Assembly: GCA_016213735.1 (NCBI GenBank)
Contig: JACQZU010000019.1
Coordinates: forward strand, 1 to 64,000
Direction: 5' to 3'
DNA from: Acidobacteriota bacterium
GTDB lineage: Bacteria; Acidobacteriota; Holophagae; Holophagales; Holophagaceae
Length of the DNA: 64,000 nt
Shown one piece after another: positions 1 to 64,000 of the stretch. Under the pieces are notes generated by a model. The model saw only the letters and a program-made list of their open reading frames with translations. It was not told the DNA's origin and made no database searches. Within the stretch, counting starts at the first letter, position 1, and each line of letters begins with the position of its first letter. The position numbers were made by a program, and so were the translations under genes.

Positions 1-42
1 CCCAGGCATGCCTGGGAGGCGCTCCCCCGGTGGGGACCTTCC

Positions 43-2235
43 TCAAACCTCTCCCTGGGGGGACGGCGCCGGGGCAGGCGCGGGTGCCTTCGGTGGGGGC
101 GGCGCGGACGGGGCGAGCTTGGGGGCCGGGGTGGCCTTGGGGCTAGGAGGAGCGGGCGGAGCCGGGGCAGTAGGCGGCGGAACGGGAGGCGGAGCGGTGA
201 CCGCCTTGGGAGCCCTGGGAGCCTTCGGGGGGGGCGGGGGAGCGCCCTGGTCCAGACTGGATTGCAGTTTTTCCAGTCGTCTGTTCAGGCGATCGATCTC
301 CGTTCGAAGCCGCTCCACCTCTCGCCGGGGGTCCTCCCTCCGGGGTTGGAGGATGATCCTCTTGCCCTGTCCGGGGTGGGCGTCCAGGTCGAAATCGAAA
401 TCGAAATCAAAGTCAGGATCTTCCAACCGATGGAGCCCCTTCAGACCTTCCAGCTTCTGATGAAGCTTCTCCTGGAGCTTCTGCATGTCGAAGTGCCTCA
501 TTTCCAGCTGGCCGTGGCGCCGTGAAAGTTCCTCGGCCTTTTTTTCAAGTTCACGGGCCTTCCATTCAAGCTGCTCCTCTCCATCACGGAAGACGAAGAC
601 CCTGGATTTCCCCTCTCCGTCCTTTTCCGTCCGCAGAACCTTGGCGCCGCCCTCCGGCAAGGTCTTGTGGATCCGGATTTCCCGCCGGGTTCCGGGGGCG
701 CCACCCTTCTCGATGATGACCTTCTTGCCCTCCACGCCATCGGAATCCACCTCCACGACGGTTTCCTTCCCGTCCCGGAGTTCCTTGTGCAGGCGAAGGA
801 CATGGTGTTTGTCCACGCCAGCCCCTTCTCCGCCCAGGACCGTCACTTCCACCCGATGTTCCTTTCCGTGACCCTGGGCTTCCTTCTCCTTGGATTTTTC
901 CTGCCGGATCTTCAAGTGCTGGAGTTCGCCGCGCAGCCAGTCCCGGTCCAGCGGCCGCTCTTCCCCGTTGACCGTGAAGGATCGCTTCTCGTCGCCCCCC
1001 TCCTTGGAAGCCCGGAACTTCTTCACTTGGCCCCCTTCCTTGTGGACGATTTCCAGGAGGCCCTTGTCCCCCAACTGGAACTCTGCCCCTCCATCGGGAA
1101 GGATTTTCACGTCCCCCGCGATTTTCACCTGCCGGGTCCCTTCCTTCCGTTTCTCGACCACCACGACCTTTTTCTCCTCCTTGGGCGCGGCCCCCTGGGC
1201 GGGAACAGTCGGCGCCTGCTCCCCGTTCAGATGGAGGACGGTCCCGGCCCCGAGGGCCGTGACCGCCAGGGCAGCGAGCAGCCCCGCCCGGCGGGTTCCG
1301 CTGGGGGGCAGGGCGGGAAGAAGCAGACGGCGGATGCGGTTCATGAGGTGGCCTCCTTGGGATGCAGGTGCGAGTTTGGAGAAATGGGACGGAATGGCGC
1401 GGAGTTCTTCCAGTTCCGCCAGGGCCCGGGCGTAGAGCACGGGGTCCCCGCAGACAGCCACCGCGGCGTCGTCGCAGCACAATTCCCGCTCCTGGCGGAG
1501 CTGGGCCGAAAGCCACCACACCGCAGGATGGTAGAACAGCAAGGTCTCCAGGGCGGATTGCAGCAGGTTCACCAGGTAGTCATGGCGCCGGATGTGGGCG
1601 AGTTCGTGGGCCAGGACCGCCTCCAGGGCCTCCGGGCTCAGGCCGGCGAAGGCCGCCACGGGGACCAGGATCGCGGGCCGCAGCCACCCCACCACCATGG
1701 GGGTCTGAACCCACGAGGAACGGAGCAGGCTCACGCCCTGCTGGATCCCCATCCTCCGGCCCAGGCCCCGCAGGCGAAGCTGCCAGTCCAGGTCGGCGTT
1801 TTCGGACAGTCGGGCCCGAAGCCTGACCAGCCACAGCCAGCCCCCCAGCAACCGCAAGCTCAAGAAGGCCACCCCCACCGCCCACGCACCCAGGGCCCAG
1901 GGCATCAGGGGGGCCAGAGGGCTCCCCGCAGGGGCCCCCGCTGGTGCGGGGAGGGCCTCCGACGGGGCCGTGCGAACGTCCGCAGGAGATCTTGCCGGAG
2001 CGATCTCAGCATTCTGCTTCCAACCCAGGTCGACCACCCGGTAGGTGGCCACCGGCGCGAGGGCCATGAGGGCCATGAAGGCGCAGGCGAGGGCGTAGCG
2101 GGCCTGGGGGCTCCGCCGGCGGAGAAGCCAGAGACCGGCCCTGGCCAGCAGCGCCAGCAGCGCCCCCTGCCATAAGAAATGAAGCAGGGCGAGGGCCAGG
2201 GTCCGGGCGGCGGAATGGTCTAACAGCTGGAACAT
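43..2235 (-). CDS. M56 (BlaR1/MecR1-like) membrane metallopeptidase
   Basis: A 730-residue membrane protein. N-terminal hydrophobic helices (about residues 8-38, 46-65, 108-137) surround a cytoplasmic zinc protease domain with HELAHIRRHDY at about 210-220 (HExxH) and a downstream ERELCCDD that supplies the usual third ligand region. A further membrane helix lies near 318-336. In BlaR1 relatives such a protease cleaves the BlaI repressor after an outside signal. Here the part after the last helix is not a penicillin-binding domain: it is a long charged, coiled-coil-rich segment with a run of alternating Asp-Phe, then a Pro/Ala-rich tail of about 80 residues. The signal sensed is therefore unknown and need not be beta-lactam. 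It starts 2 bp after the stop of the BlaI-type gene, so the two form one unit. Family assignment is firm; ligand is not. Confidence 0.9.
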   Translation of the reverse strand: MFQLLDHSAARTLALALLHFLWQGALLALLARAGLWLLRRRSPQARYALACAFMALMALAPVATYRVVDLGWKQNAEIAPARSPADVRTAPSEALPAPAGAPAGSPLAPLMPWALGAWAVGVAFLSLRLLGGWLWLVRLRARLSENADLDWQLRLRGLGRRMGIQQGVSLLRSSWVQTPMVVGWLRPAILVPVAAFAGLSPEALEAVLAHELAHIRRHDYLVNLLQSALETLLFYHPAVWWLSAQLRQERELCCDDAAVAVCGDPVLYARALAELEELRAIPSHFSKLAPASQGGHLMNRIRRLLLPALPPSGTRRAGLLAALAVTALGAGTVLHLNGEQAPTVPAQGAAPKEEKKVVVVEKRKEGTRQVKIAGDVKILPDGGAEFQLGDKGLLEIVHKEGGQVKKFRASKEGGDEKRSFTVNGEERPLDRDWLRGELQHLKIRQEKSKEKEAQGHGKEHRVEVTVLGGEGAGVDKHHVLRLHKELRDGKETVVEVDSDGVEGKKVIIEKGGAPGTRREIRIHKTLPEGGAKVLRTEKDGEGKSRVFVFRDGEEQLEWKARELEKKAEELSRRHGQLEMRHFDMQKLQEKLHQKLEGLKGLHRLEDPDFDFDFDFDLDAHPGQGKRIILQPRREDPRREVERLRTEIDRLNRRLEKLQSSLDQGAPPPPPKAPRAPKAVTAPPPVPPPTAPAPPAPPSPKATPAPKLAPSAPPPPKAPAPAPAPSPQGEV

Positions 2236-2237
2236 CG

Positions 2238-2609
2238 CTAGCCCTCCTTCTGGTCCAGGAGGCGCCGGATTTCCCGGAGTTCCTCCTGGCTCGCCTGGCC
2301 CGAGGCCAGCGCCTGGACCATGAGCTTCAGGGCGGATCCCCCGAAGGCCCGGCCCAGGAGGTCCTCCACCAGGGTCCGTTGGGTCTGGCCCTCGGTCTGG
2401 GCCGAGGCGTAGACGTGGGTCCGCTCCCGTTCGTCCCGGGTCACCAGGCCCTTCTCCGTCATGACCTGGAGCATCTTGAGCACGGTGGTGTAACCCAGGT
2501 CCCGGTCCTTCATCAACACCTCATGCACCTGGCGGACCGTGCTGGGACCCAGGGACCAGAGCACCCGGAGGATGGACAGTTCGCCGTCGGTGGGCCTGGG
2601 AAGGGTCAT
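2238..2609 (-). CDS. BlaI/MecI/CopY-family transcriptional repressor
   Basis: A 123-residue winged-helix repressor with the typical BlaI start (TDGELSILRVLW) and recognition-helix region (VRQVHEVLMKDRDLGYTTVLKML). The C-terminal helices serve for dimerisation in the family. It is directly upstream of the M56 peptidase gene, the classical pairing in which the peptidase inactivates the repressor. A GGAG lies 6-7 bases before the ATG at 2609. Two inverted repeats sit in its own promoter (2644-2680), which suggests autorepression. What else it controls cannot be read here. Confidence 0.92.
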   Translation of the reverse strand: MTLPRPTDGELSILRVLWSLGPSTVRQVHEVLMKDRDLGYTTVLKMLQVMTEKGLVTRDERERTHVYASAQTEGQTQRTLVEDLLGRAFGGSALKLMVQALASGQASQEELREIRRLLDQKEG

Positions 2610-2639
2610 GGGTGGCTCCGGGGATGTCCTACGAGAGAA

Positions 2640-2680
2640 AGTGTACGAAGTTTATCGTATGTTTCAACGAAAGATTTCGT
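2640..2680 (-). promoter_or_regulatory. Promoter of the BlaI-M56 unit with two palindromic candidate operators
   Basis: On the minus strand a -35 box TTGAAA (2662-2667) is followed after 16 bases by a -10-like TACACT (2640-2645). Palindrome 1 (2644-2659) has arms TACGA/TCGTA around six bases and lies between the boxes. Palindrome 2 (2667-2680), ACGAAAGATTTCGT, has arms ACGAAA/TTTCGT and abuts the -35. Their centres are 22 bp apart, about two helical turns, on the same DNA face. The arrangement fits cooperative binding by the adjacent BlaI-type dimer. The motif differs from the staphylococcal TACA/TGTA operator, so this is an inference from position and symmetry. Confidence 0.55.
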
Positions 2681-2696
2681 ACTACCTCATAACTCG

Positions 2697-2715
2697 ATTT
2701 TTCGTTGATTTTCCG
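2697..2715 (+). repeat. 19-bp direct repeat, left copy
   Basis: ATTTTTCGTTGATTTTCCG occurs here and again, identical and in the same orientation, at 4724-4742. Both copies lie in AT-rich intergenic DNA, and between them are dinB and an SRAP gene remnant. They may mark the ends of an inserted or rearranged segment, or be shared regulatory sites. Confidence 0.6.
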
Positions 2716-2930
2716 CCATTGTCCTGTGCCGAATCGATTGGAAGCGGGCACGCTGGGTTTGAGGATTCACCAAATGGTTTGATAAACCCGGCCATTTGAG
2801 TGCTAGCGAGGGGATTGGGGCTTCCCCGACACGGCCTTCCGGTCAAGGCCTCTTCCACGTGAGAGCTGCGGGCTGGTCGATTGAGGAACTGCTGACCCCC
2901 TTGCAAGCCACCCACCTGAACATCTACCCC
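2716..2930. other. Intergenic region between the BlaI promoter and the 3' end of dinB
   Basis: With the BlaI promoter this makes a 321-bp gap between genes. No start codon with a ribosome-binding site and no RNA gene is seen. On the plus strand around 2865-2935 an open frame reads ELLTPLQATHLNIYPSG. It faintly resembles the LSPLxxEHIN-type C-terminus of Tn3-family transposases, but it is too short and diverged to call. Confidence 0.35.
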
Positions 2931-4109
2931 TCAGGGATCCAGGTCCTGGAACAGCGCGGCGACAGGTTCCGCAGCCCGGCTTGGCTCGGTCGCGCCCAGC
3001 GTGTACTCGCACGCCTTCACCAAGGAGCTGGCGCGGATCCCCAGGAGCCGGAGCTTCCGGTCGAAGGTGACGCGCTTCAGGCAGGTGCGCGCCGCGTCGC
3101 GGATCGGGAGGGCGTCCGAGATGGGCACCTCCAGCGAGTGGTCCCGGGTGATCGTGGAGAAGTCTTCGAAGCGCAGCTTTATGCCGATGGTGCGCGCCAG
3201 GAGCTCTTTGCGGGCCAGGTCCTTCGCCAAGCGCCCGCAGAGATCCAGCAGGATGCGGGACAGCGCCTCGCGGTCAGACTTCGGATGCAGGTCCCGCTCA
3301 AAGGTGGTCTCCCGGCTGATGGACTTCGGCTCCCGGGTGATGGTCAGGGGGCGGTCGTCCCTGCCATGGGCGGCCTCCTGCAGCCAGGCGCCATAGCTCT
3401 TACCGAAATGTTCCAGCAGGAAGGCGGGGGCCGCCTTCGCGAGCTCGCCGATGGTCCGGATCCCTAGACCCTCCAGCTTCGCGGTGGCCTTGGGACCGAT
3501 GCCGTTGAGGGCTGAGCACGGCAGCGGCCAGATGCGACTCGGGATGTCCTCCAGGCCGAGGATGGTGAGTCCGTCGGGCTTGCCCAGCTCTGAAGCCAGC
3601 TTGGAGAGAAGCTTGTTGGGGGTGATCCCGATGGAGCAGGTGAGGCCCGTGGCCTGGCGCACCGCGTCCTTCAGACGCTGGGCGATCGCCCGCGTTTCGC
3701 CCTCCACGTCGGTGAGGTCGAGGTAGATCTCGTCGATCCCCCGGTCCTCGATGAGGGGCACGATCTCCGCCACGGCCGCCTTGAACTGCCGGGAGATGCG
3801 GCCGTAGGTCTCGAAATCGCCCCCCAGCAGGATCGCGTCCGGCGCCAGGGCCGCCGCCTTCATGAGCCCCATCCCCGATCGCACCCCGAAGGCCCGCGCC
3901 TCGTAGGTCGCCGTGGTGACCACGCCCCGGCCGGCGTAGCTCTTCAACCGCGGGAATGCCTCGCCCTCCTGGGGCGCCGACTTTCGACGCCCACCGATCA
4001 CCACCGGCCTCCCCTTCAGCTCGGGATAGCGCAGCAATTCCACCGACGCGTAGTAGGCGTCCATGTCCAGGTGGGCGATCCGGCGGGGGCGAGGGGGGAG
4101 CGGATCCAC
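2931..4109 (-). CDS. dinB: DNA polymerase IV (Y-family translesion polymerase)
   Basis: A 392-residue Y-family polymerase. The N-terminus carries the DMDAYYASVE palm motif, and the second acidic motif is RGIDEIYLDLTD. A thumb with helix-hairpin-helix follows (NGIGPKATAKLEGLGIRTIGELA), then a little-finger domain. The family copies past damaged or distorted template bases with low fidelity. The start codon is GTG at 4109, with AGGA about seven bases upstream. The last residues (AALFQDLDP) may serve as a clamp-binding tail, but the match to the usual QLxLxL peptide is poor. An SRAP remnant lies divergently upstream, and many bacteria pair translesion and SRAP genes under SOS control. No convincing LexA box was seen. 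Confidence 0.96.
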   Translation of the reverse strand: MDPLPPRPRRIAHLDMDAYYASVELLRYPELKGRPVVIGGRRKSAPQEGEAFPRLKSYAGRGVVTTATYEARAFGVRSGMGLMKAAALAPDAILLGGDFETYGRISRQFKAAVAEIVPLIEDRGIDEIYLDLTDVEGETRAIAQRLKDAVRQATGLTCSIGITPNKLLSKLASELGKPDGLTILGLEDIPSRIWPLPCSALNGIGPKATAKLEGLGIRTIGELAKAAPAFLLEHFGKSYGAWLQEAAHGRDDRPLTITREPKSISRETTFERDLHPKSDREALSRILLDLCGRLAKDLARKELLARTIGIKLRFEDFSTITRDHSLEVPISDALPIRDAARTCLKRVTFDRKLRLLGIRASSLVKACEYTLGATEPSRAAEPVAALFQDLDP

Positions 4110-4231
4110 GCAATTCCTGAGAGAGGTGATGGCGAAATATTAACGAATCTATTGTTCTGGCGGGCAGGAATCTACGGCATCGAGGCCAGGACGTGGTCCT
4201 TTTCAGGGAGTTCGCATGCGGAATCCGCTGA

Positions 4232-4501
4232 AACCTCGAGGACACCGGGGCCGTCTGGGAGCTGAGCCTGCGGGTGGATGGCCTGCGCAAGGTCCTGCCG
4301 ATCCAGGACCGGATGCCGGTCATTCTCCCGTTGGAGTCCTGGCCTCTCTGGCCCGACGAGACAACCCCTGCAGAGAAGCTAAAGCCGCTGTTCGTGCCAT
4401 CACCTTCGGACCAGCTGATCGCGCACCCGGTGGGGCCCAGGGTTGGCCGCGTTCAAAATGACGATCCAGAGCTCGTCGCTCCCGTCTGGGGCGATGGGTA
4501 G
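4232..4501 (+). pseudogene. C-terminal remnant of an SRAP (YedK/HMCES) gene
   Basis: The frame opens after a TGA at 4229-4231 and reads about 89 codons to a TAG at 4499-4501. It contains LPIQDRMPVILP and, about 50 residues later, RVGRVQNDDPELVAPV. These match the C-terminal IHDRMPVIL and VNxxxNDxPELIxP hallmarks of SOS-response-associated peptidase (SRAP) proteins, which crosslink abasic sites in single-stranded DNA through an N-terminal Cys2. The N-terminal two thirds, including MCGR and the catalytic Cys, is missing upstream, where the sequence is non-coding. I read it as a truncated relic, not a functional gene. A GTG at 4274 could start a 75-residue peptide, but no good ribosome-binding site is seen. 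Confidence 0.72.
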
Positions 4502-4723
4502 CCCTCCCCTGTGGGTTGGGTTGATCCCAGCAGAGCTCGCCATACTCCGGTTGAAACGAGTGGGGAGCAACCTCGGGGAAACAGGATTGAACCCGGGGGC
4601 GCCTCCCATGGCCTGGAGTTCGCTTCCTCGTGAGAGCCCCCAAGTTCCAATCTGATCACTAAAAGCTGACTTGATTTGTCTTTGATCTAATAGTCGTTTT
4701 TTTGCGTTCAAAGTACTCCTGAC

Positions 4724-4742
4724 ATTTTTCGTTGATTTTCCG
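4724..4742 (+). repeat. 19-bp direct repeat, right copy
   Basis: Second, identical copy of the repeat at 2697-2715. It lies 15 bp before the start of the DinG-like helicase gene, in a short AT-rich stretch (4640-4745) that looks like that gene's promoter region. Confidence 0.6.
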
Positions 4743-4756
4743 GCATCCTCGCTGGG

Positions 4757-6889
4757 ATGAAGTCCGTCCGCCGATCCGGCGTCCATCCGAGCGAACCTCC
4801 CCTGGAGGCTGAAACGGGGGCGCGGACCCTGATCCATCCCATGGACCCTTTCTTCGGCCCTCCGGAAGGGCGGATCTTCGGGTGTTTCCCCGGAGCGGAG
4901 GATCGCCCGGGGCAGCGCCGCATGGCGGAACGGGTGTTCGACCACATCCAGGAAAGCGCCGGAAGGATCCAGGCCTGGAAAGCTTCTGGAGGCGATCCGG
5001 AATCGAGGCCGGAAGCATTGATCCTGCCCATCGAGGCGGGCACCGGAACGGGGAAATCCCTGGGCTACCTGGTGCCCGCCCTGGCGGCTGGACAATTTCC
5101 GGTCATGGTGGCGACCCGCACCAAGAACCTTCAGCGGCAGCTTCTGGAGAACGACCTGCCCCGGGCCCAGGGGATTCTGGGGACGGAATTCCGCGCGGTG
5201 GTGGCCAAGGGCCGCTCCAACTACCTCTGCCGGGCCGCCTGGGAGCAGCTTCGGGACCATCCGGTGGAACTGGACCGCCAGGACTACGAGCTCTGGCAGG
5301 CCCTGCCCCGGTGGGCGGAGGAGACGACGACGGGTGACCGGGAGGAGATCCTCCGCTACGGGGAGGGAGAGTCGGAACTCTGGGACCGGGTCAACGCCCG
5401 CGCCGAACGCTGCACGGGGCGGCAGTGCCCCCGTTTCGAGGACTGCTTCCTCACCAGCCTCAAACAGCAGCTTGCGGAGGCCCAGCTGGTCATCGTCAAC
5501 CACGCCCTCCTCATGGCCGACCGGGTGCTGCGCCAGAGCGACTTCGGCCAGGTTCTGCCCGACACTCCCGTCCTGGTCCTCGACGAGGCTCACGAGATCG
5601 AGGAACAGGTCACCGACAGCTGCGCCGAGTCCTGGTCCAACCGGGCCATGTCCCTCCTCCTGGCCGACCTGGATTCCGCCGCGGCCGCCGATCCCGGCGG
5701 CGGCGCCCTCGCCGCCCTGTGCCCTCCCTGGCGGGATAGCTGGGAAGCCCTGGTCGCCCTGGTTCCAGGGGAGGGGGGGACCTACGGGCTGGAGGATGCC
5801 CGGGTGCCCTTCCAGGCCCTCGCGGATGCCGTCGGGAACTGGGTCGAGCGCGGGCAGCCGGTTTGGGCCGAAGCCCGGCGCCTGGGGAGCCAGGAGAAGG
5901 AGGGCGAGGCGCCCCGCCTCTGGCCCCGCCTGGCCCAGCGGGTCGGCCTGGCCTTCGACCGGATGGAGCGGGTCTTCGCCCAGCCGGAGGGCTGGGTGTC
6001 CACCCTCACGCGCGAGGGGCCCCGCAGCGTGCTCTTCAAGTCCAACCCCGTGGCCGTCCAGGAGCTCTTCCACGAGCACATCCGCCGGGGCTTCGAGAGC
6101 GTCCTTCTCACGAGCGCGACCCTCAGGGACGGGCGGGGCTTCAACGGCCTCCGCCTGCGCCTGGGCCTCACGGAGACCGAGGCGGGGCGGGCGGAAGTGG
6201 TGGAGAGCCCCTTCGAATTCGAGGCCCAGGGCCTGCTTTTCGTCCCCCCGGACCTGCCTGAGCGCCGGGCCGGGCCCCAGGGGGTGGGCAGCCCGGACTG
6301 GCAGGAGGCCAGCCTTCGGGCCATGGAACGGCTCCTGGGCGCCAGCGGGGGGCGGGCCCTCCTCCTCTTCACCAGCCGCAAGATGCTGCACGCCTTCAAG
6401 CCCAGGCTGGAATCGGCCCTGCCCGACCTCACCTTCTTCGCCCAGGGGGGGCACCTCAGCCGCCGGCAACTCCTCGAGCGCTTCCGGACGACCCCCCGGG
6501 CCGCGCTCCTGGGCCTGGCCAGTTTCTGGCAGGGCGTGGACCTCCCGGGGGAGGCCCTCACCCTGGTGATCGTGGCCAGCCTGCCCTTCGCGCCCCCGGA
6601 TGACCCGGTCCTGCAGGCGAGGGTGCGGAAGGCCGAGGAGGAGCGCCCAGGCCTGGGGTTCATCGGCATCCAGGTGCCCCTGATGACCCTGAAGCTCAAA
6701 CAGGGCATCGGGCGCCTGATCCGGACCCGCCGGGACCGGGGGGTGGTGGCCATCCTCGATCCGCGCCTTCTCCTGCCCCACGAGGATCCTGCGGGGAAGC
6801 GCTACGCCGCCCAGGTCCGCGCGGCGCTGCCGCCTTTCCCCCTCACCCGGGACTGGGAGGCGGTGGAATCCTTCCTGGGGAGGATCTGA
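4757..6889 (+). CDS. dinG: DinG/XPD-like ATP-dependent DNA helicase
   Basis: A 710-residue superfamily-2 helicase. Walker A is EAGTGTGKS at 93-101 and the DEAH box is at 276-279. Four cysteines between them (C158, C219, C224, C230) match the 4Fe-4S domain of the XPD/DinG group. Motif VI is GIGRLIRTRRDRG near the end. DinG-type enzymes unwind 5'-overhang substrates, R-loops and G-quadruplexes. There is no N-terminal exonuclease domain, unlike the Gram-positive DinG. ATG 4757 gives the longest form, but similarity to the family begins at MDPFFGPPEGR, so ATG 4841 is an equally possible start; neither has a strong ribosome-binding site. The lytic transglycosylase gene follows after 20 bp. Confidence 0.93.
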   Translation: MKSVRRSGVHPSEPPLEAETGARTLIHPMDPFFGPPEGRIFGCFPGAEDRPGQRRMAERVFDHIQESAGRIQAWKASGGDPESRPEALILPIEAGTGTGKSLGYLVPALAAGQFPVMVATRTKNLQRQLLENDLPRAQGILGTEFRAVVAKGRSNYLCRAAWEQLRDHPVELDRQDYELWQALPRWAEETTTGDREEILRYGEGESELWDRVNARAERCTGRQCPRFEDCFLTSLKQQLAEAQLVIVNHALLMADRVLRQSDFGQVLPDTPVLVLDEAHEIEEQVTDSCAESWSNRAMSLLLADLDSAAAADPGGGALAALCPPWRDSWEALVALVPGEGGTYGLEDARVPFQALADAVGNWVERGQPVWAEARRLGSQEKEGEAPRLWPRLAQRVGLAFDRMERVFAQPEGWVSTLTREGPRSVLFKSNPVAVQELFHEHIRRGFESVLLTSATLRDGRGFNGLRLRLGLTETEAGRAEVVESPFEFEAQGLLFVPPDLPERRAGPQGVGSPDWQEASLRAMERLLGASGGRALLLFTSRKMLHAFKPRLESALPDLTFFAQGGHLSRRQLLERFRTTPRAALLGLASFWQGVDLPGEALTLVIVASLPFAPPDDPVLQARVRKAEEERPGLGFIGIQVPLMTLKLKQGIGRLIRTRRDRGVVAILDPRLLLPHEDPAGKRYAAQVRAALPPFPLTRDWEAVESFLGRI

Positions 6890-6909
6890 GGGTCCGGAAC
6901 CTATACTGG

Positions 6910-7764
6910 ATGAAGATGCGTCCCACCGTCCCCCTCCTCCTGGCCCTGGCGGCCGCCCTGCTCCCTGCGCGGGCACCCAAGGTGCAGCGGGGGAGCACCT
7001 ACCTCTACACCTACACGGACCGGGACGGCCGGCTGGTGATCAACAACCTTCCGCCTTCCTCGGTCTCAGGCCAGGGACTGGTCCTCAAACACGTCGGGGT
7101 GGGACACATCCGGCTGGCCATCACGAAGGTCGAGATGGGCCGGGTGATCCGGAGCCCCGAGCTCCTGGCCCTGGTGGACGACATCGCCCAGGCCCAGGGG
7201 GTGGACCCCTTCCTGGCCCGGGCCATCATCCAGGCGGAGAGCGCCTTCGACGACCGCGCCCGGAGCCGGGCAGGGGCCCTGGGCCTGATGCAGCTCATGC
7301 CTGCCACCGCAATGCGGTTCGGGGTGGTGGACCCCTTCGACACCCGCCAGAACATCCTGGGGGGCTGCAAGTATCTCCGCTGGCTTCAGGATTACTACAA
7401 GGGCGATTCCCTGAGGGTCATCGCCGCCTACAACGCGGGCGAAGGGGCCGTGGACCGTCACAAGGGGGTCCCCCCCTACCGTGAGACCCGGGCCTACGTG
7501 CCGAAGGTCATGGAACTCTGGACCAAGCGCCTGGTCCAGCCCGACCCCCGGGCGGCGGGGTCCATGGAACTCCTGAAGCGGGGCCGTGGAGGCTTCCAGG
7601 TGGACGAGGCCCAACTCCCACCGACCAAAGTGGCCGAACTCCAGGAGCGCTTTCCGGTGGTGCTCTACCAGTGGACGGACCCCCAGGGCCGGGTCCAGAT
7701 CAGCGACGCGCCGCCGCCCAAGGGCACTCCCGGGGTGAAGACCTTCGGCTCCGGTGCGCCCTAG
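6910..7764 (+). CDS. Lytic transglycosylase (SLT domain) with flanking DUF4124-like segments
   Basis: A 284-residue exported murein-cleaving protein. A signal peptide covers about residues 1-22. The SLT domain spans about 90-190, with the catalytic Glu110 in IIQAESAF, GLMQLMPATA and AAYNAGEGAV. It would cleave the MurNAc-GlcNAc bond and leave 1,6-anhydro ends. Two similar short segments, YLYTYTDRDGRLVINN near residue 31 and VVLYQWTDPQGRVQISDAPP near the C-terminus, resemble DUF4124 and bracket the catalytic domain. ATG 6916 is an alternative start. It is convergent with the HPt gene, with no gap. Confidence 0.92.
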   Translation: MKMRPTVPLLLALAAALLPARAPKVQRGSTYLYTYTDRDGRLVINNLPPSSVSGQGLVLKHVGVGHIRLAITKVEMGRVIRSPELLALVDDIAQAQGVDPFLARAIIQAESAFDDRARSRAGALGLMQLMPATAMRFGVVDPFDTRQNILGGCKYLRWLQDYYKGDSLRVIAAYNAGEGAVDRHKGVPPYRETRAYVPKVMELWTKRLVQPDPRAAGSMELLKRGRGGFQVDEAQLPPTKVAELQERFPVVLYQWTDPQGRVQISDAPPPKGTPGVKTFGSGAP

Positions 7765-8163
7765 TCAGGCCTGCCCGAGGAAAACCGCCAGGGCGGCACA
7801 GGCCTCCTCGTAGGCTCCCTCCAGATCCTGGAGGAGTCTCCGGAGTTCCTCCACCGGCATGCCGCCCTTCCCCCCTCGCTCCATCTCGAAGGCCACGGCC
7901 CGCATCCGGAGGGCCCCGAGGGTGCCTGCCGCTCCCTTGAGGGCGTGGGCCATCTCGGAGACTCCCTGCAGCTCCCCCTCATCCAGGTTCCTCCGGAGCT
8001 GCGACAAGCGTTCAGGACTGTCCTGGCGGAAGAGGTCGAAAAGTTCTGCCAGGAGAGAGGTTCCCCCGTCGTCCAGGCCGAGCAGCTGATCAATCGTGGC
8101 GGGGTCCAGTCCCTCCGGAACCGGGCGGCCGGATGAATGGGCGGGGTGAAGGGGGCTGGCCAT
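7765..8163 (-). CDS. Orphan HPt (histidine phosphotransfer) domain protein
   Basis: A 132-residue, all-helical protein whose centre reads SEMAHALKGAAGTLGA. This is the HPt signature, in which the histidine of AHxLKG accepts phosphate from a response-regulator receiver and passes it on. No kinase or receiver is fused to it or adjacent, so its partners are elsewhere in the genome. The start at 8163 is supported by AAGGA nine bases upstream. A gene for a helical protein of unknown function starts divergently 100 bp away, so the two may share a regulatory region. Confidence 0.85.
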   Translation of the reverse strand: MASPLHPAHSSGRPVPEGLDPATIDQLLGLDDGGTSLLAELFDLFRQDSPERLSQLRRNLDEGELQGVSEMAHALKGAAGTLGALRMRAVAFEMERGGKGGMPVEELRRLLQDLEGAYEEACAALAVFLGQA

Positions 8164-8263
8164 GGAGGATCCTTCCGGGGGGACCCGGCGTGAAAAAAGG
8201 GTAGCCCAGAGCAGAATCGGATTTTCCGCCTTCCCGGTTGAGAATGGGATCATCGGAGGCCTC

Positions 8264-8740
8264 ATGGACCCGGGTTCGGGCACCCCCGCGGAACAGGCGC
8301 TCTCTCTCCTGTTTGGAAAGCTCCACCCACGTCTGGAGGACGCGGCCCACGCCCTCGGAACCGGCGCCGCCCCTGCCGTCCTGGAGGGCCTCCACCGTCG
8401 CCTGCAGCGGGCCAGGCTCCAGGCCGTGGCAGTCCTGGAACGCCTGGAGGAGGGCGCCGATCCGCCCGCCCTGGCTGACCTCCTCGGAACCCTCGCGGCC
8501 AATCTCACGCCCATCGGCGAGAACTTCCAGCAGAGCCTGGTATTGACCCAGCTCTGCCTGGAGGAGGCGCCGAGGGACCTGCTGCCCTTCGCCCCGGAAG
8601 GCTGCGTGGCGGCTTCGACCTGGGGCCGGAGGATGGTGACCTTCCTGGCACGGCTGGAAGACCCTGCCTTCCAGGCCCGCCAGCGCTGGACCGCCGTGGA
8701 CCCCGATCTCGGCGACGAGGCCCTGGAGGAGCCTTCCTGA
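8264..8740 (+). CDS. Hypothetical helical protein
   Basis: A 158-residue protein I do not recognise. It is rich in Ala, Leu, Glu and Arg with heptad-like spacing and should be almost fully alpha-helical and cytoplasmic (no signal peptide or membrane span). ATG 8264 is chosen because GGAGG lies just upstream; the frame is open back to 8162, but that longer start overlaps the divergent HPt gene. It precedes prmA by 28 bp and is probably cotranscribed with prmA and murI. Confidence 0.65.
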   Translation: MDPGSGTPAEQALSLLFGKLHPRLEDAAHALGTGAAPAVLEGLHRRLQRARLQAVAVLERLEEGADPPALADLLGTLAANLTPIGENFQQSLVLTQLCLEEAPRDLLPFAPEGCVAASTWGRRMVTFLARLEDPAFQARQRWTAVDPDLGDEALEEPS

Positions 8741-8768
8741 GCCCTTCCGGGCCGGTCACACTGGGACC

Positions 8769-9641
8769 ATGGAGCCCGCTGCGCAACACCTCCGATGGCG
8801 CCTGGAGGTCCCCGAAGGCGCGGAGGCGCCCCTGGAGGCGTGGCTGCTGGCCCAGGGGTCCACGGCCACCTACCGGGAGGCGGACCCCCCGTGCGCCTTC
8901 TATGCCTACTTCCCTCCGGGCCTGCGCCCTGACCCCGGGCGGCTCGAGGGTTTCCCCTCGATCCGGCTCCTGGACGTGGAGTCTTTCGACGACCAGGACT
9001 GGATCGCCAAGAGCAGGGAGGGCTTCGGTTGCCTGGAAGTGGGACGCCGATTCCACATCCGGCCCACCTGGGAGGATGGCTCAGGGCCCCAGGGCCGGGT
9101 CTCCATCCGGGTGAATCCCGGCCTGGCCTTCGGAACGGGAGGGCACGAGACCACCCGGCTCTGCATGGGAATGCTCGAATCCCTGGCCGAGGAGGGGAAG
9201 CTGGCGGAACCCATCCTGGATGTGGGTTCGGGCACCGGAATCCTGGCACTTGCCGCGCACCTCCTGGGGGCGGAAAACATCCTGGCCTTCGACCTGGATC
9301 CCGACTGCGGCCCGGCCATGGCGGAGTTGATCGCGGACAACCGCGACATCCTTCGCCATTCCCGCCCCTTCGAGGCCTTCATCGGCACCTTGGAGGACCC
9401 CCGGGTCGAAGCCGGGAAACCCTACGGAACCCTCCTCGCCAACATCCTCCTGGTCACCATCAGGGAACTCCTCCCGCGGCTCGGAGGGCTTGCCGCCCCC
9501 GGGGCCCTGCTGGTCGCCTCGGGCATCCTGGCCGAGCAGGAGGACGAGGCGCTGCTCACCCTGGCCAGCGGGGGATTCACTCCGCGGGCCATCGCCCGGG
9601 AAGGGGACTGGATCGCGCTCCTGGGGGAGCGGGGGTCGTGA
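8769..9641 (+). CDS. prmA: Ribosomal protein L11 methyltransferase
   Basis: A 290-residue class I methyltransferase with the PrmA layout: an N-terminal substrate-binding domain, a linker around DDQDWIAKSREGF, then the SAM fold with NPGLAFGTGGHETTRL and ILDVGSGTGILALAA, followed by the acidic DLDPDC. PrmA trimethylates amino groups of L11. A short motif LLANILLV stands where the family has NPPY/NI. Its TGA overlaps the GTG start of murI by four bases, so the two are translationally coupled. Confidence 0.95.
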   Translation: MEPAAQHLRWRLEVPEGAEAPLEAWLLAQGSTATYREADPPCAFYAYFPPGLRPDPGRLEGFPSIRLLDVESFDDQDWIAKSREGFGCLEVGRRFHIRPTWEDGSGPQGRVSIRVNPGLAFGTGGHETTRLCMGMLESLAEEGKLAEPILDVGSGTGILALAAHLLGAENILAFDLDPDCGPAMAELIADNRDILRHSRPFEAFIGTLEDPRVEAGKPYGTLLANILLVTIRELLPRLGGLAAPGALLVASGILAEQEDEALLTLASGGFTPRAIAREGDWIALLGERGS

Positions 9642-10426
9642 GGTCCGCGGACCAGCCCATCGGGGTCTTCGACTCCGGCATCGGCGGCCTGACCGTGGTC
9701 CGGGCGCTCCGGCGCCTGCTGCCCGGGGAAGCCATCGTGTACCTGGGGGACACGGCCCGGGTGCCCTACGGCACCAAGTCCCACGAAACCATCCAGCGCT
9801 ACACCGTCCAGGCGGGCGCGGTGCTCCAGCGGTTGAACCCCAAGCTTCTGGTGGTGGCCTGCAACACGGCCTCGGCCCACGGACTTCCGGCGCTCCAGTC
9901 CGTCAGCCCCTGCCCCGTGATGGGCGTGATCGAGCCTGGGGCGGAGGCCGCCTCGAAGGAGCGCGTGGTGGGCGTGATCGGGACCCTGGCCACAATCCGG
10001 AGCGGCGCCTACGAGTCGGCCATCCGCCGGCACAATCCGGCCACGGAGATCCATGCCGTCCCCTGCCCCCTGCTGGTGAGCCTGGCGGAGGAAGGCTGGT
10101 CCGAGGACCCCATCACCGAGGCCGTCTGCCGGCGCTACCTCCAGGCGATGCCACCCCAGGTGAGGACGATCGTCCTGGGCTGCACCCACTACCCGCTGCT
10201 TCTCCCGGCGCTGGGACGGGCCCGCACCGAGGCCCGGTGGATCGACAGCGGAGAGGTCACCGCCCAGTCGGTGGAACGACTTCTCAAGGGCGGGCTCGGT
10301 TTTCGGACCGAGAGCAGCCGGGGTCCGTTCAGGGTGCTCCTGACGGACGCCGGGACACGCCTGAAGGAGGTCGGCTCCGCCTTCCTGGGCGAGGCCCTGG
10401 AGAGCGTGGAGCTCGTGGAGCTCTGA
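9638..10426 (+). CDS. murI: Glutamate racemase
   Basis: A 262-residue enzyme that interconverts L- and D-glutamate for peptidoglycan. It shows the family start PIGVFDSGIGGLTVVRAL, GDTARVPYG, and the two catalytic cysteines in VACNTASA (Cys75) and LGCTHYPL (Cys182). The start is GTG at 9638, overlapping the prmA stop as GTGA, with GGGGGAG upstream. A degenerate inverted repeat follows the stop. Confidence 0.97.
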   Translation: MRSADQPIGVFDSGIGGLTVVRALRRLLPGEAIVYLGDTARVPYGTKSHETIQRYTVQAGAVLQRLNPKLLVVACNTASAHGLPALQSVSPCPVMGVIEPGAEAASKERVVGVIGTLATIRSGAYESAIRRHNPATEIHAVPCPLLVSLAEEGWSEDPITEAVCRRYLQAMPPQVRTIVLGCTHYPLLLPALGRARTEARWIDSGEVTAQSVERLLKGGLGFRTESSRGPFRVLLTDAGTRLKEVGSAFLGEALESVELVEL

Positions 10427-10465
10427 GCCGGCGTCCCGGCGACGGTGCCTGCAGGGATTCAGGAA

Positions 10466-10525
10466 CCGCCGCCAAAACGCCAACAAAAGAGAATTCAGTG
10501 CCCGTGCAGTTCTCGGCGTACTCGG
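10466..10525 (+). repeat. Degenerate CGCCAAG-type inverted repeat (copy 1)
   Basis: This lies in the 139-bp gap between murI and the convergent histidine kinase gene. It begins CCGCCGCC, then ACGCCAACAA and, about 25 bases later, TGCAGTTCTCGGCGT. The same order of blocks occurs at 44766-44844 (CCGCCGCC, ACGCCAAGAA, TGCAGTTCTTGGCGT), also just after a plus-strand stop codon and before a convergent gene. The two are diverged copies of one element; this copy has lost part of its arm pairing and has no T-run. Confidence 0.55.
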
Positions 10526-10565
10526 AGGGCAGGCCGCCCTTTCGTCGTGTCGAACCTCCCTGCCA

Positions 10566-12146
10566 TCAATCCGTCGAGGGGCGGCCAGGCAGACTGAAGA
10601 TGGCCCGGCTTCCACGACCGACCTCGCTCTCCATGCGGATCTCCCCGCCGTGGTTCCGGATGATCTCCCGGCAGATCGGCAGGCCCAGGCCCGTCCCCTT
10701 GCCTTCGGGTTTGGTGGTGAACATGGGCTTGAAGATCTTCGGGAGGTTTTCGGGGGAAATGCCGGCACCCGTGTCCTCCAGCTCGAAGCCCCAGCGTGTC
10801 TGGCCTTCGGGGGCATCCCGGTCGGGGCGGACCCGGAGGCGGATGGACCCTCCGTCCGGCATGGCGTCCACGGCATTGTTCACGAGATTGATGAACAGCT
10901 GCTCCATCTGTTTTCGGTCCACGTTCAGCTCCACGCCCCGCGGCGCCTCCAGGGCGAAGGTCACGCGGTGGGCCGCCAGGGTCGGGGACCAGAGCCGCTC
11001 CAGGTCTTCCACCAACTGGGGCAGGGCGACGGGCTCCTGGTTCAGCTGGGGCCGCCGGGTCATGTCCAGGAGGCGGCGCACGATGTCGCCCACCCGCTTG
11101 ATCTGGGCGGCGATGACCTCCAGGCGTTCCCGGGTGCGGTCCTGGATTTCCGGCTGGCCGAGGAGCAATTGAAGGTGGCCGTTCACCAGGTTCAGGGGGG
11201 TGCCCACCTCGTGGGCGAAGGCCGCGGTGAGCTGGCCCGCCACTGCAAGGCGCTCCTGTTGGCTGAGCTCCTCCCGCAGCAAGGCATTGCCCTCCATCAG
11301 GCTCGCCACCTCGGCCAGGGCCGCGTCGATCCGTTCCTGGAGGCCGGCATTCAGCCCCCGCACCTCCTCGAGCAGCGCCTCCCGGTCCGCGCCCACCCGC
11401 TGGAGTTCCTGGGCCATGGTGTTGAAGCGGTCCGCGATGAGGCCCAGTTCGTCCCGCCGCGCCGGGGCCCGGGCTTCCGGATCCCCCTGGGCCAGTCGAT
11501 CCATGGCCTGGGTGAGGTTCCTCAGGGGATCATTGACGAAGGCAGCCATGATCACCCACAGGAGGATGAATTCTCCCAGCAGGACCCAGGGCAGGATGTT
11601 GAGCGTCCGGTGGAGGTTCTCGGTCCAGACGACCTCCCACCGCTCCAGGTCGCAGTAGGTCCGGATGAGGGCCAGGGGCGGGCGGCCGGCCCGGGGATTC
11701 GGGATGGGGTAGAGGATCTCCCAGGCCCGGTTGCCTGTGGTCAGGGGCACCAGCTCGGCCTTCTGGATGCCCTTCCTCAGGGCTTCCTCGACTTCGGGCC
11801 CATGGGTCACCTGGGCTTCATCCCCGGAGGAAATCAAACCCAGGCCCTCACGGGTGAGGTGGAAGATGTCCACCTGGAAAATGCTGCGGCGCTCGCCAGC
11901 GATGCTTTCCAGCACGGTCTCGATCTTGCGGGGATCCTTGAACTCCGGGTCCCGCTCGAGAATGTCCTTCTTGACCACCTCGCAGGTCTCGAGGGCGAGG
12001 GTCTTGGTGTACTGCTCGATGATGAGGCGGTTGTTCTTGGTGATGGAGTAGACCATCCCGATGGTCAGCAGGCTGGTGACCGCGGCGGTGACGAGGAACA
12101 GTTTGGCGTGGAGACTGTGGATCCAGGCCAGGGCCTGGCGCTTCAT
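10566..12146 (-). CDS. Sensor histidine kinase with HAMP domain
   Basis: A 526-residue membrane kinase. The order is a membrane helix (about 14-35), a periplasmic sensor region (about 36-183), a second helix (184-204), HAMP (205-257), a coiled coil (about 258-300), HisKA with His312 in AAFAHEVGTPLNL, and an HATPase with N box INLVNNAVDAM, G1 DTGAGI and G2 GTGLGLPI. The AHEVGTPL form is typical of NtrB/ZraS-like kinases. No response regulator is adjacent. The start at 12146 overlaps the CHAD gene stop by four bases (ATGA), so the CHAD protein and kinase are coupled. Confidence 0.93.
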   Translation of the reverse strand: MKRQALAWIHSLHAKLFLVTAAVTSLLTIGMVYSITKNNRLIIEQYTKTLALETCEVVKKDILERDPEFKDPRKIETVLESIAGERRSIFQVDIFHLTREGLGLISSGDEAQVTHGPEVEEALRKGIQKAELVPLTTGNRAWEILYPIPNPRAGRPPLALIRTYCDLERWEVVWTENLHRTLNILPWVLLGEFILLWVIMAAFVNDPLRNLTQAMDRLAQGDPEARAPARRDELGLIADRFNTMAQELQRVGADREALLEEVRGLNAGLQERIDAALAEVASLMEGNALLREELSQQERLAVAGQLTAAFAHEVGTPLNLVNGHLQLLLGQPEIQDRTRERLEVIAAQIKRVGDIVRRLLDMTRRPQLNQEPVALPQLVEDLERLWSPTLAAHRVTFALEAPRGVELNVDRKQMEQLFINLVNNAVDAMPDGGSIRLRVRPDRDAPEGQTRWGFELEDTGAGISPENLPKIFKPMFTTKPEGKGTGLGLPICREIIRNHGGEIRMESEVGRGSRAIFSLPGRPSTD

Positions 12147-13030
12147 GGCGGTCCCTCGGCGGCTCCTGCCCAGGCGGCCAGACTTGGAAGGTCCAGGAGG
12201 GCCCCGGCCTCCTGGGCCGCCTCGAAAGCGGACCGACGCCGCTCGACCACGGCGCCCAGCAGGTCCAGGAATCCCGCCGCCAGCCTCGACCTGCCCCGTT
12301 CGGTCAGGAAGGCGTGCCTCCGCCAGAGATCCGCTTCCAGAACCGTCCAGTCGTGGTGGTCTCCCAGGGCGACCTGGAGCTTCCTCAGCCCTTCCAGCCA
12401 TTCCTGGGGCTTTTCAGGACCCAGGGGTCCCAGGATCTCGAGGGTGTATCGCAGCTTCTTGATCCGGATCCGGAGCTGGTGGAGCGTTTCCGGGTCCTCC
12501 CCCTTCAGGGCCCGCTCCGCGTCCTCCCGGGCCCGGCGGATCCCCGGACCCAGCAAGGACCCCAGGCTCGGGGGGGGACAGGCGGGGTCGACGGCCCAGG
12601 GGCCCCGGAACTCCAGGAGGTTCTTGAGGGCGCCCGGTTTCGTCGCGGCGATGTCCCGGCCCAGGCCTCGCCGGGCCTTCTTCCGGAGCCGGTCCAGGTC
12701 TTCCAGAAGGTGCTCCAGCACCGCGTGGCCGGCCTCAACCCCGGACTCCGGCGCCAGGGATTCGGCCCGGGCCAGCTGGATGTCCGCCTCACGCACCGGC
12801 CCCAGGAGGCGGGTGATGCGCCGGGTCCGTCGAACCGCCCCCTCCAGGGCGGGGTAGGCCCTGGGATCGAGAAAGGGGAACAGGGCCCGGAGGCGCCGGG
12901 TTCCCACCCGCACCTGGTGCACCGCCTCGACCTCGTCCGTCCAGCCCTCCCGGGCCGCCAGATCCAACACCCGCCCGACCCGGTCCTCCAGGACCCGGTG
13001 CAGGGCAAGCGTCCAGGGAAGGGAGGACAT
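12143..13030 (-). CDS. CHAD domain protein
   Basis: About 295 residues forming two helical CHAD repeats with conserved basic motifs HQVRVGTRRLRALFPF (N-terminal half) and LHQLRIRIKKLRYTLE (C-terminal half). CHAD domains bind polyphosphate through such His/Arg/Lys surfaces. There is no CYTH triphosphatase partner here; instead the gene overlaps a histidine kinase gene. The start is ATG 13030, or a GTG one codon earlier. No good ribosome-binding site is visible. It is divergent from uvrA, with an 86-bp shared upstream region. Confidence 0.88.
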   Translation of the reverse strand: MSSLPWTLALHRVLEDRVGRVLDLAAREGWTDEVEAVHQVRVGTRRLRALFPFLDPRAYPALEGAVRRTRRITRLLGPVREADIQLARAESLAPESGVEAGHAVLEHLLEDLDRLRKKARRGLGRDIAATKPGALKNLLEFRGPWAVDPACPPPSLGSLLGPGIRRAREDAERALKGEDPETLHQLRIRIKKLRYTLEILGPLGPEKPQEWLEGLRKLQVALGDHHDWTVLEADLWRRHAFLTERGRSRLAAGFLDLLGAVVERRRSAFEAAQEAGALLDLPSLAAWAGAAEGPP

Positions 13031-13116
13031 CACTGAGATTCTAGTCCCCGAAAAAGGGAAGGCTGGGACCCAAAAAGCGAACTTTTGGCGTAACCTTGTG
13101 CCTTCCGGGTGGGGGC

Positions 13117-15948
<2,832 letters not shown>

Positions 15949-16101
15949 TCAGCCCTGGATGTCCACCTTCTGGCCCTTGCCCGGCTCTCGGCTTGGAGGC
16001 TTCGGGGACTCCACCTGTTTCGGCTTGGGCGGAGGAGGGGCGGGCGGCCGGGGGCGCTGATCCTCGACCGGGCGGATCGGGGCACGGTTCTGGATCTTCA
16101 T
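15949..16101 (-). CDS. Small proline-rich ORF (50 residues)
   Basis: It starts at ATG 16101 behind GGGGGAA and runs to a TGA that abuts the uvrA stop codon on the other strand. The peptide is basic and about one quarter proline (a PPAPPPPKPK tract), with no hydrophobic segment. It sits 55 bp after the YjfB-type gene and would be the last gene of the fliW-csrA transcript. I do not recognise it, and it could be a chance open frame. Confidence 0.4.
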   Translation of the reverse strand: MKIQNRAPIRPVEDQRPRPPAPPPPKPKQVESPKPPSREPGKGQKVDIQG

Positions 16102-16156
16102 GGTTCCCCCGGGAAGAAGGGAGGGGCGGCCCCCTCATGGTGAATAAATTGCCGGA

Positions 16157-16330
16157 TCAGGCCTGGGCGTCGAACACCTGCCCCAGACCCGCGGCCTGCG
16201 CCATCAGCCGGACCAAGTCCTCGCCCTGCTGGGTCTGGAAGTCGAGCACCTTCCGCATGACCTGCATGGAAAAGGCAGCCTGCGTCTGGAGCTGGCGGGC
16301 AAGGAGGACGGATGCGGGGCTGATGTCCAT
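16157..16330 (-). CDS. YjfB-family putative motility protein
   Basis: A 57-residue helical protein, MDISPASVLLARQ..., with the YjfB pattern: an MDI start, a central Gln-rich helix with VMRKVLDFQTQQGEDLVRLM, and a short hydrophobic end. The family is often encoded near flagellar genes, and its function is not settled. The start is chosen at ATG 16330 from family length; a GAGGA lies 14 bases upstream, slightly far. Just upstream in the same direction are csrA and fliW, which supports a flagellar link. Confidence 0.7.
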   Translation of the reverse strand: MDISPASVLLARQLQTQAAFSMQVMRKVLDFQTQQGEDLVRLMAQAAGLGQVFDAQA

Positions 16331-16365
16331 GAAGGTCCGACGAATCCTCATCGGCCGAAGGAACC

Positions 16366-16608
16366 TCAACCTTGAGGGAACCGCTTCCGGAGGAGGGCGG
16401 CCGCGTCCGTGAGGTCGGGCTTCACCTTCGCGCTGGCGGCCCGGTTGGCCTCGGCGATGGCCTCGAAGACCTCGCGGCGGTGCACCTGAACCTCTCGGGG
16501 GGCCTGGATACCGAGCCGCACGCCGTCCTTGGTGATTCCCAGAACGACCACCTCGATCCTCCCGTCAATGATGATGGACTGCTCGGCCTTCCGGGTGATC
16601 ACCAGCAT
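16366..16608 (-). CDS. csrA: Carbon storage regulator CsrA, with C-terminal extension
   Basis: An 80-residue RNA-binding translational regulator. The core is canonical (MLVITRKAEQSIIID, GITKDGVRLGIQAPREVQVHRREVFEAI). In the family, beta-strands 1 and 5 bind GGA motifs in mRNA leaders. It is about 20 residues longer than E. coli CsrA; the extra tail KPDLTDAAALLRKRF is probably helical and is in the place used for FliW contacts in FliW-bearing bacteria. Its ATG overlaps the fliW TGA by one base (TGATG), giving coupled synthesis of the regulator and its antagonist. Confidence 0.96.
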   Translation of the reverse strand: MLVITRKAEQSIIIDGRIEVVVLGITKDGVRLGIQAPREVQVHRREVFEAIAEANRAASAKVKPDLTDAAALLRKRFPQG

Positions 16609-17009
16609 CAGCGCTCCCCCAGGATGGGGTACTGCAGCGGAAACTGGTCTCCGCTCAGGACGATCTGCCGGCCGACCCGGGTGCGGGCATTGATCACCAG
16701 GGGGCCCGCCAAGTTCGTGGTCATCCTCCGGGGGTCCTTGGGGACCACCACGAGGGTCAGGACCAGGGCGTCCTCCTCCCGCTCGAGGGCAAGCTGCCGG
16801 GCGTCCTCCTCGGGCAGTGGAACCACGTAGTCGGACTTCACGCTGGCCACGTCCATCACCACGAAGGAAAGGTCCGGCTGCTCCTCCGATTGGAGGAATT
16901 TCAGTGGATAGGCGTCCGGGGGCTCCAGGAGGCGGTACTTGGTGAGGCCCGGGAATCCCAGCAGCCCCTTGGGCAGCTCCAGCAGGGTTCCTTCTTCGTC
17001 CTGGGTCAT
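16608..17009 (-). CDS. fliW: Flagellar assembly factor FliW
   Basis: A 133-residue FliW with the typical PKGLLGFPGLTKYRLLE opening and TTNLAGPLVINARTRVGRQIVL near the end. FliW binds free flagellin or, when flagellin is exported, CsrA, so that CsrA activity follows flagellin level. It is encoded directly before csrA (one-base overlap), and its start overlaps the stop of the RNase D-like gene by four bases. Flagellin itself is not in the window. Confidence 0.95.
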   Translation of the reverse strand: MTQDEEGTLLELPKGLLGFPGLTKYRLLEPPDAYPLKFLQSEEQPDLSFVVMDVASVKSDYVVPLPEEDARQLALEREEDALVLTLVVVPKDPRRMTTNLAGPLVINARTRVGRQIVLSGDQFPLQYPILGER

Positions 17010-17980
17010 CGTGGGGGCTCCCCTTCAGCGTCCGCCTCCAGGCTACCTCTGTCCCGCCCGGTCCGCCCATCTTCCTCCACCAGACGCAGGGTGTCCTCCT
17101 CCCGGAGCACCTCCCAGAGCGCGTCGATCCGGCGCCGGCGGACCCGGGGGTTGGGAATGACCCGCTCCAGGGCCTCGCGGCTCCGGGGGGGGTGGTGCAG
17201 ACGGGCCAGGATCCATCGGTTCCCGAGTTCCATCACGGCGCCCACGTCCCCCTCGTTGCCCCACTGGAACCTCAGCTCCATGAGGCGGCGCGCCTTGCGT
17301 TCCGCCTCCTTGCCCAGGCCCATGCGCCGGATCTTCTCCACGATGGGGAAATCCGTGGGCTGGCGGTACTCGCGGATCCGCCTTCGGAGGGCGGCCATCT
17401 CCCCTGGGAGCTGGGCCAGGTTGCGGGCCACCTCGGGCTCTCCCCGGCGGATTTCGGCCTCCTCGGCCAGGGTGCGCAACAGGGGGAGCAGGAGGGCGGC
17501 GTCCCGTGCCGCGTAGACCAACTGGCTTTGCCGCAGGGGCCGGGCCATCCAGTTGCTGTCCTGCTCTTCCTTGGGGATGTCCACGCCGAGCTTGAGCCTG
17601 GCCAGGGTCTTGAGGCCCGGCTGGGGATAGCCCAGGGCCCGGGCGAGCAGCATGGTGTCCAACACGGAGCTCGGGGTCACATCGTAGAGGCGCTTGATGA
17701 CGATCCCATCCCCGCTGAAGTCGTGGATGATCCAGGGAATCTCGGCCAGGGCCTGGAGCACGGGCCTCATCAGATCAGGGATGGCCAGGGGATCCACCAG
17801 CCACACCCGGTCGTGGGTGGCCACCTGGAGCAAGGCCAGTACGCAGTGGTGGGTTCCCGTCAGGCTGAACTCCGCGTCCACCGCCAGGAGGTTCGCCCCG
17901 TGCCAGTGGGGCATGGCTTCGGCCACCGCCTCGGCGGAATCCACGAACACGGGCGGAATGTCGTAGCGTTCAGGGGACAT
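17006..17980 (-). CDS. rnd: Ribonuclease D-like 3'-5' exonuclease (DEDDy) with HRDC domain
   Basis: A 324-residue protein with DEDDy exonuclease motifs: VDAEFSL (Exo I, D35 and E37), HDFSGDGIVI (Exo II) and YAARDAALLLPL (Exo III with the Tyr). The C-terminal part from about residue 210, containing the NRWILARLHHPP...REALERV region, fits an HRDC fold. RNase D trims 3' ends of tRNA precursors and other structured RNA. It is the first gene of the operon with fliW and csrA, overlapping fliW by ATGA; that coupling of an RNA exonuclease with CsrA regulation is notable. The start at 17980 follows CAAGGGGAT. Confidence 0.88.
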   Translation of the reverse strand: MSPERYDIPPVFVDSAEAVAEAMPHWHGANLLAVDAEFSLTGTHHCVLALLQVATHDRVWLVDPLAIPDLMRPVLQALAEIPWIIHDFSGDGIVIKRLYDVTPSSVLDTMLLARALGYPQPGLKTLARLKLGVDIPKEEQDSNWMARPLRQSQLVYAARDAALLLPLLRTLAEEAEIRRGEPEVARNLAQLPGEMAALRRRIREYRQPTDFPIVEKIRRMGLGKEAERKARRLMELRFQWGNEGDVGAVMELGNRWILARLHHPPRSREALERVIPNPRVRRRRIDALWEVLREEDTLRLVEEDGRTGRDRGSLEADAEGEPPR

Positions 17981-18034
17981 CCCCTTGATTGTGCCGGATC
18001 TTCCCCCTGGGAGAATGGTTCCTGGAGACCGGGC

Positions 18035-18307
18035 ATGCGCAGCGCTTCCCTTTTCTGGACCACCTTCCTGACCGTCTTCCTTGCCGAACTGGGCGACAAG
18101 ACCCAGTTGGCCGCCATGACGGCCACCGCGAAAAGCGGCGCCCTGCTCACGGTCTTCCTCGCGGCCAGCGCCGCCCTGGTGTGCGCCACCGCCCTCGGCG
18201 TCGCCGTGGGTGGGGCCCTCTTCCGGGTGATCCCCGAGCAAGCCATCAAGTACGTCGCCGGCACCGCCTTCATCGGGGTCGGAGTCTGGGTGCTCTTCAA
18301 GGGCTGA
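18035..18307 (+). CDS. Single-domain GDT1/TMEM165 (UPF0016) membrane protein
   Basis: A 90-residue membrane protein of three predicted helices with the family motif AELGDKTQLA in helix 1. GDT1/MneA-type proteins export Mn2+ or exchange Ca2+/H+, and most have two such repeats. Here only one repeat is encoded, so the active form should be a homodimer or a hetero-oligomer with another copy. ATG 18035 has GGAG nine bases upstream. It is convergent with rsmE. Confidence 0.85.
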   Translation: MRSASLFWTTFLTVFLAELGDKTQLAAMTATAKSGALLTVFLAASAALVCATALGVAVGGALFRVIPEQAIKYVAGTAFIGVGVWVLFKG

Positions 18308-18318
18308 GGGATCCGGCC

Positions 18319-19032
18319 TCAACCCTCCCACCCGAAGCGCACGGCTCCAAGCAGGGCCGTGGGGGCGGTCACGGCCCGGAGGATGCTCTTCCCGAGGTTC
18401 ACCGGATTCCATCCTGCGGCCTCCAGGGCCTCCATCTCCTCATCGGTGATCCCCCCCTCCGGCCCGCTGGCCAGGGCGATGGGGGCGCGGAGGAGCGGTG
18501 GATTGGGTTGGTCCCTGGGCCCCTCGAAGGCCACCCATTTCTGGGGAGCCGGGCAGGCGAGGAGGACCCCCATGGACGCGGGTTCGTGGAGGGCGGGCAG
18601 GCGGCTGCGGTGGCTCTGCTGGGCGGCTCCCTCGAGGATCCGGCGCCAGCGGTCCATGCGCGCGACGCAGCGGCGCAGGTCCCCTTCGCTGCGGGTGAAG
18701 AACACGGGCTGGATATGGCTGGCCCCCAGTTCCACCACGGGCGGGATCATGTCGTCCACCAGGGATATCTGGGCGGTCACGGGGAGGAACACGGTGACGG
18801 GATGGGGCGCCTCCCGGTCCTCTTCCAGCGGGGCCACCAGCCGGAGGACGGCCCGGCCCCGGTCGACCTCGGCCACCTCGGCCCGCCAGGCCCCTGCCGG
18901 AAGGAGCAGTTCCACCGCTTCCCCGGGGGCGAGCCGCAGGGCCCGCAGGTGGCGCACCTGCTCGGGGTCCAGGGCGCGCAGGGCGCCTTCCCGCGGCGCA
19001 GGGTCGTCGCCAAGGAATCGTTGCAGGCTCAC
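18319..19032 (-). CDS. rsmE: 16S rRNA m3U1498 methyltransferase
   Basis: About 237 residues of the SPOUT family. It has an N-terminal PUA-like domain (LDPEQVRHLRALRLAPGEAVELL), then HIQPVFFTRSEG, RRILEGAAQQSHR, and the knot motif ASGPEGGITDEEME binding SAM. RsmE methylates U1498 of 16S rRNA. The start is uncertain: a perfect GGAGGT (19033-19038) directly abuts GTG 19032, with no spacer, while a CTG at 19026 sits at the ideal seven-base spacing. A CTG start (235 residues) may be the real one. It is divergent from the TerC gene. Confidence 0.92.
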   Translation of the reverse strand: MSLQRFLGDDPAPREGALRALDPEQVRHLRALRLAPGEAVELLLPAGAWRAEVAEVDRGRAVLRLVAPLEEDREAPHPVTVFLPVTAQISLVDDMIPPVVELGASHIQPVFFTRSEGDLRRCVARMDRWRRILEGAAQQSHRSRLPALHEPASMGVLLACPAPQKWVAFEGPRDQPNPPLLRAPIALASGPEGGITDEEMEALEAAGWNPVNLGKSILRAVTAPTALLGAVRFGWEG

Positions 19033-19085
19033 ACCTCCAGTGTAGAGGACCCCGGTGCCCTCCGCGGCCCCGCTAGACTGGGTCC

Positions 19086-20030
19086 ATGCTGGACGCCCTC
19101 CTTCTCGCGGCACCCTGGTGGGCCTGGGCCGGTTTCCACATCCTGATCTTCCTCATGCTGGCCCTCGATCTGGGGATTTTCAACCGCCGGGCCCACGCGC
19201 CCAGTGTCAGGGAGGCGGGGGCCTGGAGCGTCGTCTGGATCCTCCTCGCCCTGGCCTTCAACGCCGCCGTCTGGCGCTGGATGGGACCCCCCAAGGGCCT
19301 TGAATGGCTCACGGGCTACTTGCTGGAGAAGAGCCTCAGCGTCGACAACCTGTTCGTGTTCCTTCTGATCTTCTCGAGTTTCCAGGTCGAGCTTCGCCAC
19401 CAGCACCGGGTTCTCTATTGGGGTGTCCTGGGGGCCCTGATCCTCCGCGCCGCCATGATCCTTGCGGGGACCGCCCTGCTCAACCGCTTCGCCTGGATGA
19501 CCTGGGTCTTCGGCGGCTTCCTGGTCTGGACCGGCCTCCGGATGCTCTTCGTCAAGGAGGCGGACGGAAAGGATCCCTCGGAGGGCCTCGTGGCGAGGCT
19601 CTTCCGGAGGGTGGTCCCCTATGATCCCGAGGGGGGTCACCTGCACTTCGTGGTGACGCGTGACGGGCGTCGCCTGGCCACTCCGCTCCTCCTGGTGCTG
19701 CTCATCGTGGAGGTCTCCGATCTGGTCTTCGCGGTGGACAGCATCCCGGCGGTGCTGGCGGTGACGCGGGACCCCTTCGTGGTCTACACCAGCAACGTCT
19801 TCGCCATTCTGGGCCTGCGCAGCCTCTACTTCCTGCTGGCCAAGATGGCGGACCGCTTCCACCGGCTGAGCTTCGGTCTGGCCCTCATCCTCGCCTACGT
19901 CGGCGTGAAGATGTGCATCGCCGAGTGGTTCAAGATCCCCACGCTCCTCTCCCTCGCCGTCATCTGCCTGGTCCTCGCGGGGAGCATGGCCGCCAGTCTC
20001 CTGTGGCCCTCCCGGGACGGGGACTCCTGA
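19086..20030 (+). CDS. TerC/Alx-family integral membrane protein
   Basis: A 314-residue protein with about nine membrane helices and the family acidic motifs EKSLSVDNLFVFLLIF and EVSDLVFAVDSIPAVLAVT, the last followed by SNVFAILGLRSLYF. Members of the Alx branch export Mn2+, and tellurite resistance is the historical label. The gene ends one base before ribF. With the GDT1-like protein 0.8 kb away, two candidate Mn exporters lie close together; whether that is meaningful is not shown. Confidence 0.92.
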   Translation: MLDALLLAAPWWAWAGFHILIFLMLALDLGIFNRRAHAPSVREAGAWSVVWILLALAFNAAVWRWMGPPKGLEWLTGYLLEKSLSVDNLFVFLLIFSSFQVELRHQHRVLYWGVLGALILRAAMILAGTALLNRFAWMTWVFGGFLVWTGLRMLFVKEADGKDPSEGLVARLFRRVVPYDPEGGHLHFVVTRDGRRLATPLLLVLLIVEVSDLVFAVDSIPAVLAVTRDPFVVYTSNVFAILGLRSLYFLLAKMADRFHRLSFGLALILAYVGVKMCIAEWFKIPTLLSLAVICLVLAGSMAASLLWPSRDGDS

Positions 20031-20031
20031 A

Positions 20032-20964
20032 ATGGAGGTCTGGCGCCACACCCTGGAGGCGGCCCCCCGGCGGGGCCCCCACGTCGTCACCCTGGGCACC
20101 TTCGACGGCGTCCACGCCGGGCATCGGGGCGTGCTCGGTCAGGCCGCGGCCCGGGCCCGGGCCCTGGGACTTCCCTCCGCGGTGGTGACCTTCGACCCCC
20201 ATCCCGCCGTGATCGTCGCCCCCCACCGGAAGCCCAAACTGCTCATGACCCTGACCCAGAGGCTTCAGGCCTTCGAATCCTGCGGCATGGACCTGGCCTG
20301 GATCATCCCCTTCAGCAGGCCCTTCTCCGAGTTGACCCCCGGGGCCTTCCTGGAGGGCCTTCACCAGGCTCTGCCCCTGGCTGAACTCCACGTGGGACGG
20401 GCCTTCGCCTTCGGGGTGGACCGCACCGGGGATGTGGCCATCCTGCAGGCCTGGGGAAAGGCCCGGGGCTGCGCGGTTCACGCCCATGCCCTCCGGGCGG
20501 CCGACGGCCACCACCTCAGTTCCACGCGCATCCGCCTGGCCCTGGAGAAGGGGGACATCGTCGAGGCAGAGATCCTCCTGGGCCGCCCCTATGTGCTCAC
20601 CGGGGTCGTGGTGGAGGGGGACCGGAGGGGTCGCCATCTCGGCTTCCCCACGGCCAACCTGCGCTGGGACCAGGAACAACTTCCTGCACCGGGGGTTTAC
20701 GTGACCGCCGTCCGAAGCCGCCTCTTCGAGGGGGAACGGCCCGGCCTCACCAACATCGGGGAAAAACCCACCTTCGAGGGACGGCGGCTCACCGTCGAGA
20801 CCCACCTTCCGGGTTTCGAGGGCGACCTCTACGGGGCCTTCCTGGAGATCGCCTTCCTGCACCGTCTGCGGGAGGAGCGGCGCTTCGATTCCGTGGAAGA
20901 GCTTCGGGCCGCCATCGGGCACGACGTCTCCCGGGGCCTGGCATGGTGGGAGCATTCCCGATGA
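20032..20964 (+). CDS. ribF: Bifunctional riboflavin kinase / FAD synthetase
   Basis: A 310-residue RibF. The N-terminal nucleotidyltransferase has TLGTFDGVHAGHRGVL and TFDPHPA, and later LSSTRIRLALEKGD. The C-terminal flavokinase begins with GRPYVLTGVVVEGDRRGRHL, then GFPTANL and GVYV. It makes FMN and FAD from riboflavin. Its TGA overlaps the ATG of the MOSC gene (ATGA). Confidence 0.97.
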   Translation: MEVWRHTLEAAPRRGPHVVTLGTFDGVHAGHRGVLGQAAARARALGLPSAVVTFDPHPAVIVAPHRKPKLLMTLTQRLQAFESCGMDLAWIIPFSRPFSELTPGAFLEGLHQALPLAELHVGRAFAFGVDRTGDVAILQAWGKARGCAVHAHALRAADGHHLSSTRIRLALEKGDIVEAEILLGRPYVLTGVVVEGDRRGRHLGFPTANLRWDQEQLPAPGVYVTAVRSRLFEGERPGLTNIGEKPTFEGRRLTVETHLPGFEGDLYGAFLEIAFLHRLREERRFDSVEELRAAIGHDVSRGLAWWEHSR

Positions 20965-21593
20965 GGCTGGTGGAGGTCAGGGCGGGCCGGGTTCGGGCCT
21001 TCGTGGATCGCGAGGGCAGGCCCTGGCGCAGCGCCATCGCGAAGGAGCCCCTATCCGGCCCGGTGCGCGTGGACCGGGAAGGCCTGGTGGGGGACGAGGT
21101 GGCCGATCGCAAGCACCATGGAGGGCCGGAGCAGGCCGTCCTGGCCTATGGCCTGGGGGTCTACGGGGCCTGGAGGGCGGAGGGGCACGAGCTGCCCTGT
21201 GGATCCTTCGGGGAGAACCTCGTGATGGAAGGGGTGGACGACCACGAAGCCTGCATCGGCGATGTATGGAACCTGGGCGGTGCGATCCTCCAGATCAGCC
21301 AGCCCCGGCAGCCCTGCGAGACCCTCGCACGGCACGTGGGCAGCGATGAACTGGTGGAGCAGACCTGGGCCCTGGGCCGGGGAGGATGGTACCTCCGGGT
21401 CCTGACCCCGGGATCGATCGTCCCAGGCCCCATCGAATTGCTTCAGCGTCCCCATCCCGGCTGGACCGTGGCCCGGGTCCTCCGGGCCTTCGACCAGGCC
21501 CGGCGGCACCCGGAGGAGGCCCGGGCCGCATCGGCCCTCGCGCAGCTCAGCCCCCCCTGGCGCGCCAAGCTGGCCCTCAAGGCCGGGGACTGA
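20961..21593 (+). CDS. MOSC domain protein (YiiM-like)
   Basis: A 210-residue protein with the MOSC/YiiM pattern: VGDEVADRKHHGGPEQAVLAY, GSFGENLVMEG, and the conserved Cys in QISQPRQPCETL. MOSC domains transfer sulfur to molybdenum cofactors or reduce N-hydroxylated compounds with a Mo cofactor. The C-terminal helices (LARHVGSD onward) resemble the 3-alpha domain of YiiM. It is translationally coupled to ribF by a four-base overlap. Confidence 0.88.
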   Translation: MRLVEVRAGRVRAFVDREGRPWRSAIAKEPLSGPVRVDREGLVGDEVADRKHHGGPEQAVLAYGLGVYGAWRAEGHELPCGSFGENLVMEGVDDHEACIGDVWNLGGAILQISQPRQPCETLARHVGSDELVEQTWALGRGGWYLRVLTPGSIVPGPIELLQRPHPGWTVARVLRAFDQARRHPEEARAASALAQLSPPWRAKLALKAGD

Positions 21594-21662
21594 GGCCTGG
21601 AGGCTCCGGAAGCAACGTGGGAAGATGGGGCTTTGGCCTGAACCCCCTTTTCCGGAGTTTCC

Positions 21663-22178
21663 ATGCGTCCTGTTTCCCTCCTGGTCGGCCTCCTGCTGGC
21701 CGCCCCCCTCGCCGCGGACATCCAAAAGACCAAGCCTGCGGGTCCCCAGGCCGTCCAGGACGCCAAGCGCCAGGACGCCATCAGATTGATGGGCATCCTC
21801 GACTGGCCCAGAGGGAATTCGGAGGCGGCCAAGAAACAGCTGGAGGCGGCCGCCAAGGATCCCAACCTCAAAAATTTCCCGGCAGCCTACTGGAAAGACT
21901 ACGCCGCCGCCGCCACTCCCGAAGCCTTCGAGGCCATCCTGGTGCCCCTGGTGGAGAAGGTCTACACCGCCCAGGAGCTCAAGAACCTGGTGAAGCTCCT
22001 GAGCAGCCCCGAGATGAAGACCGTCGCGGACAAGCACCCCGAGGCCCTGGCACTGCTGCTGGACAAAGCCCCGGGCCTGATCAAGCCCAAGGCCTACGAA
22101 GCCTTCTCCAAACACATGACGGAGGTCGGGAAGAAGCTCCAGGAGAAGCACGGGGTCAAGCTGCCGCCCAAGAAGTGA
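21663..22178 (+). CDS. Secreted helical protein, DUF2059-like
   Basis: A 171-residue protein with a signal peptide (about 1-18, MRPVSLLVGLLLAAPLAA). The mature part is helical and Lys/Ala-rich, and the segment VEKVYTAQELKNLVKLLSSPEMKTVADKHPE resembles DUF2059. It is probably periplasmic. Function is unknown. The start is fixed by the signal peptide and by TCCGGAG upstream. Confidence 0.7.
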   Translation: MRPVSLLVGLLLAAPLAADIQKTKPAGPQAVQDAKRQDAIRLMGILDWPRGNSEAAKKQLEAAAKDPNLKNFPAAYWKDYAAAATPEAFEAILVPLVEKVYTAQELKNLVKLLSSPEMKTVADKHPEALALLLDKAPGLIKPKAYEAFSKHMTEVGKKLQEKHGVKLPPKK

Positions 22179-22181
22179 GGG

Positions 22182-22751
22182 ATGGGAGGCCCCGGGCGGC
22201 TCCGGCTCTTCTGGGCCTTGCCGGTCCGGGATGACCTCAGGGCCGCCCTGGCCTCCTGGCAGGCCGAGGCCCGGCGGGCCCTTCCGGAAGCGTCTTGGGC
22301 CCGACCCGAAGGCTTCCATCTGACCCTGGCATTTCTAGGAGGCCGCCCTCCCTCGGAGGTGGAGCCCATCCTGAGCGCCGGCCGGGCCGTGGCCTCAGGT
22401 CAGGGGCCCTTCACGCTCCGCACCGCCGGCATGGGCGCCTTCCCCGACCTCGTCCGGGCCAGGGTGATCTGCCTCCGGGTCGAGAGCGAGGCCTGTTCCA
22501 TCCTTGCCCGGAATCTCCAGGAGGCCATGGCGTCCTTCGGCGCCACGCTGGATCGGACCTTTCGCCCCCACATCACCCTCGGGCGACCACGGAGACCCCT
22601 GCCCTTCCCTGCGCTCCCCGCCCCCTTTCCGGACCTGGACTTCCCGGCGGATGGCCTCGTGCTGTTCGAGAGCCGAACCGAGCCCGGGGGAGCCCGCTAC
22701 ACCGAACTGGGCCGGGCCGGATTCAAGGATTCCAGGCCTCCAGGACCCTGA
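22182..22751 (+). CDS. thpR: RNA 2',3'-cyclic phosphodiesterase
   Basis: A 189-residue 2H-phosphoesterase. The two HxTL motifs are present (GFHLTLAFLG and FRPHITLGRP), about 85 residues apart. The family opens 2',3'-cyclic phosphates on RNA ends. The last 29 bases overlap the 3' end of midA on the other strand, so the two transcripts are complementary at their ends. Confidence 0.93.
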   Translation: MGGPGRLRLFWALPVRDDLRAALASWQAEARRALPEASWARPEGFHLTLAFLGGRPPSEVEPILSAGRAVASGQGPFTLRTAGMGAFPDLVRARVICLRVESEACSILARNLQEAMASFGATLDRTFRPHITLGRPRRPLPFPALPAPFPDLDFPADGLVLFESRTEPGGARYTELGRAGFKDSRPPGP

Positions 22752-23778
22752 AGCGTTCTCCCAGCATGCCCGGCATGGTGAGCTGGAGCAGGTTTTCCAT
22801 GCGCCGGACCCGCTCCCGGCTCTCCAGCTCCTGCCAGTCCCGTTCCCATCGTCCAAGGGGCGCGTGGTCCCGGATCCACCGGCTGAGGGTGGTGACGCGG
22901 AATTCCCCGAACCCCTCGCCCTCCAGCAACTCCTGGAGGCGGGTGAAATCCACGTCTGCCGTGAGGTCGGCACCGCCCGGATCCTCCCACCACCGGCCAT
23001 CCACCACGTGGGCGGAGAAGCGCCTGAGGTCCGCGCCCTTGGTCAGGAGGCGATCCGCGCTGTCCCCGTAGTCCACGGCGAGGAAGAGCCCTCGCCGCAG
23101 GCAACCCGCGAGGCGGGTGACGAGCGCGGGCATGGCTTCGCACCAGACGCTGCCGTCCCCCGGTTCGGGGGCGGGAAGATGCTTGGAAAACCAGTCGCCG
23201 GCGCTGCCGGGCTCGGAGGCTTCCCAGGCGGGACCCTCCAGGGTGAGCACCTCCCGAACCCACCGGGTCCCGTCCCAGCGCCAGGGCTGGGCGGGGAGGG
23301 CGTCGAAGAGTTCATTGCTGATGACGGCGCCCAGGAGGGGGGGAGGATCCTCGTCCTCGCCGAGCAAGCACGCCCGGCCGTTCTTCAGCCAGGGTCCGAG
23401 GGCCTCCCGGGCTTCCTGCCGCCCCGCCGGATTGTCGTCCTGGTGGAGGTATCGCAGGGCGCTGGAAAAGGCTCCCTCGGCGGCGGCCAGGATGTCCCGG
23501 CCCAGCCATCCCCGGCCGGCCCCCGGCTCGAGAACGGTGAACGATTCCGGCCGCCCGAGCCGATCCCAGGCGCTCTCCAGGCGGAGGGCCAGGGCCTTCC
23601 CGAGGAGGGGACCCGCGTCCAGGGCCGTGTAGTAGTCCTTGCCCTCGAAGCCCCAGGGTCCCTCCGCCCGGCGGTAGTAGCCGTGTCGGGGGTGGTAGAG
23701 GGCCAGGGCCATGAATTCGCCCGCGGGAAGGGGTCCCTGAGCCAGGCGCTCACCCACGAGGACGTCCAGCTCAGTCAT
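22723..23778 (-). CDS. MidA-family SAM-dependent methyltransferase (DUF185)
   Basis: A 351-residue protein with the MidA hallmarks GEFMALALYHPRHGYYRR, DYYTALDAGPLLGKALA, and the SAM site TVLEPGAGRGWLGRDIL, followed by VISNELFDALPA. The mitochondrial relative NDUFAF7 symmetrically dimethylates an arginine of a complex I subunit; the bacterial substrate is unproven. Its start overlaps the MMPL transporter stop by eight bases, so it is the last gene of a minus-strand operon. Confidence 0.9.
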   Translation of the reverse strand: MTELDVLVGERLAQGPLPAGEFMALALYHPRHGYYRRAEGPWGFEGKDYYTALDAGPLLGKALALRLESAWDRLGRPESFTVLEPGAGRGWLGRDILAAAEGAFSSALRYLHQDDNPAGRQEAREALGPWLKNGRACLLGEDEDPPPLLGAVISNELFDALPAQPWRWDGTRWVREVLTLEGPAWEASEPGSAGDWFSKHLPAPEPGDGSVWCEAMPALVTRLAGCLRRGLFLAVDYGDSADRLLTKGADLRRFSAHVVDGRWWEDPGGADLTADVDFTRLQELLEGEGFGEFRVTTLSRWIRDHAPLGRWERDWQELESRERVRRMENLLQLTMPGMLGERFRVLEAWNP

Positions 23779-26326
23779 GGCCGGGGTCCGACAGGGGCCA
23801 TCGCTCCAGAACCCAGGGGAGGAGCCATTGGGTCAGCAGGAGAGCGAGGGCCACCCCGCCGATGCACGCGATGCCCAAGCCCCGGAGGCCCCGGTAGGCG
23901 CTGAAGACCAGGCCCCCGAAACCCGCCAGGGTGGTTCCGGCACAGACGGCGTTGACCCGGGCCACGGCCCCGGCCGCCCCGGGTTCCTGGCGGGCTCGGT
24001 GAAGAAGGTTCATCGCCACGTCCACCGAAACCCCGAGGGTCACAGGGAGCGCCACCAGGGAGAGGAAGGTCAGAGGCTCGCCGCTGAGGCCCAGGCTGCC
24101 CAGGCAGCCCACCACCCCCGCCCCCAGGGGCAGCAAGGCCAAGGCCACGAATCGGGCCCTCCGTCCGAAGAGGGCGATCACCAGCAGGACCCCTCCGAGG
24201 GCCCAGGCCACGCTCTCCTTGAGGGCCCCCCGGGCGACTTCCTTGACGGCCTGCATGAGCGGCCGCGTGCCCACGAGACGGGCACCGATGGATTCCAGGC
24301 CGGGCCCCACCCGGTCCTGGGCGGCCTCGGAAAGCCGCAGGGGGACGAGGAGGCGGGACGCCGGACCCTCCGCCGGAGACGGGGGGTCCTTGAGTCCCGG
24401 TCCAGACCTCCGCCTTTCTTCCATCGGGGTCCGCCCCCCGAGGGTCTCCGCCAGAGCCCGGATGCCGGCCATGGGGTCCTCGGCGCTGGCCTGGAGGGCT
24501 GCCAGAGGGCGCTCCAAGGCGGCCGGGTCCAATCCCTCCGCCTCCGCCGACTCCAGGGCCATCTTCAGCCAGGTCTGGGACGCGAAGCGCAGTCGAAGTT
24601 CGGGTTCCATGCCCCGCCAGGCAGGCCAAGGGAGGCCTTCTCCCCGCAGCAGGTCGGAAAGCCGGTTCCACCGCTGCGGAAGCGGCTGGGCATGATCCAG
24701 GGAGAATTCCAGCGCCAGGGGCTGGAGCCCGGCCCCCAACTGCCGGCCCAGGCTCTCCTGGAGGGTGAGGGCGGGATTGCCGGCCTGGCGGAAACGCCGG
24801 AGGTCTTCTTCCCACCTCAGCCGGGAGGCGGCGGCGCCGAGAAGCAGGATGGCGCCCAGGCAGGCCCAGACCTTCCAGTTGGCGACCGTTCTGCGCGGGG
24901 GAGGGGCAGATGGACCCGGGGCGAAGACGCCCTTACCCCGGTCCAGGCTCAGCAAGAGGGCCGGGAGCAGGAGAAAGGTGGCCGCGAGGCAGGCCAGGAG
25001 TCCCAAGCCGGCCGTCAGGCCCAGGTCCCGGAACCCCGGGAAGGGCGCCGCGGCGCAGGCCAGAAAGGCGGCGGCGGTGGCCAGGGCTCCTGCGACGGCG
25101 CCGGGGCCGGTGCCCAGCAGGGCGGCCCTCAGGGCCTGGGGTTTGCTCCGGGCGGCGCGCCGGGCTTCGCGGTACCGGGTGAAGAGGAGGATGCCCACGT
25201 CATCCCCCACGCCCAGCAGCACGGCTCCGAAAGCGGCGGCCATGAGGTTGAGCCGGCCCAGGATCCAGCCCACCAGGCCCAGGGACCAAAGGATTCCCAG
25301 CAGGAGGGGAAGCACCACGAACCCGTAGCCTGCCAAGGTGCGGAAGCCCACCCAGTACACGACGCCGATGAGCAGGAAACTCAGGCCGAAACTCAGGAGA
25401 ACCTCCCGGCCCAGGCGCTGCGATTCCCAGTAGGCGATGGCATGGGCCCCCGTGACCTGGAGGGGGAAGCTGCGGTCCGGCCGGGGCGCCAGGGCACCTC
25501 CCACCTCCTCCAGCGTTGCTTTGGCCGGAAGGACCCCGCGGCCCCCTTTCCCCAGCCACGCCAGGAGCCGGGCGGTGGCGGCGCCATCTCCGCTCGGGTA
25601 CTGCAGCACCAGGGGCAGGAGCACAAAGCGGTGGTCCTTGGTGCTCAGGTATCCGGTGCGAAGGTGGAGCGGGAAATCCCGTCCCGCAGCCAGGGCCCGG
25701 GCAAAGGCGGGCTCCCCGGGCTGGAGGAGTTCGCTGAGGCGCAGGGGATCCAGCTTGGCCAAACGGGCCTGGAAGGGCTCAGGGCTGGCCAGGGCCCGGG
25801 CGGTGGCCCGGAACCGCCGCCGCAATGCGGCCCCGTCCACCAGGGGGGCCAGGTCGTCGCCCAGGAACAGGGGGGAAAGGGCGTAGAGCTGCTCGGTCAC
25901 CATGCGCTCCACGACGCCATCCCCGTCCACGAGGCTGCCCGCCGCCAGCAGGGGGGGCCAGAGGGCGGCGCCCCCAGGCCCCGGCTGCGCGTGGGGGGAA
26001 GCGAAGCGGCCCTCCGCACTCATGCCATTGAGGGGGACGCCGTCCATGAGCCGGCCCACCAGGGCCTCCGCCCAGGCCTCCCGGCCCTCCATGTCGGACT
26101 CGTTTCCCTCCGCCACGAGCCACAGCAGTTCCTGCTGCCCCACCCCGGCCTCCAGGCTGGCGCGCACCACGGGGTGGGCCGTGGGAAGGAGGCTGATGAG
26201 GTCCAGGCGCCGCTCGACCCGGAACACCCCCAGGGTCAGGAAGGTCGTGAGCCCCGCGAGGAGGATCCAGAGTCCCCGGGAACGCCGCAGGTGCAGCCGG
26301 AGCAGGACTCGGAGAACACGCCTCAC
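23771..26326 (-). CDS. MMPL/RND-type membrane transporter
   Basis: An 851-residue protein with two repeats of one helix, a large periplasmic domain and five clustered helices. The helix clusters span about residues 310-460 and 715-840. Each carries the RND helix-4 type motif: GVGDDVGILLFTRYREA in the first half and GVSVDVAMNLLHRARQE in the second. The layout resembles HpnN-like hopanoid or lipid transporters. It starts with GTG at 26326, six bases after the DnaC-like gene. The cargo is not evident and no hopanoid gene is nearby. Confidence 0.88.
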   Translation of the reverse strand: MRRVLRVLLRLHLRRSRGLWILLAGLTTFLTLGVFRVERRLDLISLLPTAHPVVRASLEAGVGQQELLWLVAEGNESDMEGREAWAEALVGRLMDGVPLNGMSAEGRFASPHAQPGPGGAALWPPLLAAGSLVDGDGVVERMVTEQLYALSPLFLGDDLAPLVDGAALRRRFRATARALASPEPFQARLAKLDPLRLSELLQPGEPAFARALAAGRDFPLHLRTGYLSTKDHRFVLLPLVLQYPSGDGAATARLLAWLGKGGRGVLPAKATLEEVGGALAPRPDRSFPLQVTGAHAIAYWESQRLGREVLLSFGLSFLLIGVVYWVGFRTLAGYGFVVLPLLLGILWSLGLVGWILGRLNLMAAAFGAVLLGVGDDVGILLFTRYREARRAARSKPQALRAALLGTGPGAVAGALATAAAFLACAAAPFPGFRDLGLTAGLGLLACLAATFLLLPALLLSLDRGKGVFAPGPSAPPPRRTVANWKVWACLGAILLLGAAASRLRWEEDLRRFRQAGNPALTLQESLGRQLGAGLQPLALEFSLDHAQPLPQRWNRLSDLLRGEGLPWPAWRGMEPELRLRFASQTWLKMALESAEAEGLDPAALERPLAALQASAEDPMAGIRALAETLGGRTPMEERRRSGPGLKDPPSPAEGPASRLLVPLRLSEAAQDRVGPGLESIGARLVGTRPLMQAVKEVARGALKESVAWALGGVLLVIALFGRRARFVALALLPLGAGVVGCLGSLGLSGEPLTFLSLVALPVTLGVSVDVAMNLLHRARQEPGAAGAVARVNAVCAGTTLAGFGGLVFSAYRGLRGLGIACIGGVALALLLTQWLLPWVLERWPLSDPGHD

Positions 26327-26332
26327 TCCGGT

Positions 26333-27211
26333 TCAGCGCCCGTCCAGGCGGCTCATGATCCGCTCCAGGGTGGGGCGAAGCTCCACCCGCTGGGCCCGGG
26401 CGAGTCGCTGGAGAAGGCTGGCGTCCTCGATGCGGGAAAGGGCGAAGCCCTCCTGGCCCATGAGGGCCTCCACCCATCGGCTGGCCACGAGGATCGTGGG
26501 CAGTTCCTGGGCGTAGCGGTGATCCAGGAGCTGGGCCACCGCCCGGGCCACCCGCGGATCCGGGTCCAGCCGGTCGAGGTCGTCGAGCACCAGGCAACGG
26601 GCCTCCAGGAAGGGGGCCATGCGGTCGCGCTCGCTCTGGAAGTCCTGGTTCTGGAAACTTCGCACGTCGTAGTAGGTGTCCTTCAACTCCTGGCTGAGGG
26701 CCCGAACGGAGGCGAAGCGGCCCTCGAGCCCCGTGCGGTGGGACCAGGCCCGAAGGGCGGCGGCGGCCAGGCTGCTGCGCCCGCTTCCGGGCTGCCCGTC
26801 CAGCCACCAGAGGTCCGCCGCAGGCCTGCCGTGGGTGGCCCAGGCCCGCAGGTTCGAGAAGCCGCTGGGCTCCTGGGCCGGCTTGATGGAGCTCTGGGAT
26901 TGGCCTTTGCTCAGGATGTGCTCCAGCATGCCCCGGAGGTCCGCGGCGGGCCCGCCCTGAGCCTCCGGGAGCGCGAGCAGATCCTCCGCGCCCTGGACCA
27001 GATCCAGGATTCCCGTCCGGGGATGCTGCGCCTTCCACCATTCCCAAAAGGTCTCGAAGCTTGCCGTGCGGTACCGGGGAGGAATTCCCATCTGGCCTGC
27101 ATCCAATTCAAGGGCCTGAACGCAGGTGCAGGACCTGGCCGGCACCCGGGGGTCGGGGTCCAGGATGAAGCCCGTGCCCCCGCACTGGGGGCATCCCGCC
27201 TTGCCCTTCAC
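26333..27211 (-). CDS. DnaC/DnaI-like AAA+ ATPase with altered Walker A
   Basis: A 292-residue protein shaped like a replicative-helicase loader: an N-terminal zinc-binding segment (C7, C10, C28, C30; CPQCGGTG and SCTC), a linker, and an AAA+ core. Walker A reads GQPGSGRSS at 139-147, with Arg145 (codon CGC) in place of the invariant Lys. Walker B is CLVLDDLDRLD near 206-216. The lysine loss suggests weak or absent ATP hydrolysis, or a divergent role. It starts with GTG at 27211, overlapping the sigma factor stop (GTGA), so both are made from one mRNA. Confidence 0.75.
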   Translation of the reverse strand: MKGKAGCPQCGGTGFILDPDPRVPARSCTCVQALELDAGQMGIPPRYRTASFETFWEWWKAQHPRTGILDLVQGAEDLLALPEAQGGPAADLRGMLEHILSKGQSQSSIKPAQEPSGFSNLRAWATHGRPAADLWWLDGQPGSGRSSLAAAALRAWSHRTGLEGRFASVRALSQELKDTYYDVRSFQNQDFQSERDRMAPFLEARCLVLDDLDRLDPDPRVARAVAQLLDHRYAQELPTILVASRWVEALMGQEGFALSRIEDASLLQRLARAQRVELRPTLERIMSRLDGR

Positions 27212-28071
27212 GGCAGCTCGCCCTCCAGGAACTTGCCCAGGATCTCCCGGCGGCGCTCTCGGATCTTCAGGAAGGCGCGTTCCTCGATCTGCCGGACGCG
27301 TTCCCGGGAGATGGGGGGGTCGAATTGACGGCCGATCTGCTCCAGGGTCATGGGGTCCTCGCCGTTCAGCCCGTAGTGCAGGGTGAGGATCCGGCGCTCC
27401 TTCTCGGCGAGGCTGTCCAGCACTGCCTTCATCTGCTCGAGGAAGGCCTCCTGGTCCAGGGTCTTCATGGCGCTGGGTTCCACCGCCTGGTCCAGGCTGT
27501 CCCCCACGGTGAGGTCGGTCTCCCCCATGCCTTGTTCGGTGCTCACCGTGCTGGTGGTCTGCTGCAGCAGTTGCAGGCGCTCCACCTCCTCCGTGGAGAA
27601 GCCGCTGGCATCGGCGATCTCCTGGATGGTGGCCGAGCGCCCCAGGCGCTGGCTGAGCTGGTGGGTGATTCGGTTGAGCTGCACGAGGTGCCCCGCGACC
27701 TTCTGGGGCAGGCGGATCTTGGAACCATGCTCCGCCAGGGCGTGGAAGATGGCCTGGCGCACCCACCAGGAGGCATAGGTCAGGAACTTGTTTTCCCGGG
27801 TGGGATCGAAGCGCTTGGCGGCCTCGATGAGGCCAAGATTCCCCTCGCTGATCAGGTCAAGGAGATCCAGACCCATGCCCTCGAATTTTCGGGCCTCCCG
27901 CACGACGAACCGAAGATTCCCCTCCACCAGTTTCTGGAGCCCCTCCGGATTGCGTTCGTCCTGCCACATGTGGCCGTACTTCCGCTCCTCCTCGGGGGTG
28001 AGGAGCGCCATCTCGCGAATCGAATCGAAGTACTTGTCGAGGGCGCGCTCTTCGAGATGCCGGATGGGCAC
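27208..28071 (-). CDS. RNA polymerase sigma-70 family factor (RpoD/SigA-like, lacking region 1.1)
   Basis: A 287-residue sigma factor with regions 1.2 to 4. Region 2 has the core-binding and -10 recognition segment NLGLIEAAKRFDPTRENKFLTYASWWVRQAI; region 3 has LGRSATIQEIADASGFS; region 4.2 has MTLEQIGRQFDPPISRERVRQIEERA. Length and domains fit a group 2 (RpoS/HrdB-like) or RpoH-like alternative factor. The start is GTG 28071. It follows hspR by 105 bp in the same direction and overlaps the DnaC-like gene, a context that hints at stress control. Confidence 0.9.
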   Translation of the reverse strand: MPIRHLEERALDKYFDSIREMALLTPEEERKYGHMWQDERNPEGLQKLVEGNLRFVVREARKFEGMGLDLLDLISEGNLGLIEAAKRFDPTRENKFLTYASWWVRQAIFHALAEHGSKIRLPQKVAGHLVQLNRITHQLSQRLGRSATIQEIADASGFSTEEVERLQLLQQTTSTVSTEQGMGETDLTVGDSLDQAVEPSAMKTLDQEAFLEQMKAVLDSLAEKERRILTLHYGLNGEDPMTLEQIGRQFDPPISRERVRQIEERAFLKIRERRREILGKFLEGELP

Positions 28072-28176
28072 GGATCACCAGGGGCAGGGCATCAGATTAG
28101 CCCCAAGCAGTCGCCTGATCCAAGGCTTCTGCACCGCGTCCACGGAGCACGGAGGGGTGGTGAAGGGACCTGGCCT

Positions 28177-28575
28177 TCACTTCGACTTCTTCAGGAGCCC
28201 CTTGGCGGTGATCTTCACGAGCCCCGTGGGGCTCACCTTCCCGAAGCCCGCTCCCGGATCGATCCCCGCGGCCCGGAGCTTGGCCTCATAGGCTTCGATG
28301 ATCTCCTGCATCTCCTCCTGCATCTTCTGCATCCGGTCCCGGAGGTTGAGGATCACCTCCACCCCGGCCAGGTTGACGCCCATGTCCCGGGTCAGGTTAA
28401 GGATCACCTCCAGGCGCTCCAGATCCTCCTCGCTGAAGAGCCGGGTCTTCCCTTCGGTGCGGCTCGGGGTGAGGAGACCCTCGCGCTCGTAGATCCTCAG
28501 GGTCTGGGGATGGATCTCATAGCGCGTGGCCACCACCCCGATCATGTAGGCCCCTGCCTTCGGGTCCCTGCGCAT
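28177..28575 (-). CDS. hspR: MerR-family heat-shock repressor HspR
   Basis: A 132-residue MerR-type regulator with the HspR pattern YEIHPQTLRIYEREGLLTPSRTEGKTRLFSEEDLERL and a C-terminal coiled coil (LRDRMQKMQEEMQEIIEAYEAKL). HspR with DnaK as corepressor shuts off the dnaK operon in actinobacteria, and a similar loop is likely here. ATG 28575, two bases after the dnaJ stop, has GGAGG five bases away. A GTG at 28587 would overlap dnaJ and has no site. A candidate target palindrome lies at the dnaK promoter (31716-31737). Confidence 0.93.
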   Translation of the reverse strand: MRRDPKAGAYMIGVVATRYEIHPQTLRIYEREGLLTPSRTEGKTRLFSEEDLERLEVILNLTRDMGVNLAGVEVILNLRDRMQKMQEEMQEIIEAYEAKLRAAGIDPGAGFGKVSPTGLVKITAKGLLKKSK

Positions 28576-28577
28576 CC

Positions 28578-29636
28578 TCACCTCCACACCTTGTCCCGGG
28601 GGTCCTCGGGATTCAGCGAAGCCAGCTCCCGCAACAGTTCCTTGCTCCGCTCATCCCGGATCTCCGGGGTGACCACCTGCACCTCCGCGATCAGGTCCCC
28701 CCGCTGGGTGCTCTTGGCCACGGGCATCCCCTGGCCCTTCAGGCGAAGCTTGCTGCCCCCCTGGGTGCCTGGGGGGATCTTGATGGTGCTCTGGCCTTCG
28801 GGCGTCGGCACCTCCACCTTGGCCCCCAGGGCCGCCTCCGTGAAGGTGATGGGGAGTTTCACGTACAGGTTGGCGCCGCGGCGTTCAAAGCGGGGGTGGG
28901 GTTCCACCTGGATGTGCAGGAAGAGGTCCCCCGGACCCCCTCCCCTCCGGCCGGCCTCGCCCTTTCCCGCCACCCGGAGGCGGGTGCCGTCCTCGACTCC
29001 CGCAGGGATGGCCACGGTCACGTTGTCCGTGGAGGGATTCCGGCCCCGCCCCTGGCAGTCGGGGCAGGGGGGGGCGCTGCGTCCGCTGCCTTGGCACTGG
29101 GGGCAGGGCTGCCGGCTTTTGAAGAAGCCCAGGCCCCGCTCCAGGTGGCCCCGGCCCTGGCAGGTCGAGCAGGCCCCCTTGGGCCCAGGGCCTTCCCCGC
29201 TGCCGTGGCAGAGGCGGCAGGTTTCCGTTCGCTGGATCGCCAGGGTGACCCGGGTGCCTTGGAACGCGTCCCGGAATCCGACCCGGAGGGTGTGCTGGAG
29301 ATCCTCTCCGCGCTCAGGTCCACTGCGCCCTCCGCCCCCGAAGCCCGAAAAAAGGTCTTCGAAGCTGAAGCCCTGGAACCCCCCTGGAGGGGCGCCGCCC
29401 GGAAAGGCCTGGGGGCCTGCGGGGTCTCCGAACTGATCGAAATTCCGGCGTTTCTCAGGGTCCGAGAGCACGTCGTGGGCCACGGAGACCTCCTTGAAAC
29501 GGGCCTCCGCATCCTTGTTCCCCGGGTTCAGGTCCGGGTGGTACTTGCGGGCAAGCTTCCGGTAGGCCTTCTTGATGTCCTCGTCCGAGGCATTCCTGGA
29601 AAGGCCCAGGAGCTTGTAATAGTCGGGGTGCGACAT
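28578..29636 (-). CDS. dnaJ: Chaperone DnaJ (Hsp40)
   Basis: A 352-residue type I DnaJ. The J domain (about 1-70) contains the HPD motif in [10 protein letters not shown] Gly/Phe-rich region follows, then a zinc domain with four CxxCxGxG repeats ([32 protein letters not shown]) and the substrate-binding C-terminal domains. It stimulates DnaK ATPase. It lies between dnaK and hspR; grpE is absent from this cluster. Confidence 0.97.
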
Positions 29637-29729
29637 GGCCTTAGTCTAGGACACTAAGATTTCATTCGCCCGGAAAATTGCGGGGCCTCCGAGACGAGAG
29701 CGTCGGCGGAGCCCGGTGCTTCGATCCGT

Positions 29730-29762
29730 GGGGGGCGCGCTGGAGTCCTAGCGGCGCCCCCC
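29730..29762 (-). promoter_or_regulatory. GC-rich hairpin between dnaK and dnaJ
   Basis: A nine-base stem GGGGGGCGC/GCGCCCCCC (29730-29738 with 29754-29762), with two more possible pairs inside a 15-base loop, lies eight bases past the dnaK stop codon on the minus strand. No T-run follows, so it is not a standard terminator. It could be an mRNA-stability or attenuation element that sets a higher DnaK than DnaJ yield. Confidence 0.5.
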
Positions 29763-29770
29763 TGAGGAAA

Positions 29771-31663
<1,893 letters not shown>

Positions 31664-31679
31664 TTCTTCTCCTTCCGGA

Positions 31680-31737
31680 CCCCCCTCGTGGAAGGGGGGC
31701 GATTCCAAAATAGGGGGTTGAGAGCGAGTGGTCAACC
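31680..31737 (-). promoter_or_regulatory. dnaK promoter with overlapping palindrome and leader hairpin
   Basis: On the minus strand TTGACC (31730-31735) and TATTTT (31707-31712) are 17 bases apart, a good sigma-70 promoter. A perfect inverted repeat GGTTGA-N10-TCAACC (31716-31737) covers the -35 and spacer. It recalls the HAIR element bound by HspR (CTTGAGT-N7-ACTCAAG) but has a one-base shorter core spacing (10 instead of 11 between TTGA and TCAA). Downstream in the leader is a six-base C/G hairpin (31680-31699) just before the ribosome-binding site. Operator identity is inferred from position and the nearby hspR gene. Confidence 0.6.
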
Positions 31738-31830
31738 AAAATTAAAAAAAATTTTGAAGATTTTTTATTTTTGATATGCATAGAAAAATATTTAAACCCA
31801 AAAATATGTTGATTTTACAAAATATCCCAC
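31738..31830. promoter_or_regulatory. Strongly AT-rich stretch upstream of dnaK
   Basis: About 90 bases made almost only of A and T, with phased A and T tracts, in a genome that is otherwise very GC-rich. It begins directly upstream of the dnaK -35 box. It may act as an extended UP element or bent DNA for dnaK, or belong to the ExoD gene on the other side. No coding potential is seen. Confidence 0.45.
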
Positions 31831-31914
31831 TCTGACCTTGGCGGCGCCTGTCTCAAGACCATCCTCCAAAGAAGGGCCCCCCGTTTCATCCGGGCTCGCG
31901 GGCACACTGAACCG

Positions 31915-32625
31915 ATGGGAGACCCCAAAATCAGCACGGGTCGGTGGCGGTTGCGCCTCCCAGGGGCCCGGGAGGCCAGGAACAGGACCTGGCTCCGCCG
32001 GCGGACCCTCGAATGGCTCGCGCGCGTGGTGGACAGGGCGGGCGAAGAGCGGCCCTTCTTCGGCGCCTTGAAGGACCTGCTCGACCGCGAACCCGATGCG
32101 ACCCTGGGCCGCCTCCTGGACGAGGCGGGGGAACAGGTGTACGGGCTGACTGTGCTCCTCCTGGCCTTGCTCACCTTCATTCCCGGGGTGGCCAATGTCC
32201 TGAGCCTGGCGACCCTGCTGGTGGGCCTCCAGATGCTCTGGGGTTCACCCCACCCCTGGCTCCCCAGGGCTCTCCAGGGCCATGTGCTGCACCGGGGCCG
32301 GATCAAGGAACTGCTTGGCCAGATCGAAGCGCGCCTCGAGTGGTTCCTGAAGCGACCCCGGATCCGCCGGAGGCCCAGCCTGCGCTTCCTGGGCTTCCTG
32401 GTGGCCTGGGCGGCCTTCATCGCCGCCCTTCCGATCCCCCTGCCCTTCGCCAACGCGCTGCCGGCCGCCGCGCTGGTGCTCATGGGGGTGGCCCTCCTGG
32501 AGGAGTGGCCCCGCCTGGCCTGGTTCGGAGCCCTGCTCACCCTGACCACGACGGTGTATTTCGCCCTGTCCTTCGAGCTGGCCTGGAAGGCCACCCAGGC
32601 GCTCTTCCGAAGCGGGGCGGGCTGA
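31915..32625 (+). CDS. ExoD-family membrane protein
   Basis: A 236-residue protein with the exopolysaccharide-synthesis ExoD layout: a cytoplasmic N-terminus, a helix pair at [30 protein letters not shown], a basic loop, and a C-terminal helix cluster including [29 protein letters not shown]. In rhizobia ExoD affects exopolysaccharide; its mechanism is unknown. The gene's TGA overlaps the trmD ATG by one base. Confidence 0.85.
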
Positions 32626-33428
32626 TGCGCTTCGATTGCCTCACCCTCTTCCCCGAATTCTTCGACCTGGCCCGCATCGGGGTCACGGGCAGGGCCTTTC
32701 GCGAACTGGGGCACGAGCTCCACACCCACAGCTACCGGCCCTTCGCGGGAAACCCCTGTGGGCACGTGGACGATGCGCCCTACGGGGGCGGTCCAGGCAT
32801 GGTGCTGCGGCCCGAGGTCCTCCGGGACGCCCTGGCCAGCGTTCCCCGGATTCCCGGGGGCCGGGTGATCCACTTCAGCCCCGCCGCGCCCCCCCTCACC
32901 CACGCCCGGGTCCAGGAACTGGCGCGCATTCCCCAGCTCATCCTGCTCTGTTCACGATACGAGGGGGTGGACCAGCGGGCGGTGGCTCGTTTCGCGGACC
33001 AGGAAATCTCGGTGGGGGAGGTGGTGCTCAGCGGGGGCGAGCTTCCGGCCCTCTTCCTCATCGACGCCGTGTGCCGCCTCCTCCCCGATGTCCTGGGGAA
33101 CAGCGCCAGCGCGGAACAGGACAGCTACGCCACGGGCCTCCTGGATCATCCGCATTTCACCCGACCCGAAGTCTTCGAAGGCCAGCCCGTGCCGGAGGTC
33201 CTTCGTGGCGGAAACCACCAGGCGGTCAGGCTCTGGCGTCTCCGGGAGGCCATGCGTCGGACCCGGGACTTCCGGCCGGACCTCTGGCGCCGCTTTCTCG
33301 TGGAGCGGTTGGAGGGGCTGTCTCGGCCCGAGCAGTGGTGCGCCTGGCAGGTGGAGCATCCCGAGGCCTGGGACCAGCCCAAGCCGAAGGGGTGGAAGGG
33401 GTTCCCGAAGGACACCTTGCCCTTCTAG
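32625..33428 (+). CDS. trmD: tRNA (guanine37-N1)-methyltransferase
   Basis: A 267-residue SPOUT enzyme making m1G37, which prevents frameshifting. Family motifs are [42 protein letters not shown] and [16 protein letters not shown] 32625 overlaps the previous stop. rplS follows after 95 bp. The usual rpsP and rimM neighbours are missing here; ExoD stands in their place. Confidence 0.97.
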
Positions 33429-33523
33429 GGGAATCGGCTACACTGGAGGGCCCTTCGGGGACCATTTCGAGCCATGTCCCATCCCCTGCGGATGCCCGGA
33501 CCGCTGGCCCACAGGAGCATCCC

Positions 33524-33886
33524 ATGAGCGACTTCATCTTCGACAAGGTCGAGAGCGGCCTGCTTCGGAAGGATCTGCCCCGGCTGAGCCCCGGCGATTC
33601 CGTCAAGGTGCACGTCAAGGTGCGGGAGGGTGAGAAGGAGCGCGTCCAGCTCTTCCAGGGCACCATCATCGCCATCCGCGGGGGCGGCCTCCGCACCACT
33701 TTCACGGTCCGCAAGGTCAGCAACGGCATCGGCGTGGAACGCGTATTTCCCCTCCACGGCCCGGTGATCGACAAGATCGACGTGGTCCGCCACAACCGGG
33801 TCCGCCGCGCCAAGCTCTACTTCCTCCGGAAGAAGCTGGGCAAGGCCGGGCGCCTCAAGGAAGTCCGGGACACCTCGGCCGACTGA
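33524..33886 (+). CDS. rplS: 50S ribosomal protein L19
   Basis: A 120-residue L19 with [43 protein letters not shown] and a basic end [23 protein letters not shown]19 sits at the interface of the two subunits. AGGAG lies seven bases before ATG 33524. A strong terminator follows 22 bases after the stop. Confidence 0.97.
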
Positions 33887-33907
33887 ATTTCTTGAGCTCG
33901 AGTAACC

Positions 33908-33933
33908 ACGGCGCCCCTGGGGGGCGCCGTTTT
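33908..33933 (+). terminator. Rho-independent terminator after rplS
   Basis: A ten-base perfect stem ACGGCGCCCC/GGGGCGCCGT with a three-base loop, followed by TTTT-like sequence (TTTC). It closes the ExoD-trmD-rplS unit. Confidence 0.85.
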
Positions 33934-34029
33934 CATGGCCGCCCAGGGCAGGGGAACTAATCTCCGGACCCCGTCACCCGTTAGAATCATGCGGCCCTCC
34001 GCGTCCTGGGGGCCCTTCCCGGAGGAATC

Positions 34030-34581
34030 ATGTCCCTGCTTCTTCGCACCACGGCCCTCACCCTCGCAGCCCTCGGACTGGCCTCGACCCAGGTCCGGGC
34101 GGAGGACCCCCGCTTTGGGGTCCAGGCGAGCGCCAACATCCCCAATGGGGATCTGAAGGACGCCGTGGACAACAAGCTCGGCGTGGGCGGCGGAGCCCAC
34201 TTCACCTTCGACTTGGGCGACGGCCACATGGTCCGGCCGAGGATCGACTACATCTTCTTCCCCGAGGCGACGATTTCCGCCATCCGGAACAAGGTCAACG
34301 AACTCAGCCTGGGTGCGGACTACCTCTACTTCCTGGAGGGCAAGCCCCTGGGGCTCTACTTCACGGGCGGGCTCAGCTTCAACCGGTGGAAGGCGGATGT
34401 CACCAAGGCCGGGGTCACCTCCTCCGACAGCAGCAGCAAGCCCGGCTTTGCCCTGGGGGCGGGATACAACTTCAACGCATCCTTCGGAGCGGAGGTGCGG
34501 TTCACCGGGTCGAAGTACAGTGTCGGGTCGAAGGACTTCAGCGCCAACGCCCTCCAAGCGGGGGTCACCCTGCGCTTCTGA
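34030..34581 (+). CDS. Small outer-membrane beta-barrel protein
   Basis: A 183-residue protein with a signal peptide (about 1-24, cut after QVRA). The rest is alternating amphipathic beta strands and ends in Phe (GVTLRF), as outer-membrane barrels do. The size suits an eight-stranded OmpX/OmpW-like barrel. GGAGGAATC precedes ATG 34030. The precise role is unknown. It is monocistronic, between two terminators. Confidence 0.8.
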   Translation: MSLLLRTTALTLAALGLASTQVRAEDPRFGVQASANIPNGDLKDAVDNKLGVGGGAHFTFDLGDGHMVRPRIDYIFFPEATISAIRNKVNELSLGADYLYFLEGKPLGLYFTGGLSFNRWKADVTKAGVTSSDSSSKPGFALGAGYNFNASFGAEVRFTGSKYSVGSKDFSANALQAGVTLRF

Positions 34582-34742
34582 TCCCGGGCTTGCCCGGATC
34601 TGCCCTTCGCGGGGCCCCGGTGACCGTTCGTCAAGGCTTCCCGCCCGATGAGAAAACGCGGGTGGTGCCTGGCGTGTCCGGGCCATACCTTGAGGGCTGA
34701 CCGCACCGGGTGCGTACCGGCTGCGATCCGTAGGGAGGGGGA
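34582..34742 (+). other. Gene-free stretch after the barrel gene
   Basis: No ORF with a ribosome-binding site is seen. A hairpin CCGGGC-TT-GCCCGG (34583-34597) follows the stop directly, and further small hairpins (for example CGCAC-CGG-GTGCG near 34701-34713) come before the terminator at 34743. It could be a long 3' untranslated region or a small RNA that ends at that terminator; neither can be decided from sequence. Confidence 0.4.
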
Positions 34743-34769
34743 GGGGGCCCGTCATGGGCCCCCTTTTTT
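34743..34769 (+). terminator. Rho-independent terminator
   Basis: GGGGGCCC-GTCAT-GGGCCCCC followed by six T. It lies 160 bp past the barrel gene stop, so it ends either a long 3' untranslated region of that mRNA or a separate small RNA. Confidence 0.85.
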
Positions 34770-34890
34770 CCGTGGGGGCAAACGGCGGCTTCCCCGCCTG
34801 GGCCCCCACACCCCGCGCCCTTCGCAGGGACACCCTGCTCAGGGCTTTCCTTTCCGTGGGGGCAAACGGCGCCTTCCCCGCCTGGGCCCC
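34767..34890 (+). repeat. Tandem 40-bp palindromic repeat (two copies)
   Basis: Copies at 34767-34806 and 34851-34890 differ at one position and start 84 bp apart. Copy 1 can form an eight-base outer stem GTGGGGGC/GCCCCCAC (running two bases past the repeat end) and an inner GGCGG/CCGCC stem. A 16-bp block CCCCACACCCCGCGCC at 34804-34819 recurs at 34945-34960. The layout resembles REP-type palindromic units. No coding sequence is supported here. Confidence 0.7.
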
Positions 34891-34960
34891 ATGTATCGGA
34901 CGCGGTGCGTCCTCCCGCGCGCTTCGCTTGCGGGCATGGAGCCTCCCCACACCCCGCGCC

Positions 34961-35032
34961 GTCAACCCGGATTCGGGTCCCACTTGGCGCTGCAGGGCAG
35001 CGTCAAGTGTGGGGCACCCGAACCGGGTTGAC
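34961..35032. repeat. 72-bp near-perfect palindrome
   Basis: The left arm 34961-34993 and right arm 34997-35032 pair almost completely around the loop AGG, with only a few bulges and one mismatch. The outer arms are GTCAACCCGG and CCGGGTTGAC. In RNA this would be a very stable hairpin from either strand; in DNA it could extrude a cruciform. It lies at the convergent 3' ends of the barrel and UbiD genes and may terminate UbiD transcription or be the end of a REP/MITE-like element. Confidence 0.75.
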
Positions 35033-35051
35033 ACCAGGACCGGCGAATCCC

Positions 35052-36518
35052 CTAAAACCCGTATTCCTTCCAGCGGTCTTCGATCCTCCGAAGCACTTCT
35101 CCCGGAAAGGCCAGATCCCGGGGCCACTCTCGCTGGAATCCATCGAAGGCCTTGTTCTTGCGCGTGGCGTCGAGGCCGACCTTGGATCCGAAGGCGAAGC
35201 GGTCGGAACTGTGGTCCAGCACGTCCAGAGGGCCCTCGGTGAAGAGCATGTCCCGGCGGGGGTCCACGTTGCTGGTGACCCGGAAGAGGACCTCCTGGAG
35301 GTCGTGGGGATCGATGTCCTCGTCCACCACCACGATGCCCTTGGTGAACATGATCTGTCCGGTGCCCCAGAGGGCGTTCATCACCTTGTGGACGTGGCCG
35401 GGGAATTCCTTCTTCATGGAGAGGATCACCAAATTGTGGAAGGCGCCGGCTGCGGGCAGGTGCATGTCCCGGATCTCCGGGAGCAGCAGGCGCAGCAGGG
35501 GCAGGAAGATGCGTTCCGTGGCCAGGCCCAGGTAGGCGTCCTCCTGGGGTGGGCGGCCCACGATGGTGGCAGGGTAGACGGGGTCCTTCCGCAGGGTGAG
35601 GGCCTCGACGTGCAGCACGGGGTAGTCGTCGGCGAGAGAGTAGTAGCCCGTGTGGTCCCCGAAGGGCCCTTCGCGGCGGAGTTCCGCCGGATCCACCCAT
35701 CCCTCGATGACGATCTCCGAATCGGCGGGGACCTCCAGGTCGTTGCTCACGCAGCGAACCATCTCAACGCCCTCGCCCCGGAGGAAGCCGGCCAGCATCA
35801 GCTCGGAAATGAACGGTGGCAAGGGCGCGGTGGCGCAGTAGGTGAGGGCGGGGTCCCCCCCGAAACTCACGGCCACGGGCATCCGCTCCCCGGGCGCGTA
35901 CCCGTGGCGGGCCCGGGCCCCATCGTGGTGGAGCTGGGTGTGGAAGCCCAGGGTGCGCTGGTCGTACACCTGGAGCCGGTAGAGACCCATGTTCCTCCGC
36001 CCGTCCTTGAACCGCACGTGGCTGAGGCCGAGGGTGATGAAGGGGCCGCCGTCTTCGGGCCAGGTGGTCAGTACCGGGAGGGCGGAGAGGTCCACTTCGT
36101 CCCCTCGCAACACCAGTTCCTGGCAGAGACCCCTCCGCACGGTCTTCGGCATCCAGCGGTTGACCTCGGCGAGCTTCATCAGCTTTCCCAGCTTGTCCAG
36201 GAGGGAGAGCCCACCGTGGGGAACGGCCTCCTGGAGGAGACGCTCGATGCGGGTTCCGATGGCGTCCAGGCCTTGGGCTTCGCGATCCACCCCCAGGGCC
36301 ATCTCCATGCGCCGCAGGCTCCCGTAGACATTCATCGCCACCGGGGTTGGAGAACCCTTGGGGTGGTCGAACCGGAGGGCCTTCCCGCCGCCCGGATCCT
36401 TGGACACCCGGTCGGCGATGGCCCCCATCTCGAGGAAGGGATCCACCTCCGCCGAAATGCGGACCAGCTCCCCGGCGGCCTCGAGCTGCTGCAGGAAGGT
36501 CTGGAAGTCCCGGCCCAT
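35052..36518 (-). CDS. UbiD-family decarboxylase
   Basis: A 488-residue prenylated-FMN-dependent (de)carboxylase. It carries [13 protein letters not shown], the region supplying catalytic Glu and Arg, and [17 protein letters not shown] near the end. UbiD relatives act in ubiquinone or in futalosine-type menaquinone synthesis and in aromatic-acid metabolism. In a bacterium of this type a menaquinone role is plausible but not shown. GGAGGC precedes ATG 36518. No UbiX partner is next to it. Confidence 0.9.
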
Positions 36519-36683
36519 GCCTCCATCCTGACATCGCCGGGCAGGGCCCCCTCCGGCAAAGCTTCAATTTCTCCTTGAGCCTCAAGCCTCCGGCTGGCAT
36601 CCTGGAAGGCCTTGCTGGCCCCGGGCCCCCCAAAGTGCATCCGACAGGATCGCCGCCCCCCGCCGCCCAATCCAGAGGTCCTC

Positions 36684-36995
36684 ATGTACGCAGTCATCCA
36701 AACCGGCGGCAAGCAGTACCGCGTCGCGGAAGGCGACGTCCTCCGTGTCGAGCTCCTCGAGAAGGACCCCCGCCAGTCCGTGGTCTTCGACCAGGTGCTT
36801 CTGGTGGCCAAGGGCGCGGATTTGAAGATCGGCCAGCCCGTGGTCACGGGCGCCAAGGTGGAGGCCGAGGTGATCCGCCACGGCCGCGCCCGGAAGGTGA
36901 TCATCTTCAAGAAGAAGCGGACCACCACCTACCAGCGGACCCAGGGCCATCGCCAGGGCTTCACCGAGGTCCGCATCAAGGGCATCAAAATTTAG
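36684..36995 (+). CDS. rplU: 50S ribosomal protein L21
   Basis: A 103-residue L21 beginning [23 protein letters not shown] and ending [21 protein letters not shown], both typical. AGAGGTCC precedes the start. rpmA follows after 119 bp, the conserved rplU-rpmA-obgE order. Confidence 0.98.
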
Positions 36996-37114
36996 TTCCG
37001 GGAGGGCGCCTACGGCTCCACCCCGGACCCCAGGTGCTCGCGCGGGAGACCCCCCACTCGCACCCTCCCCCCTCTCCAGCATTCCGACAGAATTCCGATT
37101 CACGAGGTTTCGTC

Positions 37115-37372
37115 ATGGCACACAAAAAAGGCGTCGGCTCCAGCCGCAATGGTCGCGATTCCCACTCCCAGCGCCTGGGCGTGAAGGTCTTCGGCGGCCA
37201 GACCTGCACCGCCGGGTCCATCATCATCCGGCAGCGCGGCACCCGTTTCATCGCGGGCGTGAATGTCGGCATGGGCAAGGACCACACCCTCTTCGCCCTG
37301 GTGGACGGCACCGTCCGCTTCCAGGACAAGGGCCAGCACGGCCGCTTCATCCACGTGGATCCAGCCACCTAG
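37115..37372 (+). CDS. rpmA: 50S ribosomal protein L27
   Basis: An 85-residue L27, [24 protein letters not shown]. The Lys-rich N-terminus begins directly with MAHKKG, without the cleaved leader found in Firmicutes. The tail reaches the peptidyl transferase centre. An ACGAGG stands upstream. A strong terminator follows 41 bases after the stop. Confidence 0.98.
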
Positions 37373-37413
37373 TCCCGGGGGGTCCGCGCTGCGCGCCGTG
37401 CCCCCGACCCCGC

Positions 37414-37447
37414 GCGCAGGCCGGGCCCAGCCCGGCCTGCGCTTTTT
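37414..37447 (+). terminator. Rho-independent terminator after rpmA
   Basis: A 13-base perfect stem GCGCAGGCCGGGC/GCCCGGCCTGCGC with loop CCA and five T. It separates rplU-rpmA from obgE, whose start is only 35 bases further, so obgE expression must depend on read-through or on a promoter inside this area. Confidence 0.9.
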
Positions 37448-37481
37448 CTCCGAATGAATGGACTGCCGCGGGTCCTGCCCG

Positions 37482-38501
37482 ATGTTCCTTGACCAGGTCA
37501 CCCTCCACCTCCAGGCCGGCCACGGCGGCGCCGGGGCGGTGAGCTTCCGCCGGGAGAAGTTCGCGGAACGCGGCGGGCCCGACGGCGGGGACGGGGGCGC
37601 CGGGGGCTCGATCTTCCTGGTGGCCACCCAGACCCTCAACACCCTCAACCCCTTCCGGCACACCCGGGATTTTGCCGCCGAGCGGGGGGAGGGAGGGGCC
37701 GGGAGCCTCAAGAAGGGCAGGGACGGCAAGGACATCCACCTCCAGGTGCCCCTGGGCACGGTGGTCCGGGACGCCCAGACGGGAGAGTTCCTGACCGAGA
37801 TGCTCCAGGATGAACAGACGGTCTGCGTGGTCCGGGGCGGACGGGGCGGCCTGGGCAACGAACACTTCAAGAGCAGCACCAACCGCACCCCCCGGCACGC
37901 CCAGCCGGGCGAGGAGGGCGAGGAGCGGCACCTCGAGCTGGAGTTGAAGCTCATCGCCGACGTGGGCCTGGCGGGCTTCCCCAATGCAGGGAAGAGCACC
38001 CTGGTGAGCCGGGTCAGCGCGGCCCGTCCCAAGATCGCCGACTACCCCTTCACCACCCTGGAGCCCCAGCTCGGTGTGGTGAACGTGGGCGCCTTCGGGG
38101 GCGACGAGCTGGACACCTTCGTCATCGCCGACATTCCCGGGCTCATCGAGGGGGCGGCCCGGGGGGCGGGCCTGGGCATCCAGTTCCTCCGCCACGTGGA
38201 ACGCACCCGCATGCTCCTCCACCTCGTGGATCTCTCGGACCCCCTCCAGGAACCGGAGGAGGCCGTCCGGGTCATCGAGGGGGAATTGATGGCCTTCTCC
38301 CCCGTCCTGGCGGCCAAGCCCCGCTGGCTGGTGGGCACCAAGCTGGACGCCCTCCAGGACGAGGGGCGCCGCTCCCGATTCGAGGCCCTCTGCCGGGAAC
38401 GGGGCCAGGAGGCCTGGCTGATTTCCGGAGTCACCGGGGCCGGCTTGAGGCCCCTGGTGCTGCGCCTCACGCAGACCCTCCGAGGGTTGCCCAGGGGATG
38501 A
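37482..38501 (+). CDS. obgE: GTPase ObgE/CgtA
   Basis: A 339-residue Obg GTPase. The N-terminal glycine-rich OBG domain (FLDQVTLHLQAGHGGAGAVSFRREKF) is followed by the G domain with G1 GFPNAGKST, G3 DIPGLIEGA and G4 GTKLD (a variant of NKxD). It acts in 50S assembly. The C-terminus is short, without the OCT extension. ATG 37482 is chosen by family alignment; an upstream ATG at 37458 is possible, and neither has a good ribosome-binding site. Its TGA overlaps the nadD ATG (ATGA). Confidence 0.96.
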   Translation: MFLDQVTLHLQAGHGGAGAVSFRREKFAERGGPDGGDGGAGGSIFLVATQTLNTLNPFRHTRDFAAERGEGGAGSLKKGRDGKDIHLQVPLGTVVRDAQTGEFLTEMLQDEQTVCVVRGGRGGLGNEHFKSSTNRTPRHAQPGEEGEERHLELELKLIADVGLAGFPNAGKSTLVSRVSAARPKIADYPFTTLEPQLGVVNVGAFGGDELDTFVIADIPGLIEGAARGAGLGIQFLRHVERTRMLLHLVDLSDPLQEPEEAVRVIEGELMAFSPVLAAKPRWLVGTKLDALQDEGRRSRFEALCRERGQEAWLISGVTGAGLRPLVLRLTQTLRGLPRG

Positions 38502-39100
38502 AACGCATCGGCCTCCTGGGGGGCGCCTTCAACCCCCCGCACCTCGGGCACCTTCGCCTGGCTCAGCTTGGCTGGGACCATCTGACCCTGGACGAGTTGC
38601 GGTTCGTGCCTACCGCCCGCTCTCCCCACAAGGCCACCGAGGGACCCGACGGGACCCGACGGCTCCATCTGCTCCGCATCGCCCTGCAGGGTTCCCCTTT
38701 CGGGATCGAGACCCTGGAGCTCGACCGCGGCGGCACCAGCTACACCGTGGATTCCCTGGAGGCTCTCTCCGAGCGGGAACCCGAAGCGGGGTGGATCCTG
38801 TTGATGGGTGCGGACCAGGCGGAGACCCTGCCGGCCTGGCGAAACATACCGCGGATCTGGGAACTCGCCTCCATCGCCGTGGCACCGCGCCCCGGCGGAG
38901 GGGCCTGGTCCCCTGGGGCGTGGCCGGAGCGCCGCCGCCAGGCCTGGTCCGGAGCCCCTGGCGAGCTGGTGGCGCTGCCCGGTTCGGACCTCGATCTCGC
39001 CTCCTCGGCCCTCCGCGAGGCCCTGCGGCGCGGGGAGGAGCCCCAAGGTCTGCAGCCCCAAGTCCTTGCTGCGATCCGCCTGGAAAACCTGTACCGTTGA
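38498..39100 (+). CDS. nadD: Nicotinate-nucleotide adenylyltransferase
   Basis: A 200-residue nucleotidyltransferase with IGLLGGAFNPPHLGHLRLAQ and the second motif SPHKA. Near the end LASSALREALRRG replaces the common ISSTxIR. It makes deamido-NAD from NaMN. It overlaps obgE by four bases and precedes rsfS by 18. Confidence 0.95.
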   Translation: MKRIGLLGGAFNPPHLGHLRLAQLGWDHLTLDELRFVPTARSPHKATEGPDGTRRLHLLRIALQGSPFGIETLELDRGGTSYTVDSLEALSEREPEAGWILLMGADQAETLPAWRNIPRIWELASIAVAPRPGGGAWSPGAWPERRRQAWSGAPGELVALPGSDLDLASSALREALRRGEEPQGLQPQVLAAIRLENLYR

Positions 39101-39118
39101 TCCTGCACCGGAGTGTCC

Positions 39119-39493
39119 ATGGTTCTTGAAGCCCGGCTGGCCACCGTCGTCGAGGCCGCCCGTTCCAAGAAGGCCTTTCGGATCCGGATCCTGGACGTCC
39201 ACGGCTTGGCCAGCTTCACAGACACCTTCGCCTTCATGAGCGGGGGGAGCGACCGCCAGAACCGGGCCATCGCGGAGGCGGTGGAAGAACAGTTGAAAGC
39301 CCAGGGGCACCGGCCCATCTCCGTGGAGGGAGGCCAGGCGGGGGCCTGGATCCTCTTGGACTACGGCGATTTCCTCGTCCACGTGATGGACGAGGACTCC
39401 CGGCGCCACTACAACCTGGAGGAACTCTGGAAGGCCGGGCGGGAATTGGACCTGCCCCCCGAGCCCCCGCCCCCCTCCGCCGCCCTGGCCTGA
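39119..39493 (+). CDS. rsfS: Ribosomal silencing factor RsfS
   Basis: A 124-residue RsfS/Iojap protein with the DVHGLASFTDTFAFMSGGSDRQNRAIAEAV and GAWILLDYGDFLVHVMDEDSRRHYNLEELW segments. It binds L14 and blocks subunit joining in starvation. ATG 39119 has GGAG at 39109-39112; a GTG two codons earlier is less well placed. The tail is proline-rich. Confidence 0.96.
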   Translation: MVLEARLATVVEAARSKKAFRIRILDVHGLASFTDTFAFMSGGSDRQNRAIAEAVEEQLKAQGHRPISVEGGQAGAWILLDYGDFLVHVMDEDSRRHYNLEELWKAGRELDLPPEPPPPSAALA

Positions 39494-39509
39494 GCCTCAG
39501 GAGCCGCCC

Positions 39510-40760
39510 ATGTCCGAGACCCACAATCCCTTCGAGGCCATGCAGGCGCGGCTGCGGGTTGCTTCCGAGCTCTACGGGCTGGACGACGCCCTTTTCAAGG
39601 TCTTCATGGCCCCGGTGCGGAGCATGATCGTCTCCCTCCCGGTCCACATGGACGACGGGCGGTGGGAGGTTTTCACGGGCTACCGGGTGCAGCACAACAT
39701 CGCCCGGGGACCCGCCAAGGGCGGCATCCGCTACGACCTCCATGTGAACCTGGACGAGATCAAGGCCCTGGCCGCCTGGATGACCTGGAAAACCGCGGTG
39801 GTGGACGTGCCCTTCGGAGGCGGCAAGGGGGGCATCGTCTGCGACCCGGCCCACATGAGCCAGGGGGAGCTGGAGCGCCTCACCCGGCGATACACCGCCG
39901 AAATCATGGACATCCTGGGCCCCGACCGGGACGTCCCCGCCCCCGACATGGGCACGAACAGCCAAACCATGGCCTGGGTTCTGGACACCTATTCCATGCA
40001 CGTCCGGAAGACGGAGAACGCGGTGGTCACTGGCAAGCCCCTGGGCCTGGGGGGCAGCCTCGGCCGCCCGGAGGCCACGGGCCGGGGCGTGCTCATCACC
40101 GCCCGGGAAGCCATGCAGCGCCTGGGAAAGCCCCTGGCCGGGGCCACCGTGGCCATCCAGGGCTTCGGCAACGTGGGAAGCCAGGCCGCCCGCCTCCTGC
40201 ACGAGGCCGGAGCCCGGGTCATCGCGGTCTGCGACAATCACGGCACCACCAAGAACGAGCGGGGCCTGGACGTCCACGCGCTGCTCAAGCACAACCAAGA
40301 GGCCCGGACCGTCGGCGGCTTCAAGGGGGGCGAGGCCTTCGACAAGGAGGAGGTGCTCACCATGCCCGTGGACATCCTGGTGCCCGCGGCCCTGGAGAAC
40401 CAGATCACCGGCCTCAACGCCCCCAGGGTCCGGGCCAAGGTCGTGGTGGAGGGGGCCAACGGGCCCACCACCGCAGAGGCGGACCCCATCCTCCTTGAAA
40501 ACGGGGTCCTGGTGGTCCCCGACATCCTGGCCAACGCCGGCGGCGTCACCGTCAGCTATTTCGAATGGGTCCAGAACCGCATCGGCTTCTACTGGCGGGA
40601 GCGGGAAGTGAACGAGAAGCTGGTGGAATACATGACCCACGCTTTCCACGCGGTCTTCAGCACCACCGACAAGTACAAGACCAACCCCCGCATCGGCGCC
40701 TACATCCTGGCCCTGGAAAGGGTGAGCCAGGCCATGCAGCACCGGGGCTTCTACGCTTGA
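39510..40760 (+). CDS. gdhA: Glutamate dehydrogenase (Glu/Leu/Phe/Val dehydrogenase family)
   Basis: A 416-residue dehydrogenase. Catalytic residues lie in NIARGPAKGGIRY and VDVPFGGGKGGIVCDP, and the nucleotide fold has VAIQGFGNVGSQAARLL. The length and motifs suit the hexameric NAD(P)-dependent glutamate dehydrogenases. AGGAGCC precedes ATG 39510. The TGA overlaps the TTG start of the DUF535 gene. Confidence 0.95.
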   Translation: MSETHNPFEAMQARLRVASELYGLDDALFKVFMAPVRSMIVSLPVHMDDGRWEVFTGYRVQHNIARGPAKGGIRYDLHVNLDEIKALAAWMTWKTAVVDVPFGGGKGGIVCDPAHMSQGELERLTRRYTAEIMDILGPDRDVPAPDMGTNSQTMAWVLDTYSMHVRKTENAVVTGKPLGLGGSLGRPEATGRGVLITAREAMQRLGKPLAGATVAIQGFGNVGSQAARLLHEAGARVIAVCDNHGTTKNERGLDVHALLKHNQEARTVGGFKGGEAFDKEEVLTMPVDILVPAALENQITGLNAPRVRAKVVVEGANGPTTAEADPILLENGVLVVPDILANAGGVTVSYFEWVQNRIGFYWREREVNEKLVEYMTHAFHAVFSTTDKYKTNPRIGAYILALERVSQAMQHRGFYA

Positions 40761-41686
40761 TCCACGGCTACTGGCAGGTTTCCCGCCGAGCCTGGAGCCT
40801 CAGCGTCCAAGCCTACGATTCGAACCCGGGGGGGTCCCGGAAGTTCAAGCGCCACCTCCGGTGGAGCGCGGCCGCGGCCCTTCGTGAGGCTTCGACCTCC
40901 CGCTGGTTCACCTTCCTCGACCAGCCCGAACTGGGGCCCTTCCTGACGGCCAACCCCCGCCTGGCCTTCCGTCCCATGGGGGGCTACATGTCGTCGCGAT
41001 GGGCGTGGGGGGAACGTGCCCGGGTCATCCGGGACACCTACGGCTTCATCGTGGGGCAAGGAGGATTCCTCCTGGACGCGATGGTCTCCTCCGCCGGGAA
41101 GACACTCGCCCGCATCCCACTCGGCGGAAACCGCACGGCCACCCTCTGGATCGGCCCCCATTCCCAGTTCCGAAAGGAAGGGGAGGTCACGGTCTTCCTC
41201 TTCATGGACACGCTGGACGGCCCCGTGTCCGGCCTCTCGTTCTCCCTTGCCAGGGAAGGCCCCGGATGGGAATGCTACGTCGGGGGCCTTCAAGGCCGGA
41301 AGGGCGGCGACGAGGATGCCATCAAGGAAGCCACCAAGGCTTTCCAGGGCCTCCGGCCGAAGGCTCTCATGGTCTTTGTCGCGCAGGAGATCGCTCGCTC
41401 CCTCCGAGTGAGCCGGCTGCTCGGGGTCGGCAACCAGATCCACATTTTCCGTTCCCGGATCCTGGGCCCCCCGAGGAAGATCCTGTTCGATTTCGATGAG
41501 CTCTGGCTGGAGGCCGGTGCGAAACCCGGCCCGGACGGGTGGTTCATCGTTCCAGTCAGGTCCGCCCGCCGGGGGCCCGAGAACGTCAGACCCAACAAGC
41601 GCGCCCAGTACGCCCGGCGCTATGCGTTGATGGACGAATTGTCCAGGCAGATCAAGACCTTGCTGACACCTTTCCCCCGGCGCTGA
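40757..41686 (+). CDS. DUF535 (VirK/YbjX-like) protein
   Basis: A 309-residue protein with DUF535 features: RFTF-like SRWFTFLDQPEL near residue 55, ERARVIRDTYGFI, FLFMDTLDGPVSGLSFSLAREG, and NQIHIFRSR near the C-terminus. The family is linked to virulence and antimicrobial-peptide resistance in enterics; its biochemistry is unknown. The start is a TTG at 40757 that overlaps the glutamate dehydrogenase stop (TTGA), fixed by the beginning of similarity. Confidence 0.8.
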   Translation: MIHGYWQVSRRAWSLSVQAYDSNPGGSRKFKRHLRWSAAAALREASTSRWFTFLDQPELGPFLTANPRLAFRPMGGYMSSRWAWGERARVIRDTYGFIVGQGGFLLDAMVSSAGKTLARIPLGGNRTATLWIGPHSQFRKEGEVTVFLFMDTLDGPVSGLSFSLAREGPGWECYVGGLQGRKGGDEDAIKEATKAFQGLRPKALMVFVAQEIARSLRVSRLLGVGNQIHIFRSRILGPPRKILFDFDELWLEAGAKPGPDGWFIVPVRSARRGPENVRPNKRAQYARRYALMDELSRQIKTLLTPFPRR

Positions 41687-41744
41687 CTGGGCCTGTCCCC
41701 CGACTATCCCCGGCGCCCCTTTGTGCCCCATCATGTGGGTCACC

Positions 41745-43148
41745 ATGCGGCCCCCCCCATCCAGACTCGCCCTCCACCTCTTGGTGCTGGTCTTGGGGAA
41801 CCCGCCCCTCGCGGCCCAGACACCCATCGGGACCATCATTTCGGAGCAGTCCCGAACCACCTTCACGGTCCAGGGAGCAGGCGCCCGGGCCATGGGGCTC
41901 GGCGGCGCCTTCATCGCCGTGGCCGACGACGCCAGCGCGGTCTCGTTCAATCCCGCAGGCCTGGCGCAACTCCTGAGACCCGAGCTGAGCTTCGTGGGCC
42001 GGGCCATCAGCCGCCGCGTAGGTTTCGAGGATGTGGCCCTCATCTCGGGGACCAAGCAGGTCGTCACCGGCGATTCCCTGATCTCCAACCGACGCTTCGA
42101 TCCCCTCCTCCTGGCCGGCACCGTCCCGCTCCGGGTGGCAGAGCGCACCCTCGCCCTCCAGCTCTCCCTCCAGCGCATGCTCCCCCTGACGGAAGGGGAT
42201 TCCAGGGATCTCACCGAGAATCCGGTTTCGGGGGGCCCTTCCAACCGGCTCCATCAGAGCATCGTCCAGAAGGGCCAGATCGATCTCTACACCCTCGCCA
42301 TCGCCTACGAGCTCAGCCAGCGGGTTCTGGCCGGATTCGCCTACAACGTCTGGCGCGGCAACTGGGACCTGGACTCCCGCAGTTCCAAGGCCTCCGGCCC
42401 CAACCTCTCCCACGTCAACTTCACCCAGAGCAGTCACCTTGAGGGCAGCAACCTCCGGTTCGGACTGATCTGGCGATGGCCGACCTGGAGCCTTGGCCTG
42501 GTGCACCGGACCGCTTTCCACGCCGACTACAGTTTCTCCACAACCTTGGATGCCACCGGAAGCACCCCCCAGGTCACCCCCACCGCGGACACCGGGCTCC
42601 ACTGGCCCGCCACCCAGGGGATCGGATTCGCCTACCGTCCCAGGGAACACTGGCTCTTCACCGCGGACCTCACCCACACCTCCTGGTCCAAGGCGCGCTA
42701 CATGACCCCCAACCGGGCCCTGAACGGCCTCAGCTTCTTCGATCTGGACAAGGGAAACCGCACGGCCGACGCCACCAACTTCCACCTGGGGGGAGAGCAC
42801 CTCTTCGTGACCTCCACCGGGAGCGTCATTCCCTTCCGTTTCGGTTACAGCCGGGAGCCCCAGCCCGTGGTGGATCGCTTGACCAACCAGCAGCGCATCC
42901 TCCAGGGCCTGAGCGGGGGGACGGGGTGGAAGCAGGGCCCCTACACTGTGGACCTCAGCTACCGCTATGCCTGGAGCAACCGCCAGGCAAGCCAATACTT
43001 GGACGTGGACCAGATCCTGTCCAAGACCCCCCCGACCTCCACCGGCCACGAGCGGCTCCAGGAACACCGGCTGGACCTTTCCCTGATCCTCCAGTTCGAC
43101 CGGGGTCCCGTGGAGCGTCTCCTGCGCCACCTCTTCGTGGGGGATTGA
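41745..43148 (+). CDS. FadL/OmpP1-like outer-membrane protein
   Basis: About 467 residues. A signal peptide (about 1-25, ending LAAQ) is followed by VQGAGARAMGLGGAFIAVADDASAVSFNPAGLA, the N-terminal plug signature of FadL-type porins that take up hydrophobic compounds. The rest is beta-strand rich. The C-terminus (LLRHLFVGD) does not end in an aromatic residue, unlike most barrels. Alternative starts are ATG 41733 and TTG 41721. The TGA overlaps the kinase ATG by one base. Confidence 0.82.
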   Translation: MRPPPSRLALHLLVLVLGNPPLAAQTPIGTIISEQSRTTFTVQGAGARAMGLGGAFIAVADDASAVSFNPAGLAQLLRPELSFVGRAISRRVGFEDVALISGTKQVVTGDSLISNRRFDPLLLAGTVPLRVAERTLALQLSLQRMLPLTEGDSRDLTENPVSGGPSNRLHQSIVQKGQIDLYTLAIAYELSQRVLAGFAYNVWRGNWDLDSRSSKASGPNLSHVNFTQSSHLEGSNLRFGLIWRWPTWSLGLVHRTAFHADYSFSTTLDATGSTPQVTPTADTGLHWPATQGIGFAYRPREHWLFTADLTHTSWSKARYMTPNRALNGLSFFDLDKGNRTADATNFHLGGEHLFVTSTGSVIPFRFGYSREPQPVVDRLTNQQRILQGLSGGTGWKQGPYTVDLSYRYAWSNRQASQYLDVDQILSKTPPTSTGHERLQEHRLDLSLILQFDRGPVERLLRHLFVGD

Positions 43149-44737
43149 TGGCCCGTCCCGGTCTCCAGGGCATGCTGCTACCCGCGGCAGCCCTCTTGGC
43201 CCAGACCCAACCGACCTTCTACGCGGCCTGGGAGGACGGTCTCGAAGCGGAGCGCCAGGGGAACCCCCGGAAGGCCGCGGCCTGCTTCCGCAGGGCCATC
43301 GCCCTGCGCCCCCATCCCTCGGCCCAGGTGATCATCTACGGCAACAACCTGCTGGAGGGCTATTTTCCCTACACCCACCTGGGCCGCTGTCTCCTTGAAC
43401 TTGGGGATTTGGACGGAGCCCTCGCGGTGCTCAACCGTCCCGAGGCCCGCCTGGAGCCCCGGGGGGAACGGGAGGCGCTGACTCGCCGGGCGCAGGAACT
43501 GAAGACCCCCCGGAATCCCCCTCCCCAACCCCAGGCCCCGATCCCTGAAAAACCATTCCCTGCCCCGGCCCCGATTCCCCCCGCGGCCATCCAGGCTGCC
43601 CCACCGCTGCCACCGCCGGCCAAGACCTCTGGCCAGGAAAACCCAAGCCCCCCAGAGGTCCGCGCCCCCAGGTCGCAGCCCGCCGAAACCCAGTCCAAGG
43701 CCGAAGACACGGCTTCTCCCCCTCCCCCGGCGGGGCCTGTGCCTGCTCCCTCCTCTTCGAATCCGCTCCCCCCGTCCCGGTCATCCGCCCCGGCCCTGGG
43801 TTGGTGGGGGCTGGGCCTCGCCGCCCTTCTGGGGGCGGGGGTGCTCCTCCGTCAACGGATTCGGCGCCGGAACCAGGAAGAGGACCATCCCGCCTTCAAG
43901 GATCCTGTCCGGATCGGCCCCTACCGGATCGAGCGCCTCCTGGGCCGCAGCAGTTTCGCCAGCACCTTCCTGGCCCGCCACGAAGGAACAGGGGCCCGGG
44001 TGGCCCTCAAGACCCTGCACCCCTTCCGCCACGAGGATCCAGAGTTCCTGGGGCGCTTCCGGCTGGAGGCCCGTTTGGGCAGCCTCCTCGATCATCCGAA
44101 CATCGCGCGGCTCGTGGAGCCCTGTCCCGAGCAGGGCCCGCCCTGGCTGGCCACCGAATTCGCCGAGGGCCAGCGGCTCGACAAGGTCATCCAGTCCCGA
44201 GGCGCACTTCCCCTGGAGGAGGTCCTCGCCATCGCCTCCCGCGTGGCCTCCGCCATGGCCTATGCCCACGCCCGCGGGGTGGTCCACCGGGACCTCAAGC
44301 CCGCCAACGTGGTGCTCCAGGAATCCGGCCTCAAGATCATGGATTTCGGGATCGCGCGCATGGAGGGCTCCGAGACGCTCACCACCACCTACGCCTTCCT
44401 GGGCACCCCCCTCTACGCCGCACCCGAGGCCCAGCTCAAAACCCACATCGGCCCCGCCGCGGACCGCTACGCCCTCGGCATCATGCTCTTCGAGCTGTTG
44501 ACGGGCCGTCCCCCCTTCCAGGGCGAGACCCCCTTCGAGATCCTGGACAAGCACCGTGGCCAGCCCCTGCCCGACCTCCGGATCCTTCGCCCCGGACTTC
44601 CGGAGGATCTCGTGCGGCTCGTGGAAGGACTCTGCCGGAAGACCCCGGAGGAAAGACCGGAGGATGCCGAGGTCCTTGCGACCTTGGATGAACTGGCCCG
44701 TTCCCCTCAGGGGCGATCCCCGGACCCGAAGGGCTGA
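43148..44737 (+). CDS. Ser/Thr protein kinase with N-terminal exported TPR-like region and C-terminal kinase domain
   Basis: A 529-residue protein with an unusual order: a signal-like N-terminus (1-20), a TPR-like helical part (about 22-118), a Pro/Ala-rich linker (about 120-215), one membrane helix (about 217-235), a basic stop-transfer RQRIRRR, then a kinase domain (about 255-520). Catalytic parts are all present: Lys288 in VALKTL, HRDLKPANV at 380, DFG at 399-401 and GTPLYAAPE. The Gly-loop is LGRSSFASTF, lacking two of the usual glycines. In the PknB type the kinase precedes the membrane helix; here it follows it. It is coupled to the FadL-like gene by a one-base overlap. Confidence 0.88.
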   Translation: MARPGLQGMLLPAAALLAQTQPTFYAAWEDGLEAERQGNPRKAAACFRRAIALRPHPSAQVIIYGNNLLEGYFPYTHLGRCLLELGDLDGALAVLNRPEARLEPRGEREALTRRAQELKTPRNPPPQPQAPIPEKPFPAPAPIPPAAIQAAPPLPPPAKTSGQENPSPPEVRAPRSQPAETQSKAEDTASPPPPAGPVPAPSSSNPLPPSRSSAPALGWWGLGLAALLGAGVLLRQRIRRRNQEEDHPAFKDPVRIGPYRIERLLGRSSFASTFLARHEGTGARVALKTLHPFRHEDPEFLGRFRLEARLGSLLDHPNIARLVEPCPEQGPPWLATEFAEGQRLDKVIQSRGALPLEEVLAIASRVASAMAYAHARGVVHRDLKPANVVLQESGLKIMDFGIARMEGSETLTTTYAFLGTPLYAAPEAQLKTHIGPAADRYALGIMLFELLTGRPPFQGETPFEILDKHRGQPLPDLRILRPGLPEDLVRLVEGLCRKTPEERPEDAEVLATLDELARSPQGRSPDPKG

Positions 44738-44768
44738 TACGAATGGGCGTTCAAAGATGAATAACCCG

Positions 44769-44868
44769 CCGCCAACAATCCAAGACGCCAAGAAAAGGAA
44801 ATCCAATGTTCATGCAGTTCTTGGCGTGCCTGGCATCTTGGCGGTGAGTATGGTCTTTATTTTTTTTG
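44769..44868 (+). repeat. CGCCAAG-type inverted repeat (copy 2), possibly a terminator
   Basis: Outer arms CCGCCAA (44769-44775) and TTGGCGG (44838-44844) enclose inner arms ACGCCAAGAA (44785-44794) and TTCTTGGCGT (44818-44827). A T-rich run (TTTATTTTTTTT, about 44856-44867) follows. It sits 31 bp after the kinase stop and before a convergent gene, and shares its block order with 10466-10525. With the T-run it may work as a terminator on the plus strand, but the two-layer arm structure is more than a terminator needs. Confidence 0.65.
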
Positions 44869-44936
44869 ATCGCCCCTAGGTATGAGGCCCAATTGGCCCG
44901 CCTGGCGCCAGGGGCCGGCGGTCCGGGGGGCGGGGT

Positions 44937-47426
44937 TCAGAACACCCGCAGCAGGGCGATCCAGCCGTTGACGGTCCTCAGGCCGGGGATGTCGCTGCGC
45001 AGGCCCCCTCCCAGGTCCACCCGGATGGAGGTGAACCACCAGAAGCCGGGCAGGTCCCCGGCAATGCCCAGGCCCGTGAAGGCGTAGTCCTTCCGGTCGT
45101 CCAGGGCGCGGGCGACGGCGTGGTCCACACTGAAGGTGAGCCGGAGACCGGGGCCCGAGGGCAGGACCACGCCGGCCTTGGCATAAGCCAGGCGATCCGC
45201 CGCCACGCTGCCGCTCCGGATTCCCGCCACCCGCACCGTCCCGCCCAGGCCTCCCAGGTCCAGGGCGCTGAAGCGGTCGAAACTCCGGCCGGAAACGGCC
45301 CCCAGCTCGCCGTGCAGCCAGGTCCCCCCTCCCAGGGCGTGGTCGTAGGCCGCACTGCCCCCCCAGCGGCGGAAGGCCCCGCCGTCGGGGATCCCCTGGG
45401 GGTCGGCCACGGTCCCGTAGGGGCCGTCGGGCCGACGGCCCCAGCCGTGGTAGGCGCGGAGCTGGAAGCCCTGTGCCTGCCAGGAGGCTCGAGCGTAGAC
45501 GGCCCGGCTCAGCCCCGATTCCGGCAGCGCGAACCCGGGGGTGCGGTACTTCTCTTCCCGGGCCTCCCGGTAGCGGTCGTACGCGCCCCAGGCCTCCGCC
45601 TCCAGGCGGAATCCCCGCCCCAGGTCCCGCCCCAGCACCGCCGAGAGGTTGACCCACTGGTGGCCCACGCCGTCCTTCCCCTGCAGGGTCCCTCCCTTCA
45701 CGGGCCGCTCCGTGGCGGGCCAGAGCATGGCGGCGCTGCGGAGGCCGAAGTCCAGGCCCCCGGCGAAGCGCGGCGTGGCCAGGGAGATGGAATTGAAGAG
45801 CAGCGCCGTGAAGGCGTTCAGCTGCACGCCCCGTCCGAAGGCGTCGAAGTCGAAGTACACCAGGCCCGCCGCCGGCAGCACCGGGGGTTCCATGTTGGGG
45901 TCCATCCAGAGCACCCCGCCGATGGCGCGGCCAGAACTGCGGGCCTTCTCCTCCACCCTCCGGCTTCCGTCGCCCTGGCGGGTGTAGTAGCGCATCCCTT
46001 CCGGGGTCTGCCGGAGCATGGTGGAGGCGGAGGCCCGGGCCCGGGCCCGGGCGTCGAGGAAGCCGGGATCGTTGGCTTGGCCCTCGAGGCTGCGTATGGT
46101 GCGCTGCACCTGGGTCACCCCCCCCGCCCCGACCCATCGTTCAAAGGTGCGCGCTTCCATCACGCGCCAGATTCCGGGGGCCGCCTCGCCGTAGTGGAGG
46201 ATTCGCTGCTCCGACTTCACGGTTCCGGGCAGGTCCTCCCGCCCGCTGCGCTCTTCCAGGATTCGGCCCGAGCCTTCCTCCACCAGGAGTTCGCCGCGGT
46301 AGAGGGACGCATCCAGGTCCACAGGCTCGAAGGCCAGGCGGCGCTGGCCGGGGGCGGGGCCGGGACCGCCGTCCCGGTAACGGTAGCGCTCCGTGAGGGT
46401 GAGGGCGGCGGGGGCGGCCATGCTGGTGCGGCTCTCCACGATGGGCAGCTGGACTTCGCCGCGGATGTTGGCCCGCACCCCGTTCAGCAGCACCTCCTGC
46501 TGGAGCAGCTCGGCCTCCTCCCCGGCCTGTTCGAAGAGGCGGAAGCGGAAACCGAGGTCAGCCCCGGGCCCCTGGACACCCTGGATGTGGAGGTCCACCT
46601 CCAGGCGCCCCTGGAAGGTGTGGCAGGCGGCCCGGTCCCGCAGGCGGGTGGCCCGCACCCGGGCCAGGAGGGCGCCCACGTCGTAGCGCTCCGCCCCGGT
46701 CACCGCCACCTCCACGCGATCCTTCGGAAGGTCGGCCCCCTTCCAGGCCCCCCCCTCGAAGCGCCAGCGCAGGGCGGAGCCCGTCGCGTCGCGAAGGGTC
46801 AGGTCTCCCATCCCACCTTCCACCTCCCGGTACCCTCCGGGGATGGAGGCGGCCAGGGAGGCTCCGGGCCCCCCGGGGGGCAGGACCAGGCGGCCGCCGT
46901 CCCCCAGAAGCGCCGAGACCAGGGCCCCCGGGTCCGAGGGAAGCCAGAGGAACCATGGCCGCCCGGGGAAGCTGTCCTGGGCCTTGGCCAGAAGGTCCCT
47001 CCACCGGGAGGGATCGGAGCCCAGGTCCCCGGGAAGAAGCGCCCCGCCGTCCACCGCCCCCCAGGCGCTTTCCTCCAGCAGGGGAGAAGCCTCGGGCTGG
47101 TAGGCCACGAAGAGCCTCTGCTCCCGGTTGCGGGCCCGCAGGGCCTGGGCCGCGGCCAGCAGCAGGGGCAGGCGGGCGGGGCCGGCGGGCAGTCGGAGGA
47201 GCAGGGGGGCGGCGGGATCCACGTCGGCCAGGCGGTCGGCCCAGGCCCGGCGGACCCGCTCCTGCTCCGCCGGGTCCTTGTCGTTTCCCGGAACCAGGTC
47301 CCGCCCCTGCGCATCCCTCAGGTCCAGGAGGCGCGGCGGGGCCTCCCCCACCGCCAGCGGGGCCTGGGCCCCCAGGGGCAGGACGGCGGCGAGCAGCGGG
47401 GGGAGGAGGCGGGGGAAGATGGGCAT
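44937..47426 (-). CDS. Large exported protein with C-terminal outer-membrane barrel, function unknown
   Basis: An 829-residue protein. A signal peptide covers about 1-20 (ending LGAQA). The first 230 residues, rich in Ala, Gly, Leu and Pro, recall a globular periplasmic part. The middle is beta-rich (about 230-540). From about 540 to the end, alternating strands with Tyr/Trp girdles (WGAYDRYREAREEKY, RAYHGWGRR) end in WIALLRVF, a barrel-type terminal Phe. I do not recognise the family. It is monocistronic and divergent from the PilC-like gene across 83 bp. Confidence 0.75.
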   Translation of the reverse strand: MPIFPRLLPPLLAAVLPLGAQAPLAVGEAPPRLLDLRDAQGRDLVPGNDKDPAEQERVRRAWADRLADVDPAAPLLLRLPAGPARLPLLLAAAQALRARNREQRLFVAYQPEASPLLEESAWGAVDGGALLPGDLGSDPSRWRDLLAKAQDSFPGRPWFLWLPSDPGALVSALLGDGGRLVLPPGGPGASLAASIPGGYREVEGGMGDLTLRDATGSALRWRFEGGAWKGADLPKDRVEVAVTGAERYDVGALLARVRATRLRDRAACHTFQGRLEVDLHIQGVQGPGADLGFRFRLFEQAGEEAELLQQEVLLNGVRANIRGEVQLPIVESRTSMAAPAALTLTERYRYRDGGPGPAPGQRRLAFEPVDLDASLYRGELLVEEGSGRILEERSGREDLPGTVKSEQRILHYGEAAPGIWRVMEARTFERWVGAGGVTQVQRTIRSLEGQANDPGFLDARARARASASTMLRQTPEGMRYYTRQGDGSRRVEEKARSSGRAIGGVLWMDPNMEPPVLPAAGLVYFDFDAFGRGVQLNAFTALLFNSISLATPRFAGGLDFGLRSAAMLWPATERPVKGGTLQGKDGVGHQWVNLSAVLGRDLGRGFRLEAEAWGAYDRYREAREEKYRTPGFALPESGLSRAVYARASWQAQGFQLRAYHGWGRRPDGPYGTVADPQGIPDGGAFRRWGGSAAYDHALGGGTWLHGELGAVSGRSFDRFSALDLGGLGGTVRVAGIRSGSVAADRLAYAKAGVVLPSGPGLRLTFSVDHAVARALDDRKDYAFTGLGIAGDLPGFWWFTSIRVDLGGGLRSDIPGLRTVNGWIALLRVF

Positions 47427-47509
47427 GGGGCCTCTGGAACCACGATTGTACGGGCACCCCGGGGCCCGCCCATCCCCGGTATTCTCGAAGTTCCTGAAGT
47501 GAGAGCTGG

Positions 47510-48697
47510 ATGCGTTTTTCCGTCAAGTACACCTCCCCCACCGGCGAGATCCTCGTCCGGGACTTCGAGGCCGCCAGCGCCGAGGAGGTCCGCGCCCGCG
47601 TCCTGGCCGAGGGGGCCTTCCCCCTGGAAGTGAAGAGCGCCTCGGGAAGCTTCCGCCGCGTCCGCCTCCTCAAGACCGAGAGCCTGGTGGTTTTCAACCA
47701 GGAGCTGCTGGCCCTCCTGCGGGCGGGCATCCCCCTCCTCCAGTCCCTGGAGTTGCTGCTCGGCCACGGGAAGGACCCCCAGCTCCGGGCCACCCTGGAG
47801 CGGGTGGTGGGTTTCGTGAAGGAGGGCTTGAGCTACTCGGAGGCCCTCGAGCAGGCCGGCAGTTTCCCGGCCGTGTACCGGGCCAACGTGGTGGCCGGCG
47901 AACGCAGCGGCACCCTGCCCGAGGTGCTGGCCCGGTGGCTGGCCTTCCAGAAGTTCGCCCAGGCCAGCCGCCGCCGCATCCTCGAGGCCCTCTTCTACCC
48001 CGGCTTCCTGGTGCTGGTGCTTTTCGTCTCCATGGGGGTGCTCTTCAACGTGGTGCTGCCCCGCTTCGCCGAGATCTACCAGGGGGGTGCGGTGGAGATG
48101 CCCGAGGCCACCCGGATTCTCCTGGCCTTCGGCACCTTCATGCGCAGCACCGCCTGGATCCAGGGCGTCGCCCTGGTGCTGCTCATCCTCTTCGGGCGCT
48201 GGCTCATGGCCACGGAGGCGGGGCGCCGCCTGAACGAGCGCATCATCCTGGCCCTGCCCAAGGTCGGCACCCTCTACCGCATGTACCACAGCTCGGTGTT
48301 CTGCCGCACCCTGGGCGTGCTGCTGGCCGGTGGCCTGCCCGTGCTCCAGGCCCTGGAGGTCATCCAGCGCACCAGCTCCAGCGAGCGCATGAAGCTCAAG
48401 CTGGTGGCCGTCACCGAGCAAGTGCGCGCCGGCTCCAGCCTCAACCTCAGCCTGGACCAGTCCCGGATGCTGGACCCCCTGGCCGTCGAGATGATCCGCG
48501 TGGGCGAGCAGAGCTCCGCCCTTCCCGACATGCTCAACCACGTGGCCGACTTCTTCGACCAGGAAGTGGAGAAGGCCACCACCGCCGTCACCAGCCTCAT
48601 CGGCCCCATCCTCATCGTCTTCATGGGCCTGGTGGTCCTGGGGCTGCTCATGGCCGTGTACGTGCCCCTGTTCAACATGGGGCAGACGGTGAAGTGA
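47510..48697 (+). CDS. Type II secretion/type IV pilus inner-membrane protein (GspF/PilC family)
   Basis: A 395-residue protein with two T2SSF domains, each with the pattern FNQELLALLRAGIPLLQSLELL / VFCRTLGVLLAGGLPVLQALEVI, and three membrane segments (about 165-190, 218-240, 365-390). It forms the platform that couples the assembly ATPase to pilin. None of the other pilus genes is adjacent, so it is separated from its machine. GTGAGAG-like sequence precedes ATG 47510. Confidence 0.92.
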   Translation: MRFSVKYTSPTGEILVRDFEAASAEEVRARVLAEGAFPLEVKSASGSFRRVRLLKTESLVVFNQELLALLRAGIPLLQSLELLLGHGKDPQLRATLERVVGFVKEGLSYSEALEQAGSFPAVYRANVVAGERSGTLPEVLARWLAFQKFAQASRRRILEALFYPGFLVLVLFVSMGVLFNVVLPRFAEIYQGGAVEMPEATRILLAFGTFMRSTAWIQGVALVLLILFGRWLMATEAGRRLNERIILALPKVGTLYRMYHSSVFCRTLGVLLAGGLPVLQALEVIQRTSSSERMKLKLVAVTEQVRAGSSLNLSLDQSRMLDPLAVEMIRVGEQSSALPDMLNHVADFFDQEVEKATTAVTSLIGPILIVFMGLVVLGLLMAVYVPLFNMGQTVK

Positions 48698-48777
48698 GGG
48701 GGAAAAAGTCTAGAATGTCGGGGCGACCCCTTTCTCGACCCGCCCCACCCATTCCGATCCCCCGAAGGGAGGAACCC

Positions 48778-49260
48778 ATGTCCTGGCGCCCGCTCCTCGT
48801 GCTCACGCTCTTCGGGGCCCTGCTTCCCGCCGCCGCCGGGGACCCTCCGAAGGTGGCTGGATCCTGGAAACTGGTGTCCTACGAAGTGGAGGTCCAGTCC
48901 AGCGGTGAGAAGATGCACCCCATGGGGAAGGCGCCCACGGGCTACGTGATCTTCACGCCGGAGTCGCGGGTGTGGTTCGTGCTCACGGGAGAGGGGCGTA
49001 AGCCGGCCAAGACCGCCGAGGAGAAGGCCGCCCTCCTGGACAGCGTCATCGCCTACACCGGCACCTACCGTCTCGAGGGGGACAAGTGGATCACGAGCGT
49101 GGAGGTGGCCTGGAACCCCGCGTGGGTCGGGACCGAGCAGGCCCGGAACTTCAAGATCGACGGGAACAGGCTCCAGGTTCTCACCCCCTGGCGGGTCATG
49201 CCGAACTGGGCCGAGAAGGGGATGACCCGGAGCATCATCACCTTCGAGAAGGCGAAGTAG
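48778..49260 (+). CDS. Exported lipocalin-like domain protein
   Basis: A 160-residue protein with a signal peptide (about 1-20, MSWRPLLVLTLFGALLPAAA). It then has the lipocalin-like start VAGSWKLVSYEVEVQSSG, GYVIFTPESRVWFVLTGEGRKP and a final strand TRSIITFEKAK. This suits the lipocalin_5 type of small beta-barrel. The ligand is unknown. GGGAGGAA precedes ATG 48778. Confidence 0.78.
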   Translation: MSWRPLLVLTLFGALLPAAAGDPPKVAGSWKLVSYEVEVQSSGEKMHPMGKAPTGYVIFTPESRVWFVLTGEGRKPAKTAEEKAALLDSVIAYTGTYRLEGDKWITSVEVAWNPAWVGTEQARNFKIDGNRLQVLTPWRVMPNWAEKGMTRSIITFEKAK

Positions 49261-49356
49261 GGAAATCCTTTGCCGGTGGGGGGCGTCGGCCGCGACCCCA
49301 AGGACAGGCGTTGCCCTGTCAAAAACCCTCAAATCGCCCATCGAAACTGACGGTCC

Positions 49357-50502
49357 TCACCGGTACCGCCGCTTGAACCACTTCTGGGGGTCCTGGGGCT
49401 GCTTCTGGAAGCGGATCTCGAAGCCGAGGCGGGGGCCGTCGGCACTCTCGCCCACATAGCCGACGCGCTCTCCGGCCCGGAGAACCTCCCCCTTGGCGAG
49501 CAGCACGCCCTGGAGGTGGGTGTAGAGGGTGAACCAGCCTCCCCCGTGGTCCAGGATGATCATGGGGCCGTAGCTCTGGTAGTAGTCCGCGAAGGCCACC
49601 CGGCCGTCGGCCACCGCGGCCACGGGCACCCCCAGGGGGGCGCTGACCAGGATGCCGGTGCGCTCGGTCCGGGTGCGGTAGCGGGGGTGGATCTGCTCCC
49701 CGAAGCCCTCCGCCAGTTGGCCCTCCACGGGCTGGGGCAGCTCGCCCCGGAGGCTGGCGAAGGCGCTGGCGGGCACGAAGGCCTCACCCTTTCCCTTCCC
49801 GCTGAGGCTGGCCATGAGCCGCTCCAGTTGCAGGGCCTCTTCCGCCAGCTCGGCCTGCATCTGGCGCTTGGCCTTCTCGTCGGTCTGCACTTTCAGGAGG
49901 AAATCCTCCAGGCGCTCCTGGTTCACCCGAAGGCTCGCCTGGAGCTGGGCGGCCTCCCGCTCTTCCTGGGCGAGGCGCGCCGAGCTCTCCTTGAGCTCCT
50001 TCTCCCGCTGGTCCAGGTTCCCCCGGAGGCGATGGATGTCCTCCAGCCGCCGCCGCTCCTGCAGGCGCCACCACGCCATCATCCGGCCGTTGCGAAGGAA
50101 GGCCTCGAAGTCCCGGCTCCCGGTGAGGAAGCTGAGGTCCCCGTAGGGGCCCAGGGCGTGCATCCAGCGCACCTGGCGCCGCAACTGGGCCTGGAGCTTT
50201 TTCAGGTCCCGCCGGATGCGGTCCTGGTCCACGAGGATGCGCTGAACCTCCTCCTGGGCCTCGTCCCGCCGGAGCCGGGCGCCCTCCTCCTGGGCCCGGA
50301 TCCGGTCCCGGCGGAGGCTGATGTCCTGCAGATCCACCAGGATGCCCTTCCGCCGCTTCCGCAGGGAATCCAGCTGCTGGTCCACCTGGGCCAGCTGGCC
50401 CTGGAGGGCCGCCAGGCGGGCCCTGGCGGAGGCGGGATCCGGATGCTGCGCCGGCGGGGCCTGGGCCAGCGCCGCGAGCAGGACCAGGACCGCGGTCTTC
50501 AC
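49357..50502 (-). CDS. EnvC-like murein hydrolase activator with degenerate LytM domain
   Basis: A 381-residue exported protein: signal peptide (about 1-18), a long coiled coil (about 25-245) and a C-terminal LytM/M23 fold. The zinc ligands of active M23 enzymes are lost: the first position reads RTGILVSAPLG (no His), and the usual HLHFE is RLGFEIR. It should therefore activate amidases, not cut murein itself, as EnvC does in E. coli under FtsEX control. ftsEX and amidase genes are not in the window. It overlaps the upstream membrane protein gene by four bases. Confidence 0.9.
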   Translation of the reverse strand: MKTAVLVLLAALAQAPPAQHPDPASARARLAALQGQLAQVDQQLDSLRKRRKGILVDLQDISLRRDRIRAQEEGARLRRDEAQEEVQRILVDQDRIRRDLKKLQAQLRRQVRWMHALGPYGDLSFLTGSRDFEAFLRNGRMMAWWRLQERRRLEDIHRLRGNLDQREKELKESSARLAQEEREAAQLQASLRVNQERLEDFLLKVQTDEKAKRQMQAELAEEALQLERLMASLSGKGKGEAFVPASAFASLRGELPQPVEGQLAEGFGEQIHPRYRTRTERTGILVSAPLGVPVAAVADGRVAFADYYQSYGPMIILDHGGGWFTLYTHLQGVLLAKGEVLRAGERVGYVGESADGPRLGFEIRFQKQPQDPQKWFKRRYR

Positions 50503-51257
50503 CCCCGGCGGCCCTTCCCGGCCTTGACGGGGATCAGGAGCAGCAATCCCGCCAGCACCCAGGGGCCTCCCACGGAGAGGGGCAGGGCGGTCCAGGCCAG
50601 GGGATCGCTGGGCACCTGCCCCGTGGGGAAGAGATGGCCCAGGAAGACCATGGTCCTCACCAGGAAGGGCGGGATGGCGAAGAGGTCCGGGTTGCCCAGG
50701 AACTCCCCGCCCCAGGACATCACCCCTCCCAGGGCCTTGAGCCCGAAGGCCAGCAGGAGGGGCAGGCCCCGGCTGGACCGGAGCAGGAGGCTGAGCGCCA
50801 GGGACCAGAGCAGCAGCTGGAAGCCCAGGAGCAGGGCGTTGAGGTCCGCCAGGGCCACCGTCCCCGGCAGGAAGCTGCCCAGGGTGCGGAAGGCGAGGGC
50901 CCAGAGGGGCAGGATGAGCACCTGGGAGTAGTAGAGGCCGTGGACCAGGCCGAAGAGAGGTCCCAGCAGGAGGCCCTTCCAGCGCTCCCCGTGGAGCATT
51001 TCCGCGGCGGGGAGGTAGCTGCCCAGGAGCACCGCGAGGGGGACCACGGCGTAGATGGCGGAGATCAGGGCGCCCCGGATGGCGTCCTTGGGATCCACGA
51101 TGTTCATGGCCCCCAGGGGCACGCTGGCGCCGAAGGCCCGGAACTCCGTGCCGTCGGGCCCGCCGAAGCCCTGGATGCCGCCCAGGACCAGCCCGGTCAG
51201 GAGGATGGCCACGCAGGCCCAGACGATGCGGAGCTTGGAACTGCCGAACTTTTCCAT
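50499..51257 (-). CDS. Polytopic membrane protein of unknown function
   Basis: A 252-residue protein with about six hydrophobic helices. I do not recognise a family. The start at 51257 is supported by GAGGGA about seven bases upstream; a longer form from 51308 is open but would add a hydrophilic stretch without a site. Its stop overlaps the EnvC-like start (ATGA), so the two are translationally coupled and may work together at the cell envelope. Confidence 0.75.
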   Translation of the reverse strand: MEKFGSSKLRIVWACVAILLTGLVLGGIQGFGGPDGTEFRAFGASVPLGAMNIVDPKDAIRGALISAIYAVVPLAVLLGSYLPAAEMLHGERWKGLLLGPLFGLVHGLYYSQVLILPLWALAFRTLGSFLPGTVALADLNALLLGFQLLLWSLALSLLLRSSRGLPLLLAFGLKALGGVMSWGGEFLGNPDLFAIPPFLVRTMVFLGHLFPTGQVPSDPLAWTALPLSVGGPWVLAGLLLLIPVKAGKGRRG

Positions 51258-51298
51258 CACGATTCCCTCATCCCCAGTGTACCGGTCGCCCCCGGGCC

Positions 51299-51868
<570 letters not shown>

Positions 51869-51908
51869 CCCTTTAGGGTACCGTTGAGCCTTTCCCGCAG
51901 GAGCCGAC

Positions 51909-53285
51909 ATGAAGCCCGAACTCCTTACCCGAGAGGCCCTCCGCGCCTTCGCCGAGAAGCACCGCACCGCCTTCGAGGCCGAGTTGAAGACCCTGGTGGA
52001 GATCCCCTCCATCAGCGCCGACCCCTCCAAGAAGCCCGACATCCTGCGCTGCGCCCAGGCCGCCGCCCAGCTCTTCGAGAACTACGGGGGGCGGGCCGAA
52101 GTCCTCGAGACCCCGGGCAACCCCCTGGTGCTGGGCCGCTTCGGCGACGACCCGTCCCTGCCCACCGTGACGGTCTACAACCACATGGACGTCCAGCCCG
52201 CCAACGAGCCGGAGTGGACCAGCGACCCCTTCGCCTTCACGGTGGAGGGCGACACCTACCGGGGCCGGGGGACCACGGACGACAAGGGGCCCGCCGTGAC
52301 GGCCCTCTTCGGCGCCCTGGCCGCCCGGGAGGCCGGGGTGCCCATCAACATCAAGTTCCTGTGGGAGCTGGAGGAGGAGGTGGGCTCCCCGAGCTTCGCC
52401 AAGGGGATCACGGTGCACAAGGAGAAGCTGCGCACCCACGCCATCGTGGTGAGCGACACGGTCTGGATCACCCGGGGCAAGCCCAGCACTCCCGCGGGCC
52501 TGCGGGGCCTGAAGGGGTTCCGGCTCACGCTGGAAACGGCCGACCACGACCTCCACAGCGGCGTGGTGGGCGGGGCGGCCCGGAACCCCCTCTCCGAACT
52601 CATCAAGGTCATCGCGGAGATGGTGGACGGGGAGACGGGCCAGGTGAAAATCCCGGGCTTCTACGACGAGGTGGTCCCCCCCAGCGCCGAGGAGCTGGAG
52701 AACTGGCGCACCAGCGGCTTCACCGTGGAGACCTTCAAGAAGGACCACATGATCTTCGGCATGCGCACGGAGGAACCCCTGGAGGTCCTGAAGCGCGTGT
52801 GGGGGATGCCCACCATGGAGGTGCACGGCCTGGTGGGGGGCTACACGGGCCCCGGCATCAAGGCCGCCGTGCCCCCCCGGGTGGAGGCCAAGCTGACCTG
52901 CCGCCTGGTGCCGGACATGGACGGGGACAAGACAATCCAGCGGGTGAAGGCCTTCGTGAACGAGCGCTTCCCCGACGTGGACTTCCACGTGGAGCACGGC
53001 CTGGCCCCCTTCAAGGGCCACACCACCGGCCCGTACGCGGAGGCCATCAAGGACGCCTACGCCTTCGCCTTCGGCGCCCCCTGCGCCTTCACCCGGGAGG
53101 GCGGCAGCATCGGCGCGGTGCGCACCATGGAGGAGGTCCTGGGCTGCGAGGTCTACTTCCTGGGGCTGAGCCTGCCCAGCCACGGCTACCACGCCCCCAA
53201 CGAGAACTACGACTGGGAACAGGCGGGGGGCGGCATCGCCGCCTTCGCCCGCTACTTCCAGACCGTCAGCACCTTCAAGGGCTGA
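51909..53285 (+). CDS. M20-family dipeptidase
   Basis: A 458-residue zinc peptidase: metal motif [22 protein letters not shown] (bridging Asp), ELEEEVGS (catalytic and metal Glu), a dimerisation domain with DLHSGVVGG, and a final [11 protein letters not shown] His. No signal peptide, so cytoplasmic. AGGAGCCGAC precedes ATG 51909. It is convergent with an M19 dipeptidase gene, so two unrelated dipeptidase types lie side by side. Confidence 0.94.
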
Positions 53286-53302
53286 ACCTCGGGTTCCTGT
53301 CC

Positions 53303-54595
53303 CTACTTTTCCCGCACCGGGGCGTTCTTGCCCTCGAGGGTCGCCTCGGAAGGAGGCCGCTCTCCCTGCAGGCGGCGGGCCACCGCCTCCGCCTGCCGGA
53401 GCACCCGAAGCAGGTTCTTGCCGGCCACCTTGGCGACCTCTTCGGCGGTGTAACCCCTTCGCAGGAGTTCCGCCAACAGGGCGGGGAAACAGGAGGTGTC
53501 CTCCAACCCCCGGGGGAAGTCGTCCGAGCCCTCGAAGTCGGTGCCGATGCCTACGGCGTCGATACCGGCCACCTTCCGGACGTGGTCGATGTGGTCGGCC
53601 ACATCCCGGAGGGAGGTCTGGGGAGGCGGATGCAGCTTCTTCCAGGCGTTGAGGGCCTGGATCACCTTCACCGGATCCTTGGGGTGCAGCTTCTCCAGCC
53701 GGGACCACTCGGGGATGGCCAGGCGGTTGTCCCACTCCCGGTAGGCTTCGGTCAGGAACCCCGGCACGAAATCCACCATCACGATTCCGCCATTCCGGGC
53801 GAGGCTCCGCAACACCTCGTCCGGCACGTTCCGGGGATGATCGCAGACCGCCCGGGCCCCGGAGTGGGAGAAGATCACCGGGGCCGCCGTGACGCGGAGG
53901 GCCGCGCGCATGGTCTCCACGGAGGTGTGGCTGAGGTCCACCAGCATTCCCAGGCGGTTCAATTCGCGCACCACCTCCTGGCCGAAGGGGCTCAGCCCGT
54001 GGTGGCGGGGCGGCTCGTCCTCGACGCCCGGCCAGAGGGCCGCATCCGCCCAGTCGTTGTGCTTGACGTGGGTTAGGGTCAGGTAGCGGGCGCCCCCCAG
54101 ACTGGCCTGGCGCAGCACGGCGAGGCTGTTGCCGAGGGCGTGGCCGCCCTCGATGCCGATCAGGGCCGCCACCTGGCCCGACCGGTGCGCGGCCTCCACC
54201 TCTCCGGCGGTGCGGGCGAGGACCAGGGCCCCGGGATGCCGGCCGACCACCCGATGGATCACGTCCATCTGCTCGAAAAGGTAGGACACCGCGGCCCCCC
54301 CGTGGACCGAGGCGGGGACATAGGCCGAAAAAAAGACCCCCCCGACCCCTCCCCGCCGGAGCCGGGGCAGATCCGTCTGCATCGGGGGGTCCAGCTTCCC
54401 GGAATCCGCTCCCAGATCCACCGTGGCCAGGCGGTTCTTGAAGCGGTCCCTGAGCTGCTCCGCCAGATCGTTGTGGCCGTCCACCAGGGGCGTCTCCCGG
54501 AGGATCTGCCTCGCCTTCAGGATCAGGGGATCTTCCGCCCCCAGGCCTGCCGCCAGTTGGAGGGCCAGGCCAAGGCCAGTCCATCGATAGCCCAT
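53303..54595 (-). CDS. M19 (renal-type) membrane dipeptidase, exported
   Basis: A 430-residue protein with a signal peptide (about 1-20, ending GLGA), then TPLVDGHNDLAEQLRD (metal HxD), IGIEGGHALGNSLAVL (Glu), DLSHTS and FSHSGARAVCDHPRNVPD (metal His residues), and GIGTDFEGSD. M19 dipeptidases cleave L-aa-D/L-aa dipeptides with two zinc ions. GGGAGGTT precedes ATG 54595. Periplasmic or outer-face location is expected from the signal peptide. Confidence 0.94.
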   Translation of the reverse strand: MGYRWTGLGLALQLAAGLGAEDPLILKARQILRETPLVDGHNDLAEQLRDRFKNRLATVDLGADSGKLDPPMQTDLPRLRRGGVGGVFFSAYVPASVHGGAAVSYLFEQMDVIHRVVGRHPGALVLARTAGEVEAAHRSGQVAALIGIEGGHALGNSLAVLRQASLGGARYLTLTHVKHNDWADAALWPGVEDEPPRHHGLSPFGQEVVRELNRLGMLVDLSHTSVETMRAALRVTAAPVIFSHSGARAVCDHPRNVPDEVLRSLARNGGIVMVDFVPGFLTEAYREWDNRLAIPEWSRLEKLHPKDPVKVIQALNAWKKLHPPPQTSLRDVADHIDHVRKVAGIDAVGIGTDFEGSDDFPRGLEDTSCFPALLAELLRRGYTAEEVAKVAGKNLLRVLRQAEAVARRLQGERPPSEATLEGKNAPVREK

Positions 54596-54691
54596 GGTGA
54601 ACCTCCCGGGGGCAGGGTTTGGAGTTGAAGGTCTCACGGGATCTGGGTTCTGCCCAGGTCGGGTCGCTGCGGGTCCGGGCACAATTCCAGG

Positions 54692-55324
54692 ATGGATCCC
54701 TTCCGCCCCCGGGCAGCCTTCCTCTTGTTGGCCCTGGTGGCCGCCTCGTTCACCCTCCTGGGCTGGGCGCCCAAGGCGGACCGGTTCACCTGGTTCATGG
54801 AAAACGTTCCGGTGATCCTCGGCGTGCCCTTCCTCGTGGCCACTCACCGCCGGTTTCCCCTGAGCCCCCTGCTCCAGGTCCTCCTGGCCCTTCACGCCCT
54901 GGTGCTGATGGTGGGCGGGCACTGGACCTACGCGGAAGTCCCGGCGGGCTTCTGGGTGAAGGACTGGCTGCACCTTGCCCGCAATCCCTACGACCGGCTG
55001 GGTCATCTCTTCCAGGGCTTCGTCCCGGTGCTGCTCTTCCGGGAGGTTCTGCATCGCAAGGGGGTTCTTCGCCCGGGTCCCTGGAGCGTGGCGGTGCTGC
55101 TCCTCATGGTGCTGGGCCTGAGCGCCGCCTACGAATTGCTGGAGTGGCTCACGGCGGTGGCCACCGGGGCCAAGGCGGATGCCTTCCTGGGCACCCAGGG
55201 GGACCCCTGGGACACGCAGTGGGACATGGCCTGCGCCCTCATCGGGGCCTCGCTGGCCCTGGCAACCTTGTCCCGGGTCCACGACCGCCAACTGTCGAAG
55301 CTGGGGCTGGGTGGGGCGAAATAG
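54692..55324 (+). CDS. DUF2238 (YjdF-like) inner-membrane protein
   Basis: A 210-residue protein with about six membrane helices and the DUF2238 hallmarks GGHWTYAEVP, NPYDRLGHLFQGFVPVLLFRE, AYELLEWLTA and GTQGDPWDTQWDMACALIGA. Function is unknown. The upstream area is GC-rich and the ribosome-binding site is weak. It is convergent with the polyferredoxin gene. Confidence 0.9.
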   Translation: MDPFRPRAAFLLLALVAASFTLLGWAPKADRFTWFMENVPVILGVPFLVATHRRFPLSPLLQVLLALHALVLMVGGHWTYAEVPAGFWVKDWLHLARNPYDRLGHLFQGFVPVLLFREVLHRKGVLRPGPWSVAVLLLMVLGLSAAYELLEWLTAVATGAKADAFLGTQGDPWDTQWDMACALIGASLALATLSRVHDRQLSKLGLGGAK

Positions 55325-55345
55325 GGCCGGGCCCCGACGAACGCC

Positions 55346-56902
55346 CTAGCCTCCGTATCCGCTGCCCAGGATCAACTGGTTCTTCCGGGAGCGGCTCTCC
55401 GTGATGCTGGTGACGAAGATGGCGGGCCTGTCCACCACCGGGCACTTGGTCTCGCAGATGGCGCAGCCCGTGCACTTCTCCGTGTCCACCCGGGGCTGTT
55501 TGAGTTCCACGGGGTTCCCGTTCCGGTCTTTGCCCTGGACCAGGTCGTAGTACACGGCCTTCTCGGGGATGGGGCAGACCTCCTCGCAGACGATGCAGGG
55601 GGTGTTGAAGGCCCAGGGCAAACACCGGGAACGGTCCACCTGGGCGAGGCCGATCTTGACCGCGACCTTGCGTTCCACCGGCAGGCGCTCGATGGCTCCC
55701 GTGGGGCAGACCTGGCCGCACAGCGTGCACCGGTACTCGCAATAGCCGATCCTCGGGACCAGGACGGGGGTCCACAGCCCCTCCAGTCCCGCCCGGAGGT
55801 CCAGGGGCTGGAGGCCGTTGGTGGTGCACACCTTCATGCATTCGCCGCACTTCACGCAGCGCGCCAGGAAGTCCGCCTCGGGCCGGGACCCCGGGGGGCG
55901 GATCAGGAGGGGGTCCACCCGCTCGGCCAGGGCGTGGGGCGCCGCCTTGGAGGCCGCGGCGCCGGCCAGCCCCGCGGCGCCGGCCAGCAGCACCCGTCGC
56001 CGGCCCAGGTCCAGGTCGCCCGGGGCGGGCCGGGCCGAGAAGCCGAAACTCACCTGGCTCTTGGGGCAGGGGTCGTCGCAGTTCCAGCAGTAGAAGCACT
56101 CGCTGGCCTTCCAGTCCCGCCCCTTGGTGATGCCCAGGCCCTGGCACTCGCGATCACAGATCCCGCAGCCCGTGCATCCCTCCGCCACCTCCCGCTTGAG
56201 GAAGGCCCAGCGGCCCGCGATGCCCAGCAGGGCGCCCAGAGGACAGAGGTAGCGGCACCAGAAGCGGCGCTCCTTGAGGTTGATCAGGAGCAGGCCCAGG
56301 AACAGCAGGGAGAGCAGGGTCCCCTGCAGGAAGTGGGGCTGCTGGAAGGCCAGCACACTCTTCTTCAGCAGGCCGTAGACCGCCTCCGAGGGGGCCACCA
56401 GGACCCGCGCCTGGGTGCCCGCGGCCAGGTCCATGAGGCCGTTCACCGCGGCGTTGAAGGCCGGGTAGATCCCCAGGGACATGGATCGGATCAGGAGCGA
56501 GAGGGGATCCAGGATCCCCGCCAGGTTCATTCCCCCCAGGGCGCCGCCCAGCAGGATCACCAGGATCAAGTACTTCATCCGGAACCAGGCCGGCCCCCGC
56601 TGGGGATCCGGCGCCTTCCGCAGGGCGCCCACCAGGTTGTGCAGGGTTCCCAAAGGGCAGATCCAGCCGCAGAAGACTCGCCCCAGCAGCGCCGTGAGGA
56701 GCAGAAGGGCGAGCCCCAGCAGCATGCCCTTGGCCACCGCGTGGCCCGCCAGGAGGCTGCTGATCAGGTGCAGGGGGTCGAACTCCAGGAACACCTTCAC
56801 GGGCCAGCCCAGCTCGTCGGCCCCCTTCTGCTCCGTCTGGATGAAGAGCAGCAGGAAGACGGCCAGGAAGAGACCCTGGCTGATGCGGCGGGCCCAGAGC
56901 AC
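55346..56902 (-). CDS. Membrane 4Fe-4S polyferredoxin (NapH-like half fused to NapG-like half)
   Basis: A 518-residue protein. The N-terminal half has about five membrane helices and a NapH/CcoG-type CRYLCPLGALLG motif, then two ferredoxin sites (CTGCGICDREC and CFYCWNCDDPCP). After a Tat-like RRRVLLAGAAGLAGAA (about residue 300) come four more cysteine clusters (CVKCGECMKVC, CRCTLC-like CEYRCTLCGQVC, CIVCEEVC, CTGCAICETKC). This is a NapH and NapG type pair in one chain, suited to passing quinol electrons to a periplasmic acceptor. It starts one base after a DUF362 gene. Confidence 0.9.
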   Translation of the reverse strand: MLWARRISQGLFLAVFLLLFIQTEQKGADELGWPVKVFLEFDPLHLISSLLAGHAVAKGMLLGLALLLLTALLGRVFCGWICPLGTLHNLVGALRKAPDPQRGPAWFRMKYLILVILLGGALGGMNLAGILDPLSLLIRSMSLGIYPAFNAAVNGLMDLAAGTQARVLVAPSEAVYGLLKKSVLAFQQPHFLQGTLLSLLFLGLLLINLKERRFWCRYLCPLGALLGIAGRWAFLKREVAEGCTGCGICDRECQGLGITKGRDWKASECFYCWNCDDPCPKSQVSFGFSARPAPGDLDLGRRRVLLAGAAGLAGAAASKAAPHALAERVDPLLIRPPGSRPEADFLARCVKCGECMKVCTTNGLQPLDLRAGLEGLWTPVLVPRIGYCEYRCTLCGQVCPTGAIERLPVERKVAVKIGLAQVDRSRCLPWAFNTPCIVCEEVCPIPEKAVYYDLVQGKDRNGNPVELKQPRVDTEKCTGCAICETKCPVVDRPAIFVTSITESRSRKNQLILGSGYGG

Positions 56903-56903
56903 C

Positions 56904-57803
56904 TCAGGCCTCCAGTTTCTGGACCCGGATCCTGCCCAGGTCCATCACCCCGAGCCCCCGCTGAGCGCCCTTCGCCACATAGCCAAGATCCGATCCCTGG
57001 CGTCCGAAGAGGGTGGCCCCCCAGGCGTCCACCGCCACGGGGTCGGTGCCTGCGGCCAAGAGGTCCACTTTCTTCACGTCCGACAGGCTGCCTCCCTGGG
57101 GCCCATGACCGGTGAGGATCCGGATGGCGTCCAGGAGCACGAGGGTGGGCTTCACGACGGTGGCGAGGTCCACCAGGGCGTCGTCGATGCGCTGGTGGAC
57201 CTGGCCCCGGTTGCCGCCCATGATGCCCATCCAGTTCTTCATGCCCAGGGTGACCTTGGAAAGGCTGTGGTGCTTCGCGATGGGGACGTTGATGAGCTTG
57301 TCCGCCTCCAGGGCCTCCGCATAGAGGGGCCAGGACTTGATGGCCACCCCTCCCGGAATGGGCACCTCCCGGAACTTCCGCTCCTCGATGTGGCTCACCT
57401 CGGCCCCGGCGGCCTTGGCGGCGGCTTCGATGCCGCTCTGGGCGTAGCAGCGGCGGGGGTCGTTGCAGGTGCGGTCGAAGACCTTCACCTTCCGGGCCCC
57501 GGCCTCCAGACAGAGGGCCACCAGGGCGGCGACCACCTGAGGATTGGTGGTGGCCGCCTGCTCCGGGATCCTGTCCCAGCCGATGTTGGGCTTGATCACG
57601 ACCACGTCGCCCTTGGCGATGAAGCGGCGGATCCCGCCCAGGGGCTCCAGGGCTGCCCGAACGAGGTTCTTGGGATCCCCGCCGTGGACCACGACCAGGT
57701 CGGGGCGCGCCGGAGCCGGGGCCAGGGCCTTCAACTCGAGGGCGGTCCCGAGGCTGAGGCCCCCCGCGACGACGCCACAGAATTCCCGCCGCTGCATGGC
57801 CAC
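56904..57803 (-). CDS. DUF362 protein with Tat signal
   Basis: A 299-residue protein with a twin-arginine signal (RREFCGVVAGG). The body has DUF362 features: VVIKPNIGWDR, VFDRTCNDPRRCYAQSG, NVPIAKHHSLSKVTLGMKNWMGIMGG and VVKPTLVLLDAIRILTGHGP. DUF362 proteins often neighbour polyferredoxins and are thought to be redox or metal proteins, without proven activity. It is adjacent (one base) to the polyferredoxin gene, so the two are probably one exported redox unit. Confidence 0.9.
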   Translation of the reverse strand: MAMQRREFCGVVAGGLSLGTALELKALAPAPARPDLVVVHGGDPKNLVRAALEPLGGIRRFIAKGDVVVIKPNIGWDRIPEQAATTNPQVVAALVALCLEAGARKVKVFDRTCNDPRRCYAQSGIEAAAKAAGAEVSHIEERKFREVPIPGGVAIKSWPLYAEALEADKLINVPIAKHHSLSKVTLGMKNWMGIMGGNRGQVHQRIDDALVDLATVVKPTLVLLDAIRILTGHGPQGGSLSDVKKVDLLAAGTDPVAVDAWGATLFGRQGSDLGYVAKGAQRGLGVMDLGRIRVQKLEA

Positions 57804-57879
57804 CTCCCGCTTCCCCTCATTCTAGGGTGGGCACCCGACACAGACCTCGTGAAATGAGGCTTGTGGTCCAGGCCCCCAT

Positions 57880-58620
57880 TCAAGTCGCCTTCCGGCCGTG
57901 GACGAATCCCCGGCAGGCCGCGACGTGGGGCGGCTGGTCCGTCAGCTTCCAGGCCCGGACTTCCTGGAAACCCGCAGCGAACACCATCCGGGCCAGGCAG
58001 TCCAGGGTGGGCACCCACCAGTTGGTGGGGTTCCGGCTGTACTGGGAGCCCGGGTAGAACTCCATGACCATCTGGCCCCCGGGGTAGCCGTGACCCAGCC
58101 CCCCCCGGTAGGGACTGTAATCGTCCAGGATCGCGCTCTCCACGAAGATCTCCCCGTCGCAAAGGGCCCCCAGCCGATCCAGGGCCAGGAGGGGATGGCG
58201 GAGGTGGTACAGCAGGCCGAAGGCGAACACCACGTCGAACCGGCCCAGATTCTCTTCCCCCGCCTGGTAGACGTCCATTTCGATCCGGCGGCACTGGGCC
58301 TCGGGGTGGCCCAGGGCCTCCCGGCACAGGTCGAAGCTCTCCCAGGCCCGCCGGTCCGCATGGTTCAGGCTGCCCAGGAAGTCCGAGAAGTCATCGATGG
58401 CCACGGCTTCGCGGGCGCCGCGCCGGAGGGCTTCAAAGGTCCAGAACCCGTCCCAGGCCCCCGCGTCCAGGACCCGCTTCCCCCGGAGGTCCTCCGGCAC
58501 CCCGTAAGCCTTCGGGTCCAGGGGCGCCCAGCCGGGGGTGACCACCCCACCCGGCAGTTCGATGCGGTGGTACCAGTAGGGGAAGGCCTGGATTCGAGCC
58601 CGGAGCACCTGTGGATCCAT
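57880..58620 (-). CDS. CmoB-like (DUF1698) SAM-dependent methyltransferase
   Basis: A 246-residue class I methyltransferase: YWYHRIELPGGVVTPGW at the start, SAM motif VLDAGAWDGFWTFEALRRGA, and VFAFGLLYHLRHPLLALDRL. CmoB itself uses carboxy-SAM on tRNA U34 and is longer (about 320 residues), so the shorter form and missing CmoA make the substrate open. GGAGGGA precedes ATG 58620. It is divergent from the OGT-like gene by 48 bp. Confidence 0.8.
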   Translation of the reverse strand: MDPQVLRARIQAFPYWYHRIELPGGVVTPGWAPLDPKAYGVPEDLRGKRVLDAGAWDGFWTFEALRRGAREAVAIDDFSDFLGSLNHADRRAWESFDLCREALGHPEAQCRRIEMDVYQAGEENLGRFDVVFAFGLLYHLRHPLLALDRLGALCDGEIFVESAILDDYSPYRGGLGHGYPGGQMVMEFYPGSQYSRNPTNWWVPTLDCLARMVFAAGFQEVRAWKLTDQPPHVAACRGFVHGRKAT

Positions 58621-58668
58621 GGGGTCCCTCCTGCCTGAGGCTAACCTACGGGGGGAGGCGGCATCGAG

Positions 58669-60534
58669 GTGGTGACGGACGGCGGGGCTCATCGCCTGGA
58701 CCGGGGGCTCCGACGGCTTCAGGCCGGGGATCTCGCCGGGGCCGAGGAGGATTTCCAGGCCCTTCTCCTGCGGGACGCCGAAGACCCCAATGCCCTCAAC
58801 CTCCTGGGCCTCGTCCGGAGGCGCCAGGGGAGGGCCCCCGAGGCCCTCGCGCTGTTCCAGAAGGCTTCGGACCTGCTTCCGGAGGCCGCGGGCTTCCACA
58901 ACAACCTGGGCACGGCCCTCCGGCTCCTCAACCGGATTCCCGAGGCCGAGAACGCCTTCCGCGAGGCCCTGCGCCTGGAACCGGGGAACGCCGACGCGGC
59001 CCTCAACCTGTCCCGGCTCCTCCGGCTCCGAGGGGACTACCTGGGGGCCCTCGCCTTCGTGGACCGAGCCCTCCCCGAATCCAAGGGAGACGCAGAGCTC
59101 TGGTCGGAGAAGGGCGAGATCCTCTCGGCCTGCGGCGACTCGGCCCAGGGATTGGATTGCCATCGGGTGGCCCTCCGGCTGGCGCCGGGGTCCGCCGCGG
59201 CTTGGGCGGCCTTCGGGGCCAGCCTCCTGCGCGCGGGCGACGCCGCCGCGGCCCTGGCACCCCTGGCGCGCAGCCTCGAACTGGACCCTGGACAAGAAGT
59301 CACCTCGGCGGCGCTGCTCATGGCCCACCAGTACGCGGGGGTCCTGTCCCCCGCGGAGCTGTTTGAACTCCACCGGGAAGTGGGGCGCTGTTTCCAGGTG
59401 GTTCAGGAACCGCCCCCCTGGGAGCTCCCCAGGGATCCGGAGCGCCCCTTGCGGGTGGGGTTGTTGAGCCCTGACCTGCGGGGACATTCCGTGACCCTCT
59501 TCCTGGAATCCTTCGTGGCGGCGGTGGACCCTTCCCGGATCCACCTTTTCGCCTATTCGGTCTCGCCCCGGGGTTCCCAGGGCAGCCCCCTTCGTCCTTT
59601 CGTCCGGGGCTGGCTGGACTGCCCCTGGCTGGGCCCGGAGGATCTCGCCCGCCGGATCCGGGAAGATCGCATGGATGTTCTGCTTGAGCTGGCAGGGCAC
59701 ACGGAGGGCGGGCGCCTGGATGTGGTGGCCCGGCGCCCCGCCCCGATCCAGGTCTTCTGGCTGGGCTACCCCGGGAGCACCGGCCTGGAGGCCTTTCAGG
59801 GCCGCCTCACGGACGCCGTGGTGGATCCGCCTGAGGGGGAGGGATTGAGTTCGGAGCTTCCCCTCCGGCTGCCGTCCGGCTTCCACTGTTTCAAACCCGA
59901 CCCGGAGGCCCCGGCCGTCTCCGCCCTGCCGTCCCAGGAAAAAGGGATCGTGACCTTTGCGAGCTTCAACAACCTGGCGAAGCTGACCCCGGGAACCCTC
60001 CGCACCTGGGCCGCCCTCCTTCGCCGGATTTCCGGCAGCCGCCTCTTGTTGAAATCCAACCAGAATCCCGATCCCTTCCCCCTGCAACGGGTGCAGGCCT
60101 TCCTGGCGGAAGAGGGCGTGGCCCCCTCCCGTGTGCAGGTCATGGGCCGCCTGGACGCCAAGGCGGAGCACCTGGCCCAGTACCAGGCGGTGGACCTGGC
60201 CCTGGACCCCTTCCCCTACAACGGCGTCACCACCACCTGCGAGGCGCTGTGGATGGGCGTACCCGTGGTCACCCTTCTCGGCGACCGCCCGGCGGCCCGC
60301 TATGGGGCGAGCCTCCTGAAGCAGGCGGGTCTGGAGGAATTCGTGGCCCGGGACCTGGACGAATACCTCGGCATCGCCCGGACCTGGGCCCAGGACCCCG
60401 CCCGGCTCTCCTCCCTGCGGGCGGGAATGCGGGAACGCCTCCGGGCCTCCGCGCTCCTGGACGGTCCCCGCCTGGCCCGAGAGGTGGAGGCCGCCCTTCG
60501 GGGGCTCTGGCGGGGTTGGTGCGCCGGGGGCTAG
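58669..60534 (+). CDS. TPR protein with O-GlcNAc-transferase-like (GT41) domain
   Basis: A 621-residue protein. TPR repeats fill about 1-240 (GDLAGAEEDFQALL, GRAPEALALFQKA, NRIPEAENAFREAL and others). The GT41 part from about 262 has RVGLLSPDLRGHSV, VFWLGYPGSTG (family WxGYPGTTG), FASFNNLAKLTP, LLKS, and DLALDPFPYNGVTTTCEALWMGVPVVTL. It would transfer a sugar to protein Ser/Thr; the donor is unknown. In other bacteria such enzymes modify flagellins, which fits with FliW/CsrA in this genome but is not shown here. The start is GTG 58669 or 58672. It overlaps the RidA gene's end by four bases, convergently. Confidence 0.9.
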   Translation: MVTDGGAHRLDRGLRRLQAGDLAGAEEDFQALLLRDAEDPNALNLLGLVRRRQGRAPEALALFQKASDLLPEAAGFHNNLGTALRLLNRIPEAENAFREALRLEPGNADAALNLSRLLRLRGDYLGALAFVDRALPESKGDAELWSEKGEILSACGDSAQGLDCHRVALRLAPGSAAAWAAFGASLLRAGDAAAALAPLARSLELDPGQEVTSAALLMAHQYAGVLSPAELFELHREVGRCFQVVQEPPPWELPRDPERPLRVGLLSPDLRGHSVTLFLESFVAAVDPSRIHLFAYSVSPRGSQGSPLRPFVRGWLDCPWLGPEDLARRIREDRMDVLLELAGHTEGGRLDVVARRPAPIQVFWLGYPGSTGLEAFQGRLTDAVVDPPEGEGLSSELPLRLPSGFHCFKPDPEAPAVSALPSQEKGIVTFASFNNLAKLTPGTLRTWAALLRRISGSRLLLKSNQNPDPFPLQRVQAFLAEEGVAPSRVQVMGRLDAKAEHLAQYQAVDLALDPFPYNGVTTTCEALWMGVPVVTLLGDRPAARYGASLLKQAGLEEFVARDLDEYLGIARTWAQDPARLSSLRAGMRERLRASALLDGPRLAREVEAALRGLWRGWCAGG

Positions 60535-60911
60535 CCCTGGAGTTCCGCCACCAGTTCGATCTCGACCTTGGCCCCGCGGGGGAGGGCGGCCACCTGGACG
60601 GTGCTCCGGGCAGGCCGGGCGCCCCCCAGGGCCTTTTCGTAGACCCCGTTGAAGGCCGCGAAATCGCCAAGATCCGTCAGGAACACGGTGGTCTTCACCA
60701 CCCGGTCCCAGCCCGTTCCCGCCTCCGCGAGAACCGCGGCCAGGTTCCGCAGAACCTGTTCGGTCTGCGCCTCGATGGACCCGGTGACCATCTCTCCGGA
60801 TCCGGGGATGAGCGGGATCTGGCCCGCGGTGAAGAGGAGGCCCCCCGAGACCTGGCCCTGGCTGTAGGGGCCGATGGCGGCGGGGGCGTGGGGGGTGGCG
60901 ATGGTTTTCAT
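60531..60911 (-). CDS. RidA-family 2-iminobutanoate/2-iminopropanoate deaminase
   Basis: A 126-residue RidA: PAAIGPYSQGQVSGGLLFTAGQIPL, KTTVFLTDLGDFAAFNGVYEKAL, and the catalytic Arg in ARSTVQVAALPRGAKVEIE. It removes reactive enamine/imine intermediates from PLP enzymes. The start is ATG 60911, by family alignment. Confidence 0.95.
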   Translation of the reverse strand: MKTIATPHAPAAIGPYSQGQVSGGLLFTAGQIPLIPGSGEMVTGSIEAQTEQVLRNLAAVLAEAGTGWDRVVKTTVFLTDLGDFAAFNGVYEKALGGARPARSTVQVAALPRGAKVEIELVAELQG

Positions 60912-60942
60912 CCTGGGCTCCTGGAATCGCGCTTGGGCAGGG

Positions 60943-61911
60943 TCAACCCTTGCCCTTCCACCGGCGGCGGCGGTGCTTCCAGACCCGGGCCGGGGCCGGT
61001 GGAAGGGGGCTGTCGAAGGGGGAGGCCTGGCTTTCCCCGCCGGCCTCCGGCCCGGGGTCTTCCAACGCGCTGGCGCCCTCCTCGATCTGCATCTGCACCC
61101 ACTGGGCCCCACGGTGCATCAGGGCCGCCAGGCAGAGGGAGGCCTCGATGCGGGCGTGGGGCAGGGGCCCCAGCTGTGTGAACACCGCAGGGTCCGGAGG
61201 GATCTGGCGGGGAATCGGAATGTCCGGCAGGGGTTCGGGGGGGCAATCGAAGGCCTCCTCGCTCACGGCCCGGAAGGGCAGGGCGGGATTCTCGGGCCTC
61301 GTCAGAAGCTCCCCCACCGACAAGGTCTTCTTGGGGCGTCCCCGGCGCCGGGGAGGGGGGGTTCCGCGGGTCTCGGCCTCATCAAGCCTGGCCTGGAGGG
61401 TGTCGAGGATCGCTTCACGGGTCATGCCCCTCAGGTCGAAGAGCAGCCAGGGATCCCGGTCCAGGGCCTCGGCCATGATGTAGCAGACCGCCGCCACGTG
61501 CTTGCAGGGGTTGGCCCAGTCCGGGCAGTCGCAGTGGGTCTGAAGCTCCTTCGGAACCCGGGGATACAGGCTGGCCCCGGCCTCCCGGAAGGTCTCGTCC
61601 AACCCCCGGGGCATTTCCCCGGCCAAGAGGGAGGCCACGAAGCGGCTCTCCAGGGCGATGCGGTCCACCGCCTTCTCCCACTGGGCTTCGGTGAGGGCGG
61701 GCAGTCCCAGGGTCACGTTGTAGGTCTTGCGACCGTGGACCCGGGCCTCGATCTGGCCGGGGTGCACGGTGAAGTGACTGACGGCCCCCTCCTCCGCGTA
61801 TTTCTTTCCCCGGGGCAGGCGGTTCTCGTAGTCGTCCCCCAGGCGCTCGAGGGCGCTGATCCAGAGGCGTCCCCACCAGGTCGTGCCGAAGCGGTCGCTG
61901 GAGTGGATCAT
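60943..61911 (-). CDS. SWIM zinc-finger protein
   Basis: A 322-residue protein with a central SWIM finger (HCDCPDWANPCKHVAAVCY, the CxC...CxH type), preceded by a beta-rich region that begins TWWGRLWISALERLGD. A basic segment PRRRGRPKK (an AT-hook-like GRP core) follows. The SWIM family pairs with SNF2 ATPases in bacteria. Here its ATG overlaps the stop of the SNF2 gene by four bases, so the two are coupled. Confidence 0.9.
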   Translation of the reverse strand: MIHSSDRFGTTWWGRLWISALERLGDDYENRLPRGKKYAEEGAVSHFTVHPGQIEARVHGRKTYNVTLGLPALTEAQWEKAVDRIALESRFVASLLAGEMPRGLDETFREAGASLYPRVPKELQTHCDCPDWANPCKHVAAVCYIMAEALDRDPWLLFDLRGMTREAILDTLQARLDEAETRGTPPPRRRGRPKKTLSVGELLTRPENPALPFRAVSEEAFDCPPEPLPDIPIPRQIPPDPAVFTQLGPLPHARIEASLCLAALMHRGAQWVQMQIEEGASALEDPGPEAGGESQASPFDSPLPPAPARVWKHRRRRWKGKG

Positions 61912-64000
61912 CCGATCACCCCCTTGGGGCGGATGCTCTTGGGGCGGCCGGGCCTGCGTCGGGCGGGGGAAGCGTCTCCGGAAACGTTGGCGGTCTGAGG
62001 ATCTTCCGACCCTGCCCGAGGAAGTTCCCGTTCAGGTCCGGAGACCCCCGCAGGATTCCAGTCGCTGTCCATCAGCTCGGTATCCGGATCCAGGGCCACC
62101 AGCCGCCGCAGGCTTTCATCGTCCAGTTCCGTGAGCCAGCCTTCCCCGCTGCCCACCACCCGGTCAGCCAGGTCCCGCTTGCCCTCCAGGAGCTGGTCGA
62201 TCTTCTCCTCCAGGGTGCCGATGGTGATGAGTTTGTGGACCTGGACGTTCCGGGTCTGGCCGATGCGGTAGGTGCGGTCCGTGGCCTGGTCCTCCACGGC
62301 GGGGTTCCACCAGCGGTCGAAGTGGAACACGTGGGTGGCCGCGGTGAGGTTCAGCCCCACCCCGCCCGCCTTGAGGCTGAGGAGGAAGACGGGCGAGAAG
62401 TCGGGATCTTCCTGGAAGCTCCGCACCAGCTCGTCCCGCTCCTTGCGGGGGGTTCCCCCGTGCAGGAAGGGGGGCTCGAAGCCCAGTGCCTCCTGGAAAT
62501 GCACCTGCAGCCGGTCTCCCATTTCCTTGAATTGGGTGAAGACCAGCGCGCGCTCCCCGCTTTCGAGCACCTCCTCCAGCATCTCGGTGAGCCGGTCCAG
62601 CTTGCCGCTGCGGGCGGCGTAGGGACCCTGCTGGCGAAGAAACTGGGAGGGATGGTTGCAGATCTGCTTGAGGTGGGTGAGCAGGGCCAGGATCCTGCCC
62701 CTGCGCTCGATGCCGGTGGCCTTGGCCAGGTCCTGATCCATCTGATCCACCCGCGCCTGGTAGAGCAGGGCCTGCTCCCGGGTGAGCTGGGTGTACACCT
62801 TCATCTCCTGCTTCTCCGGAAGGTCCTGGATGATGGTCTTGTCCGTCTTCAGGCGCCGCAGGATGAAAGGTCCCACCCGCTGGCGCAGTTCCGCCGCTGC
62901 GTCCGCGTCCCGGTACTTCTCGATGGGCGTGGCGAAGCGCTCCTTGAAGGAGGACTCCACGCCCAGGTAGCCCGGCAGGGCGCTGCCCATGATGGACCAC
63001 AGCTCCAGCAGGCGGTTCTCAATGGGGGTCCCGGTGAGGGCCAGCTTGAAGTGCCCCTTGAGCCGCCGGATGGCCTTCGCCTGGGCGCTCCCGGCATTCT
63101 TGATGGCCTGGGCTTCGTCCACCACCACCATGCCCCAGGTGCGGGCGCCGAAGATCTCCTCTTCCCTGCGCACCACCCCGTAGGTGGTCAGCACCACCGT
63201 GTGGGGCGCAAAGCGCTCGGGCAGGGGGTCCCGATTGTTGCCGTGGTGCACGAAGAAGGGAATGGAGGGGGAGAATTTGGCCAGTTCCCGTTCCCAGTTC
63301 CCCAGCAGAGAGGTGGGACATACCAGAAGGGTGGTGGGGCCGTGGAGAGGGTTCTGTTGCTGCCGGTGGAGCAGCAGGGCGATGACCTCGATGGTCTTGC
63401 CCAGGCCCATGTCGTCGGCGAGGATGCCCCCCAGGCCCAGCCGGGAAAGCCCGTCCAGCCAGGCCAGGCCGCGCACCTGGTAGGGGCGCAGCTGTCCCCT
63501 GAACTCCCGGGGCTGCTTGATGGGCTTGTCGGGGAGGTTTTTCAGCTCGGCGAGGGCGGACCCGAAATCCCCCGCGACCTCCACCTCGATGGCTTCCGAT
63601 ACCCCGGGGATGCGGGCCGTGCCGGTCAGGGCGGCGGCCAGGGCCTCGCCCTTGGTCATGCTCTCGAAACCCGCACCGCGGCTGGCCTGGATCACCTGGG
63701 TGATCTGCTTGAGGGTTTCCGGGTCCAGGGCCACCCATTTCCCCTTCCAGGCCACGAGGGGGTGCTTGAGGCTGGCCATCTGGGCGAAGGCCTCGATCTC
63801 CAGCTGGTCGTCCCCGAGCATCAGGGACCAGTCCGCGCTGACGCTCCCCTCCAGGCCCGCCTGTCCCTGGGAGTCCTCTCCGGAAACCACGCTTCGGGCC
63901 CCCAGGCGCACCTTGGCACGCAAGCGGCGCGCCCCGCCAAATTCCGCCAGCTCCTCCGGAACCTGCACCAGGAAGCCTGCCTCCTTCAATTGGGCGGCGC
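61908..64000 (-). CDS. SNF2-family DNA-dependent ATPase (truncated by the window edge)
   Basis: The frame is open from 61908 up to base 64000, so the start lies outside the window; about 696 residues are seen. Helicase motifs are complete: LADDMGLGKTIEV (I), VVDEAQAIKN (II, DEAQ), LTGTPIENR (III), QFKEMGDRLQVHF and FLHGGTPRKERDELV (IV region), and ATDRTYRIGQTRNVQVHKL (VI). It is the SNF2 type that reads through a leading SNF2-associated domain. The C-terminus has RRRPGRPKSIRP, an AT-hook-like motif resembling the one in the SWIM protein. It would remodel DNA-protein complexes. Confidence 0.95.
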   Translation of the reverse strand, partial: AAQLKEAGFLVQVPEELAEFGGARRLRAKVRLGARSVVSGEDSQGQAGLEGSVSADWSLMLGDDQLEIEAFAQMASLKHPLVAWKGKWVALDPETLKQITQVIQASRGAGFESMTKGEALAAALTGTARIPGVSEAIEVEVAGDFGSALAELKNLPDKPIKQPREFRGQLRPYQVRGLAWLDGLSRLGLGGILADDMGLGKTIEVIALLLHRQQQNPLHGPTTLLVCPTSLLGNWERELAKFSPSIPFFVHHGNNRDPLPERFAPHTVVLTTYGVVRREEEIFGARTWGMVVVDEAQAIKNAGSAQAKAIRRLKGHFKLALTGTPIENRLLELWSIMGSALPGYLGVESSFKERFATPIEKYRDADAAAELRQRVGPFILRRLKTDKTIIQDLPEKQEMKVYTQLTREQALLYQARVDQMDQDLAKATGIERRGRILALLTHLKQICNHPSQFLRQQGPYAARSGKLDRLTEMLEEVLESGERALVFTQFKEMGDRLQVHFQEALGFEPPFLHGGTPRKERDELVRSFQEDPDFSPVFLLSLKAGGVGLNLTAATHVFHFDRWWNPAVEDQATDRTYRIGQTRNVQVHKLITIGTLEEKIDQLLEGKRDLADRVVGSGEGWLTELDDESLRRLVALDPDTELMDSDWNPAGVSGPERELPRAGSEDPQTANVSGDASPARRRPGRPKSIRPKGVIG

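Follow-up and report, generated by a model that had tools for sequence, protein, structure and literature searches.

The described bacterial repeats closest to the sequences considered here are the REP and BIME elements, with which they share short GC-rich palindromes, many copies, an intergenic position by gene 3' ends and the assembly of several palindromes into mosaics. REPs are divided into the GTAG and CGTC superfamilies (Di Nocera, 2013, PMC3733652), and the termini of GTAG REPs can themselves supply a stop codon (PMC3733652). As summarized in PMC12306157, which cites earlier work, E. coli REPs lying less than 16 nt from a stop codon lower translation, while by the figures given there and in the work it cites no more than about 11% of the REPs in E. 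coli lie within 15 nt of a stop codon. Another point of reference is the intrinsic (rho-independent) terminator, with its GC-rich stem and T-rich tail behind a gene. Here we compare with these systems a palindrome-dense cluster of 290 bp (34743-35032) in the first 64,000 nucleotides of contig JACQZU010000019.1 (assembly GCA_016213735.1; hereafter the window), whose host belongs to a Holophagaceae genus related to Geothrix as judged from the UbiD tree and its relatives.

Organization of the cluster

The cluster is flanked on the + strand by a gene for a predicted small outer-membrane beta-barrel protein (34030..34581; identified from the look of the sequence, tblastn and syntenic relatives) and on the − strand by a convergent gene for a putative UbiD-family decarboxylase (35052..36518; sequence reading, tblastn relatives and synteny). 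About 160 nt (34582-34742), containing the small palindromes TGATCCCGGGCTTGCCCGGATC and CGCACCGGGTGCG, separate the upstream stop codon from the native intrinsic terminator at 34743..34769 (+ strand), which has an 8-bp stem (arms 34743-34750 and 34756-34763), a 5-nt loop and six T residues (34764-34769). This terminator was read directly from the letters; an automatic terminator scan of the region gave no match, probably because in that scan the G-rich 5' flank is taken as the pairing partner of the T run.

Following this ordinary terminator, three dispersed palindromic elements make up the mosaic sequence from 34767 to 35037, with all parts on the + strand. Its basic unit is about 84 nt long, is repeated head-to-tail, and consists of a P1 hairpin, the spacer ACCCCGCGC and an H2 hairpin with the core GGC-NNA-GCC and the tail GCTT. 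Unit 1 comprises P1 (GTGGGGGC...GCCCCCAC, 34772..34809), the conserved spacer (34810..34818, the final two bases of which are part of the H2 stem) and H2 (GCCCTTCGCAGGG-ACA-CCCTGCTCAGGGC, then TTTCC, 34817..34845). In unit 2 the second P1 copy (34851..34890) is opened by element B, so that the P1 5' arm GTGGGG (34856-34861) pairs with CCCCAC at 34945-34950. Element B itself (34887..34942, limits approximate) sits within the apical portion of P1 and consists of a CATG...CATG stem holding two small hairpins, GGACGC-GGT-GCGTCC (34898-34912) and CCCGC/GCGGG (34914-34934). The P1 closing 3' arm and spacer of unit 2 follow at 34945..34960, and the position of H2 is taken by element C (34961..35037), an imperfect 72-bp palindrome with the conserved 3' flank ACCAG, beginning 19 nt past the ubiD stop.

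Every feature named in the preliminary description was found in place on direct inspection of the sequence, with corrections to two of them, the 16-bp block and the 72-bp palindrome. The two 40-bp repeats (34767-34806 and 34851-34890, 98% identical) are the P1 part of the longer unit, and the shared 16-bp block CCCCACACCCCGCGCC does occur at 34804-34819 and 34945-34960 but is the P1 closing 3' arm plus spacer, not a separate motif. The 72-bp palindrome lies at 34961-35032 as described; it is not near-perfect, having about 28 pairs with internal loops and ungapped 21-nt arms that are 76% complementary. The symmetry is well beyond chance: set against 100 dinucleotide shuffles, the fold of the 305-nt region is lower by 6.3 SD on the + strand and by 6.0 SD on the − strand, the 72-mer folded as DNA lies 9.0 SD below its shuffles, and the P1 pattern had no match in shuffled sequences. 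The statement that the cluster holds no supported gene also stands, as its open reading frames (e.g., 34648-35031) only read through the repeats and support for them was not found. A search of the window against Rfam 15 gave no match above the gathering score, and an integron attC site was rejected on reading the sequence, as the RYYYAAC/GTTRRRY core is absent.

Copies in the host genome and their position at gene ends

The repeat is dispersed, with 67 BLAST matches to the query 34740-35060 in the 3.59-Mb, 28-contig host genome and 45 copies found by a covariance model of the repeat (R1), the first copies of arrays lying behind open reading frames. Arrays consist of 1-8 units, whose H2 hairpins are similar inside one array and dissimilar across loci. 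Element B is nested in P1 also on contigs C8 and C7 and in Geothrix-group loci; element C recurs at several other places in the host genome, and a model built from three of its copies also matches several genomes of the Geothrix group and of other members of the family. Some ten contig ends lie within or beside repeat arrays (on C1, C2, C4, C9, C10, C11, C13, C18 and, at both ends, C23), and the repeats are the probable cause of these breaks in the assembly; array copy number is underestimated because contigs end inside arrays. Other long repeat arrays, carrying a GGACGCGGTGCGTCC hairpin and lying beside tRNA-like sequence, were seen at C7:1-600 (L064) and C21:33.5-34.2 kb (L058), and from their sequence these look like a further repeat family having a module in common with element B.

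In many dispersed intergenic palindromes, and in the combination and nesting of P1, H2, B and C, the family resembles REPs and BIMEs. It differs from them in that P1 is preceded by CTCC or a similar sequence instead of an unpaired GTAG or CGTC tag at one end (element C is preceded by CGTC in its window copy, but not in the two other full copies), and in that every array read has its P1 units head-to-tail on one strand, not as alternating inverted pairs.

The position of the first copies of arrays is tied to the stop codon. Of 71 array-first copies, 45 have a P1 stem that is preceded, at a distance of up to 14 nt, by the stop codon of an open reading frame of at least 60 codons, and in 27 of those 45 the spacing is exactly 6 nt, compared with a stop-codon count of 0-3 at shifted control positions. 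Because of the way this test is built, all stop-anchored copies run in the same direction as the gene before them. A second count, on model hits that are largely the same loci, finds a stop no more than a few nt from where the model match starts in 52 of 70, and several of the remaining hits have TGA or TAA at the same position where the open reading frame filter failed. As in the stop-proximal REPs of E. coli discussed in PMC12306157, the hairpin is near enough to the stop codon to meet the terminating ribosome; in contrast to what that source reports for E. coli, such proximity is the rule for array-first Holophagaceae copies, and the sequences are unrelated. The window array is the exception, being behind a terminator and not at a stop codon.

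At one locus on contig C13 (L053; 217094-217138 and 217317-217360), P1 copies lie about 8 nt behind putative tRNA 3' ends (...CCACCA). Translation as the sole anchor is weakened by these two host-genome copies behind apparent tRNA genes, which point to the gene end, not translation alone, as the anchor.

T(G/A)AT precedes many of the arrays, which recalls IS200/IS605-type enzymes and their insertion 3' of a tetranucleotide. The idea of pure insertion at a TGAT target is weakened by spacers that lack this motif (TAG|AGT, TAA|CCTGT, TGA|ACATTTC) and in which the distance from the stop codon is nevertheless maintained. The same near-constant spacing bears on the MITE-like relic suggested earlier, that is, a non-autonomous DNA-transposon remnant with terminal inverted repeats and target duplications. 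The repeats are indeed palindromic, short, non-coding and dispersed, but they are tandem, the array ends read show neither enclosing transposon-like end repeats nor a target duplication, and nothing seen in them points to a MITE; we hold this origin to be highly improbable. No target-site duplication was seen at the array ends read or at the ubiD gap, in a comparison made between species.

The preliminary description had also proposed looking for a TnpA-REP (Y1) gene. The Y1 transposase domain PF01797 was not found in the host genome at E ≤ 1, in a search in which control genomes were positive, nor in three repeat-rich Geothrix-group genomes (G003, G013 and G021) that are 99-100% complete and carry 17-33 copies each. 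A true REP/REPIN family, spread by a RAYT (Y1 tyrosine transposase) that has since disappeared, has diverged beyond the reach of PF01797 or works from a place not covered by the assembly, would be in keeping with the T(G/A)AT contexts, with the presence of PF01797 in some relatives, and with dispersed palindromes at gene 3' ends, which are typical of REPs (PMC3733652). We nonetheless consider it a doubtful explanation, given the lack of the domain in those four genomes, the few or no repeat copies in the family genomes that do have Y1 genes, the missing GTAG/CGTC tag and the head-to-tail units.

Conservation, gain and loss across the Holophagaceae

A DNA BLAST search for P1 in 59 relatives found nothing beyond one 22-nt match. 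The idea of a genus-private repeat was overturned by a relaxed architecture pattern and the covariance model, both of which find the architecture in relatives. The relaxed pattern, used in place of a strict one that missed Geothrix entirely, matches in 28 of 61 Holophagaceae genomes, with a reversed control near zero, and R1 matches in 46 of the 61. Sampled genomes of genus g4, taken to be Geothrix, carry 5-44 R1 copies and those of other Holophagaceae genera 0-6, the copy counts in these family and phylum surveys being lower bounds. Within a sample of 199 Acidobacteriota genomes, matches at E ≤ 1e-5 were limited to the host genome and 14 g4 genomes, and R1 was not found outside the Holophagaceae. 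A limited open-access literature search on Geothrix and Holophagaceae repeats found nothing relevant, and the palindromic hairpin-repeat family of the cluster is apparently undescribed.

The gap orthologous to the one beside ubiD has in the Geothrix group the same architecture in other letters (CTCC-GGGGG...CCCCC-GGACCCCCGCGC-H2-GCTT). It is filled by an array right at the stop codon in G. paludis, G. terrae, G. oryzisoli, G. fuzhouensis, G. campi, SG200, BP11 and UBA8503, while in G. fermentans, G. rubra and many others it is about 50 nt long with a plain terminator; copies are thus absent from some orthologous gaps, as expected of the dispersing element first proposed. The UbiD tree needs four state changes, of which at least three are forced by well-supported branches, and G. 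fermentans, with its empty gap, sits inside a filled clade. The window array is probably independent of the Geothrix arrays in this gap because it is placed differently, after a terminator.

A second position tells of vertical descent. The window holds a single P1-H2 unit in the rpmA-obgE gap (37370..37447, + strand), with the model match starting at the rpmA stop codon TAG, and this element is present in most Holophagaceae examined, so that this copy has clearly been vertically retained. In the orthologs from 19 species all 13 H2 pairs are intact in 19 of 19, changes occur at three positions and are always double, and the 3-nt loop has 8 different sequences (the P1 region was shortened by hand in a few rows of this alignment, leaving the H2 letters unchanged). 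The unit may be a terminator or attenuator within the ribosomal-protein/GTPase operon. In several species that lack P1-H2 here, G. fermentans included, the gap has either a plain hairpin or an unrelated palindrome (CACGAAG or CACGGAG type). Replacement of P1-H2 by a long unrelated palindrome (CCACGAAGGACACGAAG / CCACGGAGGCACGGAG type) was seen in the rpmA-obgE gaps L146, L151, L152, L154 and L168, where apparently one palindromic element of the 3' end has been swapped for another.

The core GGC-NNA-GCC hardly varies across 52 distinct H2 hairpins, while the outer stem changes in a compensatory manner. For 20 units, a comparison largely among paralogs, paired cells amount to 87% versus 75% after shuffling, and the covariation score is 0.27 versus 0.09 for shuffled alignments and 0.04-0.10 for slid partners. 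The comparison of rpmA-obgE orthologs is the cleaner of the two tests. The structure of H2 is under selection, although compensatory change could also come from DNA-level template switching. The earlier idea of a structured RNA is in part borne out, as compensatory changes keep the hairpins, and a single copy conserved at one place without such changes is ruled out.

These data also bear on an origin without mobility, by which the units would be tandem terminators inherited vertically and duplicated locally, their likeness reflecting ancient descent and convergence to good terminators. The vertical rpmA-obgE copies and the behavior of the units as 3'-end hairpins agree with it. Against it, P1 is near-identical at unrelated loci of one genome yet diverged between genera, the ubiD gap is filled or empty among close species, and elements B and C are nested in P1 arrays; we therefore regard it as quite improbable.

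A proposed double-hairpin module for transcript ends

The explanation we favor, and consider likely, is that the cluster represents a single array from a non-coding, REP/BIME-like repeat family of the Holophagaceae, a double-hairpin 3'-end module acting as terminator or stabilizer that spreads independently of a RAYT. The family is set outside the described REP families, which it resembles in placement: the REP/BIME likeness noted earlier holds for dispersal, palindromy, mosaic structure, position behind genes and presence or absence in orthologous gaps, and fails for RAYT, tag and alternating orientation. In place of these, the Holophagaceae unit has a head-to-tail double hairpin with a conserved spacer and a usual 6-nt spacing to the stop.

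As a rule the P1-H2 unit follows immediately on a stop codon and is read on the same strand as the gene before it; P1, spacer and H2, as read from their sequence, would act as RNA at transcript 3' ends. H2 with its T-rich tail is a candidate terminator, possibly weak or bidirectional; like an intrinsic terminator it lies behind a gene and joins a GC-rich stem to a T-rich tail, and unlike one it is coupled to P1 and a sequence-conserved spacer, tandem and dispersed, with a weak T tract (GCTTTGCTCT). P1, as a stable hairpin, may block 3' exonucleases or make contact with the terminating ribosome. Arrays would grow locally through slippage or unequal recombination, and we infer that spread between loci takes a route other than a resident RAYT. 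The window array is likely redundant for the upstream gene because it lies behind the native terminator, and it may serve the 3' end of the convergent ubiD transcript. A more specific version, in which a mobile double-hairpin module tied to gene ends is put exactly behind stops and replaces the native terminator, spreading without Y1/RAYT, is put forward only tentatively, as we think it rather unlikely.

REP-like repeats affect mRNA ends and genome plasticity, and the known ones have been attributed to RAYTs or, for the CGTC REPs, left open. With a REP-like repeat that is carried across a bacterial family and has no detectable RAYT, both the function of a stop-proximal hairpin and spread independent of a RAYT become testable.
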